From: Sycobia sp. Sy_11
Taxonomy: Eukaryota > Arthropoda > Insecta > Hymenoptera > Epichrysomallidae
Assembly: GCA_018907035.1 (NCBI GenBank)
Contig: JACCIC010000053.1
Span: 675,501 to 739,500, forward strand
Direction of reading: 5' to 3'
DNA length: 64,000 bases
Shown here piece by piece: positions 1 to 64,000 of the stretch. Position 1 is the stretch's first letter. Each line of letters begins with the position of its first letter. Both the position numbers and the translations under genes were made by a program. The notes under the pieces were generated by a model. That model did no database searches, had not been told where the DNA came from, and saw nothing but the letters and a program-made list of their open reading frames with translations.

Positions 1-52
1 TTAATTTTTATTGTTATTATATTTCGAAATAATGTGAGGTGAAAAGATTAGA

Positions 53-3000
53 ATGGCGAACAAAAAGGGATCAACTTGGAGAATCGAGTCCGAGATTAAT
101 AAGAACAGGCAGGAAGGCAATTGGAAAAAGGTCATAGATCTTGCGGATCAACTCAAATCACTATATCCTAGCAATGGTTTGTGAAAATATTAACAGATTT
201 TGAGCTATTAAAAAAAATTAAATCTTGTAAAATAAGTTACATGATAATTTCCAAAATCTTACTTTTAAATATAATAATATATTAAATAAATTAAAGTTCT
301 GTGATTTTTGTGATTATTTTTACAAATGTTTTACATTAATATGTTTTGATTTTTAGAATGTTTGGCAAATTTTTTGGGTGGGGAGGCTAGGCTGGAAATC
401 TATTTGGAGCAAACTCCACCAATAGATGTTAATGTATCAAAGGCAAAAACTAATTTGGCAGAAGCAAAAAGGTATCTCTTATCATCTGCCAATGAGAAAG
501 ATAAACAGGTAAATAAATACCCTGCAAAAATGGATTATTCCTTTATTTAATAGTCTATTAACTTCAATGATAAAAAAATTTAATGTCTGTTTTACAAAGA
601 TTAAGAAACCTAAACTTTGAAAATTAATGTCAATAGATAAAAAATTAAGAATTAAATTTATATTAGATTAATACAAATTTATCAAAATATTTGATAATTA
701 TTTATATTTTAGGCACCAGTTGCGTTAGATGCCCAACTTTTACTAGGCAAATTACATTATGCCATGGGAATGTATAATGAATCTTTATTTCATTATGAAG
801 AAGCTGAATTACAATCTCTCAGCGAGAAAAAATTACCTAGTCGTAGTTTACGCATTGCAGCAGAATCTTTTGCAATAAAAGGATTATGTCTTGAAAAACT
901 TCCTCCTACCTCAAAATCAAAGTACAAAATAGCAGAGTGGCAAAGTCAAATGATTAAATGTTTTGAACTTGCCACAAATATAACTTTGGTTTATTTACAA
1001 GAACAAGATAAAATAGCCATACAACAACAAAATGGCACTTTAACAGTAAATAGCAATAATATAGGTATTACTGATTGCAATATTAATATTATTAAATATT
1101 ATAAAGGAGAAATAAATTACTAAATAATAAAAAAATTGATGTTTCAATAATACTAAGATTATGAATTCTGTAGGATCAACATCTCCTCAATCAACTGTTC
1201 ATTCTACAAAACATATAGGACCCATTCTTGAAACTGCCATGCAAAGGGTTCCTATAATACATTTGCAAGCTGGAAATATTCAAGCAGCTATAGATTGCTA
1301 TAGGTAATTTATTTTCAAGTGTACTTATACACAAACATGAACATACCTAATATTTATATTTATATATTATAACATATTTTAGAGGAATGTTAAACTCTCT
1401 TGAAACTACAGGAACTCAAAGTTTAAGATTAACACTAACTCGACAGTTGGCTGAAATTTTAATAAGAGGCCTAAAAGGAATTAATTATAGTGTACCGGAA
1501 TTATTAGGTATCCTATGTTTTACAATTTCTGATATTGATCATGCATTAAGTTAATAACTCATTTATATTTATAATTTTTATCAATTCTTCCTCTTTAGCT
1601 AATCAAAAAGGTACTTCTACTACTACTTCTACTTCTACTTCTACGTCAGAATCCCCTTGGAAGCCAAAACGATATACTGGAACTAATTTATTAGTACCAG
1701 AAAATGAATATGAAGAAATAATTTTATTACTATTAATTAGTGAAGCAATGGCTGTAAGAGATGCTGTTCTAAGCCAATCTCCAGAATTTAAAGAAGCAAG
1801 ACTAAGAGCATTTGAAAATGCTACATCAGTTTATGATCTTCTCACTGTTGTTATGGTTAGATGGAGCCAAGTGGAACTTTTACATGATGTAATTTATTTC
1901 TTACTGAAAAGGAATTATTATTTAATAAATTATTTAATCTCTATCTATATTTATATTTCAGTCATTTGAGAAAGCTATGAAATTTTCACATGGAGAGGTG
2001 CATGTTTGGACACAATATGCTTTGTGTTTAATAAGTTTAGGGAAATATGTTCATGGTTATGCTGTTCTAGAAAAGGCTATAAAACTTGCTCCACAAAAAG
2101 TGGCACCTTGTCTTTTAGCAGCAAGATTATGTTATGAACATTTAAACAAAGTATATTTTATTTTTATTCTTAAATACAAGTTGATAAATCAGACCTTATC
2201 AAATAAATTTTTATTATTGTAGACAGTACAAGGAATTGAATGGAGTCAGAAGGCATTACAACGAGAAATTGCTAATCCACAGAGTCTTCTATCTCGATGT
2301 CATCTTTATATTGGAATTGGAAATAGTATGTTATGTATGAACACGAACGTTAAACAAGACAAAAAAAAACATGGTTCAAGCGCCCTTGATTCTTTTACCA
2401 AGTATGATTTAAAAAAAAAAACATTTAATTTAAATTTGATTTAACTGAAATTTTACAAATTTTTTTAGAGCTCAACAATGTGATCCAAATGACCACTTAG
2501 CTGAATATTATTTAGCTTATGAATATGCACTGAATAGACAAATGACAGATGCAATGACACATATAAAAATTGCTCTAAGTTTAAGAGCAGAACACATTCC
2601 ATCATTGCATTTATTAGCATTAATACTTACAGCACAGAAACAATATTCAGAAGCTATGCATTTAATAAACAGTATATTGGAAGAATATCCAGATAATTTC
2701 AATATTTTGTACTTAAAAGCAAATTTAGAACTGCACACTGTTAGTGAACAAGCTCTACTTACAATCAAGCATATGCTATTCTTATGGAAAAATTTATATG
2801 AAGATCAAACAAACATTGATATTAATGAACAACAAAGTGAAAAACGGAGTGAAACTAGAAGTGTCTTCCAAATGTATACTTCAGAAATGTCTGATAAAGA
2901 TTCTAGTAAGAATATTCAAGATTTCAGTATTAACTTATATATATGATTTTAATACTTTGTTATAAAAATTATAAAAATAAAAAATTAATTATAATGAAAT

Positions 3001-3828
3001 AAATGATTACAATCTTTTTAGATTCTATTCATGCACAATCTCTTGCTGCATCAAAAATTGAACAAGCATTATCAGAAGTTGCATCTTCTCTCAGTTCCTT
3101 TATTCCTAAGCCTGGACCACAGCGAGCATGGTCACTGCAGTTACAAGTTTGGTTGCTACTAGCTGAAGTCTTCCTTGTTCTAGATCACCCGAAAGAAGCA
3201 GCTCTATCAATTCAAGAAGCATCAAACATATTCCCAATGAGTCATCACATTATGTACATGGTAATTTAATAATATATTTTATTAAAAAATTTACTTTATA
3301 ATAAAGTATATTTTCATTTCAGAAAGGTTTATTACATGAATATACAATGGAATATGCAAAAGCAAAAGAATGTTATCTAAATGCAATTGCGATCAATCCC
3401 TCGCATGTAAAAAGTCTTCAACATCTGGTAATTAATTCTAATCATTTAAAAATTTTATGAGCTTTTTTTTATATAAATTATAAATATTACTAGCAAATTC
3501 TTTGCCTCTGTCTAATTTGTCAATGTTTTAGGGCTTAGTATATCATTATCTTGGAATGCACACAATAGCTGAAAAAACTTTAAGGGATACGGCAAAAATT
3601 GATCCAATGTCTCCTGTAACTTGGTAAACTTTTAGTATTTTGTTAAATAAATAATATATTTTTTTAATTTAATTTGATATATTTTTTATTGTCAGGTATA
3701 ATTTAGGAAGAGTTTTGGAATCGTTGGAAGAATTTGAAGGAGCAAGTGATTGTATGGTAACTGCTTTGGAAGTAGAAATGTACAGTCCTATTCTTCCAAT
3801 TTCATCTATACCTGTAATTTATGAATAA
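53..3828 (+). CDS. Ttc7: TTC7, scaffold of the PI4KIIIalpha complex
   Basis: TTC7 is the tetratricopeptide scaffold that, with EFR3 and FAM126/hyccin, holds PI 4-kinase IIIalpha at the plasma membrane. Thirteen exons join in phase: 53-176, 357-508, 713-1064, 1174-1303, 1383-1507, 1599-1888, 1962-2150, 2223-2401, 2469-2905, 3022-3260, 3323-3427, 3532-3623, 3696-3828. They total 2547 nt, or 848 residues, close to the family length. The start ATG at 53 opens MANKKGSTWRIESEIN, matching the TTC7 N-terminus. TPR-like helices are plain in WTQYALCLISLGKYVHGYAV, in AEYYLAYEYALNRQMTDAM and in the C-terminal KGLLHEYTMEYAKAKECY. A Ser/Thr-rich linker encoded near 1612-1650 is probably disordered. Introns are short (57-205 nt) with GT-AG ends. 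Only 52 bp of 5' flank is in the window. The gene converges on Hsf. Identity is recognised from sequence; function is family knowledge. Confidence 0.93.
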
Positions 3829-4201
3829 AATGTGTAAATGTATAATTGATTTATGAAAGAATTTTAGAATGTTAGAACAATTATGAACTTGATTAGTGCT
3901 AATAATGTTGTATAATCATATTGTTAAAATTCTTCTTATTTTAATTTTTCATATGGGTGTAAAATAATCATAGTAAATGTTTATATTGTACAAATTACGA
4001 TATTATATGTAATTAAAGTTTAATAAAAGTTATTGTTAATTAAACGAAGTAATTTATAAGAATTAATAACTATTAATTATTTACTAATTTATTTTTATAT
4101 CTGTAATTGATATAGTAACTATAGAATTAAGAAATTAGATAAATTTATAACTATATACATCCTTTTAAGAAGTTGCTAAATTTTCTCTCACTTTTTCTTT
4201 A
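3829..4201 (+). other. TTC7 3' UTR and downstream AT-rich spacer
   Basis: AT-rich noncoding sequence after the TTC7 stop. An AATAAA at 4022-4027 is a plausible polyadenylation signal; another AATAAA at 3824-3829 overlaps the stop codon. No other feature is seen before the repeated sequence that starts at 4202. Confidence 0.5.
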
Positions 4202-4296
4202 TTAATTAAAATAAATGTTTGCCTAATTACATTTTTAAAACCTTATTTATACTTCAATTGTTAAAACTAGATAAAGTATAAAGAAATTATTCTATT
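4202..4296. repeat. Left copy of a 95-bp direct repeat flanking the piggyBac element
   Basis: A 95-bp host-like AT-rich segment beginning TTAATTAAAATAAATGTTTG. It recurs at 6941-7035 with only two differences by eye. The right copy begins with the TTAA that directly follows the transposon's right end. A piggyBac insertion should duplicate only TTAA, so this longer duplication is unusual. Confidence 0.9.
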
Positions 4297-4795
4297 ACCC
4301 ACATCTGGTTTTTTTTATTTATTGAGTAGTAGTATAATTGAGATCAATCCAAACCGAATCCATATAATAAATAAACATAAACAGAAACTATTTGGGCTAT
4401 TACTATGACATATGGATCAGTAGAGAAATCTTAAATGGAAATCGGAGCAGAGGTTTCGAGCGCACAGCAGGTACCGCACGGTCAGTTTTCATGTTTAATG
4501 GGTAAGCAGCTGCTCGCAATCTTAATAGTGGTGGTAGTAGGGTAGCCTACCTGCGTTACTATAGCACTGGGGCCTTTGGGACTTTGGAAGTTGGGACAGC
4601 TGCGGCTCAGTTCGGAGTGTCTAGTCGAAGGGGAAAGACGTATATAGCAACGAGAGCCGACTGTGCCGTGGAGCATCAAGCCGCCCCTACGCAGAATATT
4701 CATCGACGCCTAACGTCATTTCAGTTTTGAACGTTGTTATAATTAATTCAGTGTTATTGAGTGATTTGTGTAGAAGATATTCATCATCTATCATC

Positions 4796-6566
4796 ATGCA
4801 AAACCATTTATCACGTCATGAATTTTCAAGGTAAGACTTATTTTGGAGCATACTTTCACAGTCGCATTTTCTTCCATTTTTGCCACAGATGCTGACAAAG
4901 AAGTCAATTTTTCACGTGCCAGGAAAACGGTTTATTTGAATAATATACTCCGAGATTACGAGAACAGTTCGGAATACGATGACGACAGTGTGGACGAGGA
5001 CTGGCTACCGCAAAGCACTTTGGATACGGTGTCGGATTCAGACGCCGCATTGGCAGCGAAACGTCCGGAGGTGAGGGAGCGAGCAGCTCCAGTTCTAACG
5101 AAAGTGAAAGCGAGGGCGAAGGTGCAGCGTCAGGTATGGCGACGTGGGGGCAAGAGGCCGGTACGGAAACGCTCCAAGAATACATTGCAAAAGATAAAAC
5201 GATTTGGAGCAAGACGCCGCCCGATGTTCATCAAGCCGCTTCTCATAATGTTCTCCACCAAAGAAGCGGTCCGGCTAGATCGACAGAAACATTATCGGTA
5301 GTTGACACTTTCAAAAATATTATATCAGTTGAAATAGTAGATCTCATAGTTCGTTATACAAATCAAAAGGCAAAGCGTGTGTATGATACTTATAACTCAA
5401 CGAATCGACTAAAATCGACTAAACTCGACTATATTACGATTTATTCGTTTTGATAATGAAAATACGCGCCAAGCACGAGCGCAAGAGGATAAAGCTGCTC
5501 CTATTCGTGACATATGGACGATGCTCAATGCAAATTTGGCTAAAATATATAAACCAACAGAGAACTTAATTATCAATGAGCAGCTTTATCCTTTTCGCGG
5601 TCACACCAGCATCAAAATTTGCTGGGTTTGCGACGCTGTAACGCGTTTCCTTTGTTTGGAATTATTTATACTGGTAAAGTGGGCAATGTTCGCGAGAAAA
5701 ACCAAGGAGAGAGAGTCGTGAAGGAACTTGTAACTCAGTTCAAAAATAGTGGAAGAAATATTACGATGGACAATTTTTTTACTACCTTGTCTCTTGCTAA
5801 ACATTTGTTATCATGGAGATTGACAATCACTGGTACTTTGAAAAAAAATAAGCCTTACATTCCTAAAGAAATGGCTCCTAATAAATCTCGAGAACAATAG
5901 TCTTCTCTTTTTGGTTTTCATGAACGTAACGTTACTATTTGCTCATATGTATCGAAAAAGAAAAAAGCTGTTATCTTACTTTCTACTATGCACTCCGATA
6001 CTGCTGTGAATGATGACGAGCAAAAGCCACACATGATTACTTATTATAATAAATACAAAGCTGGTGTTGATATAATGGATCAGATGGTAGGCAGATATAG
6101 CACTCACAGACGCACTCAGAGGTGGCCACTCGCTTTGTTTTTTAACATTTTAGAGATTGCTGCACTTGCAGCGTATATAGTTTACTATGAAAACAATAAT
6201 ATGATCAGGAAAAAGACCCATCAGCGTCGTATTTTTTTACATCAATTGAGTGAAGAACTATGTAAGCCTTCGATTGAAGACCGCTCTTCAAACAATCAAA
6301 TCATGCGCCACCACTGAACGAAGAATGCAGTCGAGGACATACTCGTAGTTCACGTCGGTCCTGTGCCTGCCGCTAAAAGAGATGATGAGCCTCGCGATAC
6401 TACTGGTAGATTGAAAGGATTTAAAGTAACAGGCTCTTGTCATCTTTGCTATAGATTGACAATTAAAAGACGTAGAAAGACCAGAAAAAGTTGCGTAGAA
6501 TGTCAGAAACCCGTATGCGATGAACATTCTTCAACAAAAGTATTGTGCTCTGATTGCGTTGACTAA
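4796..6566 (+). pseudogene. piggyBac-like transposase, broken
   Basis: Fragments of one piggyBac transposase appear in order. An acidic N-terminal piece (from about 4890, SSEYDDDSVDEDWLP) is followed, after a frame change near 5130, by PPDVHQAASHNVL and TETLSVVDTFKNIIS. A further frame change with apparent internal deletion near 5430-5450 leads to FDNENTRQARAQ and the IINEQLYPFRG segment. The three catalytic aspartates are present: GAC at 5632 (WVCDA), GAC at 5769 (MDNFF) and GAT at 6069 (AGVDIMDQM). A frameshift lies near 5643, and in-frame stops are at 5898-5900 and 6315-6317. The C-terminal Cys/His zinc-binding domain (CHLCYR ... CVECQKPVCDEH ... CSDC) ends at the TAA by 6566. The original start is uncertain; an ATG at 4796 is a candidate but does not connect cleanly. 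Not functional as it stands. Confidence 0.9.
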
Positions 6567-6723
6567 ATGTAAAATTATTCATTTTCAACATTGGAATTAA
6601 TAAATTACGTTTAACTTAATAACTAGTTTAATTATTTATTTATAAACCTGTATTATATAATTATCATATTTTTAATTAACATTGCTCATTTCCAAGTTAA
6701 TACGTCACTTATTTTCTAGTCGG

Positions 6724-6929
6724 TACCCGGGTACCCGGTTGTCCCCCAGAGCTACTTTTTGCAACAGCTGAATTTTCATTAACAAAAAATTTTTTTTATA
6801 CATCTAATATAGCCAAAAGCTTCTAAAAACGTTAAATCGTGGGGATACGGAGCCTCAGATCGTAAAAAAAAATTTTCAAAGAGTAATGGATAAAAATGTA
6901 ACGCTGTGGATACCCGGGTACCCGGTTGT
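6724..6929 (+). repeat. Subterminal direct repeats of the piggyBac right end
   Basis: The 19-mer TACCCGGGTACCCGGTTGT occurs at 6724-6742 and exactly again at 6911-6929, the second copy 11 bp inside the element's right tip. Each contains the palindrome TACCCGGGTA. Repeats of this kind near piggyBac ends are probable transposase binding sites. No matching copy was found at the left end. Confidence 0.85.
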
Positions 6930-6940
6930 TCACATAAGGG

Positions 6941-7035
6941 TTAATTAAAATAAATGTTTGCTTAATTACATTTTTAAAACCTTATTTATACTTAAATTGT
7001 TAAAACTAGATAAAGTATAAAGAAATTATTCTATT
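6941..7035. repeat. Right copy of the 95-bp direct repeat
   Basis: It begins with TTAA directly after the piggyBac right terminus and matches 4202-4296 at 93 of 95 positions by eye. After it, the flank continues CTATAAAATTATT, which differs from what follows the left copy. Confidence 0.9.
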
Positions 7036-10000
7036 CTATAAAATTATTTCTTATTTTACTTAATCTTAATACAATTATTATAGTTATTGTAATCAAATAA
7101 CAAAAAAAAGCTATTAAAATTATTTCCATTCAAAAGATTCATGATCATTTGCTTTTCTTTTTTCGTTAGTCTTATTCTCTTCATTTTTATATTATAAAGG
7201 TTAACTTTAACCAGAATTTTCAAAGTACTTTACTAGAAATACTTTAAAAAATCTATATGGACTATAACTGATTAACAACACATTTATCATTAACAAAAGT
7301 TTTTCGATTACAGGATTTTGTACTCTTCATAATCGAGTAAATTATTGATATATACAAACACTATAAACTTTTTTGAAAATCTGAAAAAATTTTTAATAAT
7401 TAATATACTGAAATATAAGAATAAAACAAAAAAGGTAATAAAATTATTCAATTTTAATATTTAAACAAATAGGTATTTCTTGGTTTTATTTATATTAAAG
7501 GATCATGTAGTATTACTCATTCATATTAGAATTTTTATGTATTATCTTTATAATTTATGCATTTAACAAGTTAAGAAATTTCATTTTGTTTTTATCTGCT
7601 TTATTAACAAAAACTATTTTATACTTTTATTTAATTTTATATGCCATGCAATATTCTATTAAATATAAGTAAAAGTTTTATAGTCTTTTCAACACAAATA
7701 ACAATAAATAAATGAAAAATTCTTTATACTTATTTTAAAATATTGGTATTGTTTGATTATTAATTGTCTTAAAATAAAACTGCCAAGTTAAAATGTAAAC
7801 ATTTAAAAAATTCATATGCTATATTTATTAAAATATATACTAAAAACATTCTTTTTACAAACTACAACGCTTTCAAATTTATCAATCATGATAAAAACAA
7901 ATTTTAGAGGTTTGTGAAATAATAGATTTTAACTTATTCTTTTCAATATGTAATATTAAAATAAATTTCTAAAAAATATATAAACAATACATATTTTAAA
8001 TCTCAAATAGAAAATTAAAAATATATTCAGTACAATGAATTCAAAGGAATTCAGGAAAATTTAATCTTTTTTATGCATAGAAATTTTTTTTACAAATTTT
8101 GAACTTATATATTTTACCACAAACTTCTAATTTTGTTTACAATCCACTACAGTTATATCTACTTACATAATTGCTAAATTATCTTATTATTTTTTGCAAA
8201 TATTTTGTGGAACATTAGTTACTTTTGGTTTTAAAATTCAAAACACAATTTTAATAATTGAGCACCTTACCATTAAATCATTCAATATATATTTATATAT
8301 AAATGAATCAATTCATCAAAATAAACTTGTAAATTTCAATATTATAAGAATATTTAATAAAACTGCTGTATTGTTTTTCTTATTAAATCATTATAATGGT
8401 ACTAAGTACATATATAAATTGAATGCTTCAAGTCTAGAAATGAGTACAATTACAAAATAATTAATATTCTTTGTATAAATATTTCTTATTGATAACACCA
8501 ACATTTTCTATTAATATTCAATGTATTTCATACAATAATCCAGATAAAAGTAATATTTGTCAGTACTGTAAAACAATTTTAAAACACATTAACATAAAAT
8601 CTAATATATTATTTAGTTTTTATTATTTCAGAATTTTTTTTTCATTGCTTGTTTTGGATTTTAACTATAAAAATTGCAAAAAAATATTTATTGTAATTCT
8701 ACTGTAGTTACTTTTTAAACCAAATTAGCATCTTTTATAGTATACCATAATAATTTCATTAATATGAATAATTTCCTTTAATGGCATTGCAATATTCTAA
8801 AACGAAAAGTTCAATAGATGATTATTGCATAAATCAACATTTTTAATTATGTAATATATAGACAGACATAAAATTTTAAATAAAGTCAAGATAAAATTGA
8901 GTAATTTGAATATGGCAAGACAAAATTGACTTATCAAATCAAATTATAATTGAGAATAAATATCTTGGTCCGTTTAGAATGTTTTATAGTGCAAATAGTA
9001 CATTTATTATATATTTTAGTTATTTTTCTAGTAAAATATAATTGTAAAAAAAATTAGTTTTATATATAAATTTTCATATGAAAAATTGGGATTTGATAAA
9101 AATGTATGCTATATTTCTATTCAATTTGAGTTATACAATGTCTATATTTTGATTTGATAAAACTTTCTTCTTTTCTTTAATTATTTTTTTAATTATTTTT
9201 TGTCTGCACTTAAAACATCTCTACTTATAGTTAAACGTTTCATTTTATGAAAATTAACGCATACAAATGAACAGATTGAAAAATATATTACAATTTAAAT
9301 AAAAGAAACAATTTTTGCAGCTTAAAAAAATGTATGCTTTTGTAGATACATGGAATTTCTTCTGTCACCAAACTAAAAAGAAACAGAAAAAGAAAATTAT
9401 TAGTACAAATTTGCTTTCCAAGTATTTATATTATTTGGGTATCACATAAAACATTCAATTTTTAATAGATATTTTTAAGTAAAAAGTTTATATAAATGAG
9501 TGGCTGAGAAAGAATTGCAGAAAAAAAGTCAAAAGTTATTCATCTGATTAGAGATAAAAATTATAGTTACTTTTGTTTTTTTAACTAATTAATTAATTAG
9601 AAAATTAATATAATAGTTTTTAACATATACATACTCTTTTCTCGATAAAAAATTATTAAGAAAATTTTGTTGTTACTTGGAATCCCTGAAAGGTGAAAAC
9701 AATATGACTGATGCTTGGTATAAATTAAATAAAAATTTTTATGTAGGATGATGGTATCGTTCGTACAAAAATTGTTTGTAACAAGATATCGTTTATTTTG
9801 TTCAAACGATTATAACTCAAATCTTAATGACTAACTTTTTTCAACGAATCAATTACAAAATAAAAATATATAATATCGTAAATGAATTTCGATTTTCGAA
9901 TGTACGTTACAAAATATAAAAATACTTAATCGATGATTTATTATAATAAATTAGATTATAAGTCGAAGAATTATAAAATAAAATTTACAATTTTTGATAT

Positions 10001-11099
10001 CAAAGATTTGTATTGACAAAGAAACTGAGACGAGTCATTAACAACTTTATTTTAGTTTATAAATCTTTAATTTATTTAAAAACCTATGCAAGGCATATAA
10101 AAATATGTATTATGCAATGCAGATTGAGAGTACTACATTTGATAAATAAGCTTCTTTTAGCACTTAAAACCTGTCAGTCTTTAAAAAATTTAGAGAATAA
10201 AACGATATTATGATTATTTCTTTAATTATAAAAAATGTTTAAGGTGAATCACATGTTTTAAAAATTATTTCTAATGATTTTATACACTGTTTGATAATTT
10301 TGTTAAAACAAATAAAATGTGTATAATGTGAATTTAAATATCTTGTTGTTAAAAGCAAATGGTACATGAAAATTGTAGTCGAGGGATTACAACAACGTTT
10401 TTTATATAACAATATTACAACTGAACTATATAGAAAACATTTTAATAAATTTATCTTTATATTTGAAATAAATTACAAATTCATGACTATTTTTTAATTT
10501 TTAATAACATAATATTTGTGATAAAAAAAGTCGATAAGCTTTTTTTAAATTAATAAACAGTAAAAAGTTATTGAAGATTAAATGATTATACTTCTGTTAC
10601 AAAAAACTTTGCCGTTTAATTACTAATTTAAGACAATATTTGCAGTATCAATGTTATCTCTTATTTAAAAGCACAGTTTATGTAAGTTGCGACTAAATAA
10701 CTTAATTATTGTAAAGAAACATAACATGTGAGATTCAAACATAGTATTAATTTTGTGATGCTGTTGCAATTACTCGATTTCAATTTTATTTGTATTATTA
10801 TTTAATTTTTAATGGCTAAACAATACTGGGCTATGACTTCATATGTATACATTATATGTATGTATATAAATATACAAATTACAAATTCTTGTAAAATTCA
10901 TAGTCATGACGAAACTAATACAAATTATTGTTAATTACAAGTTCAGTAAGTCAATAAATTTGGCAATAAGGCCAAATAGTAGAATAGCAGTATAATCCTC
11001 AGATATTTTATCTGCTACTACTGTAACAACTACAGAGATTCTCTCATTGTAGGTACATTTTTGGTTTTAACAATATTACTATTCAAAATAATGATGTTC
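7036..11099. other. AT-rich region, possible long Hsf 3' UTR
   Basis: About 4 kb of very AT-rich DNA with no coding signal I can support. Open frames near 8194-8707 and 10013-10213 have low-complexity Ile/Phe/Lys/Asn composition and no homology I recognise. Because the last Hsf exon begins at 11221 on the - strand, part of this block is probably Hsf 3' UTR. I could not place its polyadenylation site. Confidence 0.4.
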
Positions 11100-11221
11100 T
11101 CAATCCGATTCTTTATGCCTTTGTTTAGTCGTGCAGAAAAGCGCACATAGCTGTGAAACGACCCAGATACAAGTAAGCATAGCGAGAACCAGGATATCGA
11201 GACACGGAGTTACATTCGGTC
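11100..11221 (-). CDS. Hsf: Hsf terminal exon: alternative C-terminus with predicted membrane anchor, or 3' UTR
   Basis: A strong acceptor (CTTTTACAG) precedes position 11221. The last canonical coding exon ends with a strong GTAAGT donor at 12141-12136, only 20 nt past its stop, so a downstream exon is expected and this fits. When the canonical last exon is included, this exon is 3' UTR. If it is skipped, the exon ending at 15224 (one leftover G) joins in phase and gives GPNVTPCLDILVLAMLTC, then IWVVSQLCALFC, then TTKQRHKESD and a TGA at 11102-11100. That is a sequon, about 22 hydrophobic residues and a short basic-polar tail, like a tail anchor; the isoform would have 663 residues. Composition is more GC-rich than its surroundings. 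The alternative is plain 3' UTR that happens to be open. The splice is inferred. Confidence 0.55.
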
Positions 11222-11472
11222 CTGTAAAAGAATTTTGTACGAATGATTTATTTTTAAATAAAAGCGATTGAATTTAGCAAATAAATTTTTTTGAATGAAC
11301 AAAATTGAGTTTACTGAATTTTTAGATCATCAAATATGCAAATCTTGAGAGGAGGTACTGCGATCCAACTTTAAATTTGCCCCTAATTTTAAGTTAAAAT
11401 TTTTGCTTCAGTTTTGATTAATAATTTTTTTTATTTTATATTGGTTCTTATGTTGTAAAATAAAAATAATTG

Positions 11473-11946
11473 AAGGGGTAACACAATTGTTCTATTATCA
11501 AAAAATCGATTTTTAGTTTAAATAAGGCTTTAGTGTAATAAAAATTCCAACTGGTTCTATAACGAAAAGAAGCAAAAAAAATAATTCTGGTTTCTTTTAG
11601 CCTACCAGTTCTATACAAATAGATAAATTGTTAATATTATATTTTTTATTTTCAGTTAACATTCTTATGTATATAATACATAGATAACGTTCGTTATTTT
11701 TTGTTTCAGATTTTATAATTTACAAAAAATCCGTCCTATTTAAAATAAGGCGATTCAAAAAATTAGTTTTCTTTATCCAGTATTTTGTAAAAAAATTATA
11801 ATATTTTTTTTTAACTTCATTGTGAATTATATACATATTCAATAGATCCTATAAAAAAATTCGATCGTTTTTTCCATACTCGCGTAAAAAAAAAACTTCT
11901 ACAAAATTAGATCCATATTACGACTGCTACAGTGGTGTTACCCCTT
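11473..11946. mobile_element. Possible short MITE-like insertion
   Basis: AAGGGGTAACAC at 11473-11484 is repeated as its exact reverse complement at 11935-11946, enclosing 474 bp of AT-rich noncoding sequence. The right tip is next to TTAA and the left to TTGA, which would suit a TTAA-type target duplication. Interior sequences beyond the 12 bp do not pair obviously. It lies in the intron between the last two Hsf exons. Confidence 0.35.
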
Positions 11947-12161
11947 AATTTAAAATCAGTAAAAAGTTTAATTGCTGAACCTCACCAATATGATAAAATA
12001 AAATTTAAACAATTATAAATTTCTAATTAGTTTAAACATTAGTTAAAATTATTCAAAAGATAATAGTTTTTCTTTCTTAAATAAAGGACAATGTCTTCTA
12101 AGAAATAAATTGCAAATTTAATTTGGACATCACTGACTTACCAACGCAACTCGAAAAGAGT

Positions 12162-14966
12162 TCACGATTGAGATGAGTTAGTGCTATTTGCTGCGATCAA
12201 AGAATCGAAAATATTTGATTTGCTGTCATCCATATCAAGAGGATCGTTACTGAGACCCGTATTTGTTACGTTCGTAACGGCTGCCGGCGAAGTTGTGGCG
12301 CCTAGAAAAACATCGTCGTCAAAGTCGAGTAAACTTGGCGTCGCGCTGTAAGTCATTAGCTCGCCTTTATTATTGGGGCTGCATTGATCTGTGGAAAGAA
12401 AATAATATTTTTTTTCTCCATATAATTAATTCTATTGATCTTCCAATCCCGCGTTAATTTTAATACACATTGTTTATCAATCGTTAAAACTTACAATAAG
12501 TATGGCGGACTATTTGAAAAATGTTACTGTTCAATTGTAAAGATGTATTATAAATACTTCGACTATAAATATTTTAATATTCTGGCGCATTTCGAAGCGC
12601 GCCAGCGGGCGCAGTCTTGCCCCGGGGCGATCGGAGCGGCGCAAGTGTCTTGGAATTGGAAAGAGAGAGAAAAAATTTTTTTTCTGCGCAAAAGCGGATA
12701 AAAGTCAATTCTACAATTTGGGCTGTCGTGGATCCTCTTTTTCGCCGAAGCGCGATTGTCCATCGGGCCAATCACGCCGCCCGGTATTTCATCAACGCGA
12801 GTGTCGCGTGCATCGAGCAGTCCGACGGGGAATTTTCACGTAAACGCGTTTAAAGTTTACGACGATTCGTTGTAAAAAAGCGACCCGGAGCTCCTCAAAA
12901 ACCAGGTAAATAGGATATAGGTGTAGACACAAATAAACATTGCTACTAATCCCTGCCGCAGTAACCTACGCTTTTCCATTATATTCATCGATGCTGCATT
13001 ATCGCCCGTGAAAAGTCTACGCTCGTTTTTCCAATTTCCATGATCAAAATTTGTGCTCTGTGATTGGCTCATGAACATTGGCACATAGCGCAAAAACGAT
13101 TCGCAACCGCCTAAAACGCCTATCGTATTTTACATTCGACTCTTCCTTCCCGATCCCCGTCTCTTATACGTCGATCGATTACCTCCCTTATTATTACCTC
13201 TATGTATGTTGTATATATTTTATGCGTGTATATATTTTATCATGAAAATAAACTACAAGTTATGCAAAGCAATGACATAGACCTTTTATTAACCTCTGAT
13301 GAACAGAAATATCTATTACAATATGATGGTTACAATGTCACCGAGTTAATCAATCGCATTTATTCATTTCATATAAACGAATTTTGAACATAACTAAACA
13401 ATTTAGTTTTTGAACAAAAATATAACGATATAACAAAAAGCAACAAAAACAGTTGCTTAAAATAATTTCTTTCTTTTAGCTTTTCTTGGTATCTCGAACT
13501 TAATAGTACTACTGGCTGTCAAAATAGTTTCCAATTTCATTTTAAGAAAATAAAGATGAAGAATTTTTATGTTATGTAAATTTGATAAAAAATTTACTTT
13601 ATTATGAAAATAATTACGTAAATAAAAGAGAAAGACGAAAAAAAAGAAATATCATAACATAATGTAAAATTAGCTTAGTTTTCTACGATTTATATAAAAT
13701 ATTTGTAATGGCATTTTTTTATATATAAAATATATGACGTTCATAAAGACTTTTAAGGCTCAACTTATGCACAATAGGAACGGAAATTCCTATAATTTAG
13801 ACGAGCAATATATGTATGAATAATAATTTTTTCTTCTTCTAACAGATCGCGAGATTTCTATATAAAACTTTTTTCTACATAATATCTATTCCTCTTATAG
13901 TTTTACATTGAAAATTCCGTATCTTCTGCTGGTTCAGATGTCGTAAGTAACTTTATTTAGAAACTGTAATACTGGATAGATACGCGCAATGCGACACTTG
14001 TACATGTAAAATTAAATTTCATTTCGGTAGTAAATTAAATGAAAACGAGGCATTAAAGTTTCTGTAAAAAAGTAATCAATAAACGACTAATCTTTTCATT
14101 TATAACACTTACAGAACGAATGAGTTTTAAAAAACAGGCCTTATCTTTTACATGTATTTAAATTCATTAATAGGATTTAACGGTTCGAAATAGAAAGTGC
14201 AAAAAAAAACTCACACGGCCTCTCGCAAACATTATAAAATAATTTTGTAGTAGCTGCTAATGTAAATTAAAACTGTTTTAAGGTTAAAAATAAAATGATC
14301 AAAAATTTCCGCGTGCGCTATCAATAAGATCGTGTCAAATCCCATAATTAAATTTCAGTTAAAAATTGTAGGAAATTATGTCGATAAGATATTTTAATTA
14401 TAAGCATTTGAAAAGAGTAACTTATTCACGAATATCATAATAACTAAATCTAATACTTATTTTATTCTTTTACTCGTTTATACATAAAATATGTAATATA
14501 ATATATTTAAAGTGAAAAAAATTGTTAAGAATTGACTATAATTTGTATATGTAATATATATGTAATGTATGAAACTGATACTTATAATATCCAACGTCTA
14601 TACATTTCCAGATTTATAAAAAAATCGATTTATATTAAGGCTTCAAATATTTAATAAAAGAAATTTTTGTATAGCTTATACTTGCAATTTCAATTATTAA
14701 AATTGAATAAATAAACTAACCATATAGGCAACGGAAAATAATTAAATTAATTTTAAACATTTTTTATGATAGTTCTCATTACATTTATAATTTTCAAAAT
14801 TTCATATCAAGATGATGTAGATAATAAAGATCTTTTTAGGTCAATGATTTCCCTAAATCTTCTATTGCTAAATAAATATAAATAGAATTAACGCCACAGC
14901 TGTGATATGTTTTAGAAAACATACTGTAACGTTACATTCAACGAGCTCAACATTTTCACATCAATT

Positions 14967-15037
<71 letters not shown>

Positions 15038-18000
15038 CTTAAAAAAATAACATTTTTCGATAGTACTATGCTCGTTCTTAACGATTGAAAAACGTAGATT
15101 TTTAGAATAAATATGAATATTATTTAAAATATAATAAAATAATGCATTATTTTTAAAATTATTTCAAATATTATCATTTCTGAATAATAATATTTTTTTA
15201 ATAAGTCATTTCGTATTAATTACCATTCAAGTGATTATCTTCTTCGTGTTCTTTTTCTTGATTCGAATGAGGATCCAAATCGGGATTTACGGGTATGCCG
15301 AAAGACATTGGGTCTTCGGCTCCAAACAACTAAATATAATAAAGTTCAAATTTAATGTTGCTGTTTGCAATTTGAACAAAATAAACTGAATAATTTAAAC
15401 ATACAATAACAATTACAATTACATTATTACAAAACCTAATCATTAAAATCATTCAAAATTTTTTCATTTCTCAAACGGCTCTGATTTCCAATTTATAATC
15501 ATTCTAAAAATTTTATGGAAAAACTTCCTCTTGAAGTCGGATGAAATTGTTGTTCGCTGAGATTTACATAATTCTTTCCAGAACCCCCTCGTAAATTTTT
15601 CAATTAATCGATTAAAACTCAGATGATCGAGAAAAAAAAACTGTATGCGACGCTAAAATGTTTCATAAGCTCCGCGAACGCTTTAATCCGCTTTAAGAAT
15701 CGTATGATAAATTAAAGAATCTTGTATAAATAACTTTGGTGAAAATTTTAAAACCCGGACAAAGTACAACAGTTAGGAATGAACCAAAAGCTATTAAAAT
15801 TTGTCACGGTAGAAAATTATTTAATAATTAATTTACAAGCCAATACAGCTATTGGTTTTACTTTATTTGAAAAAAGATGACGGACAATAAAATTTTCTAC
15901 AAGCATTGTCCTTGTCAAAATTCAAATTTAGAATATTTTGAAAATTTGCTTTATCCAGAGGGCTAATAATAATTGATTAACGTAAAATACATCGTGATAT
16001 TTTTTCTGCATAAATTAAAAATATGAATTAAGCGCTCGAACAGAACTAAATCACTGATGGAACGGTGCCAAGCTCTGCGTTCCTATTATTCATAAATACG
16101 TGTTATTTGATTAATGTTTTAGCTCGGGCATAAATCATATTATGAATTACATTTGAACAATATCTCCGAACGCGGATCTATACGATGTTTTTCTGTACGT
16201 TTAAATTCTAATCTATTCAATTTAATACAAGATCTCTTCGATAATTGCTTGGACATGTTTTCGATTAACTAGAAAGTTGATACCACTATATTTTTCAAGA
16301 AATATTGTTTTTTTTTTTTCGATACTAGAAAGTAAAATTTAATGAGAATATATTACTAAAACTTCTTTGAATACGACTTTTTTAAGTATTGAGCGTAATT
16401 TTCAATAATAGCTAAATTGCAATTATATATACAGGATTAGGAAAAAAAACTGTAAATTATATTTGTTTTATTACTACTCACCCCTAGAAGAGTATTAGCA
16501 TCAATGCTATAACCTTCGCCGCGCAAGATGTCGCGTAAATTTTCCAGCTCGGATTGCATTGTATCTAAATGAGTGTCTACTTCCTCCCTGGGTAAAAAAA
16601 AAGTGGATTAAAACATTAATTATGGAAAAAATGTTTTTGCCAATTTAAAAGTAACCCCAATCGTATAGAAACAACGTACACGCTTATCATTAAAATATAA
16701 GTATTCTTGTTAGTACATTTTCTTTTGTTTGGATAAATTTAGATCCTTAATAATTACTGTGACTAATAATACTATAAATTAATAATAAATAGATCACGTC
16801 AAGTCAGTTTAACAAGTATTTAGCTTGAAATTTCTTTTTTGAAATTCTACACAATTGGGAATACTAAAATAAAGTATAAAGTAATTGTCTTAAACTTTTA
16901 ATAGAGAAAAGCAACAAGAGAACCATTAAATCGTTAGATGTGAGTTCACTTGATCAATTTTACGATCTTCACCGTGATAACGGCGTTTAACACACAAAAA
17001 TTATTTTGAGACTATTGAAAAACGATTTAAAACAATACCAATCACGGTTCGTTGCGCCAAGAACGATGGGAGCAAATATGTTTGATAAAATAAAAAATAT
17101 ATACTTCTGGCATAAAACATGTAAATGTAATTAAATTTTCCGAAACAATAAGTCGAATTGATGTTACCACTACCGCAGGCTCCTGTCGGGTTACGAAGAA
17201 ATCATTATACCAATTCAGATCAATTCCTAAAATGACTTTAGAAAAATTATATAATATAAGGCACCATTATAAATATTGCGATAATTTTTTCTCCAAATGA
17301 TTTAAAGCAGTTTTATGAGAGGATGTGTTCTCATCATGGAAGACCAGAGAAAAAGGATTAAGTACTGTTGAACAACGATTAACAAGCGGAGCATTTTAAA
17401 TTTCAACAAGAAACTTATAAATGCACATAATTATTAGTAACCAATGACTAAATTTAATTTACAATAGAAGATTCAGAAAATTAAAACAACCTCCTGACTT
17501 CTTGTTGAGAAATACCTGGCTTTAATTGTAATAAACTTCTATGAATTTAATAATATTTCTAAAATAAATAGTAATATACCTTATTATACTAAATCTATTA
17601 TTATTCACTGAAACATTATAATTTAATAAAAATCATATTGCATATTGAAAAACTATTCTAGGAAACTCTTTTTCAAAATCTAATTAGATGAGAACTGAAG
17701 AAAAATGTTACTAATGTACTTCTTGAAGGACAATGATTGGTATGATATAATTGAATATAATTAAACTATTAAACAAACCTAGATATTAGACACCTAGGAT
17801 CGGGATTTTCATAAAACTAATTGAAATACTTCTTTTATTTTATAGTATGTACAAGATTGGATTTTTTCAATTATAAATATTATAAAAAAATATTATAGAA
17901 TTTGATATTTTTCATTAAATACTTGAAACATCCATTTCTAATCAGAATATATAGTTTTCACTTTCATTTACTTAAAGAAAGTGGTGTTAGAATATTGCTT

Positions 18001-20975
18001 ATTAATATTTGATTAATATAATAATATTTGAAATTTACTAATGAGGCACATGCTTATTCATGAGTTTCCTTACTTTGCAAAAGATATTTCACATTTCCAT
18101 AAAAACGTAAGTTTTATAGAAAAATGTATGTATTTTATATATACAGAAGGTGGTTAGAAAAAATTACTATATATATATATAAAATGAAATAGAGTGATTT
18201 TTTAAATTGAATGGTTAACAAAAAAGTTCCTCTAATACAACCTTTAATTATTGATAATTCAAAGTTTTACTAAGAGTTCAAAAAATCAGCAGGTGCTAAT
18301 TTAAAATCATGTTATTAAGAAAGGTGACAAACTTTATACATTAAGAATACATATTCTGCATAATAGCTGTATAAGTCTTTTTATAGGCTTGGGTAAGCTC
18401 AATAAAAAAAAAAAAAAAAACATATTCTGCATATTTTCTTCAGAGGTTGTAATAATTTCAAGATGAAGCCTTATCAATATTAAACTTTATGTATAAATTA
18501 ATACTAATTGAAGAAACAATCATCATAGAGAAAATTTTTTTAGCTAAACTTCAATTTAGAAAAATCTTTATTTCATTTTGCACATTTTGTAAATACTTTT
18601 TTAATCCTCGTGTATAACTAGCTACAGAAATCGACATTTTTTTGACATTTCATTCTTTATTACTAGTGTATTTTTTAATTTATTGAGAATTAATAATAAT
18701 GAATAAAACATAGACTCGAACTAGAATACTAGAATATAAAGGATACAAAATTACTAGAAAATAGAAATTTCAAGCAAGTTTATGATCATGTAAAATTCTT
18801 TAAATTGAAAAATTCTCATTTCTAGTGACAACCTAATCTTCTATTCTTAATTAAAAATCTATTTTCATTTGCTTTTAAATGATGATGGAAGAATGAGCAG
18901 TAAAATAAAAAATAAAAATGAGAGAGATTAATAAGCATCATGCAAACATTAGTTCATTATTTTACTTAAAAAGACAGTTATTTAAATGATAGAAAAAAAT
19001 TAATCGATTCAACCAAAAATATTTAAAGAAATATTGAATACCACCTGTGATTTTCATTTTTATTACACTATTCTTTTCAATAGTGCCGATAAAATACAAT
19101 TGTGAGAAAGTTTTTTTTTTTTTATGATGTCCATTTTAACTTACATCGATCCTAACCTGTAGTTAACTTCAGATGTACATCCCGGATTGACACAACTAAG
19201 AGACATACTTTTAGAGTCCTCTTGCTTTTTGGTAGACGACTTATCTTGATTAACCAGCAATTCATTCAGGAAGTCACGATTACCAAAAGTGCCATTACCG
19301 ACCTCAGTCATGTCGTTAACATTGTTACCTATGCTTGCAGGACTGTCATTAGATCTATTTCTGTTCAAACTGCCTACACTGGACGGTAAACCATTATCGT
19401 CGTTCTCCTCGACTTCTGAATTGTAATCTTCAGTATCTTCATTCGGTAGAATTATGATGTTTTCTAATTTGATGAGAGAATTATCTTTGGGATCACTAAC
19501 TTCCTCGGTATCAGGGAAAGAGTCAAAATCAAGATCTAGTTCAGTTTCCTGATTCTTTTTCATATTGGCAACCATTGCTGCGAGTTTTGAACTCCGTACA
19601 GTTGCTAATGGAACTGATTTTGAAGATGTTGCTTTTTTATCTGCAGTTGGTTTTGGCACTGTTGATGGCGATGAAGATGGAGTTCCAATTACAGTTGTAG
19701 CTGGGCTAGTGCATGTTGATGGCACTTTATCTAATGGCACTTCTAACAAAAGCATTTCTTCCCTAAAAGAAGAGAGTTCTTCGCTAATCTTCACTTTTAA
19801 GCATCCAATGTGGTAAATTTTTCTTAATTTTTACTGATGCAGTGATTGTTCTCACTTTACAATTGTTTATTTACATTTTTAAATTGTAAGAACTTATGTA
19901 TTTAAATGTTTAAGATATAAAATGCTAATAATGTATAATTTAATTATTTAATAAATTATCTATTGAACGATTTAAAAAATAAACTCCTTAGCCTTTAGAG
20001 GATAGAGTTTTTCAGTTCAAATTGATCTTTCAGTTTCACCAATACTTGTATTTAAAACCATTGAACCACTAATTTTTTGTGACCCTAGTGACAAATGGTT
20101 GATTTATACACAACTTCTATCAATTAAATATTACAAATAGTTATTCACAAAATGTTTTGTAAATAGCCTAAGTTTATCTATTTCACTGCCAATTCATATG
20201 ACTAACATTTTAAGAATTCTTGAAATAAAATAATACATTTAGAATATTTGAAAAGTTTATGGATTTTTATAACACAAATTGAATAATTAATAGGTATACT
20301 GCATTAGTACAACTAAGAAAATTTTGTTTGAATACATCTTTAATTTATTTAACTACAATAAACTACTGTCTTTTTACCCACTTCTAATGTCAGCATGAAT
20401 AAACTACAAAGATAATTACAGTAGTTGTGAAAATAGAGAAAAATGTTCATGCATTATTACATGAATGGCTCATTTGTTACAACAAATAACTCCATTAAAC
20501 AAAAAGTGTAAGAAAATGATTTTATATAATAGATTAATGCATTTTATTATTTCATAGTATTGACTCGTGTTTTGAAAAAAAAAAAAGAAGAAAATGTTCT
20601 TTGGAGTATAAAAAATTAAGTCTATTAAGTCTACTGCCCCTAAAAATTAACACAATTAAAAAATGGATTTAATTATTTTAGCAATTGAACCATTTTCATA
20701 AAATTATAAAACAAAATTATTTCTGTTTTAAAAGAACTAAGCATTCTCATAATTACTATAAACAATAATATTCTAATATTTAATGGATTAGTTTATTTAA
20801 AACTATAAAATAAACAATAATTATAGTCAATGTAAAAGTACTTTAAAGAAAAGTAAATGAAAGTGCGAATTACAAAATCATAAGAACTTCTAAGGAATCT
20901 ATTAGGGATATTGGAGCCTTAAAAATAATAAATATTTATTATAATTAGAAAACAAATAAAAGATATGTATGTATG

Positions 20976-21029
<54 letters not shown>

Positions 21030-22135
21030 CAATACTATTTACTTTGTATAGAATTGTTATAAATAGTCAATAAAATTTAGTAAATAAAATAATTGTATTT
21101 AAAAAAGTGTAATTGGGAAATAATTAAATAAATCAGTCTGTAGAACCTAATAGAAGTTTTTAATTTTTTGTAAAGAAATTTAAGGCACCAACACCAAATA
21201 GCTACACAACAGAAAATTTTTAACCTTGTTTCTTCTCCATTTTCCATGGATGGAATCAAAATTTTGATGGGCACTTTACTTTTCCTCCTGGTAAGATTCA
21301 AATTGTAGTATTATAATACATTAATCAATGCAGACGAATTTTGATGAATAACGGTATTATTTTTAACAATTTTTTCTTTAGATTCCTAAGAATGACTTTT
21401 CTAAATTATATGTGTTTTTATCAATCAACTAAAGGCAAATAAAGCATTTCAGACACTTATACAATTAAAGATATCTGGTTATGTAGTTCAAGTTCTTTTG
21501 TGTAATTCACACTAGAAGATGGTACTAGTTCATAATTATACTTGATGATCATCTACAATTGCGTCAAATATAATGAAACATATAATCGGTTTAACTTAAG
21601 TTTCAATATCATGGAATGGCATCTCGATTTAATGAAATAATGGTAGCTTGCTGGTTTGCAAATAATTTTATAAAACATTTACTGTTTCTACTTACTGTTA
21701 TTTTATGTATTGAAAAATGATTATTATAAAACATAAAAGACAAATTTTTATACTTACCCTTTCTTTTTTCCTTTTAATCGTTTTTTTGAGACACTTGAAT
21801 TTTCACATAACTCAATTTCTTGAGGTAATTGCATTGTTTGATCAATATAATATTCTGCCATATTTTCATCAGCTATGCTGTGATGTTCAGGACTTTCAAT
21901 AGTTGGACTTCGATCATTCTCCAGCATCCTAAATAAAAATATATATAATACTTATTGCACTATTTTGCTTGTAAAATATTCAAATTATAAATTTTCTTAA
22001 TAACATACTCAGCAACAATGTACTCAGAATCTACATCAGGATCAGAAGAGTCTAATTCATGTATTGCAGGTCTTGTTGAAGATTGTTGTAGCTAAAACCA
22101 TAATTAATAAAACGTTTGAATTAAGAAAGAGAAAT

Positions 22136-22182
<47 letters not shown>

Positions 22183-24882
22183 CATTTATGTTTTTCTATT
22201 GATAATAATCAACAATAATTAAGATTAAACTCAGATTTGTACATTATTCATTATAAGTAATAATTCTAGTCTTACTTACTTTAGGTTGTTTATGTTGTTT
22301 TAAACGTTGACGATTTGTATCATCAATCATTAAAGGATATCTCCTTTTCATAGATAAGCCACCTGTTCTGTTTGAATGTACCAGAGAGACAAGAAAATGA
22401 ATCAATTTATTTACAATTTGTTGTTGTTTATGGTGTTTTTGTCTCAATAAAGCAAGTTCTCTCCATAAAGCCTCATTTTCACGTTTCATGGAACCAAGTC
22501 TTGAATCGAAGTGTTCTTGACGACCTCTCATACTCCTGACCTCTGTTAACATTCTATTCATAAGTTCTGGCTTTATTGGTGTCTGAGATGGATCTTGTGT
22601 TTTATTTGATGCAATCTAATAAAAACATAATACAATAGAATACAGCTTTTAAATAAATTAATAAAAATTTTTTTTGGTTTATAACAACCAATTTTAACTA
22701 ATAAAGAAAACTATTTAAATTAAAAAAAAGTAGGACTAATCTTTCCATATTTCAATCATTAAAAATATAATATACCTTTCTTTTTATATGATCTAATAGA
22801 TATGGATGATCTTTACAGAAATATTGATGAGCAAATTCCATTTCATCTCTATCACATTTCAATCCTCCAAGTTCTACCGAAACTTTTTTGTGAAATCCAT
22901 CTGTAAAATTAATTCCATCATTAAATTGTTGCAAACAAATTAATTAAAATAGATATAATTATAAATAATTACACATGTTCAACTGCCGCACAAAACTGGC
23001 CATGTTATTATGTTTATAATAATGTGGCAACAGCTCTCTTGCAAATTGAGCTTGATTTCTGATGAAGAAACTCCTTCCATTCTATTAATAATAATTGTTT
23101 ATATTTAAATTCAGAAATCTTAAATATGAAATACATTAATATATTAAATTTTATTGTAATAGAATCTTTGAAAAAAACTAGATTTTTTCGAAACTTATGT
23201 GACTTATTTTTTTAGGTATATATAATAAATTAGTTTTCAGTATTATATATAATACATAACGCACATAAAACAGTCAACATTTCTAAAATAATAATTCAAT
23301 AATATCAAATAATATTAAATTACCAAAAAATTTCATAATTCAACCTCAACATTATAACTTTAGCATGTTTTATCTGTCGTAATGTAAAATATTCTTCAAC
23401 ATTGATGTATAAATTAATTATTTAACTTAGGAAACATACTTCCCTTACTTTATTAAGACATAAACTGTCTTACGAGGTAAATAGTAAACTTACACATCAA
23501 TGATGAAATATACTATAAAAGTTACAATTTTCTATTTTCAACTTTGCATACTACTAATGTTATGAATTATTTTTAGAATATTATTTAAAATATATCTATT
23601 GAAGTTGACATTAAGAGGATTAAATACTTTAAAGTTAGTATGTGTCATATCATTTGAATTGAATAAAGTTTTCGTTTTCATAATTAAACTCGATTCACAC
23701 AAATACGATAAATACTGATTTGAGAATAAAAGAAAATTATGAACATATTTTATTCTAAATACTATTTCTAAATTTTGGGTCACATTTTCTTTAACATAAG
23801 AATTTCATCATCGAGCTTGATAATCTTCTTCCAATTTTGTTTCTATCTAAAATAGAGGCTAAAATGCATTATAATAATCATTAAAAGAAAAATTAAAATT
23901 TTCCACAAGATTTATTTTTGCTCAAATTGATATTGTTTTAAGAAACTCCTGAACAAGAGCCATTTTTCTTTCTTAGCGGGGTAGAGCAAAAAAACGCATA
24001 TATAACCTATCTGTACTTTAATTTCAACTTTTAAGCATGTTAAATCAGTGCTATAAACGAAAAAACGTATATAACACCTTCATCTAATTAATTTTTAAAA
24101 GCTTAATTTTACTTGTTGCTAAGCAAAAGATATATAGTTCCTCGTTACAACGTTAAGCTTACGTTTATCGATATTAGCGCAACCATTACGTATTACGTTG
24201 CCTCGTGTTCATTAATCATTTGTAAAAGTCAGTGCGTATTACATTAAATAAAACAATTGGATGAATCTAAATTGCTCAAAACTAGCATCTCATCTTTATT
24301 ATTTATTCTAATCATATCTAAAATACATTATTTCGTAGGAATTTTTAAGATGTTTTAAGTTTTGTAACGAACAAGACGAAACTTTTTTCATGGGTCATGC
24401 AAAGCACATTTTCGCAATTGATTGAATTGCTCGAAGTTAATAGATCTCATCAAAAAGATAAGCCAATTCTTTAAGACATAATTTTGTTGTAAGAAATAAA
24501 TGAAACATCGAATATATAAAAGGATAATAGCCGGCTAAGGAAACTGTGACCTTTCTTTCTCATACATTTATATAGGTTCAATAGGCTCGATGGTGCTCTT
24601 GAAAACCAACGCGACTGCCCGGCACCGCGAAGACCGTCGCTATCAGCGCCTCCCGCGGTCAAGTGCACGGCAAATGCATTCGACAGATTGTTTTGTGCAT
24701 GCATTTTTTTTTTTTATCCTTTTCATTACGAACGCGAGATGAGTATTTGAGGAAAAGCAGGTTACGGAACTACTTACGGGCGCCCAACAAATGAGGTCGT
24801 CGGTCTCGGGGTCCTCGACAAGCCTCCAGAGTTTCCCCAGAAAGGCTGGCACACTCGTGCCCATCTCCGAGATCGGGTGCAT
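12162..24882 (-). CDS. Hsf: Heat shock factor (HSF1-type transcription factor)
   Basis: HSF trimerises on stress and activates chaperone genes in the nucleus. Eleven coding exons, 5' to 3': 24882-24778, 23081-22973, 22900-22776, 22615-22280, 22091-22009, 21928-21758, 21287-21225, 19822-19157, 16587-16482, 15329-15224, 12388-12162. They total 2097 nt, 698 residues. Residues about 10-113 are the DNA-binding domain ([35 protein letters not shown]). Exon 4 (residues 114-225) holds the HR-A/B trimerisation coiled coil ([20 protein letters not shown]). Exon 8 (222 residues) is an acidic Ser/Pro/Asn-rich regulatory region. Exons 9-10 carry an HR-C-like segment ([20 protein letters not shown]). The C-terminus ([11 protein letters not shown]) is acidic and aromatic, fitting an activation domain. 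The exon 8 acceptor (TTAAG) lacks a pyrimidine tract and is the least certain junction. Start chosen at the ATG that puts the DNA-binding domain 10 residues in. Confidence 0.93.
12585..13190. promoter_or_regulatory. CpG-rich island inside an Hsf intron
   Basis: A sharp rise in GC and CpG within an otherwise AT-rich intron (between exons at 15224 and 12388). It contains CCAAT at 12778-12782 and ATTGG (CCAAT on the other strand) at 13063-13067. A - strand open frame (13093-12857, 78 codons) encodes a hydrophobic stretch ([19 protein letters not shown]) behind basic residues, but I found no convincing splice partner for it. This could be an internal Hsf promoter, an enhancer or the first exon of a nested gene. 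Confidence 0.4.
13191..15223 (-). other. Rest of the Hsf penultimate intron
   Basis: AT-rich intron with no exon signal I can support. It includes a (TA)n tract at 14969-15032. Confidence 0.5.
14969..15032. repeat. (TA)n microsatellite
   Basis: About 64 bp of pure AT dinucleotide in an Hsf intron. Confidence 0.98.
20981..21028. repeat. (TA)n microsatellite
   Basis: Pure TA tract in the Hsf intron between exons 7 and 8, preceded by a short GTAT repeat. Confidence 0.98.
22139..22181. repeat. (AT)n microsatellite
   Basis: Pure AT tract in the Hsf intron between exons 4 and 5, about 50 bp from the exon 5 acceptor. Confidence 0.98.
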
Positions 24883-24970
24883 ATCTCGGCACCACGTTCT
24901 CTCCGTTTGCCTTTAAATGTTTTCGTCGTTTGCTGAATCACGGCACTCTCTCCCTCACTCTCTCTTTCTT

Positions 24971-25034
<64 letters not shown>

Positions 25035-25520
25035 ATATGTATATATATATACTTCACAAAAGATCTTGACCACTCGACAAGTCAAATACGTTTTATTTAT
25101 TTATAAAGGATTTGATCAAATTAAAGTAAATGGGAGATACGCGAAACGGTTCACATTTCAGGAATCCGTTGTTGCGTGCACGTACACGAGACCACGATGT
25201 TGCGTTTCAGCACGTCCTCTGTGCTGTAATCAGCAGATCGCAAGCCTATTAGTTATCAGCAGCTCGGATAGTTGTCGGATCCTTGAAATCTCGAATAATA
25301 ACTGTTGACTTGTATAAAAATGTGGAATTTTGTGCGCGACATCGACGACGACTACGACGACGACGAAGACGGACGACGAACTCGTGTATATGTGTATAGA
25401 GTGCACGTATAGTATAATGGCTGACCCACTGCGCAAGTGCGCGCGAGACGACGAACCGACGAGGATGGAGGATCGAGCCGATCGAGGACAAGAACAAGAG
25501 GCAAAGAGACTGAAATAATG
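24883..25520 (-). promoter_or_regulatory. Hsf 5' UTR and probable promoter region
   Basis: Sequence just upstream of the Hsf start codon. A (CT)n run at about 24946-25011 joins a (TA)n run (25011-25034); GA/CT runs of this kind are common near insect promoters. A moderately CpG-rich stretch at about 25140-25520 follows. A 33-codon + strand frame starts at 25417 (MADPLRKCARDDEPTRMEDR) and ends before 25519; it has no recognisable homology. I saw no clear run of GAA/TTC heat-shock elements by eye. Confidence 0.4.
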
Positions 25521-27944
25521 CACCACAGCTTTATTATTGTTATTATATATATATATTCATTACGTTAGTATACTTAGCATTACGATACAGTATGAACCGA
25601 ATAATGATGTTATTATAGTACGACTGCAAACTACACATATCATAACCGCGCATTGCAGGTTGCAGCTTGTAGTATCAGTTATGGAAACCACGATAAAAAA
25701 CTCAATAAAAACTTATGATAATACATGAACGTAAACAATTCATTTGGCCAATTTGAATTGTATTTTTAATTTTATGCAAGAAAGTATTAGGTACAAAATT
25801 ACATGTCCCTTTCGAAAATAGGACAATAAATATCAAGAGGCGTAGACTCGCCTCCGAAGCAAGTTTTTTTTTAAAACATTAAAAGAACTGTATTAAATTT
25901 ATATATAATAATATAATATTTAATTATTTAATAAAATAAATTTATTAATTAGAAACAATTATTTTAAAGCAAAATTTTAATAAAATTGTTGATGTTTGTT
26001 TGTAAAATTTTGAAATTGCTGTTTTAATTGTGAGAATATAATTAATATGTGTGTGTGCGTGTAATTGAATTTATACGAAATTTTGATATTCAAGTTTAAT
26101 TTTTTCCCCTAAATAAATTAAATAGATATTATTAAATTTTCATATTGTACAAATTATTTCTACCAGATATTTTTTTCGTAATAATTAAAAGATTTTTTTT
26201 CATTTGTCATTTCAAAATAATGGTCAGTTATACCGTGTTTTATTTTAAACGTTTTATATTATTTTATTTTCGGCAATATATTAGAACTTCATTGTTATTT
26301 TAAAATTTTGATATAGTACACGATTTTTTATATAGAAAAATAATTATAACAAAGGAAGATAAAATGTATAGAAGCCTATGTATATTAATGTATTATCGAT
26401 TAAACGAAACCACAGGTTACTATACTAATGAAGAATTATATATACACGAAACATATGTCTTCTGAAACCAATATATATACTTTATTTTATTTTATATTAT
26501 TTCTTATCTTTAAAAGTATATTTTAATTTAATTTATATCTTAGAAAACAAACATTAATGCTTAGTCTAATTATTTAAATAATTATTATGACGTTCTTTTA
26601 AAGAATGTTCTTAGACTATTGAAGTTCAATACATTTAAATTAAGTATAATATTAAACATGATTAATATTATTGTATATATTATAGCAAATATCAATCGAT
26701 AAGATTTTGAATAAAAATATTAAAAAGAAAAAATTGTAGAATTTAATATAGTAAATAAAATATAGTTTAAAAAGGTACAAACGTATTCAATCGATTATTA
26801 TTTATGATGGAAATTATCATTTACTATTAATGCATTTAATAAATAATCAATTTAAAATTAATAACTTTCTTCATTTGCATAAACATTTTGATTTGATAAT
26901 ACAGGATAGCATGCGTTGTTGATAGGTAATAATAGCAGCAAAAAATTATTAATACATAAAACTTTTAACAATTGTGGAAAAGGTAAGAAAAAAATATTTA
27001 AGGCACGCTTCTACAATCTATTTAAATATAATTCTTTTGTACATTATAAGTAAACAATAAACTTGTGTTACTTTTTTTTTATCACTCCTTTATTAAATTA
27101 AAATATTATATAATCTATAAATCGATTTCAATTTAATTTAACGAAAATAACAAGCCGAGAAAAATTTTGATAACATTCATGAATTATACTTTGAGCCCTT
27201 GACTATACTAATATCATAAGAAAACTACGTCATAAAGAGAATTTATAGGCAAATAAAGTCATGAAAATTCTATCAAAATTGTGTGCGTGTGTGTGTGTAT
27301 TTTTGTTGAAATTTATTTTGAAAAATGTTAAAAACTGCAACAATTATTTGAAACAAAAATTGTAGACTATACATTTAAATAAATAATGTCTACTGATATA
27401 AACGGAGATACTAGATGTCAAGTCACACGAATGCGATCTTTATAAATATTGTCCAGATCATAGTGGCTATGTCTTCGCATGTATTTTCCGTAAATATAAA
27501 TTTTAGAGAAAAAATAAATAATCTTAATACCCAACATCTTACTTTATTCAATGTATTTAGTCATTTTTGTATTTCAATTTATGGAAATTATAATATTAAT
27601 TTTGAATACACCTGCAACTATTCTATGCTAATTCTATATACAAAAAACATATTTTTCCTTGCCGTATATTAATTGTTTTTTCTAAAGTAATTCTTGTAAT
27701 TTTCTATATTCAGTTTTAAGTCGAATTTCTAAATTTTAAACTATTATTCTCTGTTTTTTGTTAATTGACAGTGATTGAACATATATAAGTTTAGAATTTT
27801 TGCCATAATCATATGTTTCTTAAATGTTCTTTTTTCTGCCGTTAACCTCCCGATCCCGTTAAATTTTACTATACCAGTCGAATGATTCGAAAGTTTAGGA
27901 TTTCATTTATACCCTTATTTTTTAAATGTAATCAATTTCACAAA

Positions 27945-27996
27945 ACGGCGGTTCCACTCGTATAAATGGTATCTCATATACGAATGTAACCGCCGT
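27945..27996. repeat. Near-perfect 52-bp hairpin
   Basis: ACGGCGGTT (27945-27953) pairs with AACCGCCGT (27988-27996), and TCGTATA (27958-27964) pairs with TATACGA (27977-27983). Two single mismatches separate the blocks and the loop is 12 nt. The GC-rich stem stands out from its AT-rich surroundings. It may be a tiny inverted-repeat element, a regulatory site or a small structured RNA. Confidence 0.7.
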
Positions 27997-28928
27997 AATA
28001 TAAACCTAGACAAATAAATTTATTGTCAGCTGAAGTCTTATAAGAATAATAATAAAGAAGCTATTCCATTTTAAATTATAGATTGACATACATATCGCAG
28101 TGTTTGGGAATTCTGGTTAAAGATTGAATATCTGCAAAACACGTTAAAATAGAATATTTGTAGTTTCTACGTCATTGATTTGTATTTTAATATTTTTATA
28201 TCATTTTTTGATTCAATAATATAAATAGGAGTATAAAATAACTAATGAGATTTTTGTCTATATAACACTGCATTCACATAAATGTCAAGTATTATGTGAA
28301 ATTGCCGGTACCTTAGGCTGTAAAAGTTTTGTTTCGAAAATATTGAACAAATGCATATTTTCTTGAATTATAGCCTATAATTACGTTTTTTTCTGTTATT
28401 ATTTCGATAATAATTGCAATGTGCATAAATTGAATATTTGATTTCTAAGAATTTTATTTTTATTTTTATTATTGTAGAAATAATAATACGATTATAATTC
28501 TGATAGGAAATCAAACGATTTTTTAAAGCAGAACGATACATTAAATCAAATAATATTTAATGCCGTGTTTCAAATATATATAATGGGAAATTCCAATTAT
28601 CTTGATTCAATAAGTTATATATCGACAAATTAATAAAACTGCTTATATATATTACGGTAATATATCTTGCAATATATTGCTCCGAGACATTGTCTATAGG
28701 ATATTCAAAGATTTAGCGGTATTGCTGAAACATTTCAGTGCTATACGATGGCTGTTTTCCTTCCTTCTTTTATTATTCATTAGTCGCTATATGTTATTTT
28801 GCGGCTACCGCGGTTTCACTTCGTAGATTACGTTAGATTAAAAGTAAGGAACTTCTTAATTTATCGCTGACTTTTTATATATGATACACCATACACTACA
28901 ATTTTACCATTTTATAAAATATTTTATA

Positions 28929-28941
28929 CGCGCGCGCGCGC

Positions 28942-28969
<28 letters not shown>
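28929..28969. repeat. (CG)n(TG)n alternating purine-pyrimidine tract
   Basis: About 7 CG units pass directly into about 14 TG units. Such alternating tracts favour Z-DNA. It lies about 1.1 kb upstream of the PPP1R42 homologue. Confidence 0.95.
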
Positions 28970-28972
<3 letters not shown>

Positions 28973-30069
28973 TATAGTTCTCTACTAATATAAAAGTATT
29001 GAGAAAGAGGTGAAAAATGTACGGCTTATGATTTATAATTTAACGAGATATTATTTTATACAATATTTTATTAAACAAAAAAAAAAACGAGATTATCGAT
29101 GGATTTGCTAAAGAATATGATAAATTAAAAAGTTATATAAAATTAAGAATAACAGAAAAATGACAAGAATTCAAATTTTTTGTGTAATATTAAAATATTA
29201 TTCAATATAAAGTTATATACTTTTAATATTAAACACTTTAAATATGATAGACTAACCTTCTTCCGGATAATAACAATGAGTGAAGTTGAAAAATATTTAA
29301 TTTCAGAAAATTTTTACTTTGAAATATGTTAGAACAATTATTGGATAATTGATATGAAACAAACTAGTAGGTAGAATCTTAAATTTTCAATTTTGATAAC
29401 TGATATAGGTGCATGGTCACTTTTTATATTTCCTTAAGAAAACGAGAAATAATTTAGTTAAAACTGATTTTAAAGCAATAATGAAGCCTGTAATTCAAAT
29501 TTGAATAATATTTATCCATATACGTCGATTATTGAAAGTTAAAATGATCATTGCAGTAAATTATAATATTTTCTATATACTTACTATACTTATTAAATAT
29601 TATATTTATTGTTTATATTATATTTATATTTATTTTTGATATTTATATTATATTTATATTTATTTAATATTATATTTATTTTTGATTGTATCCAATAGTT
29701 TATCTATAATTTATCATATAATTATATTATATTCTAATTATAATTATATTCTATATATGACGTTGCATTTATTTTCTAAACTATAAAATCGTAGGATGTT
29801 TTTATTTTTATGCATTTTGCATATAAATGAGCAATCGGTTTTGATGAAACTTTTATTGTTGAATTAACTAATTGAAATTCTTATTATTTTAAAGCATATA
29901 AGGGCAGGCATTATTATGCGCATCGCTATATAAATCGATTGGTTGCTTTGGGTAACGAAAATGACGTTATTACAACAGTGCTCTCAGTAAAATGTATATA
30001 CTCTGATCAATAATGCGATCTAATCGAGCAATCGATTGTCATATTACTGTTTAATAATATAATTTCGTA

Positions 30070-31606
30070 ATGGTAAAATTAACCGCGTCCTTGGTCGAGA
30101 AAAAATGCCTCCAGCAACAATTGAGCAAGTCCGTGTCGAAAGAGATAGGAAAAGATCATTTAAAGAAAATAACGCACCTTTTCATGAACGAGCAATGCAT
30201 CGACGAAATTGTGAGTAAAAATTTACTTAACCTTTTAATTTTTTTTTTTTTTTTTTTTGCTTTTGACGCACTCTTGATTTACTTTTATAAATGAAGCTTT
30301 TATCATAACGTTCATCACTCGATATTTTACAGGATGATTTTAGTATGTGTAAAAATTTGAAAGTTGCGTACCTCCAAAAGAATTCGATCAAGAGAATAAA
30401 AAATCTCGATTTCACTGTTAAATTGACGCACCTCTACTTGCAGCACAATGAGATAACTAAAATAGAAAATTTATCGAATTTAATAAATCTTAAAAAATTA
30501 TACCTGGGATACAATAAAATTAGTGTAATAGAGGGTTTGGAGAAATTAACGAATTTATCGGAACTGCACGTTGAGAGGCAAAAATTATCGTTTGGGGAAA
30601 ATTTAAGCTTCGAGCCAATAACTGCTCAAACATTATCTGTAAGATTGATAAAAGTTATTGGTAATATTTATAACGTTCGCAGAATTAAATCTGACATTTT
30701 ATTTCAAGGGCTGCTTAACTTATTTAAATGTCTCGGAGAATCAACTTTATTCATTATCCGACATTGTAAATTTTACAAAGCTAAAGACTGTCGAAGCAAA
30801 AAACAATTTGATCGACGAATTAGAAGATTTACTGAAAACAGTCGTGACCCTACCCAGTTTAGAAAAATTACTCTTACAGGGCAATCCTGTAACGAAAATT
30901 CGTCGATATCGGGAAAACGTAATAGCGAATACTAATGCTTTAGGTATAGTATTGGAGAGAGCAAAAAAAAAATTCATCAAATTATTTATTATCACATTCA
31001 ATTGATTGTTTTGTTAATGTGTTTCGTGAATTATGCTTCTTTTCTTTTTAATTATCAGAAATATTAGATGAGAAACGCATTACGGAAAATTCTCGAGTAT
31101 TCTTAAAAAAATTCCAGTCCGTGCAGCAGCAGCAATCCAGGATGACGAATAGAATGTCATTAAGTGACGATATCTCAAGTTTGTACCAAATTATCGAGTA
31201 TTAGACCCTTAACCAATAAAAACTATAAATTCGATTTATTATTTTAGGCTCGTTAAATTTACCACCGGCATTTAGGAAATCAATATCTAGGGCAATGTTC
31301 CAAAATGTTAATCCAGGATTTTCATTTCCTGGACTTTCGGTAATCGGCGAAAAAGAAGCCCAAGTTTTTCCATCCTGGAAGTCATGTAAATCGCTCATTT
31401 ATAAATTTTACAAATTTATCTATTACGCAGTATTTGTTTGATACGTTATTGTTAAAAAATTGATCCGTATTTTAGCGCCATCGATAAAGGCAATGAAGGA
31501 CAATCGTGTTTTGCCCCGGCAATTTTGGAGGAACAAGACGAAGAAAGAAGATATAAAAAAAACTGTTTCATCCGAAGACAATGTTACATTTTCAACATTA
31601 TTGTAA
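30070..31606 (+). CDS. PPP1R42: PPP1R42 (LRRC67)-like leucine-rich repeat protein
   Basis: Six exons join in phase: 30070-30210, 30333-30638, 30709-30943, 31059-31178, 31248-31385, 31476-31606; 1071 nt, 356 residues. An N-terminal helix is followed by SDS22-type LRRs of about 22 residues (CKNLKVAYLQKNSIKRI, LTHLYLQHNEITKI, LKKLYLGYNKISVI, GCLTYLNVSENQL, LEKLLLQGNPVTKI). The segment SELHVERQKLSFGENLSFEP is characteristic of PPP1R42, a protein phosphatase 1 regulatory subunit known from testis and linked to microtubules and the manchette. The C-terminal tail (FPGLSVIGEKEAQVFP) is Ser/Lys-rich. The ATG at 30070 gives the expected MVKLTASLVEK start. The intron at 30211-30332 contains a long T run. 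It is transcribed away from Hsf and toward the 3' end of coracle. Confidence 0.88.
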
Positions 31607-33332
31607 AAACTCAAAATGAAATCAAGAGAAAAAATTGTAAGATTTTTTACAGCAGACGCAAGTATATTAAGAAAATTGTACATACATTTTTAATTGAATT
31701 TATTAGCTTCGTTGCAAAAAAAAAAAATCAGTCGCAATATTACACTAAAGGAGATGGTATACATGGGAAATTCTGGATATTATTAAAATCATATCTTACA
31801 GTGTGTCGTCATCGGTCCCGCATTAAAGAACTTCTTAATCAATAATTACCTATTACAATGCGTAATAAACTTTTTTTCATATATCCATACATAGACATCA
31901 AGTTTTTAAGGGACAAAAACAAAAACTCTATGCGAAAGTAAAAACTTAGAATTAATGTGTTCGCACTATATTCAATGATAACAACATCGTTACTTCCATA
32001 TGGTATATATATTTATATAAAAACTTTTATGCAATTAATATAGTTATTACAGAAATAAAATAATTTTTAAACAATTTTAATTATTATAGAGGATAGCGTT
32101 CGAACTAGTGAAGCAAAAGGAAATTTCTAATATGCAAACTAATATAAATACAACTCAATAATACAAGGCATTATTATGATACAAAATAGCTATTATAATC
32201 ACGGAATGTTGGAAAATCTGAAAAATCTATACTATAACTGCCGCAAAGAGGAGGAAAAACAAAATAATAATTAAAAAAAATTGCTCCCGTAGAAAACATT
32301 ACCACTGGCAAGGTAGAAAGGCCACTTTATAGAAGAGGTTAAAATTAGCATTTCGTTCTTTGCTCACACATTAGATTGTCGTCTAATTCAATTATTTACT
32401 GAAAACCTAAACACATAAGCTTTATATGTTCTACGAATATTATATACTTCGATAAAATTGATGGAATTAACCAAGTCATTGCACATACATTTTATTATTT
32501 TTAAAAAACACCAAAGTTAAGTTGGATCTTAATACATCGCTTTATTGTGTACGAAACGTTGATAAAAATGCATATTTAAGATTTAGCTGCGGAATTCAAA
32601 GTGTAAATTATACAAGATATTGTTTGTTTATTTTTTGTTGTTTTTTTTTCTTCAATTTATCCTATACTCCTCAACATATTTAGAAATAACATTGCTTAAA
32701 ATTAATACTAGGGTTTATTTCATATATAATTTATCGCTTCTTTCAATGGATGGATCATTATTAAAAACAGACTAAAATATATCTTTAAATCAACGAAAAA
32801 AAAAATATATATATATATAAAATAAAATAAAAAAATATGTAGTAGCTACACACTTGATCTATAGCTAAATTTAGACATATACGCTGACCAAGGCAAAATT
32901 GCGATTGGTATTTAATTGTATAATATTTATAATTTATTAATCTATTATAATTAATCATTATAGTTAATAATTTGCGCGGAACGTTAAAATTTTAATCACT
33001 TTCATTCTGATCTGCGTCCGCATATAAAGTTCTTTCATCGTTTGACTATTTAATTTTTTTATAAATAATGGGTATATATAGTTTCGCTTCTGTCGAAAAT
33101 GATTATAATCCGTACGTTCCAATTGCCTAGGCATATTTCATATATGTATACTATGTATAATATATTAATATTTTATCCAGACACCTCTGACACTTTAGCA
33201 TTTTATATTTATATTTATATTTGTATTTATATTTTTATATATACTAGTATATAATATCTGTTTCACGTTATAATATAACTACTGTATCAGAATATTCGTA
33301 CTATACAGGCAATTGAGTAACCAAGCTATATA

Positions 33333-33385
<53 letters not shown>

Positions 33386-33919
33386 TGTTACAATCGGTCA
33401 TCACATCATATATCGCGCGCTCGCTCAATAAAAATGCGCAACTGGCAGCATTTCCACTTTATACACATAATACATTTAGCGACTTTAAAAAATACTAATA
33501 CAAAAAAAAAAGAAGAAGTAAAACCGAAAAAAACTGCTGAAGCTCGAAGGAGTTAATGCACGTAAGTAACGTCAAAAACTAACGAATTATCTTGATTTTT
33601 AATCAAGGCCCAAAAAACTTACACATACATATTAGTATATCGTATTACATTTTTTTTGTTTAATCGACACGTCCCCGAGTGAAATTGGGCGATGTTACAT
33701 CTTGATATTTCGAAAGACATCATTTTAGTACGTTACTGCAACTTATAGCTATTAAAATTATTGTTTACTTAGTACTTTTCTTTTTTCTTTTTTCTTTTTT
33801 CTTTTTTAATCTTATACATTAAAACGCATACTTTATACATTACATACGCTTCAGGGTGCCCATTTGTAAAATTTTCAAAAAAAAAAAAGAAAAAAAAAGA
33901 TCCATTTTTTAATACAAAA
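31607..33919. other. Convergent spacer holding the 3' UTRs of PPP1R42 and coracle
   Basis: AT-rich noncoding DNA between two convergent stop codons. It probably carries the coracle 3' UTR on the - strand, but I could not fix a polyadenylation site. A (TA)n tract occupies 33326-33383, and TTTTTTC repeats lie near 33780-33806. Confidence 0.5.
33326..33383. repeat. (TA)n microsatellite
   Basis: Pure TA tract between PPP1R42 and coracle. Confidence 0.98.
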
Positions 33920-35204
33920 TTACTGTGTCGTTTGCTGTTGAATTTCAATTATCTCCACTTTCATGTCCGGATTCATATCGGTGGCCTGCTGAATGGCTTC
34001 TGCCAGAGCATTATCATGATCAACTGGATCGCCGTCGGACTGTACCGTGATTTTCTGCTCCACTCGCGTTTCAACGACTCCGTCTCGTTCGGTTTTGTAC
34101 TGCAAAACGAAAAGGTCAATATTATACACGCGTTATGCGAGCTTTCCCGCGGCGAGAAATGCAAATTTTCCGGGTGGCTTTGTAACTTCTACGCTAATGC
34201 ATATGAGTGGCATTTGCAAAGAGATTGTGCGTTTGTAAAAAAAAAAAAGTCTATTGAAAAGTATTTAACGGTACCGTCAATTTGAATCCGATTAAATATT
34301 GCAAAAATATAATATTATATTGATAGGTATTCGAAACTTTATAATATACTTATTAATATCTTGCAATCAATTTAAATCCGTTTAATGATACGAAAATTTG
34401 GCATCAACATTGGTGTTTAAAATCTGCTTTAATCTAAAACTGTAGTAATAGGAGCTATTTCCAACACTATATGAATGTATTGATGATGTTAAATTTTGCG
34501 AATATTTAATCGTATGTACGATTTAATTGAAAATTTTTAACACCAGGCAGCAAATTTACAAATTGATACGGCTGCTTTGATGAATAATTTATATAAATAC
34601 TGGTGAAAAACCTGAGATCAAGTAAATATTTCTTTCATTATAGTACGAAGGAAATAAATTTTCATAATTAAAAAATATTTCTACTTGATACAAGAGAGAC
34701 GTATTTAACATAAGTAAACTTTATTTGCAACGAGTAAACATTTTTTTAAGAAATTGTAGAAAATTATTTACATGGTATTATCAAGGAAATATTTACTTGA
34801 AATTTAGAGTTCATTTTGTATATAATGTATATTTGCATATAGTTTTCGAAATAAGAAAAATTAATTCTGCATAAAAAAGATAACGTCAAAGAATATTTTA
34901 TTGTTAACTGAATTTGAAAGGTTGGATTTTTGTATATGAAATGTTTGATAGAAATTCACGCTATTTCTATATGAATTTGAGAATGAAGTTTTGCAGATTA
35001 ATTTTTCTTTACTATAATTTTATTCCACCTTTGTTTGTGAGAATGTATTTTAAAAAAATCTGCTTTTTTAAATTCTATAAATAACGATACTTGAGAATTT
35101 TAACAGAAGATTTGTTTTATGAAACCGATGGATTAGAATCGGTTCTTCTCTACTTTTTTTTTATGACAAACAAGGAGGTAATACACCATACAGGTGATGT
35201 ATAA

Positions 35205-35260
<56 letters not shown>

Positions 35261-36879
35261 GTATGTATATGTACGTAAGAAAGCCCAGCGACTCCATAAT
35301 GAATAAACTCACCGTGATCGTTTCCACGGTCCGGGTCTTGCTCGAGATCGTCTGCGAGCTGACGATTTCGCCGGTCGCGCTGTAGTTACCGTCCTCGCTC
35401 TCGAGCGCGACCTTCCTCGACTCGGTCGCCACCAGCGGCACCGTCGTCGTCGTCGTCACGCTGTTGCGGGGCTCGCCCGTGTAGACGTGGGCCTCGGTCG
35501 CGACTATGCCGGCCGGATCTCCCTGCGAAGCAGCGGTGTTTGTTAAATTTCCAACAAAAAAAAAAAAAATACAATTAAAGTAAAAACATTAAAAAAAAAA
35601 AAAAACAAAAAAGCAAAAAAAAATAAGTAAAAAGTAAATAAAAAAATTGATGGAAACCCGATATTTTTACTACTCATTGTGAATGTATTTCTTCATTATA
35701 CACAGTACATTTTTCAATTGACATACGCGCGCGTACACACACAGGCACGCGCGCACGGAGAGTATACTATTCGTATACATCGGATGCAAAACTATCTTGC
35801 AAGACTATATTTTTTTTTTTCTCTTAGGCATCTATTTATGTTACAATCTCATTACCAATCCGACTATCTCGGCACTAAATTTTTTTCCAACAATTAATTA
35901 TCTAGATAAACTTGAGCATTCGGCTGATGACTGCTTATTATATACTGTTACGTGACGTGCGTGCTATGATCGGTAATAATCGTATCCATAAATATGTAAC
36001 TTAGCTATTTAACGATCTAATTCATTTTCTCAAACATAAAGTTTTGTCTTTCATATATATATATATATAATTACTTTTTAGAATTTGGGATGCACTATAC
36101 ATCGATGATGACCATTCGAGAGACCATAGTCGTTCAATTTTATACTACCTTTTTAATATAATGCAAAAATTCATGCAACGCATACAGGCCTCGTTAATAT
36201 AATTTTTTTTTTGTTCTTCTTAATAACAGATACGGGCTTGATTTACACGGATGCTTTATGATTATCTCCTGGGATGCAAATAACGCAGAAAAAAAAGGTA
36301 TACAGCATAGCACAGTATATGTCATGTACGTATAAAATATCCATCATTCGCCATCGTCAGTCGCGAATAACGGAACGATCACACGGCGCAATTACATGCG
36401 TGCGTTCGTCGCTTACCTGCCGCTGAGCTCATTCATTATTCGATCGTCGATTAATTACTGCCGGCGTATACTGTCGGCATCAATGAGGGGGCGTATCTTT
36501 CGGATAGGAACGAAATTCTGCAGAGTAACGTTTATTCCTTGCATTGTCGTATGATTGCGTGTTTGTATAATATTACATACTGTACCGGTCCTCCTTTAAA
36601 TGTCGAATCTTCCTTTCTTATGCGTGCATTCATTGCCGATCATTGGATATACATTTATTATACAAGCGATGGTCAATGATCTAATAGCATCTATTGTAAG
36701 TGCATGAATTTATAATCACTATTATTATGCGATACTGATAAATGTTTTCCTTTTAGTTTGCGTGCGCTTCTTTTTTTTTTTTTTTTTTTTACTTTTTACA
36801 TTTGCGATTTGTTGTAAGTGCAATTTGTGATGTCATTAATAGAGTGCAAATAACATGTGATTAAATGATTTAAATAAAA

Positions 36880-36918
<39 letters not shown>

Positions 36919-39900
36919 CGTTGAACGATTACAAATAATTTTTTGTAGCGTATACTATCGCGGATAACTGACAGCGTGTCTGTCGATCAAAAAAAAAAAA
37001 AAAATAAATAAATAATAAAAAGTTGTTCGTACATTAAACTCGGCAATTATTGATCTCAATCTGAGAATTTTTCGTACTAAGGAAAGCAATGACAATTAAA
37101 GCATTTGTAGTTGTATTTTTTCTTTTTATCGTTCAGCGCCGCGAATTATTTAAATTACGCACTCATGACGAATATCTCCAGAGATCCCCGAGAGATTCAT
37201 CAAAATCTCCCCGAATTACTTCTATCGGTAGAGCATTGCCGTGAATCCGCCGTATCGCCTGACACTTCAGGCTAACGCCTCGTTTACGAAAACTAAGTTA
37301 AAAAAAAAAAAAAAAAAAAACTTACGAAAACTAGCGAGAATAACGCTAATAATAATCTCCCGCGAGCGATTAGATCGGAATTACTTTTGTCGTTGTATCA
37401 TTGCCTGGGCCATCGACGTAAATAATTATCAAAAATAATACAAATCCGCGTAACTCGGCCGAGTAGTTACATACTGTCCGTTTTATTGATTTTCGCTTCA
37501 ACATTAGATGAATGACTTTATCAATGGTCGTTTATCGGAAGCGTATTGATTCGGAAAAATATTGGAAAATTATACGGGAACGGCAATACATATTTAATCT
37601 TTCACGCGCAGGCGACAGCTCAATCCAGGTCTTATTTTCATTTTCAGATAACTCTTGGCTTTGGTCTCTAACTACTTTCTAACGTGTCTATACATGTTAC
37701 AATATCTAGTATAACTATGCGCACTATAATATACCGTCAGAGAGTATTTGTCGTTTAAAAAAAAAAAAACAAAAAAAAAAAAAAAATTTCTTTCTTTTTT
37801 TTGGTTACTTTATGGTGTATAGCATTGCCGATGATCCGAGCGGGAACGATGATATATTGCGCTCGTTACACTCGCTGAGTCGTGATAAATTAGATCGATA
37901 CGATGATCGTCAACGGTACAATTGCGCGATATACACTTACGCCGCGTACTTTTGCGTAACAGATTGGGGCTTTATCGCTCGATTACGCGGCTGGTTCGCT
38001 TTCGTAAAAAATTACCTGGTAATACTGATTGTAGAAGCCCTGCTGATCGTCATCGAGGTCTATAGGCGTGCCGGAATCGCAGCTGCTGGAACTCGATGAA
38101 CTGAGTCGTCGTGTAAACAGCTATACGTGTGATACGTCATGCAATGCGTTATGGCGACAAGCATTCGAATTAATGGTGATTTCAAATAATAACAATAATA
38201 ATAGCAACAACAACAATAATAATAATAGTAATGATAATTATTAAACAAAAAAAAAAAAAAAAAAAAAAAAATAATTGAAAATAAATAATTTTTTAACTAT
38301 ATATTTGCTCAGATGAATTTGTTAAATGTAATTTCTAATCTAAATACGTACGTCTATAATTATATAGTGTGATATATCTAATGGCTTACAAAATTGTGTG
38401 ATGTTAATAAATGTAGCATAGACAATCCTTGATTCCTTTTTTTTTTTATATGATAATATAGTTAGCCGTGATATTTGAGTGTTCGATTATATATTAATTG
38501 TATATATTTCAAGTGAATTCAATTTTTGGAGCTGTATTATTTATGTATAAGTATGTTTTATTTTTAATGACGTGACTGTTATAGAGTGTGTTTAGTTTTT
38601 CTAGAATTTCCACGAAAGCAAGGAAAGATTGCCCAATTGATCGCTAACTTTTAACGAATTTAAAATATTATTGTACAATTTCAGGCGGCTTAAGTGCATC
38701 GCTCTGAAAGAGCAAAAAAAATTCCACTCCATATCTGGTTTGTGCGTAAATTGTTTGAAAAAACTTGAGCGCCATCTTTCCTTTCCCCAGCTTATTACGT
38801 GTATGAATTACGTTAAATAACAATTAAATACAATAATATATGCACACACCAGCAATAGCATAATGCTCCAATGATAAAATGTACAAAACTTACGTGCGCT
38901 ATACGAGCATTCGATGAAAATACAACGATCAAAGGTAGAAAATAAAATTATCGTAATAATGCGAAGTTTTTAATGTATACTCAATCAGCTTACTCGAACA
39001 CGACTAATTCGTTGCACGCCTCTGTGTGTAAACTTACACATGCTACATAGCCCATGCTTCGTACAGTTAAGGATAAACGATACGAGCGTCCTACCAGATT
39101 CGACGGGCCGGGGCGGCCAGCGATTACATGGTAATAAAATGTGCGCTTGTACGAAAAGAAAAAAAATTACCTGTTCACCGGAGAGCACGTGGCTGGTAGT
39201 CCTGACCTCCTGCGTCACGGTGCGCTGCTCCTGCCTGGTAGCGCTGGTAGCGGTCGTGTGAGCCACTGTCTTTTCTTCGACCTAATTTTTAAATAAATAG
39301 AAAAAAAAGGGGGGGATGACGAGCAACTACTTGTAACGAAAACGAGAAGAAGAAGAAAATGTAATCCTCGATTGGAAAAATAAAGGGATGGACGAAAAAG
39401 TTGTGTGAATTTGCTAAAGATTTTGTGCATTTTAGAAAATTTGAAGCTTGGTGAAGGAGTACAGCTTCGCATATATATATTTAATGTAATTATTGATGAT
39501 CGTTATAATTATAACGATGTAAATATGGAGATTGTAAAAATCATTTAAAATTATCATCAGGAATAAATTTTCCCATGAAGCTGCATAAGGTTATAAATTG
39601 ATCAAAGTTGCACATGAGAATTTCAGAATGCCAGCGGATTTAATGGAAAGGTATAATAAAATATTAATAAATTTATAATTTTTATTAATTTTTCAACGTA
39701 CGCCGATCAATGGCTCATTATTTTTCTAATCGAGGATACAGAAATACTAATTCTATGAATAATGTGAGCGTATTTTAATTATTCCTTTTTAATATTTTGA
39801 CATAAAATATGAGGCATTTTAAAATAGTTGGCCTAGAATCGGACACATTTGTAAAGAAGCAGTAATTGTAAAAATTATGGAATTTGAAATACATCTCGTA

Positions 39901-42900
39901 TATATATCGAGCTAAATATGTTTTTGCCTTTCATTAGAATTTCAGAAAGAACTGACTGTTTTTCTAATGTCGTAACGAAAGGATACCAAGATAAATTAAG
40001 ATAAAAAGTTACGAAGTAATGAAAAATTTTAATTGTACAATGCAACGTTTTATTTAATTGAGGATGTTTACTGAGGTTCTCTATTTCGAGCCTCATTCAA
40101 AAGAAAAATTTAATTTTATTGTAAAAAAACTATTGTTTTTAGCGAGTACTTGATACATTGGAAAATATTGGACATATATTGGACGAGGTTCCTTTAAATT
40201 AGGTTAATTTAGAATTAATTTAAGTTAGGCAGTATTTGAGACGTCAATAGTTGACTGAATTAATCCCTTTTTCAGTGTTTACGAGGCGAATCGTTTTGAT
40301 TCCATTGCATAATTACAATTGAAGACCGGCTTCAGCTGTATTTACAATTATTTTACCAAGTGAATATTAAGGTCAACGCTTCAATTCCAAAATCTTTAAA
40401 TTTAAATACGTTTTACAAAGTGTCGATCCAGGTTATTCAATAGTGTATGCATTTTACTTATAAAACAAAATCCTACAGAATTTTAATAATTATTACAACT
40501 AATTTTTCAATCATTACGCTACAATAGAAAATCCAATAAGTTTTATATATAGATTCAATTTTTCTTTTTACCATAAGCGAAACAAACGAACCTGACTAGT
40601 CTTCTGGTTCTTTTCGAGATCCTCGTGCATCGTGGCCGTGCGGGTCGTCACTGCCGTCGCTGATATATACGGTGTTGTACCATCGCTAGGTGCCTCGGCC
40701 TAAATTACAACTACTTTGTGACTAATGCGGTGTTTGGCGTTAACAATAGCAACTTTATAAAGGATGATGATTTTTTTTTTTTTTTAAGTGTACGATATTT
40801 TGATTTGAAGCAGAAATCTCGTATTTGGGAAGTTTGTGTATGAAATGCAACTACGGATACAGCTGTAGCTCGATCCATAGTTATCGGTAAATAAAGAATT
40901 GAACGTTATAATTGTTATAAATCATTAAAAATGTCGATCAATATCGTTTAACAAAAGTAGTTAGGAATTGTTATAAATCAACAGATTTGTTATTGCTCTT
41001 TATCTGATATGTGATTATATATGATATATCCTTTAGTGAACTCGAAATTGTCAAAATTTTTATTATTTAACAGAATTTCATGAATTTATTTTCGAACAAA
41101 TAATAAAAATAATAAGAATAGTAATAATAATAATCAAGTTTTCTTCTTTCTATTATCAATATTTTTTTTTTCAAAAACAAAGAAATTCATGAGTATTTTT
41201 CTTCTTTTTTTGTATTCATTGCGTATTCAATTAGTTATTACTTGCTTTTTAATTTAATTGGATAGTTTATAAAGTGAACCACAATTTCAATATCTCTAAT
41301 TTCAGGTGAATGTGGTATATTTTTCTAATTCAACGAAAAATTTATGAAATTACTGATTCTTTAATAAAAAAAAAAAAACAATAACATTCAATTGCTTATA
41401 TTATAATCTACAGATTTTCAGAAATATATTTTTAGAAGCTGAAATTATGTATTACTACAGGATTAAAGACTAAGAATTTTACTACAATGACATAAATCGA
41501 ATATATAATAGCGAAATAAATTAAGAAAAATTATCTATATAGAACATGCAAGCTGAATCCGCGTATAAATTTATATAAAACACAAACAAAGATGGAGCAA
41601 TAGGTAAGAAAAACGTTAACAGAAAGTCTGCAACGGCATAAAATAACATTAATATTACAAACCAAATCTATTTACTCTGACATTAACGAGCAAACAAAAT
41701 TACTGTACGATGCAAATTCATCCTAAACATCTTTAGAAATTTTTTATTTTATATACCAGATAGGTTCAAAACTATACAAGAAATTTATAAGGGACGGAAT
41801 GAGAATAAATTTTGAAGAAGGAGAAAAAATACATAGTTCTTTAATTTGTCACTATCGAACATTTCCTTAACTTTTGCATGCGAATTTAAAACCTGCATAG
41901 GTAATTCTTCTAATCAAACCTTTCTGACTCACTTTTCGTTTCCAGCCGTTTATTAGGTACTGTCGTTAAAATTAAGACTTCTTATAAATCTATTACAGAA
42001 TAAACTAATTTCATTTAGTTTTTGAGTATTTTTTCGAATAAGTGGATGTTCATGCTTGATACTACCTGCATACAAATTCATAAATAATCAATAATTAATT
42101 AAAAAAATTTTTTAATTATTAATAATTAAAAAACTATGTTCTATGGGACACTGTTGTGTTTTCCAATGATTTGCTTGAAACATTATTCTCATTCCAATAT
42201 TATACATTTCGTGTATATAAGTTTAGACATAACGTGTATATTATTGTATTAAGTATAATAATTAAAAATTGTAGTGTTTTATATTTTGTTTGTTTTCTAT
42301 TTAGAAAATGTAGTAGTACTATAGTGATCAAAATTTCCTTTTCATAAAAGGAAGTCTCAATCCTGAGATACTTAAAGATGTGAGCTTAACGGAGGACTCC
42401 CGAAAGGTCGATCCAAATTTTGAGAAGTTATCAGACCTTCCGGGCTGATTATGTCATCAGTACTTTGAGAAGGTTTCGTCCTTCAGAGATTATTGAGTCT
42501 CATACCGAGGGGTAATTCACTGTTTCAATTTTGATACGGGTATGAAACGAATAATCATCAAGTGATTGCGAAAAATTTATTAATCATAATCCATTGATAG
42601 CAACCTTAAAAACCTCGTAATCTCTGTAATATATTCAGTGAACATTTAATAATCTTGAAATAAAATTTATATAAATTGAAATTATCGATAAACCTCGCTT
42701 GAACGAAAGAAATTATTTTAAAAATCGAACTTGCTACACAAATTGCTAAACACTCAATAAAGCCAAAATACTTTAATATACTTTCAAACAAGCTTTAAGG
42801 AATAAGCAGATCAAATATATTCTACTATGAATAATATACCTACTATGACGTGGCGATCTATCTAGGTATGTAATCCAAGAATACGCCAAAAAGATAACAT

Positions 42901-45900
42901 TTCAGTGATAATAATTAGATTTTTAACATAATAAAATAATCAATATACAAAACATAAAAAACAAAAATGATTGATTATGGATAAAAATGAAATATACCTA
43001 ATCGAAAAACTAAATATATATCTTCAAAATTATAATTTTTGTATGTGTATTGGCATAGTGAATGAATTATACCCCTCGGTTGGTTCTGCGGGAATCCTAA
43101 GGGAAAGTATACGTTATAAGTCATTTCAAAATATCACCTTGTTAGTATGCGTAGAAACGGTAACCTGTCCAGTTCCCCCAGGTGTTAGATCCTCTATCCG
43201 CTCTTCAACGTTTTGTGTTACGCTTTCTTGATCTTTTACCATCGATTGCTTCGTTGTCGATTTAACTATTGTCGGCGTGCTGACTGGCATTGGCGTTGTC
43301 TTCTTTTGCTTCGGTACATTAGTCATTTTCGCAGCAGCCCCTTTAAAATCTTTTATACTGACATCTGCCTTTTCTAAAGGTTGTCCACTGCTTGTGTATA
43401 TGATACCATCTTTAATGAATGCCCCACTTTCATCAAAAAGCTCTTGATTCTTTGGCTTGCCATTCTTATCATAAACTTTGCCATCTTTGACATAACTACC
43501 GTCTTCAGAATAGACGCCATTTGTAATGGGTGATCCATCATTGTTACAAGCAAGTCCTCTCTTTACCAATTTAATCGTAATGGTTGTATAATGCTTGTTG
43601 AGAGGCTTGCCTTCAGGAGAAATTACAAGACCATCTTTAACAATATTACCTTCAGTATCGAAGGTAGTATTTTTCAATGGCTTGCTATCATTATCTACTA
43701 GAACCCCCTGAACAACTTTGTGAGCTTCAGGCCCAAAAGCTTCTTGAGTTAAAAGCTGACCATCAGCTTCATATACTTTTCCATTCTTTATATAGCAGGT
43801 CTCAGGACTAAGAGATCCCTGAAGTAGTGGTTGACCGTTGGCTCCTAACGTCAATCCATTTTTAACGATGGTACCATCACTATTAGGCTGATTTTGAGTA
43901 AGAGGATTGCCAATGGCATCATAAATTTTACCGTTTTTGATAGTTGAACCATCTTCTTTGTAAACAGCTGATTTTATAGGCTTTCCATCCTTATCACAAA
44001 CTAAACCATATCGATAATATGTTATTTTAATCACTGTGAGTCTTCTATTCAGTGGATTTCTGTCAGAGCCATAGATCGAGCCATCTTGTATATAACTGCC
44101 ATCATCACCGAAAGTTCCACGATTTAGAGGTTTCATATCTTTACCGTAAATGAAACCATTCTGAATATAACCATCTTCGGTACCAAAAGAGCTATGATTT
44201 AAAGGCTGACTGTCTTTTCCAAATAATCGACCCTCCTGAACATAATATCCAGCTGGTAAAACAGTTCCGGCATTTAGAAGTTGTCCACCCCATCCGTAGA
44301 TGAGGCCATCTCTGATGTAGGTATTATCAGTTCTGAATGCTCCTTGTTTCAGAGGTCTTTCATTAACATTAAATACTACGCCGTCTCTGATGTAACAGCC
44401 ATCCGGTAATAAGGATGCTTGATTTTTCGGTTGCCCCTGTGAATCCACAATTTTGCCATCTTTAATAGCCAGCCCATCAGGACCGTTGTCATCTTGTGTT
44501 AGAGGCTTGCCATCTCGTCCAATAATTAATCCATTTTTTATTTTATTGCCATCGGGACCGAATTCACCTTCCGCTAAAATGTTTCCGTTCTTATCATGAA
44601 TCAGTCCTCCAGCTACGTAAGATCCATCCGAACCAAAAAGGTCGCGATTAAGGGGTTTACCAGAATGATCGAAAATAATACCATTGGCTATGTAGCTGTC
44701 ATCAGGCAAAGAGGAGCAGAGATTTAAAAGTTTTCCATCTTGACCATAAATCAGACCGTCTTTAATATAGCTGCCATCAGGTTTGAAAAAAGCTGATTTA
44801 ATTAGCTTATTATCCTTCGTATAAATTTTACCATCTTTAATTGCAAGATTATCGGGCAGCAAGGATTCCTGGTTAAGCAACTTTCCGGATTTGAAATGTG
44901 CCGCACCTTTCTTTGCATAGCTGCCATTTGATCCCAGCGATTCTTGTTTAACAGGTTTACCATCTTTACCAACAATAACACCATCCTTGATTGCAAGACC
45001 TTCATGACCAAGAGTTCCTTGTTTCAAGGGTGTACCATTGGAATCTAAAATAAGGCCATCCCTAATAGCGGTATTATCGGGTTTAAACAGATTCTGATTC
45101 AGTGCTTTACCAAATCGATCATACAAAATACCATTATTAACATACGCGCCATCAACAATTAGTGGGATCTGATTCAATGGTCGAGCATCCTTAGCGTGAA
45201 TAATACCATCCTTGACAAAGCTTCCGTCAGCTTTGTAGAATGCATGTTTAACAGTTTTACCATCTTTACTTACAATTTTACCATGTGATAGGTGTGAACC
45301 GTTAGGTAGTAAAGAACCTTGATTAAGAAATTTGCCATCCTTACCATACACCATACCATCTTTGATTGTAGCACCATCTGAACTGAATGTTACGTGTTTT
45401 ACTGGTTTGCCATCTTTAGCATACACTTTTCCTTCGGTTACATAATTACCTTCGTGACCCAGATCACCGCTAGCCAAGGGTTTACCATCCCGACCATAAA
45501 TTAGACCATCGCTAATGTATGTTGAATCCGGCAACAAAGCAATCTGTTCAAGGGGCTTCCCATCATTCTTGCAAACAATACCACCAACAATATAATTGCC
45601 GTCAGCACCATAGGAGCCTTGAGTTAGCGGCCGACCATCGCGGGAAAATATAAGACCTTCTTTTACATATGTACCATCACCACCAAGTGTGCTATATTGC
45701 AGTGGTTTGCCATTCTTTGAAACAACCTTACCATCTTTGACAAGAGTATAGTCCGGCCCAAGATAACAACGATTAAGTGGTTTACCGTCTGCACCGTAAA
45801 GTATACCGTTTTTAATTGAATTTCCGTCTGTACCAAGCACCTCTTGATATAAAGGTTTCCCGTCTCTGCCCATAACGACGCCATTAATAATATGCGTGCC

Positions 45901-48900
45901 ATGCGGACCAAAATCGCCTTTTTTAATCAGTTTTTCATCCTTAGAATATAACTTTCCGTCTATTACACGGCAGCCCTCAGGACCTAGGCTGTTTTGGTCT
46001 AGAGGTTTACCATCTTTAGTGATGATAACTCCGCCTATTATTTTACAAGCATCTGGCAGGGGTAAAACATGGAAATCTGAATCTGATTTTATGCTACCAA
46101 CGATTGGTAATCCAGGGGCATCTTGCATACCCTTACTTTGAGCTTCATTCTTGATAAGTGCGGTAGAAGCATTTTTTGCATCTTTAGTAGGTCCCGTGGC
46201 AGGTGGTGCTGGCGGTTGAACAACTGGCTTTGTTACTGTTGGTGGAATAACATTCGTTACTGCTGGTTGACCCACGCCTTTTTGCTTTTCTTTTAATCCT
46301 GCAGATTCAACGTAGTTTAAGCCTGGAGTTTTAAGACCTGGTTGTGTGGATGTTGGAGTAGTTGCTTTCAACTCGATCTCTTTCGTTTTACGTTTTTCTG
46401 CTTGTTCTTCGAGCTTTTTCATATCACCCGGTGCATAATTGAATGCATAACCCGTAGCCTTACGACTGCCGGAGGTTGGTGACTGTTGGTCTTCTAATTT
46501 AGGCGAAGTGGGCTTGTCTTCATAAGAGAATCCTTGCGTCAAGAAACGCTTCTTTAAAGGTGAGGTTTCTTGTTCAACGTATTCATAAGGTTTGGTAAAT
46601 GCTGGTTTCTCTGATGTAATAGTTTTTTCGGCATCTTTCTTTTCTTCAGGAGTACTTGCTTTCGCAGATGGTTTATCTTTCTCCGGAGTCTTAGCTTTTT
46701 CAGAATTAGATAAGTCGGATTCAAGATTACTTGTGTCGTTCAGCTCCTCTAATTCAATATTCTTCTTTTGTTTCTTCTGCTTTTCATCCTTGTCTCGCTT
46801 ACCAAAAAATCCAAATCCACTGGCCGGGCTCTTTGTGTATGTGGTAGAAATAAAAATAAAGAAAAACAAAATATTCATGTTTTAAAATAAAATCAAAAGA
46901 TAATAATGTAAAAAAGTTATTTGTGCATTAAGGAAAAGCAAGTGAGTTAGGTTGAATCGATGTTGTTTCAGAATCCTAGAACTCCTGTTTATTGATTTAT
47001 AGATAGATATATAAATAGACCAAAAATCCAAATAAGAAGCTTTGCCTTCACATTCAAAGGACAAAACTGTTATAAATCTAATTTTTCACTTTTAGCCTTT
47101 TAAATACTTTTGATTCGCAGCTTATCGAACTGTAATACTGTCGAAAATTCTGATAAGTCATTTAATCGTGAGATTTTTTTATTTAGATGAATTTTATGTA
47201 GCTAAAGGACTGATTTTATAACCAAGGGATGCAACGTAAAGAATGGCTTAATTATTAGTAGAGATTTCACGTCAAATAACAACGTATATGAAAGACTCGT
47301 TCATAAAAATGATTTAATTGTGTATTCTCAGAAATAAAAAATCAAGCATCCTTATTATCAGATCCCTGATATACTAGAGATAGGGTAACGTATTTTTTAA
47401 CGTTAATGGGCAACGGCTAAAACAAGGATGCATTCAAAACTGATAATATATACAATCGAAGATTACATTTAAGAGAGTTGATATTTAGTAATGATGGTTC
47501 ATCCTAGATTCACAGCTTTTTGATATGAAGAATGGATGCATTTTGAATGGTTTTAGTTTTGGTATAGATATGAAAACGGTAAATAGTGCGATTTTCAGTA
47601 ACGATCTCAGGTATGCACAAGAGAGTTTAATCATTGAAAGTGAAGGAATTATCATAGTTCTGTCCATTAGATTAGTAGAATAAGGTTCATATTTGGATGA
47701 TTGATTTATCATTAGCTATCTATATGGGTTGATACATATTAAGCTACATTTATTTCTCAACAAAAGAATCTGGTTAAAATAATTTAAAATTTACTGAAAC
47801 TACTTTGGAAAAAGAAAATTTAATGCGATCTTTTGACGTTTTACAAGAAAAGAAATAACAGTAAGTTCTTTATTTCATATTATCTACCATATCGCAATAA
47901 AAATCTTCACGATGCTGTAAATTTTGTTAAGATTAGTAAGAGAAACACGTGGTATTAAGCAGATTTTGATTAATAAAATTAAGATAAATAAGAGATATAA
48001 GTGCTAGACTAAGTACTCTGTAGTATAGTCTAATAAAAATAATTAACACAGTTTAGTTTATTAAGGTAGTTATTTATATCTGAATAAAATTATGTAAAAA
48101 TTCCAGGTTAAAAAAGTTTGTAATTGACGATACTCATCCAATTCCACTAATTTTCACGTTTTTACATTGTTGGTTGCTTTAATTGTTGGCATGATAGTTC
48201 TCGTAAAAATGATCTTTTAATAGAATTCATAAAAGATTTGATATTATAAGGTTTTATATTTATCTTTAGGCACTCTCAAGTTTAATAAATTTTAATAATT
48301 AGAATTTAAATGGTTAAACTTTTGAAATATATTAACAAATCTTACAAGACTTTATCGAACGTTTTCAACAGATCGTTTAATATATACAGATTCATTTGTA
48401 ATGCAATGGCTAGAGCTTAATAATGTATTACCCCTCCACATCTTTTCGTTATTGTAAAATTAGTTTAGTTCACCTACTGAGACAGGTAATGTTAATAGGA
48501 GTTGGACTATGAAATTTGTGCGTAACTACTATATATGATGTGTGTTAGTTTTGTCTCTGACACTCCAATCGGTGGGATGATTATTTTTTACTATGCCAAT
48601 AATGATGACGTAGATGCATTTTAACTGCTATCGCGTTTAACTAGACTTACCTTAATTTTCTCCTTCTTTACTTTTTCAGATTTTTCAGGCTTTTCGGGGG
48701 TTTTTTCGACCTATAAAAATAATATAGCGCATCTTTAATTTAATTTATTGATAGCTGGGAAGCTAAAGTCGCTATTTAACTTTCTAAGATATGTACAATT
48801 ATTCCCGCATATTTACACAATATTCCTCTCCCATAGTTAATTTTATCGTTTGCATATTATAACTTTTCATCGACTTTTAGCAAGCATCGTACGTCTAGGA

Positions 48901-51900
48901 ATTGGTTACCTGCCGTCCTACTGACGAGCCCAGCAGGTAACTGAGGGCGAAACGTACTAATAGTAATTTATTTCTGTTAATCATTTGAACTTATTCTTCA
49001 AAATTAAAAGTTACACTTTTGCACATATCGAGGAAAGAGTATTTCAATCTGACCTAACCGTCGTTGAAATAAATTTGTCGATTTAACACATCGCGTAATT
49101 TGTGGATTTCACCCAAGTGTGAAAAATATTATATTCTTAGAAATATATTTCAATTATTTAATTTTGTTCCACATAAAAATAATATAGCTCATCTTTAATT
49201 TGATGAAAAGTTATCACCCGCGAGTAAGGAATCGAAAAAAAATAATAATCGCGTTTAACAAGACTTACCTTAATCTTCTCCTTCTTTACTTTTTCAGGTT
49301 TTTCAGGCTTTTCGGGGGTTTTTTCGATCTTCTTATTTTTCTTTTTCGATTCCTTACTCGCGGGTGATGACTTTTCATCAATGCTCTCGAGATGCGCGCT
49401 CTCGTTAATTATGTCAGATTTGTTGAGATCATTGTAATTTTCCTTTTCACTTTCGTTTTTAATATCTTTTTTCTTCTTAGAAAGACCACCTGGCGGTAAA
49501 ACCGCTATCCCTCCAATTGGTTTCTATAATATAAAGTAATTCACAGTCACACGACGCTTCATGCAATAAGCGTTAAGCAGGCTACTTCATTGCTTTTCTA
49601 AACTATTAAATAATTATAAAAATGTATATACTGACTAATAATAACTAAACATCAGCGAATTCGCCGTGCTTCCATGCAATACTGATCATGGTTTATTTGT
49701 ATACTATTTCTACATAATTAACTTGTATTCAAAGGAATATAATACTTTAAACACTTGAATAATTCCACAAAATTTTGCGATGTAAATATCGATAAAAATA
49801 ATCGCATTTAAGAAGACTTACCTTAATCTTCTCCTTCTTTATTTTTTCAGGATTTTCAGGCTTTTCGGGGTTTTTTTCGACCTTCTTATTTTTCTTTTTC
49901 GATTCCTTACTCGAGGGTGATGACTTTTCATCAATGCTCTCGAGATGCGCGCTCTCGTTAATTATCTCAGATTTGTTGAGATCATTGTAATTTTCCTTTT
50001 CACTTTCATTTTTAATATCTTTTTTCTTCTTAGAAAGACCACCTGGCGGTAAAACCGCTATCCCTCCAATTGGTTTCTATAATATAAAGTAATTCACGGT
50101 CACACTACGCTTCATGCAATAAGCATTAAGCAGGCTACTCCATTGCTTTTCTGAACTATTAAATAATTATAAAGATGTATATACTGATTAATACTAACTA
50201 AACATCAGCGAAAAGGAAAGTTGACATAATTGACGAGAGCGCGCATCTCGAGAGCATTTTATCGTCTTGATCTTATAACTCCTCATTGATTTAAGTAAGT
50301 ATTGTACGTCTAGGAATTGGTTACCTGCCGTCCTACTGACGAGCCCAGCAGGTAAATGAGGGCAAAACGTACCAATAGTATTTTATTTAAACATTTGAAC
50401 TTATTTCAAAATTAAAAGTTATATTTTTGTACATATCGAGGAAAGAGAATTTCAATCTGGCCTAACCGTCGTTGAAATAAATTTGTCGATGTTATACATC
50501 GCATATTTGTGGAATTTACCCAAGTGTAAAAATATTATATTCTTAGAAATATATTTCAATTATTTATTTCTACATGATACGAATTACTTAGTAAAAAAGA
50601 CGGTATAATTCAAAAATATCTAGTTTTAGATTTTTTCGAATGTATTTGTTATTTCCGTCAAATTTAAATAAATATGATTTATTATTTTTATATCAAGTAG
50701 TTACCCGGACCAAGTTAAATAGCAAATAATCGCTTAGATCATGAAAGACAAACGATATATGATGATTAGTTTTTAACGAATAATTATAGAAAATTAAAAA
50801 TCATAAGCAATGCAGTATTTTTATAAGTAACATTGTCATTATGAATTTACTTTAAAAGCTGTACGTTATTGAATCAATTTTACATTGCATAATGATTTGA
50901 TGTAAGTATGAAAAAAAATATGAATAGTTTTACTAATAATTCTTTCAATTAAGTAAATGTATATATGTATACATATAAATTAATTAGTAATTAGTAAGTA
51001 GAATTAATAAGTAGAATGGTGCAATTAATAAGTAGAAATTCTCACCAAAAATCAGTATTAAATAATATAAAGTATCTTTTACACAGAAATGCAGGGTAAA
51101 ACTGAACAACGATGCTTGAATAAAATTAATTAGAAACTTGCGATAGTATCAAATAAAAATTTGTGAAGAGCCAACAATGAGGATCGAGAATGAGGATCTT
51201 GCGTCATGCTTTGAAGGAAATGATAAAACACCAAATGGTTCGCTCAAGTCAATATCTAAGGTTTATATTTATTACGAGATGATGGAATGGTGCATGATGG
51301 AAATGATTCGATGGAGTCTAGTAGTCTGCAATACCTTTCCGCCTGCATCATATTCTCCCTCCAGGCTACTGGCACTGCTGGCCGATGTCGTTCCGGTGCT
51401 TGTTTTTCGCGCGAGCTATCAGGTGTTAGTTATGTGTCAGTTAGTTATAAATGAAGGATGCCCTACAGATTGCACAATTAATAACGTGAACTAAATTAAT
51501 AAAAATGAAACGGTACATTGTAAAATCCTCGTTATTGTCATTAAGGAGATGACAAACCAGAAAAAGCATTTACGAGTTTGCGATATATATATAGATATAC
51601 ATAATGTTGTAAAAGTAAAAAGCTTGCCGAGTGTTAAGACTTATGTTAAAATATATCAACGGTGCAAGAGTGAAGAGTTAATAAATTTAATTTACAGTTA
51701 CAAAACTTGTTGTTATTTTTTTAAGATATAGTTTTGGATGCTTCGAAATAAATCCACAGAGCTTATTAAATAATCAATGAGTAAATATGAATGAGACTCA
51801 TGTACGATTCGATATAGTTCTGACTATTATGAAAGTGAGCCAATTGGTGTTTGGACATTTTCTAATATTTGCATAACCATTCAATACAATAACGTTTCTT

Positions 51901-54900
51901 AATGTTAAACGCGACCACCAACACAAATATTTCTTCTACACTTGCTTTATAGACGATACTTTCTATATCCTATTTAAAACAATTAATTTTTTTGCCTTTT
52001 ACCGTAAGAATGCGACTCGCATTGAATGAAAGACATTACCTTCTCCTTCTGTTTTTTAATTGGACTTGGCCGTTGATCGATATGCTCCATAGTCGGTAAC
52101 GTTTCAGGTTCGTAACTCAATGTGTGTCGTTTGCTCGGTTCGGAACTGTAAGGTTCAAGTGTCTTCGATGCACCTAAAGCTGAAAGCACAGGTTGTGACG
52201 AGCCTATTTCAATCATAATGTGACAGTTTGCCTTTGGCAGAACTACATTTTAAAGAAAGCACTTGAGGTACTCTTAATCCTAAACACAAGAATAAAACTA
52301 TTAGCTGGCTACTTACTGTCCATACTACGTGACGTCATTTTTCTAGTACTGAGGAACCTTTCGAATTTCGGAGGCTGCCTCTCAATGGGCGTCTTTTTCG
52401 TTTCGTAATGTGTTCGTCCGGAGTAACGGAAACTGGATCCTAAATGCGGTATTATTCCAGCTTTCTTGACAGGGTCAGGGCTCATGAGTCTAAAAAATTT
52501 GTTCAATGTAGATAAATGTTTCATTAATTATTTATAATATAAGCATTTCACCCATTTCACCAATTGATCTATTTTGGGTTCGAAAATTACGATGTTTAAA
52601 TCAAATTTTTTAAAAACTTTGGAAAAAGTTATTATAAAAAATATCTACAGAATATGCCATGATTGTAAATATATATTTTTCAATACAAAATGTGTCAGGC
52701 TATGAAGTTAAACTAACAAAGCGAGGACTTGAAATGTGGGTGGTGGATTTGGTTCAGATGTTTTACGGTGACTCTCATTACCTTTCGAGTGAAACTTGTA
52801 AACCTTTTACGACTCAGCACTTTTCTGTTACCCAGATAAGGCAGTTTCTTTTAAGTTACAGTAAATATATTTCTCTAATTAAATTGGATATTGCATTATT
52901 TTTGGTATCAGATTCGAAGAAAGACTAACAGTTCGCGAAAAATTTTTTTAATTAATTTATATCTAAATTGTAATACTTTCTAATTTCATGTCCATTTAAA
53001 TAAATTGTTTACTTATATATACTACCACGTTCGTGGATAATCTAGTTCAACTTTAATTAATAATACTTAGTAAATTAAAATATTCGCTTGAAATGTTATT
53101 AATGCTTCAACTCAGGAGCTATAAAGAGGAATTCACATTTAAAAAATCTCTTTAATTCCGTAGTTAGTAGAGTTAAATATTCATTTATAAGCAATGAGGT
53201 ATACCAGAACTGAGGAATAAGAAAGCCTTAGGCTTGAAAACTTTACAGAGCTCATTGGAGGTAATAAACGTAGCTTGCTCAATCTGGAAGAAAACCGTCA
53301 GCCATATCTGATAACTAGCTTAACTCAATCAATTTTTAAATTAGTGTTTTGATTTAAAAAATGCTGAACATTCGAGTAATGTTGAATGGTGGTTTGAAGA
53401 TGAAATTCAAAATTTGGTATTTTATCCTTTGATGAAAATTCAGCCAGAAACTTTTGTGTAACAATCATTGCTTATTATATCGATCTCAAATAACTAATTG
53501 AGTATCCCTTTGAAGAGCTTAATCAGTATATATCATTGAAATTTTTAATTAAATCTAATACATTAAACATGATCGAAGTCAATAGATCGTTGTAAAATCA
53601 ATTATGCACATACCTGAAGAAAGTATGGTGTTCCACACAAGTCTTCCAAAGTTTCTTTGCTGCTCTATGTGTGGCCAGTTTGAAACCAATTGTCGATTCA
53701 AATTGTTCGAATTCGCCGGGTCTTATTTTGATATAAAAATTGTGCCTTTTGAACGAAATTTTGAGAATCTTGGGCCAGGCGAACCTGTTGATCCTCAATC
53801 TGTCCCTGTAAACAGACAAGCCAGTCGAGCAAACGCCGAGCGTAATGTCCACGCCTTCGGAATCTTTTGCCGGATGAAGGTCAATCCCGTACATCGCTAA
53901 TTTCTTTGCATTCTCCAAGTAATGCAGTTCAGCTTCCGCGGGTGTCTGACCTCTGCAGGACGAATTAAATGAAATTATAATTTTTATAAAACGCGTCTGT
54001 AATATAACTAGTAATTTCAGAGCCCATCGTCATCATTCAAATATTCTTACGAAATAACATCGACCTAAGGACTCACTTGTGCGTTTTGTGAAGGTCCATC
54101 ACCTTCTGCACCAATTCCGGGGTCTGATTAGGCGCGAATTTGAAGTCCTTCAAGTACTTGTTCCCGTGCTCCTCCGCATCGTAATCGCCGACTTCCGACT
54201 GCACTAAATAAGAGCCGAGGAGGGCGTGTGTAACGAACGAGCAGGGCAATCGGCCTGTGATTATATCGTTTCGAATTTGTAGGCACAAATGATAGCGCGT
54301 TATGTCCTCTTGTAATTGCGCAGGATCGGGGGGATAGAATTTTACTTCAAAAGTGAACTTCCAAGGCTCATCTAAAATAAAAATTTATCTTACATGATTA
54401 ATGTAATTAATTTAATATAGTTTATTATTAATTAATGAATAATAAATTCAATGTTAATGTTTTTTCAAAGCTAACAAATAAAGTTTACGAATGATTCCTT
54501 TATTTATATAAATTCAATAATACATACGCTTGAGGAACTTTAAGATTCTTTTTTCTAAATCCAACCAATTTCTGCGATCGTTTTTGTCTTCATAAATTAG
54601 GCCAAAATAATCCTTTTCGTATAAATTTAAACTTTGGCACACTTTGTCCAGAAGTTCGTATCCTTTTGCTTTCCTCTGTAAGTGAAATAAGAAGATAAAA
54701 TAGTTACACAAATTATATAGTATATTTTATGTCTTAATTTATTCAAATTAATTTTCTATTACATACGAAGATTTTAATTTTAACTACCTTTTTCTATAAT
54801 CTACCCCACATAATGTATATTACTTCTCATTTATAAAATATTTATTCTCATTTAAAAAGTACATATATTAAGCAGTTCAATAAAATGTTTTAAATGAAAA

Positions 54901-56142
54901 TCCATTATTCCAATAAGTAAAATTTCTAAAATTCTACTCTACTGAATTCAAATCTGTTATAAAAATAAGAAATTTTTCGGGATGCTTTTGACATAATTAG
55001 ATCAAGTTTTAAAGATGTTCAAAAATTAGTTACTATTTCATCTCCAATCAAACTAATCAATATTGTTATATATCATACAGCCTTTTGAACAAACCAGTAT
55101 AATTATGATGACAGTCGGACTGTTCTTGCTTCCAATTATCTCAATAGAATCTGAAATCTGAAACTTGAAATCATTCCAAAAATGAATTTTGTTAGTAAAG
55201 TACAATCTGATTGTTTCTTTACCTAAAATTGATTTTGATATTTTAGGTTTCAGATTTCAGATTTTACCAAGGCGATTATAAGCAGGGGCTGTGTGACTGT
55301 CATTATAATTATATTACTTTTTTTAAAAGATTGAAAAACTGATAAACAGTATTATTAATTAGATTGATGTTAGTCGATAAAATTAGCAATTTCAATATAC
55401 ATTAATTAAAAAAAAAAACGTGTTTTCGAATATAAATGTATTTTTTATATGACATTTGTGCATGAAAATTATAAAATTGTATAAAGTAAGGGCTACCGTT
55501 GCAAAGCATAAAGTTACGATTTCAAACAACTGTCAATCTTTCCCTAAATTGACTAGTGAAATTTGCAGTTTTTACGATAGAATTGAATTCCAGCTGCTTA
55601 CAAAACACGAGGCAACGTGTCTGTTTCGCTTTTCGAATTTTCGCCACTTTTTTACGGATCCATTGTTATTATAACGTTAAAGTAATGGTTCTCAAAATTT
55701 TGTTATTAAAATTAAATCAGTTGGTTCTTTTTCGCAACAGGTCTAGCTGCGACACCTACAGGTCACATATAAATGTTCGGTGGGACATCGACAGAGTTGT
55801 ATTAAAAAATATCGTACACTAAAAACAAGCAGTAGTTTAGAAAATGCTTGAAAAATATATTAAACGATCAATCTCGAAAGCTTAGCCTCGATTCGCGGGA
55901 CCGAATCAAGAAATCTTTCTATATGAATCGCATTGACGATCGACGCCAGTTTCTAATTTATATCCGGCTTACTCGCCGAGATGATTTACCTCGATATTGA
56001 ACTCCTTGACCGTGCCGTCTAAAAGGGTCACCTTGGCGTGGACCAATTTTCCCTTGCTAAGTGGACTCTTGCTCGGCGAGCTGGTGCCGTTCTCGGTCGC
56101 CAATTCTGTCGGGCCAACGCTCGGCTTCCGTTCTTCCGGCAT
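33920..56142 (-). CDS. cora: Coracle, protein 4.1 homologue of septate junctions
   Basis: Coracle is the submembrane FERM protein that links Neurexin IV and partners to the cortex in septate junctions. Coding exons 5' to 3': 56142-55990, 54675-54528, 54371-54077, 53952-53614, 52489-52317, 52179-52040, 51415-51335, 50076-49822, 49523-49269, 48710-48651, 46830-43138, 40699-40592, 39281-39171, 38120-38016, 35522-35313, 34099-33920; 6306 nt, 2101 residues. Start [13 protein letters not shown]. The FERM domain spans exons 1-5 (F1 [17 protein letters not shown]2 [16 protein letters not shown]3 [17 protein letters not shown]), followed by the FA region ([12 protein letters not shown]). The last two exons form the conserved 4.1 C-terminal domain, ending [14 protein letters not shown] then IEIQQQTTQ. 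Exons 7-15 are all phase 0 and so individually skippable. Exons 8 and 9 are duplicates. Exon 11 is a 1231-codon exon (residues about 634-1864) with the 25-residue repeat array. Exons 7 and 14 are my inference from splice sites and frame. Confidence 0.93.
35212..35268. repeat. (TA)n microsatellite next to a coracle exon
   Basis: AT tract running into GTATATAT units. It lies about 45 bp from the donor of the exon at 35313-35522. Confidence 0.95.
36883..36917. repeat. (AT)n microsatellite
   Basis: Pure AT tract in the coracle intron between 35523 and 38015. That intron also holds a CpG-rich patch (about 36340-36500) and poly-A or poly-T runs near 36770-36790 and 37299-37320. Confidence 0.95.
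42350..42525. other. GC-richer, structured island in a coracle intron
   Basis: Two hairpins occur in a block that contrasts with AT-rich flanks. CCCGAAAGGTC (42399-42409) pairs with GACCTTCCGGG (42434-42444) at 10 of 11 positions, and GAAGG/CCTTC (42469-42484) closes a 6-nt loop. A TTGAGAAG motif recurs, and GTCATCAG lies between the hairpins. It is not an open frame on the coracle strand. It could be a transposon fragment or a structured RNA; I do not recognise the family. Confidence 0.45.
43348..46047 (-). repeat. cora: 36 in-frame tandem repeats of exactly 25 codons in the coracle giant exon
   Basis: Every unit in the protein is 25 residues with no gaps, so the DNA period is 75 bp and 36 units fill 2700 bp (coracle residues about 895-1794). 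The pattern is x-h-x-x-G-h-h-h-x-x-x-G-x-P-L-x-x-x-x-h-x-x-D-G. A typical unit reads [20 protein letters not shown] then LGPDG. Alternating hydrophobic residues and Gly/Asp turns suggest two short beta strands per unit, so perhaps a beta-solenoid or hairpin array. Units are diverged at the DNA level, so this is not a recent expansion. A charged Lys/Glu/Pro-rich stretch precedes it. I do not recognise this repeat as a named family in 4.1 proteins. Confidence 0.95.
48651..48710 (-). repeat. cora: Truncated third copy of the duplicated coracle exon
   Basis: This 20-codon exon encodes [20 protein letters not shown], matching the C-terminal end of the 85-codon exons at 49269-49523 and 49822-50076, including the donor side. 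It keeps phase 0 and usable splice sites. Its acceptor side is new sequence. Confidence 0.85.
48840..49160 (+). repeat. Ribozyme-bearing intronic repeat, copy A
   Basis: About 320 bp matching 50256-50566 throughout with scattered substitutions. It begins ATTTTATCGT and ends near CAATTATTTA. Besides the hammerhead it has a conserved hairpin ATTTCAA/TTGAAAT (49041-49070). It lies in the coracle intron 48711-49268, in the orientation opposite to coracle. Confidence 0.88.
48889..48957 (+). ncRNA. Hammerhead ribozyme (type III layout), intact core
   Basis: All hammerhead parts are present in order. Stem III 5' strand GTACGT is at 48889-48894, the cleavage-site C at 48895, and stem I TAGGA/TCCTA at 48896-48900 and 48916-48920. 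The core CTGACGA is at 48921-48927, stem II GCCC/GGGC at 48928-48931 and 48945-48948, and core GAAA at 48949-48952. Stem III closes as ACGTAC (48952-48957). All three stems are perfect. Loop I contains TTACCTGC (48906-48913) and loop II its exact complement GCAGGTAA (48933-48940), giving the loop-loop contact that natural hammerheads need for fast cleavage. Cleavage is predicted after 48895. It would act in RNA made from the + strand, antisense to coracle. Activity is inferred from fold and known core rules. Confidence 0.9.
49201..49238 (+). repeat. Inverted fragment of the duplicated coracle exon (second half)
   Basis: TGATGAAAAGTTATCACCCG and onward matches the coding strand of the 49269-49523 exon ([11 protein letters not shown] region) in inverted orientation, with one or two changes. 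It follows ribozyme repeat A by about 40 bp. Confidence 0.85.
49269..50076 (-). repeat. cora: Tandem duplication of an 85-codon coracle exon
   Basis: Exons 49269-49523 and 49822-50076 are both 255 bp and encode [20 protein letters not shown] followed by an acidic-basic linker ending KKEKIK. They differ at a few positions only. The upstream intron flanks (49524 to about 49670 and 50077 to about 50210) are also nearly identical, so whole exon-plus-intron units were duplicated recently. The lysine/glutamate/proline-rich sequence is probably disordered. Confidence 0.92.
50222..50257 (+). repeat. Inverted fragment of the duplicated coracle exon (first half)
   Basis: TGACATAATTGACGAGAGCG and onward to GAGAGCATT matches the coding strand of the 49269-49523 exon ([12 protein letters not shown] region), inverted. 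It ends exactly where the fragment at 49201 resumes, and ribozyme repeat B starts at its end. Confidence 0.85.
50256..50566 (+). repeat. Ribozyme-bearing intronic repeat, copy B
   Basis: Second copy of the ~320-bp unit, in the coracle intron 50077-51334 and in the same orientation as copy A. Confidence 0.88.
50304..50372 (+). ncRNA. Hammerhead ribozyme copy B with G12A core change
   Basis: Same architecture as copy A. Stem III is GTACGT/ACGTAC (50304-50309 with 50367-50372), the cleavage-site C is 50310, stem I is TAGGA/TCCTA (50311-50315 with 50331-50335), CTGACGA is 50336-50342, and stem II is GCCC/GGGC (50343-50346 with 50360-50363). Loop I TTACCTGC and loop II GCAGGTAA are conserved. The GAAA core box, however, reads AAAA (50364-50367), so G12, the general base of the reaction, is lost. 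Strong loss of activity is expected, making this a probable relic. Confidence 0.85.
55098..55313. mobile_element. MITE-like inverted-repeat element in a coracle intron
   Basis: A 216-bp segment whose two ~65-bp arms are imperfect reverse complements. The outer TATAATTATGATGACAGTC pairs with GACTGTCATTATAATTATA, and the inner GAATCTGAAATCTGAAAC with GTTTCAGATTTCAGATTTT. A central AT-rich spacer is about 85 bp. The TA at the tips suits a Tc1/mariner-type target. It has no coding capacity and lies in the intron between coracle exons 1 and 2. Confidence 0.75.
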
Positions 56143-56151
56143 TTTCGTTTA
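56143..56151 (-). other. cora: 5' UTR part of the first coding exon of coracle
   Basis: The exon starts with an acceptor (TTTCTGTTTCAG) just 9 nt before the ATG, so at least one noncoding exon lies to the right. Confidence 0.75.
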
Positions 56152-56205
56152 CTGAAACAGAAAAACGAGGCTAAGTATTAATATAAAGCTTTTTTCTTGT
56201 CGGTT

Positions 56206-56210
<5 letters not shown>

Positions 56211-56252
<42 letters not shown>
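56211..56252. repeat. (AC)n microsatellite
   Basis: About 21 AC units, 60 bp upstream of the coracle start exon. Confidence 0.98.
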
Positions 56253-56254
<2 letters not shown>

Positions 56255-56949
56255 TCCTTAAAATTGGTTATACTGTATTAGTCTATATAATTTATTCAAT
56301 AAACTATATCAATAAATCTTAAAATACGTGGCTAATGATATTTTTCTTGCACGAATAAAGTCGAATTGCTGTTCAGCTACTGAACTAATCCACATCAAAT
56401 GGATTTGGAACCGCTGAAGACTCATACTCTTTCATTTCAAAAGGGTTTCATCAAAAAGACCCGGTAGATTTTCCAAAAGAATACTACGGCGTATAGTAAA
56501 ACAACAGAGGAAAAATTAAGAACCTGTACTTTATGCTGTCGAAGTCGAGGAGAACCGTGTAAGGGTAATAATTTTTTTTTTATCCTTCCGATAATTTCAT
56601 TATTTTCTGAAGTAGGTTTAAATAAACTAATATGAGAAAAAAAGCTAAAAAGTTTTTTAATTTTCTATACCACTAATAGTGCTACTTTTTATAAGCATCG
56701 CATTCATTGACTTTATATAAATGAGAAATCATGAGACAAGTAATAATTAAAAAAGAAAATCAATTCAATCCACGACTTGATGCTGTGCCTAAACGAAAAT
56801 ATGTTACAACAGATTATAAAAAAAAAAAAAAAAAATTACGATTAACTTTCGTCTCTATAAGATTGAAATCTTTGAATTCTGACGTAAGCCACTGTTACAC
56901 GTGTAAGAGAACGATAAATGTGATAAATCGCGGCGACTTTCCATTTCTT

Positions 56950-57164
56950 TGACGTGTCTGTATCGAAGGTGCCGTCGCGGCCGCCGTCCCTGACGACCGC
57001 GTGCCTATATGCCGCGACAATTAACGCACGCAGATCCCGATTATCGTTTCCCATGTTTCCAAGACACACAAAGAGGTTAAAGACAATAATTTACTCGTTA
57101 CGCCATACGTGTCGATAAGGAAATTTCACGGCGGAGCGACGGCGCGCGCTGGATCCGCGTATGT

Positions 57165-57214
<50 letters not shown>

Positions 57215-57410
57215 CCACGTACATTAGCGTGAATTAACGTCCGTGGAGAGGTCGCATGACAATTTAACTTTTACGGGCAAAAGTGGATCCGTGCAACGGT
57301 AGTTTACCTTTGTTATTGCGCTAAGCAAGAAAGCGAAAAGTGGCGAGCCGCGAGCCGCGGAGCGGTAGGGAGTAGCGGAAGTACGAGGCGCGCGTGGGAA
57401 ATGTTCTTTC
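56950..57410 (-). promoter_or_regulatory. CpG-rich patches with a candidate coracle first exon
   Basis: CpG-dense DNA at about 56950-57060 and 57240-57410, split by a (TA)n tract at 57168-57213. On the - strand AACAAAG is followed by GTAAAC at 57307-57302, a plausible donor for a noncoding exon ending at 57308. A C run at 57411-57419 borders it. This is a candidate promoter only. Confidence 0.35.
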
Positions 57411-57884
57411 CCCCCCCCCATATGATACACCATATATACGATATATTCTACGTTCGGGTACTGCGAAACGGTCGCAGCATACGTGGGAAAATAATTAATC
57501 GTAAAAAAAAAAAAAAATATATATATATATATCTTATTTTGGAGACCATGCATTATATGTTTACGAGACGAGTGCTTTGTAGATTTGTTTTGTGGAGCCG
57601 GAAATTCTAACGCTGTGCCAATATATTATTCGTATACGTGCGAGAGGTTTGCATCGATTCGAATCTCATAGGTTCGAACTGTTCGGATGCTCGAGGTCCA
57701 TGTATGTATAGAAATAGGTCAGCGTATCGAGCCATTCGAATAATCGGCTTTTGAGCGTTTAATTTTACACATGCGTTATATATAAACGTAACTCGTTTAT
57801 GAACTCGTAAGTCCGGGTCATCTGCGGCTTCGTAAACGCGATTTGAGGACGTTGTGCATTTCAATCTCGTCTTTCGTAAACATA

Positions 57885-57888
<4 letters not shown>

Positions 57889-57948
<60 letters not shown>

Positions 57949-57950
57949 AC
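57889..57950. repeat. (GT)n microsatellite
   Basis: About 25 GT units ending in GTGGGTGGGTG. Confidence 0.98.
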
Positions 57951-58500
57951 ATAATTTATAAAGCAAGAATTTCAGACGGATAAATAAATAAATTGAATGT
58001 TACTAGGTGGATGGTTCGATTGAATTCGATTGGGAATTTCGTTATAAAAGTCCGATACGTTCGGAGGTTCCATAACTGTTATCAAATCGAGCCTTAGATT
58101 CGAACGAGTCCCTGGTGGAAATCTATGGGCGGACGTTCGAAAGTTCGAAGACGATTCTCCATCGCTATGTGGCATTCGAATTCTCGGTGAGTACGTAGAC
58201 TAGAGCCTAAAAAGAGAAGTTGAAATAAACAAAGAACAATTGATCCCGGCACCTTTGAGTTGCGCTATTAGATCGAGATTCGAAGTATGTCCATTTGCGA
58301 TAATGAACCGATGAGGCTCGGCAGTTGCAGGCAAAAAGGCTCGCCTGTTATTTAAACATGATTGCGATCGACAACAAAAAAACCTCTTAGAGAAAAAAAA
58401 AACACGAGCACGAAATTATGGTTTTCTTTAAATGTAAGATTTTGCCGTATAAATGATGAAATATTATTCCGGAAGCACTCCGAAGAAGAAAGCGAGAGAC

Positions 58501-58515
58501 CGAGAGCGAAAGAGA

Positions 58516-58557
<42 letters not shown>

Positions 58558-58634
58558 GAAAGGAGGATGCAACGAGACGCTTGGCAAGCGTGCGAAAATA
58601 ATCAATATTTCCTGAGAGTCCTCGTGCTCACTAT

Positions 58635-58684
<50 letters not shown>

Positions 58685-58842
58685 CGCCCGCCAGACACAA
58701 TCCCTGTCGAAAACTCTTTCTTGGCGAGCGCGCGCGCGCGCACGCACATACATACACGTAAGATACATATACTTTATATACTGTCGCATCTCCTCCGTGC
58801 TCCCTATAGTCTCTAACACATCTACGCGACGTAAGCGCATAA

Positions 58843-58898
<56 letters not shown>

Positions 58899-58998
58899 GT
58901 ACACGTGCGTTACGCATCCGCGCTGACGCGTGCAAGAGTGGCTCCGAAACTTCCGAGCTTGGGTCGATCTCCGCTCTTTCCTTCTCTATCTCTCTTTA

Positions 58999-59038
<40 letters not shown>

Positions 59039-59039
59039 A
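58501..59039. repeat. Cluster of microsatellites: GA, TA, CG, TA and CT tracts
   Basis: (GA)n at 58501-58554, (TA)n at 58639-58683, alternating CG at about 58726-58743, (TA)n at 58843-58894 and (CT)n at 58981-59039, all within 540 bp. No coding sequence is credible here; the open frames are low-complexity. Confidence 0.95.
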
Positions 59040-59250
59040 CTCTTCCCGCGGCGCGTCGCGTGCGCGCTTCTGCGCGCATATAGGGTAAACCAGTTACTCA
59101 CCGAGACCGAGGGTATCGCAGTAAGCCACGTACGGGGTGTTCCCGTTCGAAAAAAAAAAAGAAAAACAATAAAAAACAAAGAGACCGATCTTTTTGAACG
59201 TCAAAGGGGTTTTTTTTTGGGCCCATCGGGGTTCTGAAAGAAGGTCTTTT
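59040..59250 (-). promoter_or_regulatory. Second candidate coracle noncoding first exon
   Basis: A CpG-rich block (59040-59080) lies beside a good - strand donor, CTCG followed by GTGAGT at 59101-59096. A noncoding exon ending at 59102 would fit the orphan acceptor of the coracle start exon. No coding signal is seen. Confidence 0.3.
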
Positions 59251-60884
59251 ATCTCTCTTAAAAACATCCCTCATTATTGGCGAACATTCAAATTATACGG
59301 TTCAAAATACATCAAAATACGTGCTCGCTTTTTTTCGTTGTCGTCGTTTCAGCGACACGCACCTGCCTTCCGGCGCATTCGAAAACCCCAATTATTCGAA
59401 TAACTTCCTCCCTTCGTGCTTTTAAACAATTTTCTCTTGGCTTTTTTGTTGTTGTTTGTTTATTTTTCAGAATTTTTTTTCTTTTCGGAATTCGAATCTT
59501 CGACAATAAAAACGTACTATGAGGGTTCTTATAATGTCACAACAAAAATCGAGATGAACATCACGCTGTCTTGAAAAGCTTTTTCACCGAAAAAATATGC
59601 CACTCGAATCGGAAAAATCTCGAGCCCTTTTTCCACGGTTTTTTGTTTGTTCTATTGCCGTTGCGGCAACACCGTCGGAACCGCTCGGTATCTCCAATCT
59701 AGGCCAAGTGCTCGACAGTTCCAACGAGACACCCTGTACATGGATGTACTTGTATACCCGCGCTATGCCGTATACTCCGTACAAAAGGATTTAATCTCGG
59801 ATTTTATCGCCCCCCCCCCACCTTCTGCCCCACAGTCGCCGGGTTTTTACCGCGTACTTATGCTTTCCGTCGTAGCTATCCGTGCAATAATAAAGAGAAA
59901 AAAAAATGGATTTTTCCATGTAATGCATATAGGGGAACGTGGAATATGAAAATGAATTCCGCTGCTCCGCGAGTCAGGAGGGGATAAAAATATATATATA
60001 TGTATACACATATATTTATAATAAAGTTCATTTAAAGTATCTTTTACGTTTAATTACGAATAAAAAACCCCTATTAATTCGCATAGTTGGAAAAAATTTT
60101 TTATAAATTATTATTATTGGTAAAGTTTTAACTGCGATAAAATAGAATGAAATAATCGAGAAAAGAATCTTAAGTTTTAATGAGAACAAATATATGTGCG
60201 CGTTGAGGAGATAAACGAACTAACAAATATGGAAGGAGTAGTGACAATAATAATTCTATAATAAAAACAAAAAATATAATAATTTTTTTACCACTTTTTC
60301 ATCAGCACTGTGCGATCGTTTAAAGAAAATCGTATGAAATCTCTTATTTCTCTGGCGGCTATTATTGATAATGAGAAATTACATCGAGAATAAATTTCAA
60401 TGACCCGAATGATTAGGAATGAAAGAAATTTTGCCAATCGGTAGAATATTTTACATATAAATCAGGAATTATTTCAACAGAATATTAATCTGATGTGTTT
60501 CTTTAAGAGCCGTTCAACGAAACCAAACACTTCTCGTAGACGACAGTTATTAGATCGACTTTTGTCGAAAAGCATAGACGATCTATATTTTATAAAAAGT
60601 ATTTTAAAATGCTTCAAAAGTATTTTACGACAGTCGCGTAAACTTGGAATAGTTCATGAATTATACACAGTCCGTGAAAATTGCGAAAAATGTTTTGGAG
60701 TTTAGATTTTTGAAATGTTTGATTGAAATATTTCGTTATCACATGAAATATTGTAAGAACGAACGCCTTAGAAACATTATTGCATGGTTATGTAGAGACA
60801 TAATTGTATAATTATATTACAATACTTGTTTGTGCTCGGTCAATGACCCGCGTCAGACCGAAATATTACTCCCGACGCTTAGAA

Positions 60885-60924
<40 letters not shown>

Positions 60925-61020
60925 ACCACTATAAGCTGCGCAAGCTTAAATTACACAGCTAATATAATACATCAGTTGCAGGATCTCCTCTAACTTTTAA
61001 TTTGTCACTTGTCACCTAGC

Positions 61021-61062
<42 letters not shown>

Positions 61063-61980
61063 TTATCTGTGACATTCAAACGGCGTAATTTTTTATACAC
61101 GAAGCCTCTCCGATTCGTTGGCGTTTATAATTATAAAGTCAGCTGTTTCCTGTTATTTGATTCGAAATTAAATATATGTATATATATTATTTCGTATTCT
61201 ATAACAAGAAAGTCCGATGGCTTTTGCTGAGCGTGTCGAAAATTTTTGTATAGTCGACACAATTGACAAACTGCCCAAGAGTCAGTGGTATATATATAGC
61301 GTACAAAAGAGGGCAACGCGTAAAAAAATTATTTTTAAGTTGAACGCACTTGGATATATAATTATTTTGAGAGAATATTAATAATCATTATCTTTCCACA
61401 GTATCGGGAGAGCTTTGTCTGATTAAAAAAAAAAAAAACAATTATTCTTTATAAATAATACTATTTTCTATAGTAAAAGCTTTTGTATAAATTATTATGT
61501 TTTATATATCGATATAAAATAGTATTTTTCTTTTGAATAATGATTAGACTTTTTTTGGACAGAAACAGTCTCTTCCTAAGTTAGAGAAAGAATATCAATC
61601 CGTTTTTATTATACAATCGTTTCATTATATTTTTAATCCATAAATGAAAATATAGAAATCATTCGTAACGTATCTGCTGCCATGATTCATCATCTTTCTG
61701 CATTTAGCTGTGAAAATTAAAAAAAAAAAAAAAAAAATGACAACGGCAAAAAAAAACAAAAAGAAGCGATAAAGGATGAGACGACGAATAAGTGCGAGCG
61801 AAATCATATATTGTTCCTCTATATACATATAATATAGAAGTAATTGGTGCAAAAAGGTACATATTGTAGGGAAACGCACACTGTCTAATAAACGCAATGT
61901 CGATCGCCGCCGATACCCGATGACATTGACGGGCGCCAACACATAAATACAACCCACGGAATGCGGTTAAAAGTTACATA
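59251..61980. other. Noncoding 5' flank or intron of coracle
   Basis: No gene is supported. (TA)n tracts occur at 60890-60921 and 61024-61057. The rest is AT-rich with short poly-T and poly-A runs. Confidence 0.5.
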
Positions 61981-61989
61981 AGAAATCCC

Positions 61990-62340
61990 ATTTTCTCGAT
62001 CCCCGCCCCGCTGTCGTTCGCCGGGCTCCGTTCGCGCCGCGCGGCAGCTGCCGCCGCTGCTTCCCGCCGTGTGTCGCGCGCGCGCGCGCGCCTCACCCCG
62101 GTGTGCTTTTGTATATTACATACCTGCTACAGCGTGCATACTGGCGGTATCCACAAAAGGTCACGACGGCTTTACGGCCAAAACGCAAGTAACTTACGGT
62201 CTTGGTCCCCCAATCCCCTTATTTTTTCTCTTTCGTCGCCGCGAAGAATGGGGAAGGTCGACGCGCTCTTCGACTCGCCGGAACGATTTTTTTTTAAGCG
62301 CAAATATTTAAATCGAGGCCGCGATAAAATGCTCTTATTT
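61990..62340 (-). promoter_or_regulatory. CpG island with a third candidate coracle first exon
   Basis: Strongly CpG-rich, including a (CG)n run at about 62077-62091. On the - strand AAGACC is followed by GTAAGT near 62194-62189, a strong donor, so a noncoding exon at about 62195-62340 is possible. The promoter of this or a neighbouring gene is a reasonable reading. Confidence 0.35.
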
Positions 62341-62891
62341 TTATAATGCCAAGGGCGACGAATGAAAGATTTGAAAAAGATTTGAAAACTTTTCTTTACT
62401 ACATCGTCGTCGTCGTCGTCGTCATCGTTATTATTGTTATTATCTCTGTGTACATCGGTGGGAATAAATTCTATGGGGATTATTTCCGGCTTTGAGCAGT
62501 CATTTGTACATGAATTATCATTGACTCGCTTTGAGGAAGTGAATTTTGTGCGGAGAGCGTTTATAAGCCCGCGTCTAAATACGTATACGATAAATTTGAG
62601 CGCTTCTCTTATAACTGGATTATATAAGAAAAAAAAAAAGAAAAGAAAAAAAAATACAAAAAAAAACCGAAATCCAGACGTTCGTGTTTGATTTTTCGTT
62701 CGAGTCATAAAATACTTTCTAACGTGAAAGCTTATCGAGTTCATTGGCAAAAATTGATTGTCGTGCAATTCATTCAACGAAGAAAACATGCCAACGGTAT
62801 GCAATTTTGCCCAATTAAATTATTGCAGATGGCCGGAAAATGCGTCCTTGACACAAGAAAAATCACTGACGACATACCAGGAATATTATTT

Positions 62892-62894
<3 letters not shown>

Positions 62895-62937
<43 letters not shown>
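62895..62937. repeat. (CA)n microsatellite
   Basis: About 21 CA units. Confidence 0.98.
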
Positions 62938-62938
<1 letters not shown>

Positions 62939-63789
62939 ATAGGAATAGCTTGATCTTGGGGTAATAATTTTCATTAAGCAATGCGGTATATTAGGTGTAA
63001 TTATTTCGTTCCTCCTAGGTTTATACAATGTCGCGGCATTATAGGCGTACATTGCAACATTTCAGATGTAAATGCAAGCTACTAGAAGTGCGTTCCATAG
63101 ACAGGTATATACGTATAATTTATTTATCTACATTAAACGTCTCTCGCGCAATTTCTGCGCAACAGACGTATAATTTGCACGATTGACGACGGCAATGTGT
63201 AAAAATAAAACATCTATCGATGACCTGCGGGTGTGTAAAGATTTCGCGATACGAGTCACGTTGTCGGCTCAATAATCGGAACGGGTCCAAGTCGAGAACG
63301 AGAAACTAAAAGAACAGGAAGAGAGACGCCGATATAAGGGCCGATTTTTCCGGATAATAAATATAATACATTTTCATACGGATGCCCGAGGAACGATCGC
63401 GGAATATCACATGGTTTGCGCGCGAACGCCCGCCAAGGAAACCAGTCAGATCCGAATCCTAATCGGTCTCGATCAATCGTGGAAAGATCCGAGTACAACT
63501 GGCCGATCTCCGAACGGACTCTCGGATTTTTCAATCGTGCGAAGAAGATGCGCGGGATACCCTCGAGTTTTTTTTTTTTTTCCACGCGCGGCTCATTCTC
63601 ACGCGTCATTTACATGTATCTCTAGAATAATGCATGAAAAGAGACAAGTCTATATTACATATGTTATATTTGTGATTTAGCATTGTTGTATTAAACCGGG
63701 CAAGGGGAGGTCAAAATAAATATATAGACGTATATAGACGGGTGCGGCAGGGTGAGCAGTTATAATATCGATCGCAAAGAATAGCCAAG

Positions 63790-63843
<54 letters not shown>

Positions 63844-63944
63844 ATAAGCATTGTTAACGACCAGAGCAATAACGTTGCGCGGTCCTGGTAATATACTTTT
63901 ACAATCCTTGCAAGTTCGATCGCTCCATTTTTAAAAGGTGCCAC

Positions 63945-63996
<52 letters not shown>

Positions 63997-64000
63997 GCTA
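62938..64000. other. Noncoding right end of the window with two (TA)n tracts
   Basis: No gene is supported. (TA)n occupies 63791-63841 and 63948-63992. A moderately CpG-rich stretch (about 63230-63600) has open frames on both strands without recognisable homology. Confidence 0.5.

Follow-up and report, generated by a model that had tools for sequence, protein, structure and literature searches.

The hammerhead HHR1, which lies in an intron of coracle in the wasp Sycobia sp. Sy_11, is best explained as the ribozyme that belongs to a retrozyme-like element, small, noncoding and of the non-LTR kind, which has amplified in this wasp; the hammerhead would cut the element's RNA and help to circularise it, and the reverse transcriptase that copies it would be borrowed. 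We put the probability of this reading at roughly 0.7. The window, the whole stretch of 64,000 nucleotides that was analysed, contains the following parts of HHR1.

48889-48957, + strand: HHR1, intact type III hammerhead (Rfam match, strict descriptor)
48895, + strand: C17 of HHR1, predicted cut 3' of this base (motif position)
48905-48913, + strand: loop I strand of the 9-bp pseudoknot (loop pairing)
48921-48927, + strand: core CTGACGA (read in sequence)
48933-48941, + strand: loop II strand of the 9-bp pseudoknot (loop pairing)
48949-48952, + strand: core GAAA, with G12 at 48949 (read in sequence)

An intact pseudoknotted type III hammerhead

The original prediction of an intact hammerhead at 48889-48957 is borne out by its core, its stems, an Rfam match of 35.4 bits and the strict descriptor, and every element it named lies where it was placed and on the same strand. 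The core is complete (C3-A9, G12-A15.1, U16.1 and H17 all conform) and is closed by three stems of 6, 5 and 4 bp. The exact match it described between loops I and II is real, with a length of nine Watson-Crick nucleotides and not eight (12 counting G-U), and a match of at least 9 nt arises in 44 of 200,000 shuffles of the HHR1 loops. Stem III is open and the 9-bp loop pairing exceeds the 4 bp required of pseudoknotted type III hammerheads, to which HHR1 belongs. Cleavage after 48895 likewise holds as a prediction from the motif.

Rfam RF00008 (Hammerhead_3) scores HHR1 at 35.4 bits (E 4.7e-6, 451 bases searched), below its gathering score of 48.5, and the long loops are inserts in this model; because of this lower score, a gathering-level Rfam scan of the window returned zero entries. 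The strict type I/III descriptor, applied to both strands of the window, finds HHR1 as the sole site. In 172 Mb of sequence simulated from the window's dinucleotides, motifs with stems of at least 5/4/6, 4/4/5 and 3/3/4 occur 0, 4 and 46 times, respectively. In predicted folding, a competing nested hairpin at -26.2 kcal/mol is as stable as the hammerhead (-12.7) and the pseudoknot (-13.4) simply added together, a point against the proposed reading. A 324-nt part of the element has a rod-like fold (z -2.4), which is probably due to the hammerhead and was left out of the argument.

A dispersed noncoding family under constraint

We searched the wasp's own genome (621 Mb) with reversed patterns as controls. 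The exact 5'-arm pattern of HHR1 has 103 matches and its intact 3' core half 82, against 0 for either reversed control, and a 324-bp part of the element has at least 57 matches, with 40 of the 499 candidates scored. Each unit, ~460 bp long, noncoding and ring-like, carries one type III hammerhead, and no coding region was seen in it; as in retrozymes, these hammerhead units are dispersed and more than one may stand in a row. An RF00008 search gave no matches in the wasp genome and likewise none in 14 control genomes, so that its negative result is uninformative. Among individual loci, L114 was rejected from the family as a chance match, and L115 is a decayed copy.

The hammerhead is more constant than the rest of the element. 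Across 24 old copies, differences affect 83 of 1401 hammerhead sites (5.9%) against 1008 of 5470 in the surroundings (18.4%), and the hammerhead rate is the lower one in every copy (24/24). Counted as column-majority differences, the contrast in old copies is 1/59 to 35/234 (P 0.003), and the lone hammerhead difference is a change from C-G to U-G in the pseudoknot, whose cells are paired in 97.6% of cases among 29 aligned copies (28 distinct). Among young copies constraint on the hammerhead is weak, both for diagnostic changes (0/69 against 11/232 in the surroundings, P 0.075) and for private ones (44/1508 against 202/5348, P 0.12). The proposal that HHR1 might process a repeat-derived RNA is well supported, the motif belonging to a dispersed, retroelement-like family and being more constant than the remainder. 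The original prediction had named drift of related copies without compensation as evidence against it, and such drift is present in part: the core is complete in 38 of 55 length-69 copies and broken in the other 17 (67 copies examined), and covariation in the aligned copies is not above shuffles. Both are as expected of dead insertions, yet the motif is conserved across the lineage.

Deletions add a footprint at the cut, although a thin one. Deletions of 2, 6 and 12 nt stop exactly at the predicted cut, the 12-nt one in two loci, and these are 3 of 23 distinct deletions of at least 2 nt (P 3e-4 for this site, 0.08 for any site); in the first two locus sets alone they are 3 of 12 (P 5e-5 and 0.01, respectively). 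L078, with a foreign stretch of ~163 bp near the cut and bases lost on its far side, was rejected as a footprint and is uncounted.

Insertion ends and the route of copying

We compared 28 loci, taken from the search with the 324-bp part, with partner views merged and both window copies included. Left ends differ among the loci, so that insertions start at various points of the unit. Right ends lie between M 419 and M 36, an arc of 78 nt, in 28/28 loci and at the cut (M 183) in none. An inverted 5' part is present in 14 of the 28; of the 14 loci without one, eight are longer than 460 bp, the longest reaching 692. At L112, one arm contains ~3.2 units and the other ~1.7. Target duplications of at least 10 bp, the mark of retrotransposition, are present at the borders of 12 of 26 loci, compared with 0.2% of the 650 cross-locus pairs that served as control, and are 10-15 bp long; the other 14 loci have none of this length. 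The copies look as if they had been pasted in from RNA rings or chains, which suggests that cutting of its RNA would help the element to multiply. RNA chains or changes at the DNA level could also give lengths beyond one unit, a point against rings.

Much of this pattern would also arise if the copies were ordinary retroposons, SINE-like or derived from a satellite, whose source was long tandem transcripts, with an inherited hammerhead that is idle in copying and no rings. Chains, too, produce variable ends and inserts longer than a unit, LINE-type copying yields target duplications and inverted 5' parts for any RNA, and the weak hammerhead constraint in young copies fits as well. What makes this account unlikely is that the hammerhead differs about threefold less than the remainder in 24 of 24 old copies, and that deletions stop at the cut.

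For the retrozyme-like element, we propose that in the animal unit RNA, as chain or ring, would be cut by the hammerhead after C17 and that the cut ends would be joined into rings, which we favour over long chains, by a tRNA ligase of the RtcB type, by analogy with animal retrozyme RNAs, which are ligated by RtcB (PMC7229834). A reverse transcriptase, presumably borrowed from a LINE or Penelope element, would prime on the AT-rich arc distant from the ribozyme and copy round the ring or along the chain; in some cases it would make more than one pass, twin priming would be frequent, and the copy would be inserted with a target duplication of 10-15 bp. More tentatively, and at somewhat less than even odds, the family may be a wasp lineage of animal retrozymes that use a type III hammerhead whose loops form a 9-bp kissing helix. 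Its genomic copies would then record the entire ribozyme cycle: the cut at C17, the trimmed 3' end, the closing of the RNA into rings again, and more than one round of copying on these rings by twin priming and a reverse transcriptase of borrowed origin.

Comparison with known hammerhead elements

The closest parallels are animal non-LTR retrozymes, which are also small, AT-rich noncoding units with one hammerhead per unit and more than one unit in a row, have target duplications of more than 4 bp and count insects among their reported hosts (PMC7229834). As described there, their hammerheads are of type I and stand in tandem repeats of 150-450 bp, whereas the wasp element is type III and ~460 bp, usually barely exceeds one unit and has inverted 5' parts. 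Judged by sequence, a type III hammerhead with a long predicted pseudoknot sets the wasp element apart from the known animal retrozymes, which are type I.

Plant LTR retrozymes, also the subject of PMC4918200, share the type III hammerhead (PMC7761336, PMC7229834), and the circular RNA intermediate demonstrated for them (PMC7761336, PMC7229834) would have its counterpart in the wasp. They differ in having LTRs, two hammerheads 600-1000 bp apart, PBS/PPT and 4-bp target duplications (PMC7761336, PMC7229834); the mapped wasp loci have no LTR layout, and their duplications are 10-15 bp. The small loops of the plant ribozymes make non-Watson-Crick contacts (according to PMC7936874), in contrast to the 9-bp Watson-Crick pairing of the wasp element.

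Atypical pseudoknotted type III hammerheads, known from HDV-like RNAs of termite and toad and from the genomes of termites and dipterans, resemble HHR1 in type, in the 5-bp first part of helix I, in Watson-Crick pairing between loops I and II and in their occurrence in insect genomes (PMC7936874). Compared by description only, they are unlike it in an extra helix I hairpin, a 6-bp stem II and a short GCCR/YGGC contact; PMC7936874 terms the termite genomic hammerheads isolated motifs and reports finding none of this architecture in hymenopterans. Penelope-like elements also place a hammerhead in an animal non-LTR retroelement, but a minimal type I one in a coding element (PMC7229834), and the pDo500 repeat of Dolichopoda is a hammerhead-bearing insect repeat which, unlike the wasp element, is an abundant satellite of ~500 bp (PMC2837043, PMC2808323). 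Its hammerhead is more conserved than the remainder according to PMC2837043 and not so according to PMC2808323.

An alternative is that the copies are not a genomic element and derive from an infectious circular RNA, viroid-like or HDV-like, pieces of which were integrated. Ring-like repetition would fit, but we consider this improbable: Rfam and the descriptor found no opposite-strand ribozyme, whereas the toad and termite agents carry one per strand, no coding region was seen, and the graded copy ages within one genome fit long residence. Exact HHR1 patterns have 0 matches in IMG/VR, a weak test, and likewise 0 among GTDB genomes. With a general stem-II pattern, 35 loci were retrieved from IMG/VR. 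Eight of these, two of them (L018 and L022) identical in sequence, yielded 12 type III parses, whose loop pairing is at most 4 bp in a sample biased to the queried stem. Of six further loci, taken irrespective of hammerhead type, three continue into GGGCGAAAC.

Two independent insertions in coracle

The retrozyme-like element is represented in the coracle locus as follows.

48651-48710, - strand: candidate truncated coracle exon A, in frame (sequence match, splice contexts)
48711-49268, - strand: coracle intron with U1 inside it, provided that both exon A and exon B are used (splice contexts)
48713-49204, + strand: U1, a single 460-bp unit with a further 32 bp that repeat (48713-48744 = 49173-49204; repeat spacing 460, end-to-end alignment with relatives elsewhere in the genome)
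49269-49523, - strand: coracle exon B, phase 0-0 (splice contexts)
49711-49783, - strand: old, inverted and incomplete copy of the right end of the element, without ribozyme (74% identity; L068 matches too)
49822-50076, - strand: coracle exon C, tandem copy of B (comparison with exon B, splice contexts)
50256-50569, + strand: U2, independent older insertion (nearer L061, 93%, than U1, 88%)
50304-50372, + strand: HHR2, with G12>A at 50364, C>A at the end of the pseudoknot at 50356 and stems kept (Rfam 33.0 bits)

The position of HHR1 in a coracle intron, antisense to the gene, holds. The original prediction overlooked both the second window copy at 50304-50372 (G12>A) and the genome-wide family. 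HHR2 lacks a complete core, its catalytic G12 being lost. Minus-strand model matches at the HHR1 and HHR2 sites (33.8 and 31.9 bits) are taken as a mirror effect of the stems. U1, U2 and the fragment at 49711-49783 are the only element copies in the window; a match at 17914-17961 appeared in one comparison, was absent from two others and is unused.

On their alignments, U1 and U2 are independent antisense insertions. A segmental duplication of a low-copy remnant is ruled out by the genome-wide family and by the nearest relatives of U2, which are L061 (93.3%), L064 and L068, against only 88.3% for U1. HHR1 is a young copy, with closest relatives at 95-96% among the best-scored genome matches, and U1 and U2 differ at 2/69 hammerhead and 23/244 remaining positions (P 0.083). 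No target duplication was seen at the borders of U1. An 18-nt inverted repeat around HHR1 (48859-48876 and 49197-49214, 89%) was rejected as a transposon end because its right arm overlaps an inverted exon piece at 49200-49248.

Under the proposed route, coracle would have received two antisense insertions as passengers, HHR1 intact and HHR2 minus G12, and both are probably tolerated. The suggestion that HHR1 might process an antisense transcript of coracle finds no support: the genome contains at least 82 core-intact sites, of which HHR1 is one. It is accordingly very improbable that HHR1 is a domesticated antisense regulator, retained in the intron for coracle's benefit: it is intact and antisense, and amniote genes hold conserved intronic hammerheads (PMC3088659, PMC6155905), but HHR1 is young and bears no sign of special conservation. 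A chance or misfolded motif, to which the score under the Rfam gathering level and the competing hairpin might point, is dismissed on the dinucleotide simulation and the conserved genome-wide family.

Significance

Type III hammerheads have been associated with plants, with subviral agents and with a small number of insect or HDV-like examples, and animal retrozymes with type I (PMC7229834, PMC7761336, PMC7936874). The idea of a type III insect element is not wholly new, since PMC7761336 already mentions insect elements with type III hammerheads as work in preparation; we found no description of such a family. The wasp family includes young copies and old ones, ribozymes that are intact and others naturally dead by mutation, and footprints of insertion. 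It makes the question of how hammerhead elements copy themselves testable, including whether rings or chains are copied, which ligase acts and which reverse transcriptase is used. If the more tentative reading of a type III animal lineage is true, the wasp family would form a bridge linking the retrozymes of plants and of animals with HDV-like circular RNAs.

Hammerhead motif and host gene

The 69 nt at 48889-48957 (+), here called HHR1, carry all the fixed core letters of a hammerhead ribozyme, in type III order; the core and the three stems of 6, 5 and 4 bp are as originally predicted. Loop I (15 nt) and loop II (13 nt) are complementary as had been claimed, but the exact match of 8 nt has to be corrected, since 9 Watson-Crick bases pair between them. 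The Rfam type III model gives 35.4 bits (E 4.7e-6, 451 bases searched), below its curated threshold of 48.5 bits. A simulation of 172 Mb gave no equally good stem set, and 44 of 200,000 shuffles gave a loop match of this length, so that a chance origin, already doubted in the original prediction, is excluded for practical purposes. For the isolated RNA, a nested hairpin of -26.2 kcal/mol is predicted, with which the simple sum of the predicted energies of the hammerhead stems (-12.7) and pseudoknot (-13.4) ties.

The FERM exons (Pfam) at 53598-54384 and a repeat-rich exon of 1251 codons at 43126-46881 (-) place HHR1 within coracle, which lies on the minus strand. The 1251-codon exon matches best with full-length FERM proteins of the chalcidoid wasp genera Ceratosolen (71%), Copidosoma (70%) and Phymastichus (71%), which makes a chalcidoid host probable; lower matches carry the names cora or coracle. 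This exon is one open stretch with many degenerate repeats like IKDGxIYGKDGKPLNQ, and among 8000 candidates scored its named relatives with coverage of at least 64% are all Hymenoptera, some called mesocentin, while other insects give short partial matches. Between it and the FERM exons lie three copies of a further exon, interspersed with two copies of the hammerhead element.

Coracle exon copies and element copies
48651-48710, minus strand: exon A, a 60-nt in-frame remnant with GT-AG borders
48713-49204, plus strand: element copy U1, with HHR1
49269-49523, minus strand: exon B, GT-AG borders
49822-50076, minus strand: exon C, GT-AG borders
50256-50569, plus strand: element copy U2, with the second hammerhead HHR2 (50304-50372)

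HHR1 lies in the B-A intron, which bears out the predicted location in a coracle intron, and HHR2 in the presumed intron preceding exon C. The phase 0-0 exon is tandemly duplicated, its third copy truncated in frame; most of the hymenopteran proteins in the comparison apparently have just one. Exon B has one full or near-full-length match in nine of ten such proteins and a weak one in the tenth, the ten being drawn from 167 fetched and their named isoforms possibly hiding alternative exons; P0124 has an additional weak match, and with exon C so does P0131. Two adjoining exon parts, inverted and separated, border the right of U1 (49200-49248, +) and the left of U2 (50222-50258, +), as if one inverted exon copy had been split in two. 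Elsewhere in the window, open stretches at 4822-6317 (+) apparently represent a broken transposase gene, the last of which (5901-6317, +) matches Pfam DDE_Tnp_1_7, the piggyBac-type family.

A dispersed family of units of about 460 bp

The segment 48840-49163 recurs at 50256-50569 with 88% identity (blastn). HHR2 differs from HHR1 at 2 of 69 positions, a C>A at the pseudoknot end (48941/50356) and a G>A at the catalytic core base G12 (48949/50364), and is predicted to be dead or nearly dead. U2 is closer to the genomic loci L061 (93.3%), L064 (92.4%) and L068 (91.3%) than to U1 (88.3%) and has small deletions in common with these loci, which argues that U1 and U2 are separate insertions of different age.

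The wasp's own genome comprises 621 Mb in 472 contigs. Across it, the 324-bp part that U1 and U2 share gives at least 57 matches on many contigs (40 of 499 candidates scored). Exact matches number 103 for the 5' arm pattern, of which 100 are listed, and 82 for the intact 3' core half, all listed; reversed control patterns of the arm and the core half have none in the 621 Mb. Two odd places on the arm list that were checked proved to be a chance match and a decayed copy. The 324-bp part and the arm pattern were the only routes by which loci entered the sample, so pieces with neither fall outside it.

A 32-bp direct repeat (48713-48744 / 49173-49204), its copies 460 bp apart, encloses HHR1, and relatives elsewhere in the genome align across 48713-49204. 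We mapped 28 loci from the 324-bp search onto this unit, a number that counts the two in the window and omits two partner views from an original 30. Their left starts are scattered over many unit places; their right ends always fall at unit positions 419 to 36, never at the predicted cut at 183. An inverted 5' part is present in 14 of the 28, and eight of the other 14 span more than 460 bp (L042, L044, L045, L049, L050, L056, L063 with 692 bp, and L069). At locus L112 about 3.2 units follow one another in the minus arm, and 1.7 in the plus arm. Insertions of this kind require a template that exceeds a single unit, either a ring or a chain.

Target duplications were sought in 26 loci, leaving aside the two in the window and the two partner views. 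Direct repeats of at least 10 bp, required at both borders, flank 12 of them versus 0.2% of 650 cross-locus pairs; at 11 bp or more the figures are 11 of 26 versus 0.0%. Both the duplications, at 10-15 bp, and the inversion of 5' parts are in keeping with target-primed reverse transcription in which twin priming occurs. The inner ends of the inverted parts of L046, L047, L052, L057, L060, L062, L079 and L081 fall at unit positions 204-237, in the hammerhead region, as if reverse transcription often halted at the folded ribozyme.

Deletions at the predicted cut

Three deletions, one of 2 nt (L055), one of 6 nt (L058) and one of 12 nt (in both L059 and L070, perhaps from a common origin), can be placed as ending exactly after C17 (48895), with the bases adjoining the cut on its 3' side whole. 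Among distinct deletions of at least 2 nt, 3 of 12 end there when the first two locus sets are considered (P 5e-5 at this particular site, 0.010 if any site is allowed); with older loci added, 3 of 23 do (P 3e-4 and 0.08). The pattern was noticed post hoc, the site itself having been fixed beforehand by the hammerhead. If the RNA were cut after C17, trimmed by a few bases at its 3' end and then rejoined, such deletions would result, as they would with end-to-end template jumping in place of rejoining; we regard them as a suggestive footprint of cutting. Close to the cut site, the copy at L078 contains about 163 bp of foreign sequence (L078:1330-1492).

Constraint on the hammerhead

The hammerhead was examined in 67 copies that span it (three sets, 30 + 7 + 30), some of which, for instance L107 and L108, are near-duplicates. 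It is the full 69 nt long in 55 of them and of another length in 12. Divergence was measured against U1 in four classes ordered by decreasing overall identity, leaving out pattern anchor columns and L108.

Sites changed relative to U1, hammerhead versus surroundings
Class 1 (highest identity to U1): 27/764 versus 170/3119
Class 2: 25/814 versus 272/3340
Class 3: 21/583 versus 289/2387
Class 4 (oldest): 83/1401 versus 1008/5470

In the oldest class all 24 copies have a hammerhead less diverged than its surroundings (Wilcoxon P 1.2e-7, for copies that are not independent), and the column majority has changed at 1 of 59 hammerhead positions versus 35 of 234 outside (P 0.003), the sole change turning a pseudoknot C-G into U-G. 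Young groups give a weak contrast, for both diagnostic changes (0/69 versus 11/232, P 0.075) and private ones (44/1508 versus 202/5348, P 0.12). This is the pattern that would arise if source copies need the ribozyme and inserted copies then decay freely. Drift without compensation, named in the original prediction as evidence against a ribozyme, is seen in part: the core is intact in 38 of the 55 full-length copies and broken in 17, and covariation in 29 copies, whose stems hardly vary, shows no excess over shuffles, whereas the hammerhead of the oldest copies is constrained.

Relation to known retrozymes

The element probably operates as retrozymes do. What sets it apart from the animal retrozymes described so far is its type III ribozyme, and from plant retrozymes the absence of an LTR layout. 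In type and loop pairing its ribozyme is similar to pseudoknotted type III hammerheads known from HDV-like RNAs, from termites and from flies, although its 9-bp pairing exceeds the 4 to 6 bp of the published cases compared; twelve IMG/VR type III parses reach at most 4 bp, versus 9 bp in HHR1. PMC7936874 reports a negative search of hymenopterans for that paper's own hammerhead architecture, and PMC7761336 mentions that insects have elements bearing type III hammerheads, citing work in preparation. No description of a hammerhead family in any hymenopteran was found in the literature searched, which leaves out most subscription journals. Judged by their sequences, HHR1 is a genuine ribozyme and its element belongs to a genuine mobile family. 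As an animal retrozyme of type III this family is probably new, and in coracle the element is most likely a passenger.
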